The notes under the pieces are model-generated. The model worked only from the letters and a program-made list of their open reading frames with translations. It ran no database searches and was not told the origin of the DNA. The position numbers and the translations under genes are program-made. A DNA stretch of 64,000 nt from Sarcomyxa edulis (Eukaryota; Basidiomycota; Agaricomycetes; Agaricales; Mycenaceae), in contig QUOL01000009.1 in the NCBI GenBank assembly GCA_009761415.1, positions 248,001-312,000 of the forward strand, read 5' to 3'. How positions within the stretch are numbered: the first letter of the stretch is position 1; each line of letters opens with the position of its first letter. This document shows, piece by piece, positions 1 through 64,000 of this stretch.

Positions 1-53
1 TTGCAATGGCGAGTCTTTGTTTTGTACACCGAAATGCCGTTGATCCCATAGGT

Positions 54-317
54 TTAGCTGGCTCGGAACAATCTGAGATGAATATTTGTAGAAGCTGGAA
101 AGGCTATGGAATGTTGGGCACTACTTTATGGCTCCGTACATGCAACACGCGAAATTTCAATCAACTTGCCAGCATATCCTTCTTGAGGAAGCCATGGCTC
201 ATTCGAGGGTCCTTCATCACATCTGTTTTGGATATCTTGGCCGAAGTAAGTATGCATCACAGCGAAGACGACGAGGCCTGTGATGAAAGACGCTATGGGT
301 ATTACCTTGCTTGCCAA
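54..317 (-). CDS. Doubtful small hydrophobic protein
   Basis: I do not recognise this. A minus-strand frame opens at 317 with a hydrophobic N-terminal segment (ITGLVVFAV), suggesting one membrane helix or a signal anchor. A plausible intron (139 down to 104, GT-AG) joins it to a short second exon ending at 54, giving about 75 residues. No family signature is visible and the exon pair rests only on splice-site appearance. The stretch from 318 to 455, up to the copia-1 target site, shows nothing else. It could equally be chance coding. Confidence 0.2.
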
Positions 318-455
318 GGTTTCTCTCCGGGATCATAATTGGGACACTTTTCGACCAACCGGCGATTGCCGTCTAAGTCTCCCACGATACAACTTCCAAA
401 ATCGTCCACCCTGCTCACTGCATGCATCGTCGCATCCCATCCAAGGACTAGTACT

Positions 456-739
456 TATTGAGGTAGACGTTGTAGGATCAAGCGAGTCTGTCGGCGTCGG
501 GTCACGCGTCACATCACACATAGCGGATCATTCCCCGTTCGTGTCCGAAACACCTCAGTGCTTTAATATCACTGAGGTGTAAGTCCCTACAGTTATTTTA
601 CTAGTTCCCTTATCTAACATACCATTAGTTCTCTTCATTATTCTTAGGTACATATATATCTACTACAGTGCTTTAATATCACTGAGGTTTCTCTTCATTA
701 TTCTTAGTCTCTTCGGAATCTCGCATTCTCAATTCCATA
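456..739 (+). repeat. 5' LTR of copia-1, with intron-bearing repeat block
   Basis: A 42-nt block appears twice. Copy A is 556-578 plus 629-647, interrupted by 579-628, a 50-nt segment starting GTAAGT, containing the branch-like CTAAC and ending ATTAG. Copy B (666-707) is the uninterrupted sequence. A perfect 11-bp stem (550-560 with 570-580) encloses copy A and pairs the GT of the segment's donor. A TATA-like stretch (catatatatc) lies between the copies at 651-660, so transcription may start near copy B; this start is inferred only. Confidence 0.9.
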
Positions 740-753
740 GGTTATGGGCCCTG
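740..753 (+). other. Primer-binding site of copia-1 (half-tRNA type)
   Basis: ggttatgggccctg begins right at the LTR edge. Its first 12 bases are complementary to the anticodon stem-loop of eukaryotic initiator tRNA-Met, not to a tRNA 3' end. Drosophila copia is known to prime this way from a cleaved 5' half tRNA. The first ATG of gag-pol (744) lies inside the site. Confidence 0.8.
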
Positions 754-3700
754 GTACCTACGACACTATGTCCACAGCATCCTCTTCTCTCAAACTAGTC
801 AACCTACCTAAACTCAAGGAGGACAGCTCCAATTGGATCACCTACAAGGAGCGGATCCTCAACACATTGACTTCGAAGAGTCTCGCTCGACACGTCACCG
901 GTAGCGCTCGGAAGGCCGTCGAGATCGAGGAACGCGATGACGGAAAGTGGTACGTTCCCAAGACCACTTCTCCTCTCGACGAAGCCCAGATCGAAGAGTA
1001 CGAAGAAAAATTGGATAAATGGAGACAGAAGGAGGCGTCGGTCCGCGAGGTCATCTACGAGACCGTTAGTCAGTCGATGTTCTTACTTATCAAGAACGAA
1101 CCGACCGCGGCCGCACTCTGGAAGAAACTTGTATCCATCAATGAAGGAAAAGGTGATATGATTCAGATGAATACACTCACCAAGATGCAGCAGATGCGCT
1201 GTCCGGAGGGAGGCAACATCCGAGTCCACATCTCTCGGATGACCGAACTCCATGAGGAGCTCGCCGGAATGGGTGCTCCACTTACCGACGTACAATTTTC
1301 CACCTACATTCGCGCTTCATTACCCCCATCCTACCACTCCTTACTCACCTCCATCAACGCCACCTCTCGAATCACCGGAAAAGCGATTTCGAGCAGCGCC
1401 CTGATCCAAGAGATCTACGAGGCAGCTGACGACGCTACCGTAACGAAATCGAACGTTGAACAGGAGGGAAACTCGGCCCTAGCCGCGTTTAAAGGGAAGG
1501 GAAAAGGAAAAGGTCGAGGGGGAGAGTCCAAGTCAAAAGGGGAGAAGTACTGTTCAGTCTGCAAGAAAAAGGGTTATCATACCAAGGAGGATTGTTGGGC
1601 TAAAGGAGGAGGAAAGGAGGGTCAGGCTCCGGAATGGTACTTGAAGAAGAAAGGGGAGGATACCTCCGCCAAAGCGAATATCGCGGTCGATGAACACGAC
1701 ATCGCCTTCTTCCTAGACCTCGGAGCTCAGGACGACGATCTCGATAACGTCGCTCTTGTCATTACCTCTGATTTCCAATCCGCCGCCCTCACCGCACCGA
1801 AAACGTCGAACGGCGTCATCCTCGATAGTGGTGCTAGTCGTCACTTTACTGGGGATAGATCGAGTATGGTGAACTTTGTCGAAATCCCGGGTTCACCAGT
1901 ACGCGCCGCCGACGGTCGCACCTTCAGCGCGACAGGTCGCGGAGACGTTCAAACCTATCTTCCTATGGGTGACGGAGTCAAACCAACTCCAGTTACTATC
2001 CGAAACGTCTATTACTCACCTCAAATGGCGTTCACCCTTGTTTCCGTCAGCCGAATGGACCGAGCGAAGTTCATTCTCCATATCGAGGATGGAATCTGTG
2101 AAATCAGAACTCCTAAACCAAATTCTCGAGTTATCGGAAGGATCCCCGAAAGCAGAGGACTTTACCGTATCAATTCTACACCTACTATTCCCGATCTCGT
2201 TTCCATCGCCAACGTCGCATCTAAGGTCATGTCCATATCAGAACTACACCGTAAAATGGGTCATGTAAACCACGACGACTTACGCAAAATGGTCACGGAC
2301 GGATTAGTGGAAGGCATCGAGTTGGATATCGACTCGGAGCCTGAGTTTTGCTCGTCCTGCATTCAGGCAAAAGCAACTCGTAAACCCTTTCCAAAGCAGA
2401 GTGAGCACAACCACTCTTACCAGGCTTATGGAGAGAAGATCGTTACCGATCTCTGGGGGGCTGCTCAAGTCACCTCGTTGGGTGGTCACAACTACTTCGT
2501 CTGTTACCTGGATCTCTGGAGTCACGAGGAGAAGGCGTATTTTCTCCGTCTTAAATCCGACGCGTTCGAGACCTACAAAAAGTACGAAGCCTGGGTAAAA
2601 GTCCAACGTAATTCAGTCATCAAGATCCTTGGTTCAGATCGAGGGGGAGAATTTACCTCAAAAGAATTCAACGACCATCTCGAGTACGCCGGAACGATTC
2701 GTCACCTAAACGTACACGACTCTTCGCAATCGAACGGAGCGTCCGAACGTGCGAATCGGACCCATCTAGAATGCGCCCGAGCGATGTTATTCGCCGCCGG
2801 TCTCCCGAAATATCTCTGGGCGGAAGCCATCGGCCACTCCATATGGATCCGGAATCGGGCTCCCACACGCGCGATACCCGAGGCGATGACTCCCCACGAG
2901 AAGGCGACTGGTGAGAAGCCCGATTTGACGAACCTACTTGAGTGGGGGACGTCAGTTTGGGTGAAACAGCTAGATGTAAAGAAACTCGAACCTCGAGCTG
3001 CAGAAGGTCGTTTTGTGGGTTATGATGTGGAGTCCAAGGGCTATAGGGTGTACTGGCCTAAAAAGCGTTCTGTTACAGTGGAAAGGGACATTTATTTCGA
3101 TAGGAATGAAGTCCTAGAGCCTGGGACCACTCAGGTTGAGGGGGGGAAGGACTCAGATCTTTTTGATCCTAACCCTAGCACCCCGCCTGTTCCTGTGGCT
3201 CCAGAACCCGAAGTACTCCCTAAACGCGAGCCAGAGGAGCTAAAAAACGATGAAAAGGACTCACATACCTTGCCAGATCATCAAAACTCCGAAATTCCCA
3301 ACACTGACAGCTCTCCTCCACCAGAACTTCCCCAAAACACCTCCAAACCCATTCCAACTCCCTCCATTCACTCAGAGGACTCAAACGTCGATGATAACGA
3401 TCCTAAACCTCGCCTAGGACGAGGCCAACGAGCCAGGAAACCAGTTGGATACTACAAGCAACTGGTGGATGGGAAAATTGATCCGAGGGTTGCAGAGATG
3501 GCCGAGATGATGGATTTTGCTGGGGAAGCGGATTTCGAGGCTGAGGGACTTGATGTAGAGGCCAGTGGGTGTCCAGGAAGTGCTGAGGACGAGTGGTTTG
3601 GAAAGGTAGTGGAATTCGCGCTGGTGGGAGAAGATGCAATGGAGCCGAGTAGTGTGATCGAAGCCTTGGAAGGCCCGAAGTCACATGAGTGGACCGACGC

Positions 3701-5228
3701 GATCGAGGCCGAACTTTCCCAAATCGAGAAAGTCAATACCTGGGAACTCGTCGACCTACCTCCAGGCGCCAACGTCATCAAATGCCGGTACGTTTTCCGT
3801 CATAAACGCGACGCTAACGGAAATATTTCGAAGTACAAAGCCAGACTCGTCGCCAAAGGATTTACACAAGTCCACGGCGTCGACTACCTCGAAACCTTCG
3901 CGCCGGTCGTAAAACTTCCCACTCTCCGTGCTCTCTTCGCTGTTGGGGCTAGTAAAGGCGCCGTGATACAACAAGCCGACGTCAAAAACGCCTATCTCAA
4001 CGCCATGCTCCGGGAACTTCTCTTCATGGAGCTACCACCAGAATATGAACGTTTCCGCCAACTCCCACTTATCAAGGTCAAAAATCGTCTCGTTTGCCGT
4101 CTATTTCGCGCCCTCTATGGAACGAAGCAAGGTGGGCACGAATGGTACCAGGATCTCAAGGGGAAATTTCTCCTCCTTGGCTACACTGTCTGCTCAGCCG
4201 ACGAAGCCGTTTTCTATAAATTCTCAGGTGACAAATACACCATCGTCGCCGCTGCCACTGACGACTTCACCATCATTGCCGAATCCGTCGAGTCTGCTGA
4301 ACTTATCAAGAGACAGCTAAACTCATTCTACGAGCTCGTCGATCTCGGAGATATCAACTGGCTACTCGGAATCAGCATAAAACGCAATCTCGAGGCCAAA
4401 ACCATTTCTCTCAGCCAAACCGCGTACATCGACCAAATCGTCAAACGGATGGGACTACAGGACGCAGCAACCGTCGTTACTCCACTTGAACCAGGAATCG
4501 ACCTTAGCTACGATTCACCTGCCCTATCTCCTCAAGTTCTCAGTCCGGTCGAAAAGTCAAAATATCGAGAAGCTATTGGCTCCCTCATGTACGTCGCTTT
4601 AGCAACTCGTCCTGACATCGCATTTCCAGTATCCATGCTCTCCAAATTCATGGAGAAGCCACATACCACCCATTGGAAGGCAGTCCAGCGTGTTTTCAAG
4701 TATCTGAAGGGTACTCGGAACTTCGTTCTCATCCTCGGAGGCGACCACATTGACCTCTATGGATATTCCGACGCAGATTGGGCATCCCAGATGGATCGTC
4801 ACTCCATTTCGGGTTTTGTCTTTTTCGTAGGGATTGGAGCAATCTCGTGGAGCGCTAAGAAGCAGCCCATCGTCACTCTCTCCAGTACCGAGTCCGAATA
4901 CGTCGCCCTCACACACGCTGCAAAGGACTTGATTTGGCTTCGTAAACTTTTACTTGAACTTTCTTTTCTTTCGAATGATTCTACTATTCTTTTCTCAGAT
5001 AATCAAGGAGCTATTCGTTTAACAAAGGATTCCACTTTCCATGCACGTACCAAACACATCGACATCCGTTTTCACTTCATTCGCGAAACCGTCGCATCCG
5101 GACAACTCACCATTCCTTACTGCCCCACGGACGAAATGATCGCAGACATTTTCACCAAACCCTTAGGACGTACCAAGCTTCACAAATTTCGTTCGCTTCT
5201 TGGTTTGGAACCCCGACAGTCTGCTTGA
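744..5228 (+). CDS. copia-1 Gag-Pol polyprotein
   Basis: One open frame of 1494 codons encodes all functions needed to copy and insert the element. Visible in order: a Gag-like helical region; a CCHC zinc knuckle near residue 270 (CSVCKKKGYHTKEDC); a basic GKGKGKGRGG run before it; an aspartic protease DSGASRH near 361; a pre-integrase zinc domain (HRKMGH near 502, CSSC near 535); an integrase core starting with VTDLWG near 569; reverse transcriptase from about 970, including YLNAMLRELLFMELP; and RNase H (SDADWA near 1342, ending near DNQGAIRLTK). The RT active-site motif reads ATDD in place of YVDD, keeping both aspartates. The Met at 768 is a more likely start than 744, which overlaps the primer site. 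There is no Gag-Pol frameshift, which is normal for copia elements. No defects seen. Confidence 0.95.
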   Translation: MGPGTYDTMSTASSSLKLVNLPKLKEDSSNWITYKERILNTLTSKSLARHVTGSARKAVEIEERDDGKWYVPKTTSPLDEAQIEEYEEKLDKWRQKEASVREVIYETVSQSMFLLIKNEPTAAALWKKLVSINEGKGDMIQMNTLTKMQQMRCPEGGNIRVHISRMTELHEELAGMGAPLTDVQFSTYIRASLPPSYHSLLTSINATSRITGKAISSSALIQEIYEAADDATVTKSNVEQEGNSALAAFKGKGKGKGRGGESKSKGEKYCSVCKKKGYHTKEDCWAKGGGKEGQAPEWYLKKKGEDTSAKANIAVDEHDIAFFLDLGAQDDDLDNVALVITSDFQSAALTAPKTSNGVILDSGASRHFTGDRSSMVNFVEIPGSPVRAADGRTFSATGRGDVQTYLPMGDGVKPTPVTIRNVYYSPQMAFTLVSVSRMDRAKFILHIEDGICEIRTPKPNSRVIGRIPESRGLYRINSTPTIPDLVSIANVASKVMSISELHRKMGHVNHDDLRKMVTDGLVEGIELDIDSEPEFCSSCIQAKATRKPFPKQSEHNHSYQAYGEKIVTDLWGAAQVTSLGGHNYFVCYLDLWSHEEKAYFLRLKSDAFETYKKYEAWVKVQRNSVIKILGSDRGGEFTSKEFNDHLEYAGTIRHLNVHDSSQSNGASERANRTHLECARAMLFAAGLPKYLWAEAIGHSIWIRNRAPTRAIPEAMTPHEKATGEKPDLTNLLEWGTSVWVKQLDVKKLEPRAAEGRFVGYDVESKGYRVYWPKKRSVTVERDIYFDRNEVLEPGTTQVEGGKDSDLFDPNPSTPPVPVAPEPEVLPKREPEELKNDEKDSHTLPDHQNSEIPNTDSSPPPELPQNTSKPIPTPSIHSEDSNVDDNDPKPRLGRGQRARKPVGYYKQLVDGKIDPRVAEMAEMMDFAGEADFEAEGLDVEASGCPGSAEDEWFGKVVEFALVGEDAMEPSSVIEALEGPKSHEWTDAIEAELSQIEKVNTWELVDLPPGANVIKCRYVFRHKRDANGNISKYKARLVAKGFTQVHGVDYLETFAPVVKLPTLRALFAVGASKGAVIQQADVKNAYLNAMLRELLFMELPPEYERFRQLPLIKVKNRLVCRLFRALYGTKQGGHEWYQDLKGKFLLLGYTVCSADEAVFYKFSGDKYTIVAAATDDFTIIAESVESAELIKRQLNSFYELVDLGDINWLLGISIKRNLEAKTISLSQTAYIDQIVKRMGLQDAATVVTPLEPGIDLSYDSPALSPQVLSPVEKSKYREAIGSLMYVALATRPDIAFPVSMLSKFMEKPHTTHWKAVQRVFKYLKGTRNFVLILGGDHIDLYGYSDADWASQMDRHSISGFVFFVGIGAISWSAKKQPIVTLSSTESEYVALTHAAKDLIWLRKLLLELSFLSNDSTILFSDNQGAIRLTKDSTFHARTKHIDIRFHFIRETVASGQLTIPYCPTDEMIADIFTKPLGRTKLHKFRSLLGLEPRQSA

Positions 5229-5235
5229 GGGGGAG
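5226..5235 (+). other. Polypurine tract of copia-1
   Basis: The purine run gagggggag lies directly upstream of the 3' LTR and overlaps the gag-pol stop. It is the expected plus-strand primer. copia-2 has a related gagtgggag in the same place. Confidence 0.75.
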
Positions 5236-5519
5236 TATTGAGGTAGACGTTGTAGGATCAAGCGAGTCTGTCGGCGTCGGGTCACGCGTCACATCACACA
5301 TAGCGGATCATTCCCCGTTCGTGTCCGAAACACCTCAGTGCTTTAATATCACTGAGGTGTAAGTCCCTACAGTTATTTTACTAGTTCCCTTATCTAACAT
5401 ACCATTAGTTCTCTTCATTATTCTTAGGTACATATATATCTACTACAGTGCTTTAATATCACTGAGGTTTCTCTTCATTATTCTTAGTCTCTTCGGAATC
5501 TCGCATTCTCAATTCCATA
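5236..5519 (+). repeat. 3' LTR of copia-1
   Basis: Identical to the 5' LTR over all 284 bases, including both block copies, the intron-like segment (5359-5408) and the hairpin. It is followed by the target duplication gtact. Confidence 0.95.
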
Positions 5520-5524
5520 GTACT

Positions 5525-7883
5525 GTGATGATTTGAACCACTATCTACTGCGTTCAAGGTCTTCACTTTCAAGTGTCATCGAACTCTACATCAATACAAT
5601 CCTATACTTGGTTACACTTGTCTCTCGAATTAGCCTGTCTCTCGAATTAGCCTTTCGTCAAGTCATTCCGAAAGACCAAAGATCCGAACGGGAACGTATA
5701 GAAGGTACTAAGTATCGAGGAGCCTCTAGCGACAAACTACCAGGGAACTCATTGATCGTCGAGGTGTACAAACAAACACATGGGATGTCAAACTCATGTT
5801 CTCCATCGACTCGGACGCCGCCCGAGAACAAATACACTGTTCAACATCTCGCAAGCAGCAATCCCAACAGCACACGCTCAGGCGTATCATCTTCCCGAGA
5901 GAGGAACGTAAATAAGTACTAAGCAATGGTACGCGCAGTTTGGTGCCTTTGACTGTTGACTCGCCGTTGACGCCATTCATTCCTCAACGTATAGCCAGAA
6001 ATACGGTCCGAGATGCCCCTTCCCTGAGGAAAAATATAGCATCGTCAACGCGGTCTTGGTGTAACGCGATTTCGGGAGGTCGAACCGACGACGAGTACGA
6101 AATGCTTTGTCCCGGAACCATCAACGCACTAAACTTATGTCAAGCCTCACACCAGAAATTTCCCGCGACGTGTACACTTATGGTCATCATATTGGTCCGT
6201 CTCATAACAACTCTAGATTAGCCATCGTAAGTACGGTACGCTGTCTCGACATATTTGCCCCATTATTATTGAATTAGCCTCGAACAATCGACTTCCTGCT
6301 GCCCCCTTCCATTTGCCATAGAATGCTCTCAAGTAGGTCGGCATCGCGCATTTCCCTCCATCGAACTTCGAAAGATTGTGGAAGTCTCTCAGACGACTGC
6401 ATGCGGTTTTCTTTCCTACCAGTTTGGGCCCAGTTGGAGAGCCTAGGATTTTGACATCTCTTTACGATGATAGAGTCCTGCATCACCGGACCCGATGACG
6501 ACAAAAAGCGAGAGAAACGCGTCGCCTTCTGCTCTACAAGTCTGTCAGTATTTGTCATTTCTCACGAGGCTTGATGAATAGCGAGAACTGACCTACATGT
6601 ACTTATAGGACCGAGGGATATTCTTTTGGAAGCGACTTCACCTCAAATTTCACCTCAACTCATGCAGGAGCACGTCAATGTAGCGAGACGCGCCGAGTGT
6701 GCGCCTGCAACGCGTCACTGTTGTAAAATCTCACCACTGGAAACTGACCCGGCCCTCGCTTGGTCGACGATGGATTGAACAATGTACTCAAAGCTAATCT
6801 GCATGGGGAGTAGCTATCGACTCGGCGACGAAGCATGGATCTTTTACATCATCGTTGGCGATTCATTATCTGGCCTCTCGAGACGTGTATCGAGGTGCAA
6901 TGAAGAACTTGAACACATCAAAATTTACTATCCGTTCTTGCCCAACAGATTATATATGTATTGACAACCTTTGCGGTAAGTCCACATGGTCGACTTTCTC
7001 TCGGATTATCATACTGATCATTGCATTGTCTTCCAGACGAAGAAATCAACGGGATTCACCTACCTTACCCCGAGAGCTCGGTCGGTGACTCAAAGGTTTC
7101 ATAGGGCACACCCGTCTTCCTCTTTTGACGCGTCCGCCGTACTATTGTGTCAATCGCTGTTCGAAGACATGAACCCAGGTTTCAAATTTGGCGAAACCAC
7201 TTGCCTTCACGGGGGAGGACCCCATCGGTATTCCACTCAGCGGACTAAGACATTATCTAGGTCTACGATCGCACCGAACTGACATAGCTAGTAGTATTGA
7301 TGATCATAATACCCAGTCCATGCCTGTGTGGCACCACTCTCGACACGTGCAACGCCGCCCATTGGCTTTGAAGCTCTCCCCACTCGTCCCAAGTTTCTTG
7401 CACTGTTGCCTAATCTTGTTTAGCTGCAGGACTCTTAATCCTCAAAAGCCTCATATAATTTGTTGTGCTTTACCTAGAGACAGAAGTTGCAGTAGACATC
7501 GGCACAAACCGCGCTCAGAGATGGTTTAAGTACAATAAATTCCGAGATCAATGATCACAAGAGGGAAAAATGTTCAAAATGTTCAGACATCGGCGAGCAA
7601 GGTTTGCGCTGCTGCAAGCAGCACTTCAACGAGTGTAAAGGTCCACAAAAATTTCGGGTGGACGTATATTTCCGCCCTTATTAGGATCTCACCCTTTAAC
7701 ACAACAGATCACAGAATCGGACTGGCTCGGAACGCGTCCAAAACTTGATTGAAATTTGCTACGCGCCGCTGGAGATCTTGCTAGCTGTGGTAAAATTCTG
7801 TTCGATTTCGCGTTTCCGATATCACACTCAAACCTTTCTTTTGTTATTGTTCGTCTCCCAATTTCTCTCGGAAAGTTGACAGA
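5525..7883. other. 2.4-kb stretch without a convincing gene
   Basis: Short frames occur on both strands, but none has a recognisable domain or a consistent set of splice sites. The longest minus frame (6274-6558, 94 codons) ends in an acidic/basic stretch I cannot assign. A 17-nt direct repeat (tgtctctcgaattagcc) lies near 5619-5653. It could hold a decayed gene. Confidence 0.5.
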
Positions 7884-8434
7884 ATGGACGACTCCGACCT
7901 CGGGACATTCTCCGATCTGTCTCTTTCAGATAGCAGTACTCTATTTGGACTAGATGTACCCATCAGACACCTCAAGTCACCGGAGACGGATCATCTACCA
8001 AGGCTAGATATACAAAGTCATCCCTAGCTCGCTTACGCCGTGACAAGGCAGCTATTGGAAACAGGTTTCTCCTCATATCTCGCCTTCTCATTGAACTTCT
8101 ATGCACTATCGATGTATCGGACGATTCCGACGCGGGTCGCGTATCCACGTATTTTGAACGATCAGAGGGCTGTCCAAAGCCTTTCTGTCCCATGACTCTA
8201 CCACATTCCCCGTTATCGCGATCTAATCATCGTGGGCGTCCATTGGCCATTCTAGCTCAGAACCGAAAGGATCGCCTCCTTCCTGTTATGCGATCCTGTC
8301 ATCACTCCATTGCTAGAGAGAACCTAGAGTCTGAGGTCGAGGTTGACCTTCCAACAGTCTATGGATGTATGACCTCCAGAGAATCTTGTGGCAACACAAA
8401 TGTCTATTCTAACCCAACGTTCTCGATCTCGTGA
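7884..8434 (+). CDS. Hypothetical Ser/Asp-rich N-terminus protein
   Basis: I do not recognise the family. The ATG at 7884 opens an acidic, serine-rich start (DDSDLGTFSDLSLSDSS). A 47-nt GT-AG intron (7956-8002) joins it in frame to a second exon open to the TGA at 8432-8434, giving about 167 residues. The second exon contains a basic stretch (ARLRRDK) followed by a leucine-rich segment (LLISRLLIELL). It stands alone, 270 bp upstream of lectin gene 1. The call rests on the long open second exon and one good intron; transcription data would be needed to be sure. Confidence 0.4.
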
Positions 8435-8655
8435 TAGCTTCGGCGTACTCGGGAGGCAGATATGGCTGCCATATACACCTATTGGCAGTGCGTATGATCC
8501 ATAAGCTCGCGCAGATCACCTCCATTCATGTCAACCTCATCCCGTTAGCTTTACCAAGAACCACGAAGACAGAACAAACCAAGAACAAATCAACACGAGA
8601 CTAGAATGAAGCTTTCCATGACGTTCCTCTGACGACAATACTCATCTATCCATTC

Positions 8656-8665
8656 ATTATAAAGA
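8656..8665 (+). promoter_or_regulatory. TATA-like element of lectin gene 1
   Basis: cattataaag lies about 45 bp upstream of the lectin 1 start codon at 8704. Position and sequence fit a fungal core promoter with a short leader. Confidence 0.45.
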
Positions 8666-8703
8666 TCACTGCCAGTCGACGGGCAACTCCTTCCATCACC
8701 ACC

Positions 8704-9362
8704 ATGTGTATCTCATCTGGAAACAAATATAAAATCACCAACGTCAAAGGTGGAACTGTCCTCGACCTCTCCGGGGCCGACAACAAATCCAGTGCGTCTC
8801 TCCATACATATCACATCGATTGGCATGGGCATTGACACCTTCACAGTCATAGGATATGAATACAAAGATGGTGAAAACCAACATGTATATATCGCGTTTA
8901 TTTTCTTTAGAGACCTAAAGTCACTGATCTCTGGGCCTCAGTGGCTTCTCGAAGAAACTGGGTCTGGGTGGACGTTGAAAAACTACGGTAACGGTGCATA
9001 TCTCGGCATCGAAGGCCTTCCAGAAAACGGGTTGCCTGTAGTCGGCACCTCCAACTCTATCGAGTGGCAGATCTGGCCTGACGAGCAGGACTCAAGCGTA
9101 CATAGGTGAGGTCATACATCTGTTGCCATCCTATCTCCGTGATGTTCAACTCAGCTAACGCTGGAATTTACTCTAGGATCTGTGTCCCGGGCACTACCCA
9201 GGAAGTTGATCTGTCTGATCACGGAAACTCAACCCCTGGAACTCCTGTCACGCTCTGGACCAAATGGGAGGGTACGAATCAGACTTGGAGATTTGAAGAA
9301 GGCAAGAGCTTGTTTACTTTTTCTGCACTTTCGTCGTTGATGGGACGAGATATCTAGTCTAA
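8704..9362 (+). CDS. Ricin-B/CCL2-like beta-trefoil lectin, paralog 1
   Basis: Encodes about 139 residues in five exons: 8704-8791, 8847-8884, 8942-9105, 9177-9301 and 9358-9362. The order KYKITN, GTVLDLSGAD, IIGY, ENQ.WLLE, YLGIEG, WQIWPDE and TPGTPVTLW..NQTW repeats the QxW-type trefoil pattern of small mushroom lectins such as Coprinopsis CCL2, which bind fucosylated or other glycans and act in defence against animals that feed on fungi. No signal peptide, so cytosolic. The last intron must use a GC donor (9302, gcaag) to reach the 5-nt final exon, giving the family's C-terminal V-stop; reading through gives a longer, unlikely tail. All five exon lengths equal those of paralog 2. Glycan specificity is not readable here. 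Confidence 0.8.
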
Positions 9363-9872
9363 TCTACAAGTGACGTAAAGTTCTCAATGCTCATGTACTA
9401 AAATCTAGTTCTCCTCAAGAATACAAATTGCATGGTTTCGCTCTCGAGTCTGCACTCAGGTCTAGTGCGAGTGTGCCATCCCTTGTACATGAGAACCCAT
9501 CTCTTCGAGGCATCATTGGAGCATTGTGTTTGCAGTGCATCGACGCCGACTTCAGTCTCGCAATCAACCAATAATCGCTCCTCGGGGTATCCTGCTTAAA
9601 ATCACATTTTGCCTACTTTCGATTCATAGAGTCAAACCAACTAGCTTCCATGCTCGATGGATCCGGAGACGAGCGCCCTTCTAGGCTGGCCAACTTTATA
9701 TGAACCATGTGGAGGCCTACGCAAAGCTTCGGTGCGATAAGAGTGCCACAATTATGACGTCTACTTACGTTTCTACCGAGCGGATCTTATGCTAATATTT
9801 ATTCTTTACAGGATATAAGGTATAGGTGTAAATTCAACGCCTCCTTGAGCAGTCTTTCCCCCAACCCGAGAA
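9363..9872. other. Intergenic spacer between lectin paralogs
   Basis: 510 bp holding the 3' end of lectin 1 and the promoter of lectin 2. No ORF of note. I see no clear TATA box near 9830; short AT-rich tracts lie at 9790-9810. Confidence 0.5.
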
Positions 9873-10535
9873 ATGTCACTTCAATCCGGTCAGGTCTACA
9901 CTCTCACCAATGCCAAGTCTGGTACGGTTCTCGACCTCAGCGGTGCGGATAACAGAACCAGTAAGTCCTGGACCTTGCGTCATCCTTTGCGCATACGTTG
10001 ATTACCATCGACTGTAGTAATTGGTTATCCTTATCACGGTGGTTCAAATCAGAAGGTTCGTGGCAGCCACCAACGCTCACGCGCTCACGGTCAAAACGTC
10101 AACACGATTTGATATTCTATCGTACAGTGGCTGCTCGACTGGACAGGCAACAGTTGGACCTTCCAATCCGTGTCGACCGGTCTTTATTTAGGTCTCAACG
10201 GCGCCCCGCAAGATGGGACGCCTCTTGTGGCCTCATCCACTCCTGTGCCGTGGTACATATGGCCCGATGAGGAAGATCAAACTGTGTTCAGGCATGCTTA
10301 TACTTTGGGCTCATCCGGATCTTCCAACTCACGAGACGCTCCACAATATCCAGAATATATGTGCCCTTTTCGCATCTCAACTTCGACTTATTCGGCGACG
10401 GAGATTCAACTCCTGGAACTCCAGTGACCGTATGGTATAGATGGAAGGGAGTACATCAGACCTGGAAGTTCACCGCTGGTAAGGGAATTTGTAAAAGCAG
10501 AAATATCTGACTAACATCGCTATGCTTTAGTGTGA
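9873..10535 (+). CDS. Ricin-B/CCL2-like beta-trefoil lectin, paralog 2
   Basis: Encodes 139 residues in five exons: 9873-9960, 10018-10055, 10128-10291, 10354-10478 and 10531-10535 (88, 38, 164, 125 and 5 nt, identical to paralog 1). The conserved order YTLTNAKSGTVLDLSGAD, IIGYPYHGG, YLGLNG, WYIWPDEED, TPGTPVTVWYRW and HQTWKF identifies the same small beta-trefoil carbohydrate-binding family. The third intron (10292-10353) starts with GC rather than GT, unless the site is mutated. No secretion signal. It lies head-to-tail with paralog 1, so they are a tandem duplication. copia-2 inserted 33 bp past the stop codon, so the 3' untranslated region and polyadenylation are probably altered. Confidence 0.78.
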
Positions 10536-10572
10536 AACGACGGTTCACCAAAGAGCAAGACGATGGACAATT

Positions 10573-10842
10573 TGATAAAATATGAGTATATTATCAGGTT
10601 TTACGGTCTCTCCTTTCATACGTACCTTGCGCTAGGCGCACCAGACTTTCGTTACTTTAGTTACTCACAGTCACGGTCACACCTCAGCGACGTTCTCTCA
10701 ACGTTCCGCTGAGGTGAGTACAGTAGAATCTCCGTATCTCTTACTATCTACTCACTATACCTATAGTTCATTCATTCTTATTAGGTATAGTCAATATAGC
10801 GACGTTCTCTCAACGTTCCGCTGAGTTCATTCATTCTTATTA
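10573..10842 (+). repeat. 5' LTR of copia-2, with intron-bearing repeat block
   Basis: Copy A is 10686-10713 plus 10767-10785. It is interrupted by 10714-10766, a 53-nt segment starting GTGAGT and ending CTATAG. Copy B (10798-10844) is the uninterrupted version, running to the LTR edge and sharing the first GG of the primer site. A 10-bp stem (10680-10689 with 10707-10716), with an inner 5-bp stem, encloses copy A and pairs the GT of the segment's donor. This is the same plan as copia-1 with different sequence. Confidence 0.9.
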
Positions 10843-10856
10843 GGTTATGGGCCCTG
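10843..10856 (+). other. Primer-binding site of copia-2 (half-tRNA type)
   Basis: ggttatgggccctg, identical to the copia-1 site over 14 bases. It is complementary to the initiator tRNA-Met anticodon stem-loop and starts exactly at the LTR edge. Confidence 0.8.
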
Positions 10857-11045
10857 CCAGCCTGAACTGAGCATTGCCACGTCGACTCCGAGAAAACAAC
10901 ATCCTCGTCGAACGACACGCGAACTCATTCACTGCACCCATCCTACATTCATTTCGTACACATCTCACTTCAGTCCTCTGCTTCTATCGAGCTCCCACAG
11001 CTATTTCGGTCTCACCATCACTTTCGTTGATCGCGCTCTCACACC

Positions 11046-13727
11046 ATGTCTTCCGGGGAAACCACATCTACCCACGAGTACCGTAGCATCGAGAAACTCA
11101 CGCACGGTAACTACCATACCTGGGCGCCCCGCGTCACCGCTGAACTAATGAAACTCGGCGTCTGGCGATTTTGCACGGGCGAAGAGATTTTACTCCCGCG
11201 GCCTACAGAGCCAACTCCGGGCACCACACCCGAAGCTATTCAGCTCGCTCGCGAGTACAAGGAAGACGTCCGTTATTACAACGAGGCTGTACGCCGAAAC
11301 GACAAAGCGATCGGAACCATAAATTCCCTTATTGAACCCGAACAACTCAAATTCGTCGAAAGTCATACCACGGCGAAGGCAGTGTGGGAAGCTCTCAAGA
11401 AGAAGCACGAAACTATTAACACCGGCCTCGCGATATTTTACACCAAGGTCGGAATGCTCGAGAAAAAGTACGTAGAAGGCGACATGCACGCGCACCTCAC
11501 GTTCTTTTCACTTGAAAACCGGAAGCTCGGAACCAAAGCTTTTGACGACGAATTCCTCGCTCAGCTTATGCTCATGTCTCTCCCCCGCGATTCCACTTGG
11601 GAAACTCTCGTCGTTGCGCAACTTCAAGGCGCTACCGACGCATCCCCTCTAAAGTCCGTTGACGTCGAAACTCGACTCATGCAAGAATACCGACGCGTTA
11701 TCGAGAATCGTGATAACCCCGATTCTGCTATGGTCGCAAATTCGCACTCAAAGAGGCCTGCCCTTGGCACCTCAAAGTCGAAAAAGATCAGATGCAAATA
11801 CTGCAGGTATGTCGGACACACCGAGGAGGAATGCAGGAAGCGAAAAGCTGCTGAAGGCAGTGGGAGCAGCAAGCACAAAGGAAAGGGCAAGGCTAAGGCC
11901 AAGGCCAACATCGCTTCCACGTCTGATTCAGACAGCGAAGACGAAAATGCTGCTTACGCCTCCATCCACTACGAATTCCCGTCTAACAGCACCCACAGGC
12001 ACGACGATTCCATCCACGTTTTCCTCGCGAACGACGTCGTCGCTTTCCTCTCCAAATCTTCGGACCAGGAGACTTACATCGACTCAGGATCATCGAGACA
12101 CCTCAGCCCACGCCGCGAATGGTTCAGCGATGACTCGTACACCCCTCTCGAGAAGCCGATCACCATCCACCTCGGAGACGCGTCCGTCATCCAAGCCGTT
12201 GGCAAGGGGACCCTCCAATACCTCATGGACACCCCCGACGCAGTTGTACCAGCTGCTATTCCAGATGCTCTATACGTTCCCGGACTCGCCGCCTCACTCC
12301 TCTCCGTCGCTCGCTTCACAGATCGAAACCACGAGTTACGCTTCAAAAACTCAGACTGTTTTGTCTTAGCTTCGACCGGGCGCTGCGTCGCAACAGCAAA
12401 GAAGACCTCCAGTGGCCTCTACAGGCTCTGTGCACGTCCCATGCTGTCCAAGGAGTACGCAAATCTAGCTCGTTCTTCCCGCCGCTTTGACATTAACGTC
12501 CTACACCGTCGCCTAGGCCATCTCGGCTTCGATAACGTCAAACGACTTGTCGCTAAAGGCATGGTGCTAGGTGTTGATAAGGTGGAAGGACGAATAGAGC
12601 TTTGCGAGGCGTGCATACACGGTAAACAACATAGATTCCCATTCCCTCTGTCGAATAAAAAGGCCAGACACAAGCTGGACCTCATCCACTCTGACGTCTG
12701 TGGCCCGCTACCTCTCAGCATCGGGGGCAAGCGCTACTTTACCACATTTATAGACGATAATACACGTTACCTTTGGATCTACCTCTTACGTCACAAGAGT
12801 GAAACCTACCTCAAATTCAAGGAGTTCAAGGCAATGGTCGAAAAGCAATCCGATTTACGAATCAAGGTCCTTCGCAGTGACGGGGGGGGAGAATACACCT
12901 CCCACGAGTTCGAAAGCTACCTCACCAACTGGGGTATCATCCACGAAAAGACAGCGCCGTATACGCCCGAACAAAACGGACTTGCAGAGGTTATCAACAG
13001 AATCATCGTTGAACCCGTACGTTCCATGCTTTTCGATTCGAACCTCTCTACCGGTTTCTGGGCTGAAGCCTGCCTCACCGCTGCGTACCTTTACAATTGT
13101 TCACCCGTGACTCACCTTCCTAAATCCACTCCTAAAGAGGCATGGTCGGGCGTCAAACCCTGCATAACTGACTATCGTCCTTTCGGATGCCCAGCATATG
13201 CTCACATTCCAAGACAGAAACGTCACAAACTTGACCCGAGAACTCACAAGTGCGTAATGATGGGTTATGTTCCTAACACCAAGGCATATCGCCTTTGGGA
13301 TCCCAAGAAACGATGCATGGTCACATCCCGAGACGTCATCTTCGATGAACGTTTACCACCTCTCTCACCCGATGAATCGCGAGTTGACCTCTCCGACATC
13401 ATCTGGAACGGTGAAAGGGCTTACGACGGCATCACTCGAGTGGGAGATGCATGGGAAGACGACCAAGCTGGCGCCCAGTCAATTCCTAACATCCCTCCTA
13501 CTCCTAGCATTCACGATTCAGAACCTGAAGAGGATTTCCATCCCACAGCTTCCTCGAATCCCATTCCTATTCCACCTCCACAACCACCAGCTCCGGCCCC
13601 TCGTCCGCCACGCACTCGTCGCACGGAAGTTGAACGTTTGGGACCTCCTCCTGAGATCACTGGCCCTCGCCTTCGTCGTCCACCTGAACGATACGGTGAT
13701 CCACCAGCACCAGTGGAACCCCCCATT
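11046..13727 (+). pseudogene. copia-2 gag-pol, 5' part (Gag, protease, integrase)
   Basis: The first 894 codons of the polyprotein are fully open. Visible: the Gag region beginning EYRSIEKL.HGNYHTW, a CCHC zinc knuckle (CKYCRYVGHTEEEC) near residue 250, a protease motif IDSGSSRH near 345, a pre-integrase zinc domain (HRRLGHLGF, CEACIHGKQ), and an integrase core from SDVCGPLPLSIGGKRYF to the proline-rich linker before reverse transcriptase. The frame ends at ATT (13725-13727), the target copy of the Harbinger insertion. It rejoins in frame at 29544. Past 13728 the frame only reads transposon end sequence to a stop at 13845-13847. The part upstream of the insertion could still make Gag and integrase. 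Confidence 0.9.
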
Positions 13728-13853
13728 AGGGTGTTTCACACCCAGCCAACTCGGGCCCAACTCGCGTCCAACTTCGCGGCCAACTTCGATCCCAACTCGT
13801 CATTTTGCTACCTCAAGTTGGGTTCGAAGTTGGCAGATATGGTGTGAAACACC
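13728..13853. repeat. Palindromic mini-element at the left Harbinger end
   Basis: The outer end (gtgtttcacacc, 13731) recurs inverted at 13841-13853 (ggtgtgaaacacc). Between them are ccaactcg-type repeats on the left arm and cgaagttgg-type on the right. The 126-bp piece thus has its own complete pair of inverted ends and could fold or move as a MITE. Confidence 0.65.
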
Positions 13854-13964
13854 AACGATCCAACACCAACTTCGCCTCAACTTCAGTATGTGGGTAGCTC
13901 AAAATTGTATAAATAGCGAGAGAAAACTGATGTATTTCCTCCCTTCCCTCCGTTGCCTCTCACC

Positions 13965-14429
13965 ATGGGTGTCATCTTCAGTGCTCTGACTTTTCTTACT
14001 AAACTTCTTGGACCATATCACCCTGTCCGAAGTCTTTCTAACCCATCCTCTTCCTACAAAATCAGAGCTCTACATCTCCTACATTCGAGATACCTATATC
14101 TGCCTGATGGCTCGCGTATACGCCGACTCCCAGACCTTGCACCTCCCGCACCTGTCTTCCATGAGATTTCGGTGAGTGACTCATATCACTCCGATTATGC
14201 ACCAACTGACTGTGTTTTGCTACAGGTATATGATGCACTCTGTATCGCAGATGAAGCACGCGAGGAGGCCGAATGGCGTTTGCATGAGTTAGACCCGGAT
14301 CTGAATCCACCGGCACTCCTGAACGAAGGAATTCTGACGGAGTCATGCGGAAGGTGGCAAGATACTCAGACATTTTGGGATTATGTAGAGACAGTAAAAT
14401 ATTCACGTATGAAGTCGCGCAGAAATTGA
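13965..14429 (+). CDS. Small Harbinger-borne ORF of unknown function
   Basis: I do not recognise it. Exon 1 (13965-14171, ATG in a caccATG context) and exon 2 (14226-14429) join in phase over a 54-nt GTGAGT...CTACAG intron to give 136 residues. The N-terminus is hydrophobic (VIFSALTFLTKLLG). The rest contains a proline-rich middle and an acidic helical part (ADEAREEAEWRLHELDPDL). It ends 30 bp before the transposase start, on the same strand, so it may be a third transposon gene or an upstream exon of an alternative transcript. Confidence 0.45.
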   Translation: MGVIFSALTFLTKLLGPYHPVRSLSNPSSSYKIRALHLLHSRYLYLPDGSRIRRLPDLAPPAPVFHEISVSDSYHSDYAPTDCVLLQVYDALCIADEAREEAEWRLHELDPDLNPPALLNEGILTESCGRWQDTQTFWDYVETVKYSRMKSRRN

Positions 14430-14459
14430 TCGGAAAATGAGAAATCCTTGTCACTCTCC

Positions 14460-16019
14460 ATGCCCACCATCTCTGAGCGCCAGGCGTTGATACAAGCTGT
14501 CCTTCTGGCAACCGACAAGGATATCGCAATATATTTCGCCGACCTGGAATACGACTCCGATTCTGACTCTGATTCAGAAAGCTCAAGTTCTAGTGACGAA
14601 AATCAAGAATCGGACTCACAAAGCTCTTCGACATTTTCTTCATCTTCATCTAGCTCCTCTTCGAGTTCAAGTTCCAGCTCTAGTTCTGATTCTTCGAGTG
14701 GCAGAGATGGTCAAGCCTCTGACATAGACATGGACAGTCAATCCTCCGATGAGTCGAGTGATGAAGATCATGCAACATCCATGAAAACGGCGGTCGAGAT
14801 TTTGGACCTGATTATGAAAACTCGTGTCCTCCATCCACACAAGGTGCCGAAGTGCTCGCAGCTGTACCTAGTACTCAGGGATTTCAAGGACGATGACCCA
14901 AAACGATTTCGACGAAATCTGCGCGTTAGCTCTTCAACGTTCGACGAACTTGTTTTACGCATCGAGACTCACCCTATCTTTCACAACAACTCAACATGCA
15001 AACAGTGGCCTGTCGAAATACAATTAGCTATCGCACTTTATCGGTTCGGACACGATGGAAATGCAGCTTCTGTTGAAGGGGTCGCGCAATGGGCTGGAGT
15101 GAGCACTGGAATGGTTGTAAAGGCTACGCGGCGTGTGATCATCGCATTTCTCGCACTGCATGACACGACGATCCGTTGGCCTTCCGAGGAGGAGAAGGAA
15201 GAGGCAAAGCAATGGGTAGAGGACGCTTCGTGCCCTGCATGGCGTGATGGATTCTGTATGGTCGATGGGACCTTGATTCCGCTCTTCGAGAAGCCTGGTC
15301 ATCATGGAGAGGCCTATTTTGATAGGAAGAGTAACTACTCGTTGAACATACAAGTGCGTCACGGACTTCTCGAAGTTGAAAAAAACTGACCGGCTCTCTC
15401 ATAGCTCATTACTCTTCCCAATTTGCGTATAATCGACTACGTAGTAGGTCACTGTGGTAGTGCCCATGATTCTACCGTTTTTCGTGACTCGAGGACCTAC
15501 AAATCCAGTGCAAATCTTTTCGATGACAACGAATTCATGTGGGCGGATTCCGCGTATGGCCTGGATACTTGGTGTATCACACCATACAAACGGCCTCAGT
15601 CAGAACGAGCAGAAAACAGGGTATTTAATTATCATCTCTCTGCGGTACGTACTTTGTATTTTGTCGTGACATCCAATCTCCTGACTACATCGCAGGTTTG
15701 AGTCAAATCCGAGCATGCTATGGGATATATCAAAGGACGATTTTGCTCACTTCGGGGTCTCCGTCAACAAATCGATGATCCTGTAGACCACGAGAGAGCT
15801 CTTGCATGGGTCAAAGCCTGTATCGTCATCCATACTCTTGTCTTTCTGATTGAAAAGGGCGAAGAAGATCCAGACTTTGTCGACGAATTGGTGGAAGAGG
15901 GTCGTGACCGCGCCGTGCCCTCAGAGCGGGTGGAGATGGACCGAGAGGTACAGAGGGAGTCGAGGGGGCAGCGTAAACGCACTGAATTGAAGGATCAGTT
16001 ATTCGACTTTTTGGAATAA
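14460..16019 (+). pseudogene. PIF/Harbinger DDE transposase (DDE_Tnp_4 type), one nonsense codon
   Basis: Three exons (14460-15353, 15405-15644, 15696-16019) give a 485-codon frame, the usual size for this family. An acidic, serine-rich N-terminal region (about residues 35-95, with a long Ser run) precedes a helical segment (DDPKRFRRNLRVSSSTFDELV) and a helix-turn-helix-like VEGVAQWAGVSTGMVVKATRRV. The catalytic core has FCMVDGTLIPLF (first D), VVGHCGSAHDSTVF (second D) and SEHAMGYIKGRF (E). Right after the second intron, codon 15699-15701 is TGA where the family has an Arg (VRVxxEHAxG), so a single C-to-T change from CGA blocks the protein just before the catalytic Glu. All else is open, so this looks like a young mutation. 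An alternative acceptor at 15702 with a weak donor would avoid it but is less likely. Confidence 0.85.
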
Positions 16020-17417
16020 TACATACTACTCTACTTAAATCTGCTACCTGATACTAACTACTGTGAGATGTCTGAAAGATATGGTGGTCTTTCCATTGAG
16101 AACAAAGTGTCATCACTCCCCGAAACACTTCCAGACACCTGAGGCTGATACAGATTTTCATCGAATCCATACAGTGAATCGGGCGCGTCCTGCGATTCTG
16201 CAGAGAGATTGGAGTTGAAAGTACTACTGGTGTTATCGAAGCCGAGGGACATGGATCCGGTAGGGTGGAGAGGAGTGGTGAATTGTGTTTCCTGGACTGG
16301 GAAGTGAGCAACGGGCTTGGAGCCTGCAGGATGGCGGAACGACATGGAAGAACTAGTGTGTCGTTCAGCGGCACGAGAAAGTGGAGACGAGAAAGGGTCA
16401 GGCACAACTGGCAGAGAACCGCGCTGGACCTGTGCAAGCTGAATCTGTAAACGAAGCTCTTCAAGACGATTCTTCCGCTCCCCAGCAGAGTCTCGGCCAC
16501 GTATCTCGTACTTGAGGCGTTTGTTTTGAGCGAGCGCCATTTTGAGCTCATGCGCACGTTCATGCTTGCGAGAGAGGCGTCGTGTCTCATCCTCTCAACT
16601 GTCACTGAACTTCTCGATGGCACTTTTGGTGGTTTTTGTTGTAGTCTTCAGATTGCCAGTGCGAGCCTTGGAAAGTCCGAGATCTCGGCCTTCGAGTTTT
16701 GCTTTAGGAGGCGCAGGATTTCGAACACGAGATTTGGGGGGAGGACTAGGAGGAGGAGGTGAAGGTGTAGTGATCCGTTGTGAGGGAGGTATGTTTCTTG
16801 CATCAAACGGGGTGGGCGACCACTAGAAGAAAGGTGTACATCAGCCGACATGTTTGAACACAAAAAAGAGGGAAATGTACCGTGTAATCTCTGACTTTGT
16901 CGACAACCTTATCCTCGATACCGTCATCCTCATCCTCACCATCACCGGCCTTCGCATCCCCATCGCCGGTCTTAGCATCCCCATCCTCACTATCCTCCTC
17001 GTCATTGTGGCTACCAGCATCAACACCGTCACCGTCACCATCACCGTCACCGTCACCTGCATCAGGCTCAATCTCGCCGTCCGAGTCATTCGGAGGCCCT
17101 GTAAAGAGAGCTGCTGCTGCGCCAGCATGATCGACACCTGGGTGCGACGACTCCACTCCTACGGGGTTGAAGTTGGGTAGCTCCCTCCAGAATGCATGGA
17201 ACTCATTCCACCAGGGCCAGTCATTTTCGATTTCCTCTATAAAATATTTCAACGGAAGATTAAATGAATAAGAGTGAAAAATACCTACTGATCACGTTTG
17301 CCATCGCGCTCCCGGCTGTGATTTGGCGAGGATCCAGTCCAGCTCCTGTAGCACCGAGTTTTTTCAGACATTTGATATAGTCTTTCCAGCCTAAGCTGTA
17401 ATATCAGACCAAAAAGT

Positions 17418-18586
17418 CCTGGCAGTTGCCAGTTGAGCCTTTGCCAAATCGTCTGGCCGTTGCCACGTCACCCACCCAGGGGCTCTGGCAATTGCCAGCA
17501 TTCCGGGGCATTAATATTTGGATATCCAAAAGCGGATTTATATATTATATATGCATATTTGCTCCTTCCAAAAGCGGAATATTCATTAGATCTGAATAAA
17601 AGAATATCCAAAAGCAGAATTTGATTTTATGCGCTTCCATACCAATTAGGATGCTGTACCTGCCTTCCCTATTTGGTATGTTTCACCACATGATATATGT
17701 TTTTTCTTTTTACAGAAAATAAAAGCAATTGCCTTTGACTCCCCTATCCATTCCCATCGGGTTCTCAAGAATAACATAAAACATAAAACATAAAACATAA
17801 AATATGAAATAAAACATAGAATGGAATGGGATGCTAAAAAAAATAGGTTGGAGGGCAAGGGGGGTAGCACAATGGACCTAGAATAGGGCTGGGCAGGGCA
17901 GACAATAGAATGAGAATGGGGCAGTATTGAATAAATAGGATAGGATGGGATTCAGTGGAAATAGCTCATAGGATACAGAAGAATAAAGTAAACACTTGAC
18001 ACAGGATTGAAAAGTTTGGAGTATTCTACCATTGATTGAGCAATATGATGTGTTGGAGATAATTCGTCGAATCGAACTTTGAGTACTCGTCACGGTGGAA
18101 TGTTGCGAGGCGTGACATGTACGCCGTCCCTTGCATGCGGCAACATGTATATATTCACTACTACATTCAACATAGAATTGCCCGGTCGCAATGACCAGCA
18201 TTGCATACCCGCGGCACGCGCACGCTATCAACCAAGAAGGGTTGTCTTAAACACCAGTCTGCACCAGAGTCCGATGTTCGAAACTCTGGTGACCAAGATC
18301 GCACCCCAAATCTACTACGAAGGGTGCTACACTACTCGGAAGGCGGTCTGATTGACCATACCCACGTCTAAAGGTGGTACTCCGCCTAACGAAGTAACTA
18401 CTAAAGTCCAGAATAGTCCAAGACATGTACTAGATACTATTACAAACGGTAGCCAACAAGATTTGGATGTATTCGGGAGTATGCATGTATCAGCCAAAAG
18501 TCCAAGAAGATAAGTCCAAGAAGAGAGAAAGAACAAGGGGAGGCGCGATGTCAGACGAAGCACAAGGCGCATAGGCAAGAGAACGA
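17418..18586. repeat. Left KDZ end: inverted-repeat motifs and AT-rich tracts
   Basis: Two palindrome-like copies, ctggcagttgccag (17419) and ctggcaattgccag (near 17491), flank ctggccgttgcc. AT-rich direct repeats containing ccaaaagcgga lie at 17526-17625. A simple repeat of aacataaa units occupies 17773-17815. No coding frame is supported between 17650 and 18586. Confidence 0.6.
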
Positions 18587-21500
18587 CTAAGTTTGACGCC
18601 ATTTACGCCGACCTATGGTGTCTTCCATGTCTTCCGGATTGTCGAGAGGCCTTTTACCGTTCGTATTCGTGGACAAAGTTGGCGAGTCGAGCATATTCGT
18701 CATGACCCAGGAAACATCGACTAGCGCTGCATTCCACGACGCGTCATCCTTGCCAGCCGCGAATCCCCACCATCCCAAGGCCATCATGACCACTACGAAG
18801 CCATTCGTGCCAGGTTTGTTGAGGACATCCCAGGCTGTACCGCTCACCCGAGTCTCTGCGACAATCTCCCCTTCTCCATTCAACACTCCCCGCCATTCAG
18901 GTTGGATACGTCTCCACCAACTCCACCATTCCCTCCCCAGTCGATGCGCCTCCATCATGTTACTGATTTCTGGTTCCTTCTTCCGCCCTCGCTTCAGCCA
19001 CCAATGAACCTCGGCCGGCCGTCCCTTGGGAGGGAATCCCTCTTTTTCAAAGATACCCGCAGCAGCAGCTTGTATCTCGATGCGAGCCATCAGATTGACA
19101 GCGTCTAGCCATTTGGGACCTAGGTCTTTCTCAGTGAGTCGAGGATAAACAAGTTTTACCCAGTCCGGCATTGTTGAAAGGTCAAGAGGAGTAAGAGTAG
19201 GTCGGGTAAGTTCTGTCAACGAAGCACCAGTTGCGTTTACATCGTTAGATCCGAGGCCGTTCGACGATTGACGCTCGGAGGGGTTGGGAAGGGATGTAGT
19301 GCTGTTCGACGATGTTGTAGTAGCGCCGTTTGACGATTGACGCTTGGAGGGGTTGGGAAGGGATGTAGTGCCGTTCAACGATGGAGGCTCGGAGGGGTTG
19401 GGAAGGGATGTAGTGCCGTTCGACGATGGAAGGTCTGAGGATGTAGTGCCGTTCGACGATGGAAGGTCTGAGGGATTGGGAAGGGGTGTAGAATTTGAGT
19501 TGGTAATGGTCGCGGCGTCATTCGACGTGGGGTTAGAGTCGGGGACTTGAGGTGTAGCCGATCCAGCTCCAGAGGTCTGCACGGCGATGCGAAACGGAAT
19601 GCCCTGGCGATCCATATAAGCCATAGCGCCCTCAATAGAGCACGACCTTCGAGGAGCTGGTCTGATATAAGAGAGAGGGCCCGGGCTCCCAGGTGGTGTC
19701 ACCGGCTCGAGGTATCTAGCTCCTACACGTCGAGGCCTCGGTCTAGTTGGCTGCGACTTCCTCTTTTCGGCCCTCTCCTCTTCACGTTTCCTTTTCCTGC
19801 TCTCGCGTTCTTTTTCTTTCTCGTCACGCCTTGCATCTCTCGCCTCACGTTCCAGCCTTTTTTCCTCCATTTTGGCCTCTCGCTCTTCGCGCCCTTCCTC
19901 TCTCTCTTTATCGTATTCTTCCCGCAGGACTAATCTATATTTTGGAAGGCGTGGGCCGATCTTGCGAGGCGCAAAGGGTAATGGTGTAGACGGTATCGGC
20001 GTCTTCTCGCGGATGTGGTAGTATTTGGAGCCGAACGGTTTGCGGAATGGTGAGGGAGAGTCTTCTGATAGGGAGTCCTCTGAGGAAGAGTCTGAGGAGG
20101 ACGACGAGATGTCGTGGCTAGACGAGTCCTGCACATATGTACTCATTGGCTTTGGTCTAGCCTTAGCCTTTGCCTTGGGAGCGCTCGCTGCCTTGGGAAC
20201 ATTTGTTGCCTTGCTTTTCTTCTTCCCTTTTGACTTTGTTGCTCTAGGTGGAGTCGACGGGCCTGCGCCCTCCGTTTGGGAAGAGATTGTGTCCTCTTCA
20301 GGCCCAGCAATTGGTTCGACCGGAGGAGCGCTCGATGCAGTAGGGATTCCAGGCATACCAGGTTGGATGGTGGGAGCGTCTGTTCGAAATAATGATTTTT
20401 AGTCTCGGCGAATTTTTTTCGACGGTCAAACTCACCATAACAGGTCATCAGGTACTCCAAGAACGCATCCGATACCTTCTTGAATTTGGCAGGATTCGAC
20501 TTTTTCCAGTTCTTTGGAACTGGATCCCTGTTTGTCCCGACATGTAAGCTACAGCGATATGATGTGAGTATACAGGACTCAGATGGGGTAGAGTGATTTG
20601 CACATACTTCACCGAGTTTATTTGGCCTCCCTCTGACACCTCTGGGCCTCCGACAAACAGCGACACGTGCATGTTGAGGACACGAGAGATTCCCATCAAG
20701 AATGGTGCAGCGACTGTACCGAGGCATCGAAGGGCTCTGGAAAGAAACGGTCAAAGTCAGCGGTCATTGACAGGCGACAACATCTGAGGGACTTGGGACT
20801 TACTCTGATTGACGTTCCGGAACATAGGCAGTATTCAACGAGTCAGCGACCCATTTGGCATGCGCCGCTTCATTGTCCGCCTCATATTCTATCCGATGCT
20901 CGTCTTTCTCCTCCTGGGACAGGTTTTGATAGTGTTCGCGGGTGACGGCTGCTCGAAAAGCCATACGGTCCTTCATTGGTTTCCCCGATGCCTCCCATCG
21001 CCGTTCAAAATCGTCCTTCACGACACTAGAGAACATCTTCTTGGACCAGTGCTGCTCTATCTGGAGAGGCTTCGGTGGTTTCCGACTGACGCCAGAGAGC
21101 TCGGCGAGTAGAGAGGCGAATGGATTAGCTTCACCTTTGGAAGGCATGATAGGATTCAATTTTTTGGCGCGGTGGTCGAACCAGCTCCCGATGGACTGGA
21201 ACATAGTGAGTAAGGAAAAACCGTATACGTGGCTATTACATACCTTCTGCATAGAACGAACAACCTCCTTCTTCTGAGCCTCCTCCTCGGGTGTGAGAGT
21301 TTCATGGACGACCGGAGCATTAGCGTCATAATCGATCATGACAGCGGGTTCCTCATCCAAAGATAGTCTCCACGAATATCGAACGAAATATTCATTGACC
21401 ACAGACGCAAGAAAATCCTTCACTTTTACATGACTTTGCAGCCTCGCAGCTTGATATCCAGGCAGATGACGAGTCAAGAATTCTTTGCGAGAGTTTTTGG

Positions 21501-21620
21501 CCCAGTTGCGATGCCTGACCGTAGCTGTGACCGTCGGCTCAATCCTAGGCTCAGAGGTACTGTTTTGTACGTATCAGCCTTTGTTCGTTTCCAGCCAAAG
21601 CCTAAAGTCGCGTACCTCAT
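18587..21620 (-). CDS. KDZ-borne large accessory protein, low complexity
   Basis: Six minus-strand exons join in frame to 915 residues: 21620-21616, 21559-21244, 21195-20804, 20736-20608, 20548-20436 and 20379-18587. The start codon lies in a 5-nt coding exon (ATG AG). The N-terminal third (RNWAKNSRKEFL..HLPGYQ, YFVRYSWRL, SIGSWFDHRAKK, HWSKKMFSSVV, MGISRVLNMHVSLFVGGPE) is an ordered domain that I have seen as an unnamed protein repeated in agaricomycete genomes. The middle is lysine/serine-rich and highly charged (KEKERESRKRKREEERAEKR). A short Ser-Asn-Gly-Thr / Leu-Pro-Asn-Pro repeat (19240-19500) follows. The C-terminal part is globular (AVNLMARIEIQAAA, EVHWWLKRGRK). Probably a structural or DNA-contacting helper; function unknown. 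Confidence 0.65.
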
Positions 21621-21784
21621 TTGAGAATGGATGGGCGGCAAAACGGAGGCTTTACGGAGATACTTTATGGGGTTACCGACGCGGAGGCTTTTGCAATTGC
21701 GGGGAAGCCATTTTTCAACCAACTTCAATTTTCAACCAATCACGGCCTTTGCCGAATCTCAACATCTAAATATAACGTCTAAAT

Positions 21785-22551
21785 TTACGCGATCTGCTGG
21801 AATGACAATAGACCGTCGTTGTATACGCCTCGGAGCTCATCGACATCGCTCATGGCATAACAAAGCATGTCCTCCAAGAAGCCTATGACCGTTCGAAACT
21901 GCTGAGCTAGAGAATTCGCTCTGCTCCAATGTTGCCCAACGCCCGTGATCTGCAAGAGTCCATCGCACAACTTGATAGTATCACCGCTGAAGAGTTGTAG
22001 GGTTTCGATTCGGTTGGAAATGATATAGAGATTTCCGCTCGGTAGTTCCTCGAAACTTTGAATGAATTCCGTATATGTGCGCTTGGCATACGAAATGCTC
22101 GAACCACCAGTGAGCTGCGTGAACGAGGCTTCAGTCCTCGAGAGTCGACAGAGCATGCGCTCCAAAGGAGTTTTTTCGCTGCCCAAAGAGTATATGTCAG
22201 TTTTGAGTTTTCCTTCAAGATTAAGGACGACGCACGCCCATGTTGAGACAGCAGTTTGGGAAGAACTAGTTGGGATCTTCGAGCTTGCGCTACGCCTGAC
22301 GAGCGGTAGTTATTATGGAGCCTAGTACCCATGGGCAACGAAGAGACTCACTCGAGCTTGGCCTGGTATTTGGATCGTTCTTTGGAACGAATCTGTTCAC
22401 GGTGTCTGAGGTGTTGTTGAGATCAACCGAAGCAATCTCAGAAAGCAATCCGAGGGCGGTAAAGTACTTACTTATCATAATGTCGTTTCCGTTTAGCTCG
22501 GTCAGCCTCGATTTTCTGTTCAGGAGTGTGGTACAGGCGAGGTCGCCCCAT
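21785..22551 (-). CDS. KDZ-borne basic-region (bZIP-like) small protein
   Basis: Three exons (22551-22472, 22405-22352, 22295-21785) join in phase to 214 residues. The N-terminus GRPRLYHTPEQK opens a strongly basic helix (EADRAKRKRHYDK-HREQIRSKERSKYQAK). It looks like an AT-hook-like GRPR tip plus a bZIP-like basic region, and predicts DNA binding. The C-terminal part (helical, with LYIISNRIETLQLFSGDTI and VDELRGVYNDG) is unassigned and may mediate dimerisation. Divergent spacing (578 bp) separates it from the next gene. Similar short genes beside KDZ transposases suggest it belongs to the element. Molecular role is inferred. Confidence 0.6.
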
Positions 22552-23128
22552 ATCTTGACCTGCGGTACGGGTTGATGTAGTGAGATGAGGGAGGTAAGTG
22601 AGATGGGAGGAGATGAGAGGTGAGTGTAACAGTGTAACACTTAAAACTCATCTGCTCCCTTTTGCGCCCTTTTCGTAGGACTTTTACACAAAGTTGATTT
22701 CTCCGCCTTCATACCTCTTCCAAACCCAAACCAAGCACATATCTAGATACATATCTTACACAGTAATTAGATCCACTCACAAAATAATATCTGTGAACCT
22801 CGATGTTGTTCGAGTGGAAGAGGTTGACCTGAAATCGGCATTGATGACCCGAGGTAACCGGGAGTCATTTAAGAGGGCCATTCATACACGCTGAGACGAG
22901 AATACACTTTTTCTAATGAGTTGCGCGTTCAGTTGCGCGTTCTAAGGAGGGCGGGTATCATTGGTTCAAGATCAAATTTATAATCATTTTTTGAGGGAAA
23001 TCAAGCGGGCACATATATCTACTGGTACACTACGAGTCACAGAAAAGCAGTCGCTCGTTGAGTCACTATCACAAAATAGTATTGTTAGTGTATGCTAATA
23101 AAGAAGCGACAGGATGGTACTCACTCTC
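22552..23128. other. Spacer between two KDZ accessory genes
   Basis: 577 bp, AT-rich, without a supported frame. It should hold the promoter of the basic-region gene and the 3' end of the next gene. No clear terminator or TATA box seen. Confidence 0.45.
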
Positions 23129-23836
23129 TCAGTTGACCTGGTTGACAGACCCCGCGTTGTACGCCTGCTCCATCAAAAGCTTTCCAGCAGCAGCAGAGCT
23201 AGTCCTAACGTAGACGGCGTGAGGAACTCCAGACACATAGGGGGAGGTGGACGGCCTACAAAGACAGGTCAGGATGCGAAGAGGAGGAACACAGCTGATA
23301 AGACTTACCATCCACTGAAGACCCCAACAAAGAGACCGCGAGTGACAACGTAGAAAGGACCAACTGCGTTGTCCTGAGGGACGTAGTAGTAGTCGGGCTG
23401 GTTGGTGCCAATCGCACTCTCAGGAGCGTCCTCAGTGGGAGAGGCGGGAGCAGAGGGAAGAATAGCCGCCGGAGCTGCTGCTGACGCCGAAGTAGCTGCA
23501 GCTGTAGCTGCAGGAGGAGCAGGGGTGGGAGGACGACTTTCTAACACGGTCCTGTCATCGCCATCGTCGATAACATACCCGTCTTCCAAAGCGTTATCGG
23601 TGTCTGGGTGGTGAGTGACGATCTCGATAGCAGAGATAAGCGCAGCAGCGCTGGCGCGACTGATCTTGACAGCTGAGAGAGCTTGAACGAGTTGAGCTGG
23701 ACAGAAAATTGGCGTTAGCGAAGGTAAGTGAGTGAAGGCTACGACAATAAAACATACAGAGGACCGCGTCTTTGGCTTCGCCATCAGGATCAACCTTGGT
23801 GGCTGCTGGCGAAGTGAAAGATGGGGCCGTTCTCAT
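23129..23836 (-). CDS. KDZ-borne protein with RNase H1 N-terminal/viroplasmin-like domain
   Basis: Three exons (23836-23758, 23696-23309, 23255-23129) join to 197 residues. The first half has a short helical start (LVQALSAVKISRASAAALISAIEI) and an alanine/proline-rich linker. The second half reads YYVVTRGLFVGVFSGW-P-TSPYVSGVPHAVYVRTSSAAAGKLL. The pattern of aromatic-V-GxxxGxFxxW, then a V-x-G-hydrophobic-x-A-xY and a helix, is that of the small domain in RNase H1 N-termini and caulimovirus viroplasmin, which binds RNA/DNA hybrids or double-stranded RNA. No RNase H catalytic domain follows. The C-terminal end is a short tail. Its carriage by a DNA transposon is curious; the biochemical role is inferred from the fold pattern alone. 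Confidence 0.65.
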
Positions 23837-24641
23837 TTTGGGAGGGGTTTAAGTTGAGTGGTGGTGGTTTGAGACGAAGGTTGAAGGGGAAAGATGCAAT
23901 GAAGAAAAATTGGCGTTTTGAGAGTATATATACATGGTCGAAGACGTCGAAGCAGATGATGTTGAGTTCGAAGCTTCGAAGCAATCGGAGTTCAGGCGGA
24001 GTCTTAAATAGTCACCATGCCCGGGACCACGTTCTCCGAGGCAACTGCCCAGCAGGACCCTCTTGCTTCTCGGATTGCTCTGCACGCATGAGGCACTTGC
24101 CATGCTGCGTCCCCAAATATTCTCGTCGTCTGTATCTCGTCGCCCGTCTTGTCTTGGAAGCGCCAGTTTACCGTTTTGTTCATCCATGGAGTCGTTCGTT
24201 GTACGCAGTGTCTGGTGAGTAAATACTTGTGGTTCTTGGATTCTGAATTTCTGATAACTATCCACAGCTTCATCTTTCGACTTGCATCCGCCCTCCTTTC
24301 TTTGTCCGTAAAGATAAAGATAACGGATATGTTTGGTCATCAAACTATTGTCGCGTGTCTTTCTCGTTTGCAGTTTTTGTCTAGTACACACGTTATCTGG
24401 TGAGTAAACAACCTATTCGATGCTTGCATTCTTTTGGGTTCTCATAACTATCCACAGCTCCCTCCTTAGACTCATGCATCAGTCTGCATCTACCCACCTT
24501 CTTGTATCATTCGATGTTCATCTCCCCTCTCTCGCATTACCCAACACCGTGTCTCTTCGTTCCACCACCTTTCTGGAATATCAGCAAAATGCTCTTATAG
24601 CGTCGGTGGATTGCTCAACTCTGCATCATCTTTCCTTGTCG
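23837..24641. promoter_or_regulatory. Bidirectional promoter region with two similar 5'-leader introns
   Basis: The region separates divergent KDZ genes. Two intron-like segments, 24215-24267 and 24400-24457, both follow tctg, start GTGAGTAAA and end ATAACTATCCACAG. They would be 5'-leader introns of the transposase gene, apparently from a duplication of a unit of about 185 bp. Confidence 0.5.
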
Positions 24642-27600
24642 ATGTCTCAAGCACGTCGTCTAAAGCGGCCCGCTCTTGACGTATTCCGTGACGACGACGT
24701 AGCTCCCGATGGAAGCGAACCCATACGCATCGATGTCCCGCAATCTCGCTCCATCGAGATCTCTTCGGATGGACAACGACTCATCACTACGCCTCGCTCC
24801 CCTATGAAGCATGTCAGGAGTCGCATCGTCTATCCAGCCGGTGAACTCTTGCCGGGTTGGGACACCTTTGGAGAGTTTGACAACTTTGGCGGCGATGACG
24901 AGGGAGATGAAGACAGCGAGGTACAGGATATCGTCCTCAAAGTTACTGCTAAACGTTACCCTGGTTCGGTAAGTGTTTCTTCTCTGTATTCTTGCTGATA
25001 CTTCGCTAAACTCGTCATTATAGGATGCACCCTTGCGAGAATGGACTGGATATGGCATTAACTCAGGTTACCGCGAAGAATATTTGCTCGAGGACCTTCG
25101 CCGTGATGGCCGTGGTGACGCTCGCCATCTCGTCGTATGTCCTACATGTAATGCTACAGAGTCCGATGGTGATATACCTCGATTTCGGTGCGAGGAGTGT
25201 TCGGGAGGATTGATAGAGTGTCGTATGTGTTGTCTCCATCGGCATCAACGTCTGCCCTTGCATATGATCACGGTAAGCCTTCATTATCTCATCTGTTCGA
25301 ACCTCTCTGAATTTTGGCAGTGGTGGAACGACCATTTCTTCGAGCGGAAACGCCTTCAACAGCTGGGCCTACGCGTTCAACTTGGGCATATGGATATGCA
25401 TTGCATCAATCCCAAGCCGGGTCATCAAGATTTCATTGTCATCCATACCAACGGTATCCATCACGTATCTGTCGACTTCTGTGACTGCCACGAGAATCAC
25501 GTCTCCCATCGCCAACAACTTCTTCGCTATGATTGGTTTCCTGCAACTGTAGCTTACCCACAGACTTGTTGTACCGTAGCGCTCCTGCAACACTTCCATA
25601 TCATGACATTGGCGAGCAAGATTTCTGGCCACGAATTTTACAACTCCTTGGAACGTTTGACGGACAATACCGGACTCAGCGTACCTAAGGTGAGCATGGT
25701 TCTTCTCATCAGTGTAACTTTATTTGATCGCCATCTTCGAAAGACACGCTACAAGTCATTCATGCGTTCCATTAGGCAGTTCCGTCACTTAAAGTTGCTG
25801 AAGAGGGCCGGACGTGGCAATGAGCAGGACGGGATAGCGACGACCAAGCGCGGTGGTCTCGCACTATTGTGTCCAGCCTGTCCCGACCCCAACCGTAATT
25901 TGCCCTCTTGGTGGCAAGACGCAGAACCAGCTCTCGCGTAAGTTTCAATGATCAAGTTCACGTCTAATGAATCTATCTGACTAATTAGATTATAGCTTTC
26001 TCTACGCGGCCATTTATGCCTTGGATGCTAACTTTCGTCTCAAAAATCGACTTCGCTCTAGTGAACAGGCCGATCCAGGGCTACATACAGGCAAGGCATA
26101 TTTTGTCGAGGATGCGCCATATCACGAACATGTTCTGAAGTACGCGACTCAGGAAGATGTAAAATAGTCTCGAATCGTGTACAAATATTTGTAGATCTGA
26201 CTTTGAAAATGAACCTAGATTAGTACGTGTAGCGGATTCAAGACGTTGGCCCACGCCGAGAGCAAATTCTCAGCGGGTATGCGATGCACGGGCGTCGCTG
26301 CTTGCATTTGCGCTCGCCATGAGATTCTCAGACCCTTAGGTGTTGGAGACTTGCAAAAGGGTGAACGGTGCGTATGTTGTAGATTTGACAAGAGCGAGTA
26401 GCTGATTTCTTTTTCACTTTTTTCAGGTATTGCAACGTTGACTATATTTTCCTATCTGCTGTTACACCCGTCCTCGTCCTGTACCTCATTGCATCCTACG
26501 ATATTGCCTGCCAGTGGAGAATCAACCTTCCAAGCCGCCTCGAGGCCATGCCTGAACACCTTAAGCTGTCCGAGGACGTTTTGGACAAGATGAAGTACGG
26601 TGTGCCAAAGTTTCACGGTCCTGCACACGACATGAAATGTCAGATTCCTTACTCGTTGAACGTCATGCCTGGCGTAGGTCGAACTGACGGGGAGGGCATC
26701 GAACGAAACTGGTCGAATGTAAACCCGGTTGCGAGTAGTACTCAGGAGATGGGTCCAGGATCTCGACATGATACGCTCGATGATCATTTCCATCACCACA
26801 ATTTCAGGAAATATGTAACGATTGGTGTGTACTATAACTTACAAATCTCCTTTTTGGCTTTCTAACATTTGCGGCCAGGCGACACATTACGAAAAAAGCT
26901 ACTACTTGCCATTCCCGAATGGAATCGCCAGCGTGCTGCACACGAAGAATTCACTTTGTCTCTACCCGATCCCGCGTTGGCAACAGTCTGGACGAACATG
27001 ATCCAGGCGTGGGACGAGGATCATGACCGTCCCAATCCATATACAATCGAGAGGAGCAGTATGTCTTCTGCACTATCAATATCTCGCCTCGGTTGCTAAC
27101 ACTTCTGCAGCATTAACAGAAGCTGACGTCAAGCGCCAACTAGTCGATGAAGAGAGAACCGCCGAATTAAACGGTCAGCCTCGATTGGATGATACAAGTC
27201 CATCTTCCTTTGTTTCTATGGGTATGATGTTGGAGGAGTTGCAGTGCGTAAATCACCCACACCGTTCAACGCTGAGATGCTAATTGGTTTGCATTAGAGC
27301 CCAGATCACTGTCGAAGCAGTCAACGAGTCTACGTTGACCGCAAATCAGCTTTCGCTACTCAACGACAGACGACATTCGCTGCGTAAACATATCGCTCGT
27401 TTCCGACCCCTGCAGACTGTATACATGCCAGGAGTCGCGCTCAAGATCTCCGCAGACTCTCGTACTACTACAGAGGAACCACCTACCGAGGAAATCAAAC
27501 TCTGGCTTCCATCCTCGCTGACAAAAGTCGAACGTGAAAACATGTGTCATCCTGATCTAGAGGGTATCGAGGGACGTCTACGGGAGGCCCAGTGTATGGA

Positions 27601-28483
27601 TGCTCTTGACAGGCTTCGTGCACAACTCAGGGCGAAGATACATTTCATGAAACACAAGAACGCGAATGTACGAAACCAACGGCGCACTACTCGAGCCGTG
27701 GGTATCATTGCGCGTTTCACGGTTCGCATCAACGCTATCTCAGCCAAGTATTGTCGAGGTCGTACCGCGTTGTTGGGTCTAGTTGGGTCGGGGGCGTGGG
27801 AGGGAAGGCTTAAACCGTTGTTACCGCAGGATATACGACTACCTGGAGAGGGCGAGGGAGGATTCACCATCGAGGATCTGACCGATCCTGTTGGTGCGGC
27901 CGGCAGAATCGTATCGAAGAAGCGACTGGTGGAGCGAGCCGAGAGGAAGCGGTTGTTGGAGGAGGCAAGGGGGCTTGGAGAGGGTTATAGACTGATATCC
28001 TGGATATGGTTGTCGGGCGTTGGGATCGACGATAGCACAGAGACGCAGGAGCTCAACGCAGGTTTGTGTATTGTGTCAGCTCAGTTTGGCCTTGAACACT
28101 GATGAAGTTTATCAGCTTTACGGATGGAATGGGCGAAGGGGCGTGCACGAGCCGAACGGTGGGGTGAAGAGGTCATGCTACTCAAGGAGGAAATGCGTCG
28201 TGTACAGGTTTCGCTGGCGTGGCAGGCTGAGTGGTGGGAGGAGCGACGAGCCGGCTGGGATGGGTTGGAAGCAGGGACCGAGGAGGGTATCAGCGCGTAC
28301 GCTCGGAAGCAAGCTACTATCCAGAGGTCCTTACGCACGCGTTTCATGGCTATGTGGGCTGCACCATTAGCTGAGGACCTAACGACACAAGAGCCCGATG
28401 AGGTGGTGCCGTCTGGTGCTGCTGGGGAAGGTCCTGACGAGGACGCCGATGCCGCAGCGGATGAGGATGATGAGCACTGGTAG
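24642..28483 (+). CDS. CxC2-type KDZ transposase
   Basis: Eleven exons join in phase to 1097 codons: 24642-24968, 25024-25272, 25321-25689, 25744-25937, 25996-26158, 26219-26367, 26427-26824, 26879-27058, 27111-27243, 27298-28061 and 28116-28483. A cysteine cluster (VCPTCNA..FRCEECSGGLIECRMCCLHRH) marks the CxC2 subtype. Then come LIHTNG-type and VDFCDCH motifs and RYKSFMRSIRQFRHLKLLKRAGRG. The catalytic core shows YALDANFRLKNR (D), TCSGF..AHAESKF, GVAACICARHE, LIASYDIACQW (D) and DGEGIERNWS (E). The C-terminus is helical and acidic. KDZ proteins cut and insert DNA; no stop or frameshift is present, so this is the one apparently intact enzyme in the nested stack. The fifth intron needs acceptor 26217-26218; the next AG would give a stop. 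Confidence 0.88.
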
Positions 28484-28844
28484 TCTTCACCGTTTTGTAT
28501 TTTGATTTTTTTGCTCCTGAAATACGGAGATAACATGTAATATTTTGAACATACGCAAGGCATTCAAATCTACGCAAGTCCTTTGGGTTAACCGGAAATT
28601 GCCGAGAGGGCAATAGTCCCAATACGGGTTATCTGTCACTTCCCCGAGAAGCCCGACAGCTAAGCTGCCACGATAAGGGTTTGTCAATGTCTTAGCATAC
28701 CGTGCGCCGGGCTGTATGACCGCATTGGGATATATCTGTCAAAGTCCCGGCCCCGGCACCTGCCATCATGTCCTGAACGAGCCTGATAAGTTTCCCCGGC
28801 AACGGCCAGGCTATTTGCCAAGTGTCTAACTGGCAACGGCCAGG
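28484..28844. repeat. Right KDZ end
   Basis: After the transposase stop there is a short AT-rich 3' region, then GC-rich end sequence. Two tggcaacggccagg-like motifs (near 28797 and 28831) mirror the left end in inverted orientation. Confidence 0.6.
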
Positions 28845-29317
28845 ATATTAGGTCTAGGGCTACAGCCAGCATTGAGTCTTTCTTCAGTCTATAAACCAAG
28901 AGTTAACGACCAAGAGTTAACGGAAAAGTCATAACAGAGTGAAAATTTTCCTTACCTTCGTAGACGAGTATCAACGGACGTGGCAAAACGGGATGGCTGT
29001 AGAGCGTATGCATCCTTCATAGACTCTTCCTCAGCAAAGACATGCTTGGCGAGGGTAGCATAATGCTGCGGTCTGCCATCTTTTGCAACAATTTTTGTGC
29101 GTCCTTCTTTGACGGAGTCACGAGTAGAGTCAGAAAAGAGTTTTATGCGGAAGAGGGGATGATTTGTAAGATAATCGATGATACTTTGAGTCCATTGTGG
29201 GTTTTTCGCCCATTGAATGTCAGGAGCGCGTCTAGTAGGAGCTGGCGGGGTAGCATCTGCCTTGACTGGAGCCTTGACTGCGCGCTTTGAGGGTGGCCGT
29301 GCCTTAGCTTTGGCCAT

Positions 29318-29540
29318 ATGTGCACTGGACTAAATACACGAAGTTGGAGAATTGAGTTGAAGTTGGAAACTTGCGAAGTTGGGACCAAGTTGGGACGGAG
29401 TCGTGCTCCTTAGCACGATTTGGATGCAACTCGCGAAGTTGTAAAAAAAATAAGCTCCAACTTCGATCGAAGTTGGACCGGAGTTGGACACGGAGTTGGA
29501 TTCGAAGTTGCGCCCAAGTTGGCTGGGTGTGAAACACCCT
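29318..29540. repeat. Right Harbinger subterminal repeat array
   Basis: At least eight copies of gaagttgg/gcgaagttg, in one orientation, end with the terminal inverted repeat. The left end has the complementary array. It ends 5 bp past the ATG-side leader of the accessory gene, so its promoter lies within the repeats. Confidence 0.65.
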
Positions 29541-29543
29541 ATT

Positions 29544-31319
29544 GCTGACAACCATCCCGACGATAATCTGGCCGACGTCGAGGCCGAAAACGCTGAAACT
29601 GCAGGTTTGGCAGAAGTTGCTTTCGCTTTCGCTGCTTCATCAGCTGCGGGATCTGGTAAAGACCCTCAGTCCTTCCGCGAGGCTATGCGTCGTTCCGATG
29701 CACCTCTGTGGAATGAAGCCATCGACAAAGAGCTCAATTCTCTCAAGAATATGGGCACCTTTGTGGAATGCGACTCCATGCCTCCTGGCAGAAAAGCTAT
29801 CGGAGCCAAACTGGTCTTCAAAGTGAAGCGCCATGCGGACGGCTCAATTGAACGCTACAAAGTACGTCTCGTTGCTAAAGGCTTTTACCAGATGCCTGGA
29901 ATCGACTTCGACGAAACGTTTGCACCGGTCGTCAAACTCACCTCGATTCGCGTGCTATGCGCTCTAGCAGTCCGCCTGAAGCTCTTCTTCGACCACCTGG
30001 ACGTCGAGACAGCCTTCCTCAATGGTCCACTACAGGAAGAGTTGTACATGCGACTCCCAGAAGGCTCTGGACCCAACGCAGGGAAGATTGTACGTCTTCT
30101 CCGCTCTATCTACGGACTCAGACAAGCGTCCAGAATCTGGAACGATCTCCTCGACGCAGAGTTGAAGAAACACGGCTATACTCGTATAAATGCCGATTTC
30201 TGCATCTACGTCTTTAAACGAGGTGATATTGTCTGTTTCCTTGCAGTCTACGTCGATGACATGGCTCTCCTTGGCAATGACCGCAAAGTCATGTCAGAGC
30301 ACAAGGCGCTCCTCGGGAAACGCTTCAAGATCAAAGACCTAGGTAAAGTCAAGCTGATCCTTGGTATTGCGATCGACTACGACCGAGCAGCGCGCACCAT
30401 CAGTCTCTCCCAGACTCGATACATTGAAGAGTCCCTCGAGCGCTATGGCTTCGACGACGGACGCACTCACATCACACCACTTGGTTCAGGGGTCAAACTT
30501 TCGAAAGAAGATTGTCCCAAAACCGACGCGAAGAAGGCTGCGATGCGCCAGTTCCCATATCAGAGCCTCATTGGCACTCTGATGTACGCAATGCTGGGTA
30601 CACGGCCGGACATTGCCTTTGCAGTAGGTGCATTGAGCAAATTCAGCTCGAATCCCGGCCTCGCACATTGGAATCAGGCCGTACACGTTCTACGCTATCT
30701 CGCCGGCACCAAAACCTTCTGCCTCGTCTACGACGGTAACGCTGACCAGGACATGTCGTCCCTCATCCTCGGCTACACCGACTCGGATTGGGCTGGAGAT
30801 GTCGACACCCGCCGTTCCACGGGGGGCTATGTCTTCATGATGTGTGGAGCTGCCGTTAGCTGGAGCAGTCGACTCCAGAACTCTCCTGCTCTCTCGTCCA
30901 CTGAAGCAGAGTACATGGCCTGCACTCGCGCTGCTCAGGAAGCGATTTGGCTTCGTCAACTACTCGAGCAACTGGGCTTCAAACAAACTGAACCCACCGA
31001 GCTCTTAGGTGACAATCAAGGCGCGATTGCACTCGCCAAAAACCCCGGAGACCACCCTCGCACTAAACACATCCAACTTCGTTACCACTTCATTCGTTTC
31101 GCGATTTCGGACGGTCATATCAACTTGGATTATATTCCGACTGGCGAAATGGCCGCGGATGGTCTTACAAAGGGTCTTACTGTAGCATTTCCTTCAATTC
31201 GTCAGGTACCTGTGACTGTGACTCGTTTGACCGATTCGTCGTTTCGTCGTTTCCTTTTTAGGACGCGACATTTCGACATTTCGGGCGAATTTTGCCCGTT
31301 TCTTCGCCGCTTTAGGTAA
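29544..31319 (+). pseudogene. copia-2 gag-pol, 3' part (reverse transcriptase, RNase H)
   Basis: This frame continues the polyprotein from codon 895 once the Harbinger insert is removed. It contains the full reverse transcriptase: KPIGAKLVFKVK-type start, FDETFAPVVKLTSIR, FLNGPLQEELYMRLPEG, LYGLRQA-like SIYGLRQASRIW, and the canonical YVDDM near 30250. It also has RNase H (YTDSDWAGDVDTRRSTGG, LSSTEAEYMACT, LGDNQGAIALAKNP, HIQLRYHFIR). The ancestral C-terminus was GLTKGLT-GEKHTYFLHLLGM, encoded by 31161-31179 plus 31446 onward. The MITE at 31180 replaces it with about 46 unrelated codons up to the stop at 31317-31319. No frameshift or stop is seen before that. Confidence 0.9.
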
Positions 31320-31443
31320 ATATGGCACGTGGTTCAGATTTTGGATTCGACACAAGGCCCTGTGACGCGTTACCTGTGTCAAAATTCGTTTTGGACAGGG
31401 CCTTCTGTGACCCGTGACTGACGAATTGAACGAAATGCTACAG
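31180..31443. mobile_element. 264-bp MITE with TA target duplication (Tc1/mariner type)
   Basis: Ends ctgtagcatttccttcaatt and, inverted, ...gaacgaaatgctacag match over about 26 bp with one mismatch. TA flanks both sides (31178-31179, 31444-31445), as in Tc1/mariner elements. An inner inverted pair (ggccctgtgacg / gggccttctgtgac) also occurs. It encodes nothing itself. Excision restores the natural end of the copia-2 polyprotein. Confidence 0.85.
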
Positions 31444-31506
31444 TACTGGCGAAAAGCACACGTACTTCCTTCACCTACTTGGTATGAAGCCTCGCCCGAG
31501 TGGGAG

Positions 31507-31776
31507 TGATAAAATATGAGTATATTATCAGGTTTTACGGTCTCTCCTTTCATACGTACCTTGCGCTAGGCGCACCAGACTTTCGTTACTTTAGTTACTC
31601 ACAGTCACGGTCACACCTCAGCGACGTTCTCTCAACGTTCCGCTGAGGTGAGTACAGTAGAATCTCCGTATCTCTTACTATCTACTCACTATACCTATAG
31701 TTCATTCATTCTTATTAGGTATAGTCAATATAGCGACGTTCTCTCAACGTTCCGCTGAGTTCATTCATTCTTATTA
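31507..31776 (+). repeat. 3' LTR of copia-2
   Basis: Identical to the 5' LTR over 270 bases, with both block copies and the 53-nt intron-like segment (31648-31700). Preceded by gagtgggag and followed by the target duplication caatt. Confidence 0.94.
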
Positions 31777-31910
31777 CAATTGGTAACGATAGAGGACTAT
31801 ATATCTACTTCTTGGACTATGCTTCACTGGTTGGACCCTACGAACTCGAACGGATGAATATACAAATTCATATAATCGTCAAGAGGCCTCCTAGAAATGG
31901 TTGAATGTAT

Positions 31911-32821
31911 TCACGAACAATTGACTCGGGCCACCTTGGTAACGGTGACTGTAGTAGTCGTGGTCGTAGTCGTGACTGTGAAATCCCCGTTCTCTAGAAG
32001 CCGTAAACCTTCCGCGTCGATGATAGTGTCAGCCGTTGTAGAGACAGAATCATGCAAGGTCATTGAACCTGTGGAATCGATTGCAGGTGTGCAGGGCTTC
32101 CCTTTCACAACAGTGCCGCTGAATGCGACCGCTATCAATCTCCACAATTGAGTCGGTTGATTTGAGTGCTCTTGTTGGAGTTGTATCTGACTCGTCGACG
32201 TCAAACGGGACTATACACAAAGACCAGAAAAAACGTACCTGACCATTCCCTGCATCGGGGCTACTCAAATCGAAGTTAAACTGGGTGTTCGGCCAGAGAA
32301 TACTATAAATGAGACGAGCCACATTTATAACGAATGATGGGTACCACTGCAGGGCCAGATGAACATACCGCCAAGTTCCTTCTTCAAAGGTATCTGCCTC
32401 TACTTCCCAACTGACAGGGAACAAACTAGCAATTAACGAAACACCGTCTCCAACTCCAGAGTCGACGGTGATGTAGTGGCCACTATGGACACTTCGGATA
32501 GAATATCCAGCGCCGAGGGCCACGAAGTCCCACTATTGTATTTCGGCTATCAGTGTGGCACAAGCAAGGATAGAGACAATCGTATGAACCTGCTGATTCT
32601 CCCATCCGTGTTCGGGGAATCCTGTATTCCAGGCCATCGTTGAGCACCGCATATCCAGAAGCTGACTCCATCATACCGATTATGGACTTGTTATCCCATC
32701 CGGATAAGTCTATGGCAACGCCGGTTTTGTTGTTGACGATCTTGTAGATGCCTGGGTCCAATCTCAGCTCCTTGGAGGTGGTAGAGGAGTCTGAGTCGGT
32801 CATGATATATGAGGGAGACAT
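31911..32821 (-). CDS. Ricin-B/CCL2-like lectin, paralog 3, with C-terminal extension
   Basis: Five exons (32821-32677, 32621-32590, 32532-32369, 32302-32239, 32186-31911) join to 226 residues; a second Met at 32803 is an alternative start. The trefoil pattern of paralogs 1 and 2 recurs: GIYKIVNNKTGVAIDLSGWD, IIGFPEHGWENQQWDFVALG, GHYITVDSG, VSWEVEADTFEEGTWRILWP, NQPTQLWRL. Exon 3 is again 164 nt. The first intron lies 6 nt further into the gene than in the paralogs, and the end differs: after the last repeat there are about 75 extra residues with a Thr/Val run (TVTTTTTTTTVTVTK). It is convergent with paralog 2 across copia-2. The sugar bound cannot be told from the sequence. Confidence 0.75.
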
Positions 32822-33716
32822 GCGATGAGAGCTGAGGTAGATGACAGTGTGTAGCCACGAGGACGAAGCAAGTCAACATGCGGCAGATGCAACAGTCCAA
32901 TGAGGCATCTGAAAGTTGAAAAGACATTTTTTCCAAAGCGACACACACGTCACATGTTATACAGGAATAGTAGCCAAGTTTACCATAACAGTGCGTTGCG
33001 AGGTTTTCCGGTGCCTATCAAGTTAAGTAAGAGAATGCTGTGGTAAGAGACGTCAATGTACTCCGGACGGTAATCACAATGGAAACTCGATGATTTATCT
33101 GAAATTGCTACACATATACCGGCGAAGGTGTCAAGACCAAAGTGAGTGGAGTCATAATCGATATGTCCTAGCATCGAATATCCGTTGACCAATACGTCGA
33201 TTGTAACGGGCCGAGTGCTGACAGTGTCAGATCAACGGTGACAGTCAGAATCCAGGCTGAATGCATTCGAAGGATACGTAGGTCCAGCATCGTAAGAAAG
33301 ACGGGAATCGAGAGCAGGGCGGAAGTCGAGCGAAGTGTAACGGTAGCATTCAGAATGAGTAGGCCGGCGTGTCTGAGAAAGGGAAGATTTTGTCCCAAAA
33401 CTCAAAAGCTGCAGGCCACTGATTTCAATAAATCCAAACATTATTTTTAGCTCAAAGTGACGCCGTGCTTCCGTGTGCACAGCCACATCTCGGCCTGAAC
33501 CTCTACCTGTAGCCTGTAGGAGGTCGACGGACGCTCAACTCTCTTTTATTCTTCTCTTTTATTCTCGAGGTAACAACAGGTTACTTACCATACCATACGT
33601 TGGCCAGGAAACGCTCGCAGAAGCCTGGTATAACTGCTAGTTCACTGCTAGAGTCTGTTCTTTGACTGTTCTCCTGACATGATCTGACCGGTATATCTCC
33701 AGATCCTTATTTGCCT
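32822..33716. other. Intergenic region without a supported gene
   Basis: 895 bp between divergent genes. Short minus frames (33168-33486) lack conserved features. It should contain the promoters of lectin 3 and of the gene at 33717. Confidence 0.5.
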
Positions 33717-36700
33717 ATGGTTCATAGGCCAGCGGATTCTCGTCTATTGGCGAACCTTCTGAGCCACGAAAAAGATTATTCGAAGTACCTAGTCACTCTA
33801 CTTGAGTCTTCAAATGCGTCTCTGGCTTCATTCTCAGCCTACGCGGCAGCTTCCTCTCCCCCTGCTTCGCATGCCATACTTGCCGTAGCAGGATCCTTAG
33901 CAGGTGCCGACGACGCTTTGAGACATTACGCGTCGGCCGTCGAACAATGGCGCGAACACCTCACGGCCTTGAAAACCCTCGAGGAAGAGGTCGGCAACAT
34001 CATGCGCGACAGAGAGATATTGTCTGTCAAGCTAGTCCTCATGCCTTATCGTATCTCATACTGAACCCATCCGCAGCGTTACTCGCCTCATAAAAGCGTC
34101 CAAGAATCAGAAACCCAGCCGTGACTCGCTTCTCCTGAATCAGCCTTACACCTCTGGTGGATCGTCTTCTTCCATCAGATCAGAATTCTCTCTCACGTCA
34201 TCTTCAAAACTGACGTCCGCACAAGCCGAATTGCAAGCATGCGAGGCTCATCTCGCTGTGAAAGAGCGAGAACTAGAAGTTCGACGAATCTCAGCTATTC
34301 GTGATGGAATGACCGTTAGATGTCAGGCAATGGTGGAGTGCGGCTGGGCTTGGGGTGAGATGGGTAAAGAAGCTATGCGAGCTCTCGAAACTCTCAGCGT
34401 CGGAGGTTCGTATCGGTTAAATCACACCCTAAATCCACAACTAATTCTTAACCCTATCTACAGAACACCAACACCCACCCCGACCGCCCCTCTCCCAGTC
34501 CCCCTCAGAGGAATCTAACTATCGCGATTATAACTCCACGAAACCGCTCCCAGATCCCCGCCCCTCGTCCGACCTCTCGTCCCTCGCGCCTTCCCAATCT
34601 GCGTCCCAAATCAACCTCGCAGAATCTTCAGACCAGAATCACTCTTCCCTACAAATTCCACCAGCCCACTCCATCTCCGAATTCGCCTCCTTACCCACGA
34701 GCACGAGCACGCCATCTCTTCGTTCTCTCCCCGTAACGCCGCAGTCGAGACATATCCTCAGCCGAAGGATCACCGAGGAAGATCTTCAGCCTAGTGGTGG
34801 GAGCAGCGATGAAGAAGAAAAGGAGATTGGGCCTGTGGAAGTTGTTGAGAACCCGCGATTCGCGGGAGGCACCAATTCGTCCAATTCTCCTTCACCAGGG
34901 TTAGGGAAGAAATTCTCTCTCCGACATGGTGCTAAATCTGATTTGGGGCCGACAACGTCGAGTACGAGTATCTCGGGGTTGCCTCGAAAAGGTGGGTTCT
35001 TTGGGAGTTTGAAGGGCCTGTTCAGGTCTCACAAGGGAGACAGGGATAGGGATAGGGACAGAGATGGAGGGAGTGACAGGGAACCAGAACGGGCTACGAC
35101 GACACCAACGAAGAAGACGGGAGGTTGGGCGACGAGGACTGATCGGAACTTGAGGGGAGGAGACAGTTCGGACGAAGATGAGGTGAATGGGACGCCTTTC
35201 GTACCTGTGATGAGCAGTCCTAGTGCTGGGAACAGATCACGTACGATGAGTGAATCGGGTGTCGGGCTGGGGAACAGGTTGAGGAAGACGAGTACTGTCA
35301 AGCGGAAACCGAAGGTGTCTGCGAGTTTACCGACCTCGGATGTGGGCAGTGGTGCTGGGGGAGACGGTGCTAAGAAGGCTGAGGAGTGGCTCGGTGAACA
35401 GGGGCTTTTCATGCAACAAGGGAAAGAGCCGAAGAAATTGTTAGGAAAAAACGGCGACGACGATGATGGTGACGGCGAGAAAGGCTGGGCGACTGATGGA
35501 GGTGCTCCACGGACTGTAGCGCGCAAAAAATCGAAAGTAAAGAAGGCTGGAACGAGACCTGGATTACTTGCTGAACCTCCTGCCATGGACTCAAACTTAT
35601 CGAGGAATTCTTCGATCACGAGCTCGATGAGTGCACCCCTGATAGCCAAACCAAAAACGGGGGTAGCGAGAAGGGCTTCTGTGGGCCATGCGCCCGCCGT
35701 GCCCACTCGTACGCCTAGCCATAGTGCTGGTGCTGGTGTTGGTGGCCATAAGAGGGCTATGACCATCGATCACGCTACACCTCCGAAGAGAATCAATCTC
35801 CCGCCACCGCATGCAGGAGGAGGGCAGGGTGGTGCGAGTTTGATGAGTATTGTAGAAGATGTTGCGAAGCAGAATAGACTGGGATGGAGCCCTACGGATG
35901 GGTTGATGAGTATTGGTGGGACCACGAGGAAGGTTGGTCCAGGTACGAGGATGGGAACGGGCACGGGCACGGGCACGGAGACTACAATGGAAGTCATCAA
36001 AGCACCTCGTAGTATTACTCGAAGGGAGATCGATTCTACGACCATGCCAACGGACGTAAAGCGAGGGAGGAGCTCGGACGCGATCACCACTCAAACTCTC
36101 CCATCTGAACGTAGGACTCCGACACCCCCAGCCGACGGTCCTACACCGCCTAGAACCGTCAACCATGGATCCCTTTTAACACCAAGCAGACCTGCAATGT
36201 CACCGTTAAGGAGTGCCATGCGTAATCCGAGTCGGACACCATCACCTATGCCTCAGCTTCCTTCAACAAGCCCAGAACCCCAATCGCCCCTTTCAGTGAC
36301 AACCCCATTGCCTAATGGCAATGCGCTGGCACCTCCTGAGCTCAAAGCAAAAGGGAAGACTCCAGAAACTCAGAGTTCTGATGGCGCATCTATTTCATCG
36401 TACGAGACAGGTCACGAATCATTCGATGACGGCGAAGGTGATGAAACGGAACACGAACATTCACCCGAGCCAAAGACGCACCCACTTCCACCCGTACCCG
36501 CATCTCCACCTCATTCCCCAGCGCCCCTCCGCCTTCCCGATAACCAACATCTCCTGCAATCTTCTTTGAACTCAAATCACAATCATCTAGGATCCGACCT
36601 GTCAACATCGACCGCCTCTACTGAACTTGCTTCCAGCTCCCCAAAACGGCGTAAAAGCGTTCGTGTATCCCTTCAACCGACATTTTCTCCTACTCCTCCA

Positions 36701-36901
36701 GCTTTAGAATCGGACGACGAGTCTGATCATGCACCCTGGAATGGAAAATCTACGGGATGGCAAACCCGAAATCATCATCACAGTGGTGATGGCGAGGTAA
36801 AGGATATGTGGGAAGATTCTAGCGACGAGGATCCTGAATACCAGAAAGCCAAACGGTTACTCTCTAGAGCTGGAAAAAAGCACGACAAGAAGCGTCGCTA
36901 G
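33717..36901 (+). CDS. Long basic low-complexity protein with a helical (possibly I-BAR/Ivy1-like) head
   Basis: Three exons (33717-34021, 34077-34405, 34464-36901) join to 1023 residues. Residues 1 to about 210 are helical: RLLANLLSHEKDYSKYLVTLLESSNASL, a small-residue-rich helix (AVAGSLAGADDALRHYASAVEQWREHL), then LQACEAHLAVKERELEVRRISAIRDGM and GWAWGEMGKEAM. This looks like a BAR/IMD-type coiled-coil membrane-binding domain as in fungal Ivy1-like proteins, but that is tentative. The rest is disordered, rich in Ser/Pro/Thr and charge, with a basic FFGSLKGLFRSHKGDRDRDRDRD, a Gly-Thr repeat and an acidic tail ending in a Lys/Arg cluster. No catalytic motif. Possibly a vacuolar or cortical scaffold. 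The first intron uses an unusual donor, GTCTGT. Confidence 0.7.
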
Positions 36902-37217
36902 AGCCGCCTGACGCTATCCATCTTATACATTCATCTTTCATTCACGGACCAACACAACTACACTCTTTTTTTTCTGTATACTTTATCTTTCTACCATACA
37001 TCTCGGTCTATAGTTTTGTATATTACATGTTGTATATTCCTGGGTAATATCGCAATGCAATCTGTCTATAAGGTCGTTTCTCGATAGTATCATCCTGGGC
37101 CGCTTACATAATCCTCTATCAGTGGCGGGGTCCTCTATTCTCTCTAAAACTTTTCGTCGTTCGCTGAGAAGCACAACTCGCCTTTTACTTTGTTTTCTAT
37201 CACCGGAACTTGACAAC

Positions 37218-37918
37218 ATGTCTGAAGAGGAGCAAGCCCCCCAAACTCAGGACGAGGTAAAAACCGAAGACCCGAACGCGACCATCAACATCAAGGTGCG
37301 TTTTTCCCAGTATTAATATTCGAACAACCCCTGTGGCTCCAAAACATATCAGCTTTTCATTATCTATTGTGAGTGGTAATGAATTCAAAACTAATCGACA
37401 TGTATCTCGTATCATAGGTTGTGAGCTCGACTGGTGACGAAGTGTTTTTCAAGATAAAACGCTCCACCAAGCTCAGCAAGCTCCAGGGCGCTTATGCCAA
37501 CAAGGTGGGCAAGGATGTTAGCAGTATTCGGTGAGTACATACATGTCACTTCTATTCTACCATCAATGGCGCGCGTTATCAGCAAACGATCTTGACCTTT
37601 TGCCTTGTTCGAGTTTGGAGTTGGGCGGACGCTGATCATGTGCGATTTTATTCAGATTTTTGTACGATGGTGCCCGAATAAACGATGATGATACGCCGTC
37701 GTCTCTTGAGATGGAGGATAACGGTACGTGCCAGTGCATCGTAAAGCAATTCCATCTAACAAACACTTCTTACTATCTGTAGATACTATCGATGTCATGG
37801 TTGAACGTACGTTCCGTTTTGTTCCTTTCACTTACACTTCCAGGACGTCTATATACTCACAACGTTGCGCGATTTCTCCACAGAGGTCGGGGGTATGAGC
37901 CGTCATACATCTTCCTAG
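37218..37918 (+). CDS. SMT3: SUMO (Smt3) precursor
   Basis: Five exons (37218-37295, 37418-37530, 37656-37723, 37783-37806, 37884-37918) give 105 residues. After a flexible acidic N-terminus comes the ubiquitin-like fold: INIKVVSSTGDEVFFKIKRSTKLSKLQGAY, DVSSIRFLYDGARINDDDTPSSLEMED, DTIDVMVEQVGG. The mature protein ends at the Gly-Gly; seven residues (MSRHTSS) follow and must be removed by a Ulp-type SUMO protease before conjugation to lysines through E1/E2 enzymes. The N-terminal VKTED contains a possible self-SUMOylation lysine. It is a single host gene with no sign of transfer. Alternative Rub1/Nedd8 is excluded by the N-terminal tail and the DGxRI..DDTP motif. Confidence 0.93.
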
Positions 37919-39701
37919 TTGGTCAGGTCCCCATCTTCCCCTTTCCCCGCTGGATTATATTTTTTTGTTCCTCAATTGCTCTCGTTTATTACAACTCTGC
38001 ATGTATCAAGCCGACTACTTTCCTATTATACGCCCTTGCCAAGTTTCACACGTCATCCTGCCTGCTAATCCTGAATCGCAAGACCGCTTCCTTCTTCGTT
38101 CGAGAGAAAAACGTGGCTATAGGACGGCTTTTGATTCTGTGTTCAGTGTCGCAGGAAGATGACCCGATTTTAGACTGGAAAGGCCGAAACTTTAGGACGA
38201 CACCTATAGCTACTTACATCTGATTCTGTTTACTGCAGACCATTGTATTCAAGCTCTTGTGCTCCTATCGTCGCGGGGGTCGGCCATGCCTATAGCATCC
38301 CCGTACGTGTGCCATGTACGTGTGCTTTCAGATTCTGAGGCTGAAGGATGTTTCTGTCTTCTAACTTGCCTCGCCGCTACGCATCGAACCTGGATTCTGG
38401 TGAGTCTTGCGCACCAACCACCCTCATGCTGATGCTGATCTCGTCAATCTTTTTGAAACCCGTGCATTTAGACTTTCCCGCTGTAACACGTTATGGGGCG
38501 GTATCTCGACTTCCGTAATGCCTTTTCTGAAGAATGCTCTCGAAGTATGGCTGGCTTGTCAGGATGCGTCATTATGACAACGGGCTCGCTGCACTTGGGC
38601 ATTTCGACTTGCGATATGCATCAACGACTAAAACCATTGAATACCAGCACTCTCAACTTCCTTCCGCGAAGCCTTTGCAAAGGTACACATTCATATACAC
38701 CCTCGAAATCATTGCAATCTCTTACTAGTAATGCCATGCCTGTTGCAGCGGATCTCTGTAAGATCAAGTATGAATCTCGGAAGGGATTGTGGGTCAACGC
38801 GGGATGCGTAGTCCTACGGTACACATCCTTTTCTTGCAGTTGCAAATGTAGGTCAAAGGTGAGTGGATGTGTCTTTCTGTATGCGTGATGATAGTGCGTT
38901 CAAGCTCAAACCCACACACACAAAGTAACTCAGGATATATATGGCCACCACGAGTCCGTGGCGAGCTAACTGCATGCTGTACCCAACTTGGTTACGAACA
39001 GCAGAAATGGAAGTATGCATCACCCTCTCCGCCCTCGGATCGTCCGAATCTTGTACAACTCAGTTCCACAAAGTACTTGCGATCTTCTCTGGGTATGCTT
39101 CTTCCGCGAGATTAACTTGCGTTTCGAAACCCCGCGGCTAGTCGCGGTCGACCCTCGGGTCAGGCCATATTGCTAGGAAGGCAGGGAGATATGGCTCAAG
39201 CTCCATGTTTCAATTACCTGGCCTCCGAGTTGTAGCCTACGCCTGCTGGATTGTGCGTGTGGTAACTTTAATGCACTGCGCCAGAATGACCAACTGACCT
39301 CGGACTGTGAGCGTCCCCATACGCTACTACAATTCACTACTTGACTACTAACGATTCATTGACGTAGACAGAATGCTTCAAATTAATAATAACGAGACTT
39401 TGATAAGCAGGTCTACCATGCGGATCCCATTGACTTAGCCTGCATCAAAATCTCGCCGAGGCTACGGGAGCCCACGATTCACGCCTCCTGCGAAGATCTA
39501 CCACCAAATCGACTTCTCTGATTTTAGACGATAGATCATGATGTTGTGCGTGCTCCTTGCTCCTAGCATATCCTACTTTTGGTATAAAGTCCGTTCTCTT
39601 GCCGCGTCCCAGACACTTTTTCCTTTCCTTTCCAGCAAACATCTTCAACGCGAACGCAGACTCGAACTCGACGTCCCCTTCAACCTCAACCACTATACGC
39701 C
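37919..39701. other. 1.8-kb region with no convincing gene
   Basis: Short plus-strand frames (for example 38534-38728 and 38941-39141) sit near possible GT-AG pairs (38400-38470, 38683-38727), which hints at a spliced transcript. No protein family is visible. It may hold a non-coding RNA or a decayed gene. Confidence 0.4.
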
Positions 39702-40471
39702 ATGTCTCTCACTAGAGTTGTGCTCACGACTATGCAAGCGATCTTGGATCATAAAGCATTCACGCCTCCTAATCCAACCGCGCCAGAACGGCGATATCAC
39801 ACGGAGCAACATTGGCTCCTCAAGATAGCTCCAGCAGTGTTCATGGTCAGTTATTAATCCCTGCTCTACACGTACACTTCTCTTACAGCAAAAATATCGA
39901 ACCGTAGATGCAGAAATACTTTCTCTGGCTCTGCGCAACCTTCGAAGCTGTATCCTACATAGCCGAAATATCGCAGTACCCCCTCCCTCCCATCTTATCC
40001 TCTCCCCACTCCCTCTCCCCCATTCTAATTTTACCCAGCTCCAACATCCGTCTAACGCCCTTCCTCTTCATCGGCTTCCTTCTCGTTACCTTTGGCGCCT
40101 TCCTCCGCCTCAAATGCTTCTCTACCCTCGGCCAATTCTTCACATTCGACCTAACAATTCACCCCTCCCACAAACTCGTCACCACCGGTCCTTACGCGTG
40201 GGTCCGGCATCCAGCGTATACGGGGTCGATGATGATGGTGGCGGGGATCGCGTTATCGCAGTTGACGCCTGGGAGCTGGATGACGGAGTGTGGGCCTTTG
40301 AGGGTGGTGGGGACTGCCTTCGTGATTTTGGCGGTTTGGTGGGGGTGGACGGTGTCGGTGGGTGTTAGCCGGGCGAGAGCGGAGGATAGGGAGATGAGGA
40401 AGTTGTTTGGGGGCGAGTGGGATGCTTATGCGTTGAGTGTGCCGAGTTGGTTTCTTCCTGGGGTTTGTTAG
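39702..40471 (+). CDS. STE14: Isoprenylcysteine carboxyl methyltransferase (Ste14/ICMT)
   Basis: Two exons (39702-39845, 39908-40471) encode 235 residues. ICMT methylates the exposed C-terminal prenylcysteine of CaaX proteins such as Ras/Rho GTPases and mating pheromones, at the endoplasmic reticulum. Membrane helices are visible at about residues 48-65, 90-110 (TPFLFIGFLLVTFGAFLRL) and 170-190 (VVGTAFVILAVWWGW). The cofactor-binding signature is present: GPYAWVRHPAYTGSMMM (RHPxYxG), followed by RARAEDREMRKLFGGEWDAY, which matches the family's E-E/R-...-FG-x-E-(W/Y)-x-x-Y C-terminal motif. Length agrees with yeast Ste14 (239). The gene is compact, GC-rich at its 3' end and shows no defect. 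The specific substrate set cannot be told. Confidence 0.9.
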
Positions 40472-40664
40472 ATTGGGTTCGGCCAGTGTTTGACTATTGC
40501 GCGTAAGATAAGATAAAAGATTATGTATTATCATCCATTTCCGTGAGTCTCTTCATCTTTCCTCTTCCTTTTAGTCGTCCTTTCCTCAAGGATACTAATA
40601 CCATTATTATTTGGGATAGCATTTTAGATGCATTTGCACTGCCCCGCACCTCACGTGCACATCC

Positions 40665-40672
40665 TATAAAAG
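40665..40672 (+). promoter_or_regulatory. TATA box of an unassigned transcript
   Basis: tataaaag is set in GC-richer DNA about 50 bp before a pyrimidine-rich, leader-like sequence. It is the best core promoter in the gene-poor region; direction is plus. Confidence 0.45.
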
Positions 40673-42179
40673 CCACCCACCAACCACAACCGTCCATGGA
40701 TCCTACTTAGACTCGAGCTTGAGCTCGTTCTCGTTCTTCCTTCCAAGCTTGTTCCTAGTTATATCCGTTCCTTCTCGTACGCCTCCTTTTCCCCTCACAC
40801 CGTTACCCTTACATTTATCGATTTTGATTTCGTAAACAAAAGACTGGTATAGACGCTGGCGGACTCTTTCTTCTTCCTTCCCTTTCCCACTACCTTGACG
40901 GTCGCGATACCAGATACCTTCTATTATATAGATACCCGCGCCGTGCGTTCTGAGACCATCTCCTTTCCTTTCTAATCCTTTTGGGCGTGTCCTATCAACG
41001 ACAATTTCTCATCTTCATCTCATATCTCGGAGTCGGCTCTCTGCGAGATCTATCCCTTTCTCTCCTTTCTTTCATTATCAACGGCGAATCTGAACCGTGA
41101 CAGAGGACGGATATACAATTTCCACATTCGACGATTCGAAGAAGCTCTGTGCTGCGCGTGTCTTTGAGTCTGACTGACTGAACTGACTGACTGACTCGCA
41201 GGTCTTCTTCATCTTCCTTCTTTCTCACAGTCTCTCTTCGAGCTCCTTGCGGCATCTCGGTTGCCTTGGAAAATGCCTTTCTTCGAGCCTTCGACGTGCG
41301 GTCGCAATCTAATCTCAATGTTTCAGGGTTGTCTCATCATAGCTCTCAGCTAGCAGACAGAGGCACCTTGAAACGGAACCAAAACGCGTAAAAATAACTT
41401 GTGGCCGTATCGTTTCTCTTTATCGTGACTTAGCCTTTACCTTTACAGTATACTGTAAAGTCTCCGATAACTCTAAGACTCGGATTCGGATTCAGACTCT
41501 CACAGATCGTGGTAAGTCTCACCTTTGATTCTGATTCCGAGTCTCCGTTCCAGTGGATGTGTACTCACGTGTGTAATCGTAGAGATTAGGGTATATCGCC
41601 CTCTTCATCTACTTACTCAATGGCAGACACACTCATAACTCAGTGAGTCCTACCATCGACGTATTATTATCAATGTGTACATACTAACTCTTACACTTTT
41701 TACTACTACCAGGAGAAATGATCTTAGACTTTTCTGCCGTCAAACACTTGATTACTCTCGGTCTCCGTGTCCGTGTCATCTTTAATCTTACTCGAGCAGA
41801 TAGGTTATTCTACTTATCCTTCATCCCGCTAGAGTATGTACTCACCACCACGCACGCACGCAATCTTTTAGGAATGATACTTTCTACTTTTCCACCGGGT
41901 AAGTATGGTTATTATTATGTTGGGTGCCATGACAGCATCCGGCGGACCGTTTCGTTCACTCGAGCGGCTTGTATGCTTATACTCCTCTGCTCTTCGAGTT
42001 TGAGGGTTGCCGGTGTATCGAAGGATCCACTCAGTGAGAATGAGTAGTCCTTCGATGAGTATAGTACCCTCATCCATTCTTGGTTCGCCACCTTCCACTC
42101 CAGTTGGACTTCACTAAACCCCAGCAGCAGATCGGCCGACTTGCCAGTTTGACCTCACCGTCGACTTCGACTTATCTCG

Positions 42180-43520
42180 CACAAGTGCATTCCAACTTCT
42201 AGAAGTCAGAATCTCGCGACCTATACGAAGGAACGAATTTTTGGGGGCTCGGAGTCACGGTACCGTATTTTTGCACATTCGACAAGATCTCTCGCTATCT
42301 CTCGGCTTGTCGTTATTCGCGGACATTTCATTTAACAGAACAGATCTGTTCTAACAACTTCCGGACTAATTCTAGACGTAGAAGGGATATTTCCGACATG
42401 TCTGTGTCTATATTCTTGTCGTCAGCTCCAACTCCAACTCCGTCTACGTGGCAACAGTCTGCAGATCCGTTTCTGTTTCAGACTAAATCCAGCTTGGGAT
42501 CTTCCGACCTGCTAGTGCATTGTCGATATCTATATATCACAATGCAATGCGCTCCAACTCTTTCGACGTGGCGATACCAACAGGCCGTTCGAACCCATAC
42601 AAGTCTTCTCACCGGTACATCGTTGGGAGTTGTGATATAACCTCACGGCCGACCGGCTTCAACTAGAATGCCTATCTCTGTCTTGTTTACCTGGTCCTGG
42701 AAGTCCTCAAGTCTCGACCTTTGACCTTTGGACCTTATCACTCTCACTGCTTTCAACTATTTCCAGACAAGGAATTTTCGGACCGAGCGATATGTGGGTT
42801 GCACGGTCCATGTCTATAACTATAGCTATATCTTGCGACTCGAATTCTGGAAGTCAGGACGCGTCTCGCGGCTTCTTATTCTGACTGAGGCCACCCCCAT
42901 CGAGTATATCTATTTTCTTCACGGTTGGCTCCACCTCCAACTTTATCAATATTCTATATGTCGATGATCTACGCTGGGCTTCGAATTATATTTCGACCGA
43001 CGCGTATAGGGTCATTGCTTATCGTTTATTTCTCACGGGTCAATTTGTGGATGTTAGCACGCGTATCGCGACCTTTCACGGAGTCTCTACATACTGGGGT
43101 GTGTCTATTTCTTTACGGTCGGCTCCAACTCTATCTATACATAATCTACGGCGAAGTTTGAAAGAAGACTGTAAATTTCTCACCGCCGCAGGAGGAACAT
43201 TGCTGGATAATCGGCCGACCGTCGTCTACTGCTATGATACAAGTATAGCCTGAGCGGGGTTCTGGAAGCTCAAGTTGTGCGGTGACTTCGCGGTCTGTTT
43301 ATTGGTAGTAGCACCACATACACACTTGTAGTTCCACTGTGACTTTGTGGACTATGACCAGGTGGACCTTGCTTGCACCAACACCATACGTGTCTCTGGA
43401 GTCGCGACCTTTTGCAGATACGTTGATACTATTTCGAGTATGGCATCTTCCGACCGGTAGGCCTACAAGAGTGACCGGCTTGTCCAACGTCCAGTTCAAG
43501 TTTAGTGTCTCTATATATAG
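42180..43520 (+). repeat. Array of degenerate repeats
   Basis: A motif like tctggaagtc...tcgcgacct recurs with variation at about 42196, 42698, 42848, 43060, 43260 and 43393. A second motif, cggtcggctccaactctatc-like with preceding tctatttctt, recurs at about 42410, 42905 and 43105. Units are spaced roughly 150-250 bp and no frame runs through them. Confidence 0.5.
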
Positions 43521-44103
43521 TACGACTGCGATAACGAAGCTAGCATGAAGCTATAGCGCTCTATAGCATCTTATTATAACCATGGCCCTAGCAAACCTCC
43601 GTCCGGTTACTCCTTGGAGACTCTACGATTCGTTGCGACCGTGATTTTGTCCTGCAGATACACGTAAATAACGAACGGACGGATGAACTGTGGATTAAAA
43701 ACAGGTGGTGCGGGGTCGGTCATTGGGAGATAAGTGCCACTCACTGGCAGTCTCATTAGCACTTCATACCGTTCAGTCCTCGGGGCAGCTAACCCGGGGT
43801 GGATCTGGGACGAGGATCATGGCAGTGCTCGCCTAATTAGGTGATGGAATAGCCTAAAAAGGCAAGTATGACGTCATCAATCATCGGACCGATTACTCCA
43901 TACCGCCTAAAAGTCTGAAATTCAACTTCCGAGTTGCAGCATGGCTCTTTCACGATCTGATAGAGCAGCTGAACAGGTGAGTTGAGGTGAGTGGCTCTGA
44001 GTGGCTTTGGATAGGTGTGTGTTGCCAGGTGATTCTTTGAAATAAATTTAGATTCCTTTATGTACCCTACTTTTTTTTTTGCATCCGTGGTACCGACTGG
44101 ATA

Positions 44104-47100
44104 ATGTCTTACCATTGCGCTCCAGCTCCACTCCACCAACAAAGCCAAGGAGATTTGCAACCCTCTTTCTCACCGTCGACTACGACTCCTGACGGTCGCG
44201 GTGCCCAGCGGATTTCCACCGCAGTACGATCCAGTAAGCCCCCCCTTTCATTTCTTTCCCTTGCTTTCCCCCTTCATGTCTCACCATGGCCATGGCCACC
44301 CCTATCATAAAGTGGATAGCAACAGTATCGGAATGACACCACTGACGTCCACCTCTAATCCTGAAACAAACGAATCAAGTCCAATCCCTATTCCAGCTCC
44401 TGTTTCTGTTCTAGACGGCCGACCAGCAGGAGGAACAACACGTACCTCGGGTGCCAAAACACCAAGAAAGGTCCAATGGATAGACGAGTCCTACAAACAA
44501 CAGCTAGCAGCGAGCGATACCCCTACGCGAGCCGATTCTATCCATGCATTGGATGAGCATGGTTTGGATGTGAGTCAAAGTCTACTCTTAGCGTTATTCG
44601 CGTACATAATTCCCGAGTCTTTCATATCAACAATGCTGACTGACGTACAAATTTTGAACCCTGGATGGTGATTAGCCAGATGCTTTCGAGAACTTGACAC
44701 ACGCACTGGAACGGCATCGTTCTGCGTCTCCTCCGCCTGTCCCAAATGCATCTCAAGGGTTTCATCTCCCACCTCAGCCGCAACAGCAACCTCCTCCTAA
44801 AATCGATACGGAGATCTCCCTGCCCAAATCATTACCACAAGCCAGGCTCCAAGACACCCATGCTCATCATCAAACTTCTTCTAGTCTCGCATACCCTCCA
44901 TTGGCACCGTTATCGCAGGAACATTCTCCCGTACTGACAGATTCCCCCGAAACGGCTGGATCGACACCATCTCATTCCTCCATCCCCTCGCCTACGCATG
45001 AAGTACCGGGTGTGTTCATTGATCCGAATGAGAGTGCAGGATTACCTGGGACGAAGGATTTGGAACGGTATTCACGCACGGAGGCTAGCAAGGTCATCAA
45101 GATGCATTCGATGAGGAGGAAGGGCATGGCTGGGTTCATCCGGTTTGGGGATCGAGGTAAGAAACGAGAGAGCAAGGCGAAGGAAGGCAAAGAGAAGGGG
45201 AAAGGCAAGGAGAAAGACAAGGATGGAGTCAAGAGACACGATTTTGCTGGGACTGAGAAGGAGAGATACAGCGGACGAAAAGACGCCGATGGGGACAGTC
45301 TGACTGATATCGAGAATGAGGCTGCGGATATGATGCACAAGAAGAAGGGTAGTTCCGGTGGTGGTGGAGGGCTGTTATCTGCCTTATTAACGCTCTACGA
45401 TCATCAACAGCGGAACAGCGGGAGCGGCAGTGGAAGTCTCAGTGGCGCGTCTACACCTGGTACACCCGGTGGTCGATCGTACATGAGCAGCATCGAAGGC
45501 GACGACTACGATGAAGACGATTCTCTCGACGGACCTCCGGAGAGACCTTGGGTCGAGCCACCAGATAATACCAAGGACCGGGATCGGTTCAGGGAGAAGA
45601 TCCGGGAACGGGATGCCCAAATACGGAATGCACGCCGAGAACGGGAACGTGGCGGGACCGGTGTCGATGAAAAACTCCGGCTTCGGCGAATCTCAACGGC
45701 CTCCAGCGATCTCCAGCTATCCTCCCGGTCGGTATCTGCGCCGGTCTCGCCTTCATCTACAACACCACTCGTACATCCACACACGACGAGTACATCTGCT
45801 GCCGATCCCAATGCAGATACACGCCACAATGCTATCCATACTTTCGCTAATACCGCCGCTAACGCGAATACCAGTATCGGTATCAACTCTTTCCCATTTG
45901 ACCGTGACCCCATATCCCGGGTATCCACTATCGAACCTATACATCGGACAAGCACCTCACTCTCGGCATCGCCGTCTTCTCAACGACTCAATCATCTCAA
46001 ATTCGCACTTCCAAAAATCCCGACGGCTCTACCGCCTCAGACGCGTAACGCAGGAGGGGTGTTCGGGTCGTTGATCGCTAGTACAGGTAATATCACTGGG
46101 GTTGCTGCGCCTATCAGTAGTAGGCTGCAGCCTGATGTTAAGAGACCTGGGTATCATCTATCGAGGTGCGTATTCGTTCACCTACACGTTCAAGGTACTT
46201 TCATAATTGACCTTTCCCGAATTGCACAGATACTCCATCGACGACGTTCCTCGACCCCGACATGGAAAACCCATCAAAAGGCCCAGAAGTCTCCACTTTG
46301 ATAACAACGGCAACGCCGAACCCAACACCGCCTACTCCCTCCCCGGAACCCCATTCAGCTCCTCCCCACCATCCCCCTCACCCAACGTATTCGATGTGAG
46401 CCTCAGCAAGACCCTCACGGGGCTCAGTACCGCTACAGGGAGTAGCAGTATCGACGTCGCTGCAGGTGGAGGACACAAGAAGAAATGGGCGGGTAAAGTG
46501 CTCAAGGATTTCCCGTTTTCTGTTTCTGGGTCCGTGGTGAATTTGGTAGGTGGGAGTAGGAGGAGCAGTCCGATGAATTCTCCGGATCCGTTGGGTCTGG
46601 GACTTGGGAAGTCGCATACGAGGGACTCGTGGATTGATGAAAAGTGGATTTTGGCGCAGAAGAATGAGGAGAAGAGGAGGGAGAAGAGGAGGAAGAGGAA
46701 GAAGGCTGAGGTTTTTGTGAGTGTTCGCTGGTTTTTCGCTTTTGTATTAGATCGAGTGTTGTCCGTGGTCAGTGCTGATTTTTGGCTTTCGATTTAGATT
46801 ACGAGACACGTAGCCGAGATCATACAAAGGCAAGAATTCATCCTGAAGCTCACGCGTGCTATGATGATGTTCGGTGGTATGTCCCTCCTCCCTCCCTACC
46901 CATATATAGCACAAACTAACAACTTCCCTCTCCCAACGATAGCCCCCTCCAACCGTCTGCAAGCCCAAATTCAATCCACTGCCCGCGTCCTCGACATCGA
47001 GCTCAGCTGCATGTACCTGCCGGACGTCATGCTGATCAGTTTCGACGATAGCTCGACTGGGACGAGTAATATCAAGTTCATACGGCAGGGGAGTACGTTG

Positions 47101-48664
47101 GATCTGGGAAAGTTGAATGATGCGTATAGGCTTTATTGGAAGGTACGTAGCGTGCCATCCTCTCATCCCCCGCCTTCTGCTCCCATACCTTGACTTTGAA
47201 TCAACTAACAATCATTCACCCACACAGGTCATCCACGACGACTTATCCGTCTCAGCAGCTTCCACAGAACTCGACAGCCTCATGTGCATGAAGCAATACT
47301 ACAATTTCTGGGAACTGGTCCTCATCGGTGGATTCTGCTCCTCAGCGATTTGTACCGTCAGTTTTGCGGGGAGTTTCATCGATGCCTTGATGGTTTTCCC
47401 GTTGGGTGCGCTGTTGGTCTTCATCCAGCTGGTTAGTGTGAGGAATGAGTTGTATTCGAATGTTTTCGAGTGAGTACATTTGGTTTTGTCGTTGCTGGAT
47501 TTTGAACAAGAATTTTGTTATTTTTAGGATCACTGTCGCGACGCTATTCAGTTTCCTATCAGCTGCACTCGCTTCTAGCGAATGGTTCTGCTATTCCGCA
47601 CTCGCGTCCAGCTCTGTCGTGCTAATCCTTCCTGTAAGCGCCACTCCTCATAATCACCATCCTCCCTCATACCATACTGACCTCACACTTTTCTCTTTTT
47701 CTCACACAGGGCTACATAGTCCTCTGCGGTGCCCTCGAAGTCATGTCCCGAAACATCGTCTCAGGCTCTGTGCGAATGTGCTACGCCGTCGTCTACTCCC
47801 TCTTCCTAGGTTTCGGCCTGGCGATGGGTGCAGAAGCGTATGAGAAGATTACGGGGAAGACGATCATTGGGTCGGATGATTATACGTGTTCTGTGAGTCA
47901 TCATACGGATGGGCCGTGGTATCAAAGGAGTCCGAGTCAGTATTGGGGTGAGTGGTTTGATATATATTTTCTGGTTTGGGACTGCGAACTGATGGGAATT
48001 GGTCTGGTTGTAGCTTTCTTGAGTGTACCGATGTATTCTCTGTTTTTGAGTATGCGACAGCAGGCTCCTTGGAGACGGAAGGAATTGGTCAGTCTTTAGC
48101 TTGATTACTCGTCGTACAAACCTTAACATACCCATTCTTCTTTGCAAACAGGCTCTTCTTGTAGTCATATCCTGCATCGGATGGGTGACGAATCATTTCG
48201 TAGGCAAAAAATTCGTCAATCAGAACGATATCAGTGCTGCTGTTGGGTATGTATAATCTCTGGTTTCTCGGTTCACTGACACTGACACTGGCAATACGTT
48301 ACTTTCAGCGCATTCGCTGTCGGCGTCGTATCGAATGTATATGCAAAGTTCTTCAAAGGCAACGCTTTCGTAGTCATGGTACATATCTATCTACCCTCAT
48401 TCCTCGTACTTGGCTCACTCCTCTCTACAGATAACAGGCATCTTATTCCAACTCCCGTCAGGCCTAGGCAACGGTGGTCTCCTCACCTTCGTAACAGAAC
48501 AAACGAGTGGATCATCATCTTCCGTCTCTTACCTCTCAGGTTTCCAAACTGCATTGCAATTGATCTCGGTGTCTATCGGTTTGACAGTGGGTTTGGGTAT
48601 CTCGTTGGTGGTGGTTCATCCGATTCAGTCGAGGAAGAGGGCTGCGGGTGTTTTCAGTCTATGA
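44104..48664 (+). CDS. PRM10: Prm10-type membrane protein with two ThrE domains
   Basis: Thirteen exons join in phase to 1233 residues. Exons 3 (44676-46165) and 4 (46230-46716) encode most of a long disordered, Ser/Pro-rich and charged N-terminus. The membrane part starts at 46798 with ITRHVAEIIQRQEFILKLTRAMMMFGG, then APSNRLQAQIQSTARVLDIELSCMYLPDVMLISFDD, the signature of DUF1212/ThrE. About ten hydrophobic segments follow, among them WELVLIGGFCSSAICTVSF, ITVATLFSFLSAAL, YIVLCGALEVMSRNIVSGSVRM (second half), VVISCIGWVTNHFV and ALQLISVSIGLTVGLGISLVVV. Yeast Prm10 is a pheromone-regulated membrane protein; bacterial ThrE exports threonine. Transport is inferred. The start at 44104 is one choice; the Met spanning the first intron (44233/44313) is another. 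It ends RKRAAGVFSL. Confidence 0.88.
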
Positions 48665-49345
48665 TCCTTCGTCCCCGTCTGGATACAAATCTACCCCGCA
48701 ACTGGTTTGCGACTTCTGGCCTCAATCGTCTTCGCCGCCGTCACCATCCATCAACAATCATTAATTTTTATGATAGACATACACGCACATATCAAACCAA
48801 CTCACACCATAGCACAACGCATACACATAGAACTCACTCACCCATCTTTCCTCACTTTCTTTGGCTCAATCCTTCCTTCTCCTCATCATCTCAACTCTCT
48901 TGGACAACAATCGCAAATCATCGTGGCTTTCACTTTAGACGCTCCCCAATACCTAGACATTGACATTGAGTTCCCTTAGACAGATTCTCCGGGTCTTATC
49001 ACATTTCTTACCATGTACCATCACAAACCGCATTCCGACCTTTTTTCTACTTAGAGTTCTAGTTATAGAGAGCAGTGTATTTACATCTATATAGATCAAG
49101 CAATTTTCCGGTCACTCGAACATTGGAATGTCTGAAGATTGTCTATTAAAAAATCGCACGATGGCGTCAAGATGGCGTTATGCCAGGGCGATCACGCTCA
49201 CGGTCCTGCCAGTGCCCCTTGTACTTTCTTCCTATGCACCACTCGCCAAGCACACGCTACAGTCACGACATTACAGTACATCCATGCTAGGCTGATCATC
49301 GAACAGGTCATTGATCTTTCATTGATGTTCTTCTCGCTGTTCTGA
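48665..49345. other. Intergenic region
   Basis: 681 bp with the PRM10 3' region. No supported gene. Short plus frames overlap nothing conserved. Confidence 0.5.
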
Positions 49346-50110
49346 ATGAGTCAAGCTCGCGCAGCACCTCGGCGCAGGATCTTCACCGACTCCCTCACCG
49401 ACATGAAAGGATGCTTTGACTTTTTCGCCTATCTCTGCGTCGACCACTATATGGCTGCAGACGGAGGCTTCCGAAACTCGATGCCGAGGATATCGAGCTT
49501 CTCGCAGTTCAGGTGGTGCAGGATCTACTCGCTACTCAACACGAACACCCCAAAAATCTCACACTTTCATACAAAAGGATTCGAAAACGGAGTCAACTGG
49601 AATGGCGCTCAAAGGATCGAGTTCCTCGATGAGCCTGTCGAGTCGAGGGGCTGGCGTACTACCGTGGCAGAGCTCGAGGCTGGATGTCTGATTGACTGGG
49701 GAAAGATCGACATAGAAGTACTAGTCAAAGAAAGATATGCAGGAAAATCATATACTTCTAACAATGGCTACACGGCGGACGTCTCGCAAAGCGCATATTT
49801 CTGCTTTGAGGCCGCGCGTACGGTGACATCGATCTTGCTCCACCTCCGGCTGGCGTCCGCTCGGTCTCCAGCGTCCAAATTCAGGTCCAGATCATTCAAT
49901 GCATTCAAAATTCACGAACACGATAACCCTTGGTTCGAACTCCAGCTTCAATCTGATATCGGCTCGCAAACGACCAGACCGTTGACTATTACCATATGCA
50001 GGAATGTGTATCTATTGTGCCACATGTGCGTTTCCTCATTCTTACGGCGTCGATACCGAGTTGGGCGATCCCAAAATACGACACGATCTACACGTATATT
50101 CCTTCGATAG
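49346..50110 (+). CDS. Unrecognised single-exon protein
   Basis: A continuous frame of 254 codons with an ATG at 49346. I see no known domain. It is moderately basic and rich in Ser/Arg. It contains FDFFAYLCVDHYM, GVNWNGAQRIEFLDEP, GCLIDWGKIDIEVLVKERYAGKSYTS and FCFEAARTVTSILLHLRL. The C-terminal 25 residues are basic (RRRYRVGRSQNTTRSTR) and may in fact lie beyond a missed intron near 50027 (gtgcg). No signal peptide or membrane helix. It lies in the same direction as the next gene, 265 bp upstream. Confidence 0.4.
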   Translation: MSQARAAPRRRIFTDSLTDMKGCFDFFAYLCVDHYMAADGGFRNSMPRISSFSQFRWCRIYSLLNTNTPKISHFHTKGFENGVNWNGAQRIEFLDEPVESRGWRTTVAELEAGCLIDWGKIDIEVLVKERYAGKSYTSNNGYTADVSQSAYFCFEAARTVTSILLHLRLASARSPASKFRSRSFNAFKIHEHDNPWFELQLQSDIGSQTTRPLTITICRNVYLLCHMCVSSFLRRRYRVGRSQNTTRSTRIFLR

Positions 50111-50345
50111 AATCAAGCACGACAAGCATCCCCAAAGACATGCTATAAGAAATCAACTAAAATGGTAGCCTCTGTAAAGTCGATGCACGAACTTTCTGGC
50201 ACGAAGGATTAACAGTCACTGGGCCGTTCTACGAAGTCAAAGCGCAAAGGACGTGCGTCGACGTAGATCGTGGACTGCTTGGTGGCAACATGTACAAAGT
50301 GCCACCGATTCAACAAACAAACAAATTCTGCGCTTGGGCTTCTGT

Positions 50346-50360
50346 GTTTATATATATATA
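50346..50360 (+). promoter_or_regulatory. TATA-like element of the gene at 50376
   Basis: tttatatatatatat lies 20-30 bp before the ATG, so either the leader is very short or the first usable Met is the internal one at 50430. Confidence 0.4.
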
Positions 50361-50375
50361 TGAAGTCGCCCTGCT

Positions 50376-51274
50376 ATGGCACTACCAACGCCTTCATTCA
50401 ACACTTCCACTACCACCAGTGTTTACAACATGATTCCCTCTAGTTTCTGCCCGCTTCGTGTCAGTGGCACCACATTTCTATCTGTGATCAACGGCAACGT
50501 TCACGATGTAACACTCCCACTCATATCCGACACGGTACCTCCTCAAATCGACATCAGCACACTCGATATCGCGCATCTACATCTCCCCATCCTAGGCGTT
50601 GACCTCATCTGCGATTTCAAAATTCGGGAACTTTGCCACGATCTACAGTTTACCAAGCGCGCCAACCTCAATCAACAACCTCACCACTTCGTGTTGCGAT
50701 TTAGATTCGCCGGTTCCTCTCAGATGCCATTCAGCTACCCAGCCATGCACATCGACATGGTCCCTGAAAGTCTGGATATTGAAAATTCCCCAGGCGTGGT
50801 CCGGTTCTTCTCCACAACTCCTCCGCACCCAGTCGGCATCTTGCCACCGAGATCTGTTCTCATGTCTCCCGTCGCGTCTGGTGTGACTGGGAAAAAGATT
50901 CTGGATCTCATCGTCATCAAGAGACTGAATCTCTTTTGGTTTACTTCCTCTCCAATTGAACAGGGCGGATGCCGCCACTGGATCTTCGAGCTTTCGAAGG
51001 AGCTGGAGATTGCTGGGATACTTCGCAAGGACTGGGCCAAAGATGTCCTCGAAAAGTTGAACTATTTCTGGGTTCCTGGACCCGAAGGACGTGGAACGGT
51101 CAAATGCAGGCTTTTGCATCCGAGTCTTGTCGAAGGTATCTTATACAAGAATCGAGACCAGGTGCGAAGCTTCAGTGTATGTTAGCGATCTAGACGTGCT
51201 TATTCGTCGCGACTTTTCCTTAGGTTTCAGCTTCGCGGTCTGGAAACTCTGACGCCCAAGGCTTGGATATTTAA
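50376..51274 (+). CDS. Unrecognised globular fungal protein
   Basis: The main exon runs from the ATG at 50376. Unspliced it ends at 51185 (269 residues). A GT-AG pair, 51162-51224, would instead join DQ to VSASRSGNSDAQGLDI and end at 51274. The sequence looks like one folded domain: QIDISTLDIAHLHLPILGVDLICDF, NQQPHHFVLRFRF, SMHIDMVPESLDIENSPGVV-like segments, KKILDLIVIKRLNLFWFTS, GCRHWIFELSKELEIAGIL and EKLNYFWVPGPEGRGTVKCRL. It resembles an uncharacterised family common in fungi, with a GCRHW motif, but I cannot name it with certainty. No signal peptide or transmembrane segment. The neighbouring gene is unrelated by eye. Confidence 0.6.
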
Positions 51275-52234
51275 ATACGCAGGCGAGTGTCTTCTCCAGT
51301 GACAAGGCGAGTTTCATTATGTCCTTCTGACTGTCACGTACATTGACAATTCTCTTTGACCAGCTGGTTCAACGGTGAGAAGCGAAGACTTGTACCTTTA
51401 ACGCAAGTGTTCGGTGGCGCTCTCCATTACGATTGACAAGGGGTCGTCTGTATATTTATAACGGTCAAATGGTATCTAATGATTTGTATCTCGAACCACT
51501 GGTACCCTCGGAGAGATGCAATCCGATTTCTGTGCGTACTTCGTTTGAGAGCCTTCTTTCGCCGAACAATGAATGGTAAAGCTTCAGTTTTTCGGTGGCT
51601 CATTTACGTTGACCGCTGAAGCATTTTCCTGACTTGTCTATATCAAATTGGCACGAAACATTTATCAACTCTGCGCTGTACAAGCGCTGTATTGAACAAC
51701 GAGGTCCTCTCAAATCCTACTAGTCTCCGAAGTCTTCGAGGTCTCTAAAAGTGGATAGCAATTGGTCAGGGTGGCCTTCGCGTCGAAGCGCGCTTGAGAC
51801 CAATCCATAGGTCGAAATCATCCCCTTCGGCGTACTCTTTGTCCTGAAATTGACAAAAAAGGCTGCGCAATCTAGACTAAATAATCAAAGATTGGAACTG
51901 GGACTGGAACTGGAACGGTAACTATCACTCACCGAAGAGGATCCGCACAATATTGCGCACCCACAGAATGATTGACGGAGAATCACGTGGTGTGGCAGTA
52001 GCGTGTCGCGTCTCGTAACCACTCTGCAGACGACTTATCGAATGGCAAGCATTCTGTCGTGGACGCGTAGCTTGCTCCTAGTAGACAGACCAGTTACAGG
52101 TCTAGTGATCGAGGACGCCGACGAAGTTGCTTGCTGAGTCTTGACTTGATCTTGACGCGCACATAAACCTTGAAGTCTCTGATTCACAACAATTTACCCG
52201 TCCCTAGCTGTATACTTATATGATTTCTGAGTAT
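51275..52234. other. Intergenic region without a supported gene
   Basis: 960 bp between convergent genes. I see no ORF, tRNA or repeat of note; a short ggaactg repeat lies at 51895-51915. Confidence 0.5.
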
Positions 52235-55200
52235 TCATGCAAATATCCCAACGAGTAACACGATCATGATCCATGTAACAGTCATCGACACGTCAGAGCT
52301 CCTGCGAGCAGTCGCACCATTAGTTCCAGGCGTGTTCTCTAGTGGTGAAGTGGGATCAGAAGAAGACGTGGCCAAAGGAATTGCCGATGTCAATGTCGCA
52401 GTGGCGAGGAAGCTTGCCCACGACGCAACTGAAGCGCTGGGAGCGACTAGACTTGAAGCAGTGGTGCCACTTCCATAGAAGATGACTCCACCACCAGACA
52501 AGATATCTCCTTCCAGCGCGGGGTCCTCTCCACCCACCACAGTTGACCCATCTACAAGGCCCGTCGAATTGTCTCCAAGAACAAATTCTCGTAAGAACAC
52601 AAATGCCTGCATGAACAGAGAATAAGGATTAATCCTTGTCTATTATTACAGAGAGCTGATGCACGCACGGCTTGTGGGACGACATGTGGAACAAGATGTC
52701 CAGTTCCCTGGAACAAGACATACGTCAAATTACGCTCTTGATGAACGATACCAGCGAATTTGTGGTTGTCGTCGAACCAAGGTGTCGAGGGTTTCTGCGT
52801 GAACCCCTGAATACCGCCGAACGTCGTATTCTAGGGAAACGCATATCAGAAAACAAGACTTTACAGAATTTTCGACAATATTATCGTACCTGAATTGTGG
52901 CTAGCAAGTTCCGATGAGTATACATGTGAAGTCAGGATCGAAGTAGAAAACGGTGGCATTCTCACTTTGCGTCGATCGGTGGCCAACGAGAGCGTCGTCG
53001 TTACCACTATAGAGGACCATGGCCACGTTATGAGCGCTGGCATTGGCGGCAAGCTCGGAAAAGAAAGCCATGGGCCTATATATCTCATTTGAGTCTCCAT
53101 ACTTCCTCGTCTATGGGATTTGAACTTACTCGACACCTAAGTGAATATACGTGTGATTTGAGAACGAGAATGAACAAGGTGCAGATATGGGTGGCTTACT
53201 CGGATCTCCATATTTACTCGTACGGTTGACTAAAGACGAGAGTCGAGTCCTTCGAAAGAATTTTGACGAACATAGTACATACCTAAGCTGAGAGCATGGG
53301 AATTAAAAGGATATTTGAAGCTGGAAGCCCAATTTTTAGACGTAGGCGCGTGCAAAGCCGTCCTGGTGCGGTTGTCTGTGAATGTGATTGTTCAGGAAAC
53401 GGAAGAAAGTAGAGATAGGATGTATTGACCATTCAAAAATGTACTTGGGCTGTCAGGCGCGTCGGGATTAAGTGCGTCTGGAATGTCAAATGCCTAAATT
53501 GATGAAATCATAATTCAGTACGAGGCGAATGAAGGAAGGGAAGGATACTGACATCGACATCCCCTAGAGCTGTAAGGCCAAAGTAGATAACATCAGTCAA
53601 AGACAACAAAAAGCTGCGATGAACGCACTCCAAGGGAAGGAGAAGTTGGCCGCGTAATCTAGGATTTCATCAAAGAGGAAGCATCCATAAAACGGATCGA
53701 TGGTCCCGTTCGCACGGCCTGCTAAATCACGTTTCCATTCTTGACGCCTGTCTTCTCTAGCTTCTAAATCTCTTGAAGTAAGAACTCCAGGGGCACCGGC
53801 ATCTCGCGCTGTATAACGTTCGGCGATCGAGGCTATCAAGGAGGAAGAGCGAGCCATCGGCTTAGTGTTCAAGGCGTTTAGCAACGAGTCGCCTGCTGGC
53901 ACGCTGAAAAAAGGATTGAAGAGGGTGGGGAAGGTTCCGTTCTGAGGGTAGGTGAGATTTACATCATAGCCACACAGGTGTTCTCTGTCAAGTCGCTTTA
54001 TCGAATCTTCATAGAAACAAGAGAAAGAGTAGAGCTTACTGAGTTTTGAAATAGTCATAGACATCGACATCAAAATTGATGAGTTCCGGATACGTTTCGA
54101 TTGTCTCCAGCTGTTCATGTTATGTCAAATGTAAATCACCTGAGACTATGACGCGAGATTGCGCACGGTAGACATTTCTTCGAACACCGCCTGATTCCCT
54201 ACAGCGCCGTCACCGATAGCAATCTTGCGGAGCTTTACGGGTGGATTCTGGGATGAGAATAGAGCTCTGCTGATGTAAGGCTAGAAATGAGAGCAATTCC
54301 GTTCGTTAACACAACAAAAAGAGTCAGAAGTTCGCCCAGGCCTCACGATAAAAGTCCCAGCATAGCTTTCACCCATGAAGTAGAGTGGCCGAGTAGCTAG
54401 ACTAGGAAATACGAGCACCAGGTTCGAAAGGAATCCCAACTAAGATAGAAAAACAATGAGATTTCGATAGAATGAGCCGATATAGAAATGAATATACAAA
54501 GTCTTCGGCCATCTGATCTTCGTCTACGACTGTACCGCATTCAACAGTCAGCATCGGCTAGGAACAATGATAACCACATACTGTATCCTGTCGAATCTGA
54601 AGTAGCATATCCAGTCCCAACTGCAAGAGCCAAGAATTGGTCCTCCTACGTTAGAATAACGAGAAGCCCAAAGCGCGACGATACCTGGTTGATCCACCCA
54701 GATGGCGTCTGCAAGGTGATTCCAGCTGAAATTATTTTGGACGATCGACAATTCATTCGTGACTTGCAATGGGCCGTTCTGTGAGAAGTCATCGGTGTGG
54801 AATATCGGGTAATGTCCGAGTGATCACCTACTTCCGTCATAAGGCCGAGTATACTCGACGATCCAGGGCTGAAAAGATGATTGAAAGACTTTATTACGGG
54901 AGATTTGTACGTATGAATTCGACTTACCCTCCATTTAACCATATAAGCCACGGCGCATCCTGGTTCTCACCAGCGCGTGCCGTCAGAGATCCATTTGTCG
55001 CCTCGAACCCCCAGAAAAACAACGTATCGTTGGGATGGCCAGGACGATCCACGGGTATGTTTCCAGCGAAATTGCGCGGAAGAGTACCCGTAACGTTTGG
55101 CAGTGGGTCTGTGACCTCGAAATCTAAAGGTCCGAATGTTCAAAAGTTAATGAAGTCCGAGGCAAAGAGATACGATATGGAGACTTGCAGTCCTGCCAGA

Positions 55201-55318
55201 CAGGTCCAAATCCAACCGTTGGAATGCCGGTGTAATTATGGGGAAATGTGTTTGGAATCTTGGTAGTCTGTGCGACTCCAAGTGCGGGTAAACCGAGCAG
55301 AAACAAGAGACAGAGCAT
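52235..55318 (-). CDS. Secreted serine carboxypeptidase (S10), paralog 1
   Basis: A many-intron minus-strand gene. The start at 55318 gives a signal peptide (LCLLFLLGLPALGVAQ); an upstream in-frame Met (55372) would add a non-hydrophobic leader. Peptidase S10 enzymes remove C-terminal residues from peptides at acidic pH, outside the cell or in the vacuole. Visible: VGFGPVWQDC, NDTLFFWGFE, DAPWLIWLNGG, the nucleophile in RPLYFMGESYAGTF (near 54356-54373), the Asp in YSGNDDALVGHRSTQ (near 53000) and the His in FQGTGHLVPHVVPQAV (near 52700). An 11-nt micro-exon (52890-52900) is needed to read TTIQNTTFGG in frame. The C-terminus ends in a Ser/Thr/Ala-rich region and a hydrophobic tail (TVTWIMIVLLVGIFA), suggesting a GPI anchor or membrane tether. 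All active-site residues are intact. Confidence 0.85.
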
Positions 55319-56263
55319 ATTTGCAGCTGTGGGAGCAGCAGTAGCGGGTCTCGGAACGTTGACAGGTATCATATTTATATGCTTACCGGCGAGGAAGCGT
55401 CACGAGATTGAGAAGAGAGTATCATGGATATATATACTTCCAATCCTCGTGCTTCATTCCAAGAATCAAAATCAACTGAGTAAGCTCTGCCAGTGGTGGC
55501 TATCATGCGTCGATAACGCCGTGAAGATTCTATCGAGAAATTTGAATGCTGGCATCATAAGGGTCTCGGATCTATTGGTTAAGCCGATTTAATTCAATTG
55601 GAGCCTTAGGTGAAACGGTCAAGATAAGTTTGACAAGATAGATTTGACAATCGTACCTTAGGATTCCAGTGAGGCTACATACTTCATACGAGCTTATAGT
55701 CTATGTACCGGGAGTACATGATCTTGTACTTGTCATGATCTGGCTAGACCATAATAACGCCACCGGCCTTGGAACAGATCGTGATACAAACCAGCTTTTA
55801 GTCGATTGTGATCATCCGTTGATTCGATCTCGATGAGCTCGACAAGGATCATTCAATGCGTCCCTACTGATATTGGGATACATCGAATATCTGGAGGTAT
55901 ACAACTGATCGTCCACTCGAGAGAAAGCCAGTTCTGCTCCAAGGACTAAGTCGGACCGTAAGGATGTAATGAATGATCACCAGGTGTTGGACTCGGAGTC
56001 TAAATGACTTTCCGGCTTGAAAGAGCGGACATATGGTGGCTCATGTAGATAGCTCTGTGATACTTGGGGCCTACTGAGTGCAATCATAGAAAGGTAGAGG
56101 CTGCAGAAAATTCTGAGGACAGTGAGAACGATTGCGCAGCAAGCTGAACGAGATACCGGACCTTTCCGGCCTGAGTTTCAACAGTCACAAAGGCAATAGC
56201 CTCTAGGCGTAACAAAGATAAGTATCTGGCGCCAAGCCGTCTTCACTGGCACCAATTCGACGC
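55319..56263. other. Spacer between carboxypeptidase paralogs
   Basis: 945 bp holding the promoter of paralog 1 and the 3' end of paralog 2. No supported gene. A plus frame at 55248-55592 is antisense to the signal peptide exon. Confidence 0.5.
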
Positions 56264-59200
56264 CTACAGTTCATGTAATAATGACACGAGTACAGCTACA
56301 ATACTTATGAGTACCCTAGCGCCCATGGTCTTTCCGAGTCTAATGTCACCATTTTGGGACGTGTTAGCCCCTGCAGACGCTGAAGCAGAGGCCATACTAG
56401 CAGACGGAGTCGGCGACGTTAATGTCGCAGTTGCGAGGAAGCTGGCCCACGATGCAAGCGATGCACTTGGGGCGACTATGCTAGATGCAGTAGTGCCATT
56501 CCCATAATAGATGACGCCGCCGCCAGGCATGATATCCGCTCCTAACGCAGTGTCTTCTCCACCAACTACGGTTGTACCATTGACGAGGCCTGTGGAATTG
56601 TGACCCAAGACAAATTCCCGCACAAATACAAGGGCCTGGAAATGATGGGATGAGAATGATCGCGTCTGATTTTTTCAGATTACGCACAGCTTCTGGGACG
56701 AAATGGGGGACAAGATGGCCGGCGCCTTGGAATAGGACATAGGTCAAATTGCGCTCCTGATGAACGATACCGGCAAACTTGTTGTTATCATCAAACCAGG
56801 GTGTCGAGGGCTTGCGTGTAAACCCTTGAACACCTCCGAACGTCATATTCTAAAGTAGAGAATTCATCAGTGGGACTAGATGCAAGTAGTTCTGACGAAA
56901 CATACCTGGATTATTGCTGGCAGGTAATCGTCAATATATTTGTCTCAGTATCGAACTCGAGGAGAGTATATTCCTCACTTTGAGTTCCTTTGTGACCAAC
57001 TAGAGCATCGTCATTTCCGCTATAGAAAACGATGCCCACGTTCTTCGCACTAGCATTGGTAGCAAGCTCGGATAAGAAAGCCATAGGTCTGTCAGATGTG
57101 AGTGTTGACCATGACTTTGACTTTGACGCAACTCACTCGACGCCTATGTGAGACATCATAAGCGACGTAATGAAAAGGACGAGAAAGATTACTGACTGGG
57201 ATCTCCAAATTCGTTTGTCCCATTTGCTAGAGGACAGAGTTTAGGAACGTATGACTCAATCAATGAAACCACATACCCGGAGCGCGGGCACGCATGGAAC
57301 CGAAAGGATAATCGAAACTTGAGGTCCAATTCTTAGACGTAGGTGCGTGCAAAGCAGATCTCGTGCGATTGTCTTATCAATTTCTCAGTCAACGATATGA
57401 GCTCACGGGACATGAAAAAAATTCGCACCATTTAAGAAGACACTCGGGTCACTGGGAGCCTCGGGGCCCAATGCATCCGGGATGTCATATGGCTACAAGA
57501 AAAACACGGGTCGGTGCACGGCGGATATGATGAAAAACGACCACATACATCGAACTCTCCTTCAGCTGCAGAGCAATATTCGTAAAAACGCAGGTCAACA
57601 GAAAGTCAGACAAGAGACGAAACGTACTCCAAGGAAAAGTGAAGTTGGTAGCATAGTCCAGAATTTCGTCAAAGAGGAAGCAACCATAGAAAGGATCGAG
57701 TGTCCCGTTTGCACGTCCTGTCAAGTCGCGTTTCCACTGAAGTCGTTTCTCTTCCCTAGCTTCCAAGTCTCTTTTGGTCAATGTTCGCGCGTTTCCGTTT
57801 CGAGCAGCATATCGTTCAGCCACAGATGTCATGAATGATGAGGAACGGACGCTGGGATTTCGGCCGAATGATGTCAACACCGAGTCGTCTTCGGACACAC
57901 TAGCAAACGGGTCAAGGAGTGTGGGGAAGATACCGTTCTGTGGGTATGTGAAGTTGAGATCGTATCCACACAAGTGCTCCCTACCACGTCAAATCAGGAC
58001 AAAGACATGAATAGAGACCAAAATCGCGGACGTACTGGGTTTTGAAATAATTGTAAACATCGACATCGAAATTGATCAACTGCGGGTAAGTCTCTATTGT
58101 TTCCACCTGGATCACGTTGACTGAGCTGAGCCACAGCCCGGATCATCAAGCTGTAGACAATACGTACAGCGGGTAGTTCCTCGAACACAGCCAAGCTACC
58201 AATAGCTCCATCTCCTATAGCGATCTTTTGAAGATTCACAGGTGGATTCGGAGTCGAGAATATAGCTTTTGTTATGTAAGGCTGTTGAAAGTGGGAGGTG
58301 CAATGAATAAGACTTCCGAAGAGATCCTCAATCTGCTGCTGGGACTCACAATATAAGTTCCAGCATAACTTTCGCCTGTCAAGTAGAATGGACGGGTGGC
58401 CAGACTAGGGAACACTTGCACTAGGTTCGAGAGGAATCCCAGCTACGACATATACACAGTCTGAACTGGTAACAAAAGTAAGTAATCAGATCAACTTACA
58501 AAGTCTTGACCCATTTGGTCTTCATCCGCAACTGAATCACAGACAATGTCGGTTTAGTTAGACTTCCAAGGAGAGGACAGACTACACACTATATCCTGTA
58601 GTATCCGCGGTAGAAAATCCAGTTCCAACTGCCACGGATGCAGGTCACATCTAATGAGAGTTGATGAGGCTTACAAGGTCTGCTTACCTGGCTGGTCCAC
58701 CCAAATGGCGTCCGCAAGATGGTTCCAGCTGAAGTTATTTACGACGATCGAATAATCGTCAGTGACTTGCAATGGACCATTCTATGAGTGCGTGATGAAG
58801 TCGTAAATAAGCTATATCAAGCTTACAACCATGTCAGGATTTACCTCCGTCATGAAGCCTAGAAAACTAGAAGATCCCGGCCTGGATATGCCGCGGTGGG
58901 AATCAGATCAGTATGTCTGAAATTTGAATGCACAAATCAGCGTACCCTCCGTTGAGCCAGATAAGCCAAGGCGCGTCCTGGTTCTCATCAGCTGCAGCGG
59001 TTAAAGAGCCGTTCGTCTTTTCGAACCCCCAGAAGAACAAAGTATCGTTGGGGTGTCCAGGACGGTTCACTGGCAGATTCCCAGCAAAACTACGAGGAAG
59101 AGTCTCTGTAACATTGGGAAGTGCATTTTTGACTTGGAAGTCTATGGAGGGAGTAATACTTGAGTAACTAGAGAAATGAAAATCAGAGTGTGCAAACTCA

Positions 59201-59331
59201 CAGTCTTGCCATACGGATCCAAAACCAACTGTCGGGATTCCCGTGTAATTGTGCGGGAACGTATTCGGGATCGAGCCGCGCTGCGCAGTTCCAAGGATGG
59301 GTAAACCCAGCAGAAAAAGCAGACGAAGCAT
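56264..59331 (-). CDS. Secreted serine carboxypeptidase (S10), paralog 2
   Basis: A tandem paralog of the gene at 52235-55318, with the same exon plan. The signal peptide LRLLFLLGLPILGTAQ is followed by IPNTFPHNYTGIPTVGFGSVWQDC. Catalytic residues are in place: TGESYAGTYI (near 58369-58386), YSGNDDALVGHKGTQ (near 57010) and FQGAGHLVPHFVPEAV (near 56710). An 11-nt micro-exon (56906-56916) gives IIQNMTFGG. A Ser/Ala-rich stretch and a hydrophobic end (ARVLISIVAVLVSLLHEL) again indicate a surface anchor. Conserved cysteines and N-glycosylation sequons (NGT, NYT, NAS) fit secretion. The pair arose by local duplication; sequence differences are spread over the whole length, so the duplication is not recent. 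Which peptides it cleaves is unknown. Confidence 0.85.
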
Positions 59332-60320
59332 AGTGAGGGCGATGTGGGAAACAAAAAGTCTGAGTCGTTCACAGGGGAGCTACTTATATCCTAACGGGGG
59401 AACTTTACGTATCTATGCAGTCCATGATCGGGCTGTGGGCCAAGGTACATGATGGTCCTGCACAAGAATACATAGAAGCGCTCCTTATGAATACGAGGGC
59501 AGCTGCGCCTTTGCCATGATCTTGAATAGCGAGGAGTAGAACAATGACGTGATCGCTCTAAAAGACGAACATATATATATATATATATATGCAATCCTCG
59601 TGCTGCATAGCGCTCAGTTAGACAGGCTGACTGATGTACACCATGTTCTGCAGAAGTAGGGCTAGCGCTGATAACAAGCTGATAACGCTGCGGTCGACAA
59701 TTTCCTCGTCCCGAGATGGGAAGATATGCCGGCAGAACGACAGTGGACCATGCAGAATAGGATCGATTCCAAGAAACTGCGTCCGTTCTAGATGGAAAGA
59801 GAGAGTCAGCAGGGCATGATAGCGCCAGTCGATAACCTCCGACGACTGTACCCCACAAAAATATCCTGGCAATTGGCCGAGGCTATGCGTATCGAATGAA
59901 GAGGATCGACCTACAGTTAGTGGGCTTCCACAAGCCGAGGACGTTGCCGTCCAAGTAGGTCGGGCCGTGACCAAGTGATCTTCATAGATAGACCTGGTTA
60001 TCAGATGGGCATGAGAGTTTGAGTCCTAAAGGTGGCATCTAGGAAAGCATCGAATCGATGGCGATGAGATCTGGATGCAATAAAAGACGGGCGTGATTTC
60101 ATGCGAAAATAGACGGCAAGAGTCCAGGATAGTAGACTGGTAGTAGGGTTCGAGATTACAAGCGACTCAGGTAAGTAGTCGAGGATTATCCCATTCCAGA
60201 CAAAGTTTTCCAAAGAAAAAACGCAATTGCCAGGCACAAAGGCGATACCCTCTGAGAGAAACATGATCAAATATCTAAGTACTTCCAGCATCATTATTTG
60301 GTATAAAAAGATACAGTATC
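59332..60320. other. Intergenic region with an (AT)n tract
   Basis: 989 bp upstream of carboxypeptidase 2 and downstream of MON2. An alternating AT tract lies at 59570-59590. Minus frames here (59391-59974, 60001-60363) show no conserved features. Confidence 0.5.
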
Positions 60321-63300
60321 CTATCGACCCACTCCCATTTCCTTTCCTACTTCCTTCAAACATCCTCTAGCTAAAACTCTCGCATCCAACTCTATTGCCT
60401 TCCCAGAGCTCCAGTCACCCGTTTCGTCGTTTCCGATACTACTTCGGCGCGCTGATTTAGTCTCATCAGGGCCACTAGGAACGAGGACAGCGGAAGTTGG
60501 AGCCATGATCCATGCCGAAGGCGTCTTACGCGGAATAGATGCAATGTCACATAGAACAGGATACAGGTGGAATAGATGGGCCACAGTCGATCGCTTGACG
60601 GCATCCGCGATGACAAGCGAGGGTGTAAGTGAACTGTCTATGGCTATAATTCCAAAGATAAGTACGAGTACGTCCTGACAGATCTAGAGAGCAATAATGC
60701 ATACGGGGTTGAGTGATGCAGTATTGTGACGGAGCGTCTGACAGGGCGGCCCATAGCGTGCCAGACCAAAGTCGCAACTCAAGAAGTTTGCGCAAAACAT
60801 ACAGCAGTTCATCTTCACGCACCCTGTACATGGATGAGTCAAGGAGAACAATCAAAAATTGACAAACGACTGACCTTGGGAATGGCAGATTTCCTCGTAA
60901 AGCCTCGTCTGCCACGTACCCAACCAAAGTTGCATGACATCGATTCAGTAACGATGGTAAGCTTAGTGAAGCCATTCTCCTCCTTGAGTCTTCTTGATCT
61001 GGACGACTCGGCGGTCAATATGAAGGCTCCAAAACCTCAACTCGAATTGGAGCTCACCCTTTGTCGTGTCCGAACAAATCAAAAACAATAGGTCGAAACA
61101 CCAATAGGAGAATCGTTCTCTTGGTAGGAGAGGTCCTGACTCGGTACTTCCGAAGTGATGTCCTGCGCCGTCTAGATCTTGAGAAAGCAACTTTGATTCA
61201 CGGGGATTACTATCTCTCTTGGATCCTGATTTGGTCATGCTGGGCGCTGGCGAAGACGGGACATTTTGTAACGGTGGAGATCCGGATCCAGACCCTGATT
61301 CGTAGAGTCGACTTCCCTGATGTAGAGTCTTTGCAAGTTGTATGATGATTGAGTCGGGTACACGCATGTCTCCTATATGGGGAACGACATCGATTTCCAG
61401 GGCTCCAACAAGTGCAAGGTCGAAGTTTTCTTCCGCTTCCTGGACAGCCAGCGGAAGCGATTCTGCCGCGGAACTATAAGGGATGATAAAAGGTCTACCC
61501 TCAGATGGAAACTTGGAATATATGTGATCGATTGAATTGACAAACCAGTCGGCAAGTATCCCACCACGAAACACGTCAATTAGCTGTCTCCAGATACCTT
61601 CTATCCGGTCGTCTGGTATGTCTTTACATGACAAACGTTCATATGCTAGGAAGATACCTGGACAACAAAGAGCTTACCGTTCCACAGCAGTTTGAGCTGT
61701 CCCGTACATTCTTTGACGATACGCAAGAAACTCGTTGTTGCTGTTTTCCACAACGGCGGGTCGTTCCCGAACTTAGATGGCGCTGGACAATCATATTTCA
61801 GCTTGACTGGTATCGAATAAGCCTAGAGGAATCTCCAGTCTGAGCAAATAGGGCGAGGCTGAGGCTAAGTACTGAACACTCACAGATAGAACAGCTTCGA
61901 GTGTGCCATCGACATAGATAGCAGGATCATTTTTGAACTTGAAGAACAAGTCTACGAGCATGGGCATGGTCTTTTTCGACAAGGCTATATAGGTGATTCG
62001 CTTCTGCGTTTTCGTGCCCGTTGGTGCAACGACGACGTCGAACGCCGCTAGGAATGGCAGAGTGGAATATTCGGACAGATCTCGCATGATGAGAGAAGGG
62101 GACCCAGCCGTCGATAGATCGATACCTGCAATAGCTTCCATGACTACTGCCTGGATGGGTGAAATCGTCACAAAATCGATCTGGAGACGAAAATAAGACA
62201 AAAGACACCTACCTGGACTGGGGTAAGAGCGTCGATGTCTGGTCTATAATCTGGAGAGCTCGGATATGTGAGAACGCCTATTTTAGTGAGTGCATAGTTA
62301 GAGTTAATTCTTGCGATTTTCAAAAATTCGCAGATACCTTTGAGAATAGCCATGAGTCTCGAGAGGCGTTCCAACGGCCATTCTGTGCTAACCGAATGAC
62401 GGCTAACACTCCTTATAGTACGTATGACATCCACAAATGCAACAAGGCTTTCCTGCGTGAACGCTTGATGAGGCCCGGTTTCTGTAGGACTCTTCACAGG
62501 TACTGGCCCTGCCCCCGTGCCCCTCCGTAACAATGTGCCTCCCATGTCATCGCATGCCTTCCACGCACGCTCCCACGTTTCCGTGACCGTTGGCCTGAGG
62601 TCCTCGTCGCTTGCGGCAGAGGTGGCCTTGATAGCCTTTTCCAAGCAACGCAATGCAGGGGCACTGATGCTTCGATTGTCTAACAGCACTGATTCGTGTA
62701 TGTTGGTCACAAACACGTCCCAGGCCTTTGAGAAGGAATCCAAACGAACGATCTTTGACGATAAGAAGTCATGGAAAATGGAACCGATTGAATGTAGTGC
62801 GAGAATTTTGGATTCGTCCCACGCCTGGTCCGGGGTTAGAGTTGAAGAGTCTTGTTGGACGTCTGGAAGAGAAGCAGACGCAGCGTGATGGCGTATTTCA
62901 CTGGTAATCGAGTCCAAAAGCGGGAAGGTCACTTTCCAGATACACTGGTCCCAGGTTTCAGAGCTCAACGTCGCTCCGTAGAGCTGCATCGTCCGGAATA
63001 GCGTCTGTATCGCACCGTCACGTACTTCTGGTCGAGAATCTGTGCACAGTCCGAGTACTTCCAACAGAAGAAACATCCAGAGATCACTATACTGCGGCTC
63101 TTGCTCTGCATCTTTCCGTTTCGACTGTATTGCATCAGAAACACTCCATAGCAGGCTAGCTGCTGCTGTCAATGCGATGTTGGTATCCGCTTGGCGACCA
63201 AATTGACCCAGCGTACTGATGCAAAGGCGAAGGTGTTCAGGAGAGAGAGAAGATACGGAGTCGCATACAAGTGTAAGTGATTGGAATGCGATCTTGACCA

Positions 63301-64000
63301 ATGCGGTATATCCTTTTTCACTGGGAATACCTAGACCGAGTGGCAAAGGCTTCGATCGGAGCGCTGCAGGAGAGGGTGGACTGCTCAGAATAGAAATCGA
63401 ATCAAGGGAGTTTGATCGTGGAGGAGGAGCAGGTTTACAAACGCTTTCCAGCATTTCGAAGATAGTTTCCCATCCAACTACCAGTGTATGTCCAGATGCC
63501 TGTAAAATTTGATGAAGAGTCTCCAGACCCATCCTCCGCAATTCCACACTGGTGGTGGTGTTCGCGCTGCCATCGGCAAGATCTTGGATGACTTGTTGAG
63601 CTAGTACATCCAGAACTCGTCGTTGCACTTGGGCTTGAAGGTCGCCCGCTGTCGACAGATTTCGAGGAACAATGAGCAATATGTCATCTAGGACACGCGC
63701 AGCTTGTAATCGAATAGGTTGAGGGGCATATGGCAGGCGTATGATGGATAAAAGGTGATTTGTAGTAGTGTCCCATGCAACATCGGGAGAACGATATATG
63801 AGCCGGTGAATATTGAGCTGCGTAACGCTTCCTAGCTTGCCAATGCCAAAATCGCCGGTCCTCTAGAAAACACATAAATCGGACGTCCCAAATGTATATA
63901 TAGATGACTTACCATGGTGCGAGGTAGATGAATGACACTCACACGCCGTCGATGTGAAGGTTCTATCCTTGGAGATAGAGTCCCAACCTCCTCTTGACTA
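60321..64000 (-). CDS. MON2: Mon2 (Sec7-related Golgi/endosome trafficking protein), C-terminal part
   Basis: The N-terminal part lies beyond the window. From 64000 down, exons read VIHLPRTM-RTGDFGIGKLGSVTQLNIHRLIYRSPDVAWDTTTNHLLS, RLQAARVLDDILLIVPRNL, LRRMGLETLHQILQASGHTLVVGWETIFEMLE and so on as HEAT-like helical repeats. The conserved Mon2 C-terminal block follows: LSLPSLLNRCHATLVGYVADEALRGNLPFPR, EDELLYVLRKLLELRLWSGTLWAALSD, LVIADAVKRSTVAHLFHLYPVLCDIASIPRKTPSAW, and a final LDARVLARGCLKEVGKEMGVGR. Mon2 lacks GEF activity and works with Dop1 and the flippase Neo1 on late Golgi and endosome membranes. At least seven introns of 50-65 nt are in phase, for example 62330-62280 and about 60690-60630. 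A Ser/Gly-rich loop (SGSGSGSPP) is less conserved. No defects. Confidence 0.88.

Follow-up and report, generated by a model that had tools for sequence, protein, structure and literature searches.

The window, the whole 64,000-nucleotide stretch of the Sarcomyxa edulis genome that was analysed, holds near its start an LTR retrotransposon of the copia type, copia-1. One block of sequence is present twice in each of its LTRs: copy A is interrupted by an intron-like segment, and copy B carries the two flanking parts, E1 and E2, joined. The parts of the element are as follows, in window coordinates (a slash within a sequence marks a predicted boundary).

456-5519, + strand: whole copia-1 element, with identical 284-bp LTRs and the TSD GTACT on both sides
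456-739, + strand: 5' LTR, 284 bp, identical to 5236-5519, with the TSD GTACT at 451-455
550-580, + strand: predicted hairpin of ACACCTCAGTG (550-560) with CACTGAGGTGT (570-580), from the sequence, the MFE fold of 3'-LTR-type RNA and arms that co-vary across families
557-578, + strand: E1 of copy A, with the predicted transcription start at A557, the first base common to A and B across families
579-628, + strand: predicted intron 1, 50 nt, GTAAGT..CTAAC..ATTAG, missing from copy B and with a counterpart in 13 families
629-647, + strand: E2 of copy A, pyrimidine-rich with a TTAG end, from the A/B comparison
648-666, + strand: spacer S, AT-rich, with GT at its start as predicted intron-2 5' splice site; predicted poly(A)-signal region
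648-707, + strand: predicted intron 2, 60 nt, GTACAT..CTTAG, made up of S and copy B; homology stops at AG in B and at AG/GT in A
667-707, + strand: copy B, E1 and E2 joined; predicted 3' R and acceptor of strong-stop cDNA
708-739, + strand: U5, 32 nt, between copy B and the LTR end
740-751, + strand: primer-binding site (PBS), GGTTATGGGCCC
744-5228, + strand: gag-pol ORF, 1494 aa, copia type
5236-5519, + strand: 3' LTR, identical to the 5' LTR, with the TSD again at 5520-5524
5337-5358, + strand: E1 in the 3' LTR, by identity with the 5' LTR
5359-5408, + strand: predicted intron 1 in the 3' LTR, by the same identity
5409-5427, + strand: E2 in the 3' LTR, likewise
5428-5446, + strand: S in the 3' LTR, likewise
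5447-5487, + strand: copy B in the 3' LTR, likewise
5488-5519, + strand: U5 in the 3' LTR, likewise

Membership in Ty1/copia is indicated by the order of Pfam matches in the ORF (Retrotran_gag_2, Pol_BBD, gag_pre-integrs, RVT_2), with the pre-integrase region before RVT_2, and by matching LTRs, TSD, PBS and PPT, all of which are present. No integrase-core domain was among the Pfam matches listed for the piece 1803-2939, and 2940-3635 lay outside that scan. The PBS is presumably complementary to the anticodon arm of the initiator tRNA; a search for tRNA genes as a source of the primer found none in the window or in five further stretches (L018, L019, L024, L025, L032). The ATG of the ORF (744) lies inside the PBS, and a further in-frame ATG is found at 768. 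A textbook Ty1/copia LTR reads U3-R-U5. While copia-1 resembles such elements in its domain set, single gag-pol ORF, PBS adjoining the LTR, PPT and 5-bp TSD, it departs from the classical single-R LTR in having R in two copies around S, one of them with an intron-like interruption.

The sequence-only reading had claimed that A becomes B once 579-628 is removed, that the segment begins GTAAGT and ends ATTAG, and that its excision is exact to the base. All of this was borne out: 556-578 plus 629-647 are identical to 666-707 (42/42 nt), the edges are GT..AG, and only shift 0 fits among the 11 registers tested (-5 to +5). One detail needed correction, as CTAAC (614-618) stands 10 nt before the segment end and not 11. 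The match at the first C of copy B (666) may be fortuitous, and the start of A and B was taken as A557/A667 because homology in the F2 and L006 LTRs begins at the next A. Since the two LTRs of copia-1 are identical, the split-block structure is present twice in the element, and the block with its joined copy is real. An exact search of both strands of the 64-kb window for the same architecture (at least 10 + at least 10 nt) turned up two copia elements, with four LTRs between them, and a tandem array, and nothing else. The array, at about 19.2-19.5 kb (~19200-19500), is a repeat array that imitates the A/B architecture in the automatic search. The second element, copia-2 (family F3), is laid out as follows.

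10573-10842, + strand: copia-2 5' LTR, same architecture as the copia-1 LTR
10686-10713, + strand: E1
10714-10766, + strand: predicted intron 1
10767-10784, + strand: E2
10785-10797, + strand: S
10798-10843, + strand: copy B, sharing its final G with the start of the PBS and leaving no U5
31507-31776, + strand: copia-2 3' LTR, identical to 10573-10842, with the TSD CAATT

The 270-bp identical LTRs of copia-2 (10573-31776) are ~20.7 kb apart, so other insertions probably lie inside it.

We searched one genome (35.6 Mb, 40 contigs), and all evidence comes from it. The copia-1 LTR has 12 matches there, and the two-intron architecture was found in 13 copia LTR families (F1-F5 and F7-F14, F13 in two forms), which were compared with one LTR per family. 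One F1 LTR, on contig C40 (L007, L008), is split by a ~3 kb insertion. In 11 tabulated families the edges of the excised segment are GT..AG ten times and GC..AG once. The rough probability of this by chance, with uniform bases and register ambiguity counted, is 10^-21.8, a figure good only to an order of magnitude because the parser gave GT/GC-AG a small tie-break bonus among equal registers. Across 14 forms intron 1 is 50-63 nt long, with GT-AG edges in 13 and GC-AG in F12. In copia-1 both 579-628 and 648-707 look like introns of the host, having GT-AG edges, CTAAC in the first, and a host-like length; candidate introns of the actin gene in the same genome, chosen by in-frame stops only, measure 54 (or 45) and 57 nt.

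The two copies change together. Over the 13 families, joined A differs from its own B at 6 of 561 nt (95-100% identity within a family), whereas A/B identity between families averages 58% and reaches at most 78% (156 comparisons). E2 length changes between families were made in both copies. The same holds within families: four E1/E2 variants of F1 lie 1-9 positions apart, equally in A and B, with no A/B difference inside any LTR; the two variants of F4 differ once, in both A and B; and among the copia-1 LTR matches E2 reads TTCTCTTCATTATTCTTAG, TTATCTTTCCTTTATTCTTAG, TTTCTTTCCTTTATTCTTAG or TTCTTCTCTTATTTCTTAG, with A equal to B each time. In L006, an old solo F1 LTR, A and B still match and intron 1 now ends in GG. 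As far as the aligned families go, a single origin in an ancestor, with separate drift of the copies afterwards, does not produce this pattern; the alignments indicate that one copy is repeatedly rewritten from the other, with E1 joined to E2 while A stays interrupted. Reverse transcription of spliced RNA would give such rewriting, and it is highly probable, judging from these comparisons, that copy B is rewritten from spliced A.

The proposal that B is a reverse-transcribed copy of spliced A, with the LTR shaped, or even regenerated, by splicing and strand transfer, was thus supported through A/B co-variation, which that reading had predicted and which holds in 13 families, paired E2 length changes included; the splicing itself is predicted. 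The outcomes that it had set against itself, loss of the 50-nt segment from both copies with non-GT-AG edges or independent drift of A and B, did not appear in the families compared, the exceptions at the edges being GC-AG in F12 and GT..GG in L006. Beyond that account are the further intron predicted at 648-707, a predicted hairpin that pairs U3 with the donor, and a wide occurrence in this genome that includes a Ty3/gypsy family.

These comparisons also bear on a more conventional explanation, that the LTR is ordinary with an R of 557-707, that splicing is a rare accident which formed B once in an ancestor, and that A and B have since been kept alike by recombination or template switching. 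An unspliced R of this extent would replicate by the textbook route as well, and the direct repeats of family F6 (below) may recombine or mis-transfer, single-R forms making up 5/21 F6 LTRs. Conversion between A and B should, however, lead to gain or loss of intron 1, whereas in 13 families A has it and B does not; both E1 and E2 remain alike in the two copies despite the gap of 50-63 nt that separates them in A; and the end of homology at AG/GT is left unexplained. We regard this explanation as unlikely.

Rewriting of B from spliced A involves the second predicted intron. Copy A is followed by GT, and copy B ends in AG; where B reaches as far as the LTR end, the AG is completed by the first G of the PBS. 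In F3 and F5 this AG shares its G with the start of the PBS, which leaves these LTRs without a U5; the LTR copies read from F13 and F14 end in ACA, and there too the PBS would supply the G. Predicted intron 2 (648-707) holds copy B, and A could not rewrite B unless this intron were removed. The intron-2 5' splice sites are weak (GTACAT, GTATAC, GTGAAT and others).

Two further families have the duplication with a single intron-like segment, the second. In F6 (copia) the duplicate lacks intron 1 and reads ATCTTTGACAGTGAAGCTCGACTCCAG/GTACGT.../same block/TGCTCTC. In G1, a Ty3/gypsy family by its PF17921 matches, it reads TCTTTGGATTCCCCTCTGTTGTTGTGCAG/GTATGC.../same 29 nt/ATTGCTG with a predicted intron of 80 nt; A and the intron start were found in five loci (L085-L089), and B in both loci that were fetched (L092, L093). 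Because F6 and G1 have this second intron only, the common core of split-R LTRs would be A-donor-S-B-acceptor-U5, and intron 1 looks, from the families compared, like an addition of the copia families. The converse proposal, in which only intron 1 is real, 648-707 stays unspliced and B is a tandem duplicate maintained by slippage, gains from the stronger 5' splice sites of intron 1 but does not account for F6 and G1. Splicing of intron 1 alone would also yield the strong-stop cDNA E1E2-S-E1E2 and hence three-unit LTRs or LTRs without intron 1. In the families whose E2 starts with TTC, CCTCAG..CTGAG joined directly to TTC occurs at 3 places, fewer than the 9 of the reversed control and none with a known-family loop, and the same search gave no single-R form of these two-intron families. 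We consider this proposal very improbable.

Among 21 F6 LTRs examined, five are single-R (L023, L028, L036, L060, L071), 15 have two copies and one is unclassed. We dropped the single-R LTRs as proof of exact intron-2 loss, because they could equally have arisen by recombination of direct repeats A and B. In L015 and L058, which have the TSD GGCAA in common, B but not A ends with an 11-nt duplication, CTCGACTCCAG; they are an F6 5' LTR and 3' LTR, now in inverted elements on contig C2, as would follow from an inversion between the two. An upstream AG, if used, would fit this duplication, but it was set aside as an explanation, slippage having the same product. On contig C17 (L027/L028/L056), a one-R F6 5' LTR and a two-R 3' LTR resemble one element; the 3' flank, GTGGC, matches the L027 flank instead, and the three loci seem rearranged.

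Several searches show how widely the duplication occurs. A PBS search found 29 places: ten two-intron LTRs (L017 with one A/B mismatch), nine two-R and three one-R F6 LTRs (the latter L023, L028, L036), two of a single-R family (L018, L029), one cut on its 5' side (L041) and four without a recognised LTR (L019, L024, L025, L032). A search with the RT region gave 41 matches, 30 of them with loci; in the 1500 nt read downstream the duplication was found in sense at 21 and in antisense at one (L067), and was not seen at eight (L046, L048, L050, L060, L062, L066, L070, L071). A census of CCTCAG-N(12-30)-CTGAGGTNNG had 45 matches, at 29 places, where the reversed control had 3, the pattern being a palindrome that was counted on both strands at 16 places. 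Of 11 stretches fetched from the census, seven show the architecture (L075, L076 and L077 are new; L079-L082 are 5' LTRs of known families), and four did not pass the architecture parser (L072, L073, L074, L078).

The duplication is not universal in this genome. The copia family of L018, L029 and L048 is without it, and it was looked for and absent in a Ty3/gypsy control, L091 (the L094 and L095 stretches missed the LTRs). On an RT tree of 22 rows with midpoint root, the single-R copia L048/L070 groups with F10 (93/90, not starred, on a long branch) among split-R families, which weakly suggests that the split-R form is old and was then lost in the L048/L070 family. Our search of viral contigs for related loci found nothing; in a pattern scan of 90 viral-contig stretches an exact second E1 within 250 nt occurred in 0/90, and the same check on loci of the fungal genome, partly redundant, found it at 13/16 matches.

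The predicted start at A557 places the first splice donor 22 nt downstream. A TATA-type sequence lies at -33 to -31 in five of 15 LTR forms (F7, F11, F12, F13, F13b), and no TATA-type match was present in the other ten, copia-1 among them. The spacer S has AATA(AA/TA/CA/TT) in 11 of 16 forms, against 1.4 in shuffles (0/2000; the motif was chosen after looking), and five forms, copia-1 again among them, are without an AATA-type signal in S. A start at copy B (ATATATAT, 652-659) was rejected as main model: it would leave A away from the RNA 5' end, so that A could not yield spliced strong-stop cDNA.

Upstream of the predicted start, the two-intron LTRs read CCTC/AG, mostly with A or CA before it (CTTC in L005 of F1), and E1 ends in CTGAG with the GT directly next or two bases further on. 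In copia-1, the part of the predicted hairpin at 550-556 lies upstream of the start, and the right arm covers the intron-1 5' splice site. Since the left arm is upstream of the start, it would be present only in the 3' LTR transcript. In MFE folds of 3'-type RNA the four bases before the start are paired in 13 of 14 rows. Beyond CCTC/GAGG, the arms suit the 5' splice site of their own family better than those of others: over all families the U3 arms form 34 contiguous pairs with the intron side of that site, against a permuted mean of 16.4 (P 5e-5, 20,000 permutations), and in a 12-family set 28 against 13.4 (0/20,000 permutations). With 13 rows, the covariation score is 0.213 (0/500 shuffles), and 78.6% of hairpin cells are paired (reached by 1/500 shuffles) against 28-38% in slid versions. 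Two of five covariation measures were no better than shuffles (double-change pairs, 135/500; pair types, 386/500), and six of 14 pairs are invariant. These statistics include related rows (F7/F11, F13/F13b), and the shuffles do not correct for kinship.

Individual families show arm and donor fitting each other: GACATACCTC against GAG/GTATGTC in F10, CTAACCTC against GAG/GTTAG in F13, and TGCCTC against GAG/GCA in F12, where the arm matches the GC donor. The F4 and F9 arms extend no further than CCTC/GAGG. F6 and G1 have different arm sequences that again reach the donor. In G1 (L085-L089, L092, L093) a long upstream arm pairs with the R block and donor in the predicted fold; the 119-nt stretch with the arm folds at -39.4 kcal/mol and a shorter one without it at -6.7, values that are not directly comparable. 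Calculated donor accessibility is lower in 3'-type RNA in 12 of 14 rows (in F5 by only 0.01) and higher in F1b and F4; it is better than with shuffled upstream sequence (at most 2/100) only in four of 14 rows (F6, F7, F10, F12). Because this direct calculation is weaker than the co-variation of the arms, we only lean towards a U3-dependent hairpin switch, as modelled here.

The same arms could be read as DNA. CCTCAG..CTGAGG might be a host-factor site or promoter element that was duplicated for regulation, with the intron-like edges secondary; the palindrome is near-perfect, and co-varying arms would also be seen in a palindromic DNA site. This reading leaves E2, the GT-AG edges and the exact joined product unexplained, the left arm is absent from copy B, and the arms of F6 and G1 differ in sequence yet again meet the 5' splice site. 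We give it a very small probability.

Taken together, it is probable that copia-1 has an LTR with a split R, in which the transcript would begin at A557 and lose two introns (579-628 and 648-707) from its 5' end by splicing, and B would be rewritten from A. Splicing, transcription start and poly(A) site we infer from the sequence. Under this model the genomic RNA would read cap-E1-E2-U5-PBS...U3-E1-intron 1-E2-S-B-poly(A). With both introns gone from its 5' end, the strong-stop cDNA would be E1E2U5, and B, the 3' R, is the only place in the 3' LTR that its uninterrupted E1E2 matches in full. The cDNA would pair with B and extend through S, E2, intron 1 and E1 into U3, and this extension on an unspliced 3' LTR would restore the full LTR with a new B made from A. 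The difference between the two ends could come from the hairpin. RNA at the 3' end would include the U3 arm (550-556), and the full hairpin would mask the first 5' splice site, so that both introns would be retained, along with the poly(A) signal of S; the transcript at the 5' end would start after the U3 arm, leaving that splice site open. Occasional use of spliced RNA would suffice for the concerted change. Transfer to A instead of B would produce a single-R LTR, the form found in 5/21 F6 LTRs, which recombination explains equally well.

In foamy viruses (Spumaretrovirinae), R is a single block and the acceptors lie outside the LTR. copia-1 differs in that donor and acceptor are both predicted inside the LTR, R occurs twice, and splicing would renew the 3' copy; nor is it a foamy virus, having a single copia-type gag-pol ORF and not the spumavirus gene set (gag, pol, env). 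According to one report on foamy viruses, R contains a splice donor that precedes the poly(A) signal, U1 suppresses polyadenylation at the 5' end, and upstream nucleotides of U3, which RNA contains only at the 3' LTR, alter the donor structure and presumably block U1 binding (PMC3694450). A donor in R and a U3-dependent structure at the 3' LTR are what copia-1 would share, both being no more than predictions in copia-1. By this analogy the copia-1 LTR would work in part like a foamy-virus LTR, yet it belongs to a copia element and is a different LTR. Introns in LTR retrotransposons are described for Ogre and EVADE, where the available part of the source has them used for subgenomic RNAs (PMC12786077). 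copia-1 is like these in its predicted spliceosomal introns but, as far as that source goes, unlike them in that its introns would lie inside the LTR and the spliced RNA would be a replication template. A further candidate parallel, PMC5542766, was discarded as a false match, its accessible part concerning lentiviral vectors. An LTR with R renewed by splicing was not found in open PMC full text, where subscription journals are mostly outside coverage; such renewal would be an unusual way of making LTR ends.

More broadly, we find it fairly likely that some LTR retrotransposons, both copia and gypsy in this genome, form a class that makes its terminal redundancy by splicing: the 5' R would come from an interrupted exon pair, the 3' R would be the processed version of that pair, lying within the following intron, and the transcription start would set a hairpin switch that chooses which LTR is spliced. 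Identical LTR DNA must act as promoter at one end and as terminator at the other, and the suggested solution is a poly(A) signal and second R hidden in an intron lost from the 5' end alone. If this is true, the spliceosome would be a regular participant in the strand-transfer cycle, and the LTRs would preserve in genomic DNA a record of the RNA spliced from them. Splicing would then contribute to the upkeep of LTR structure, and its products could be recognised in genome sequence, with no need for RNA.
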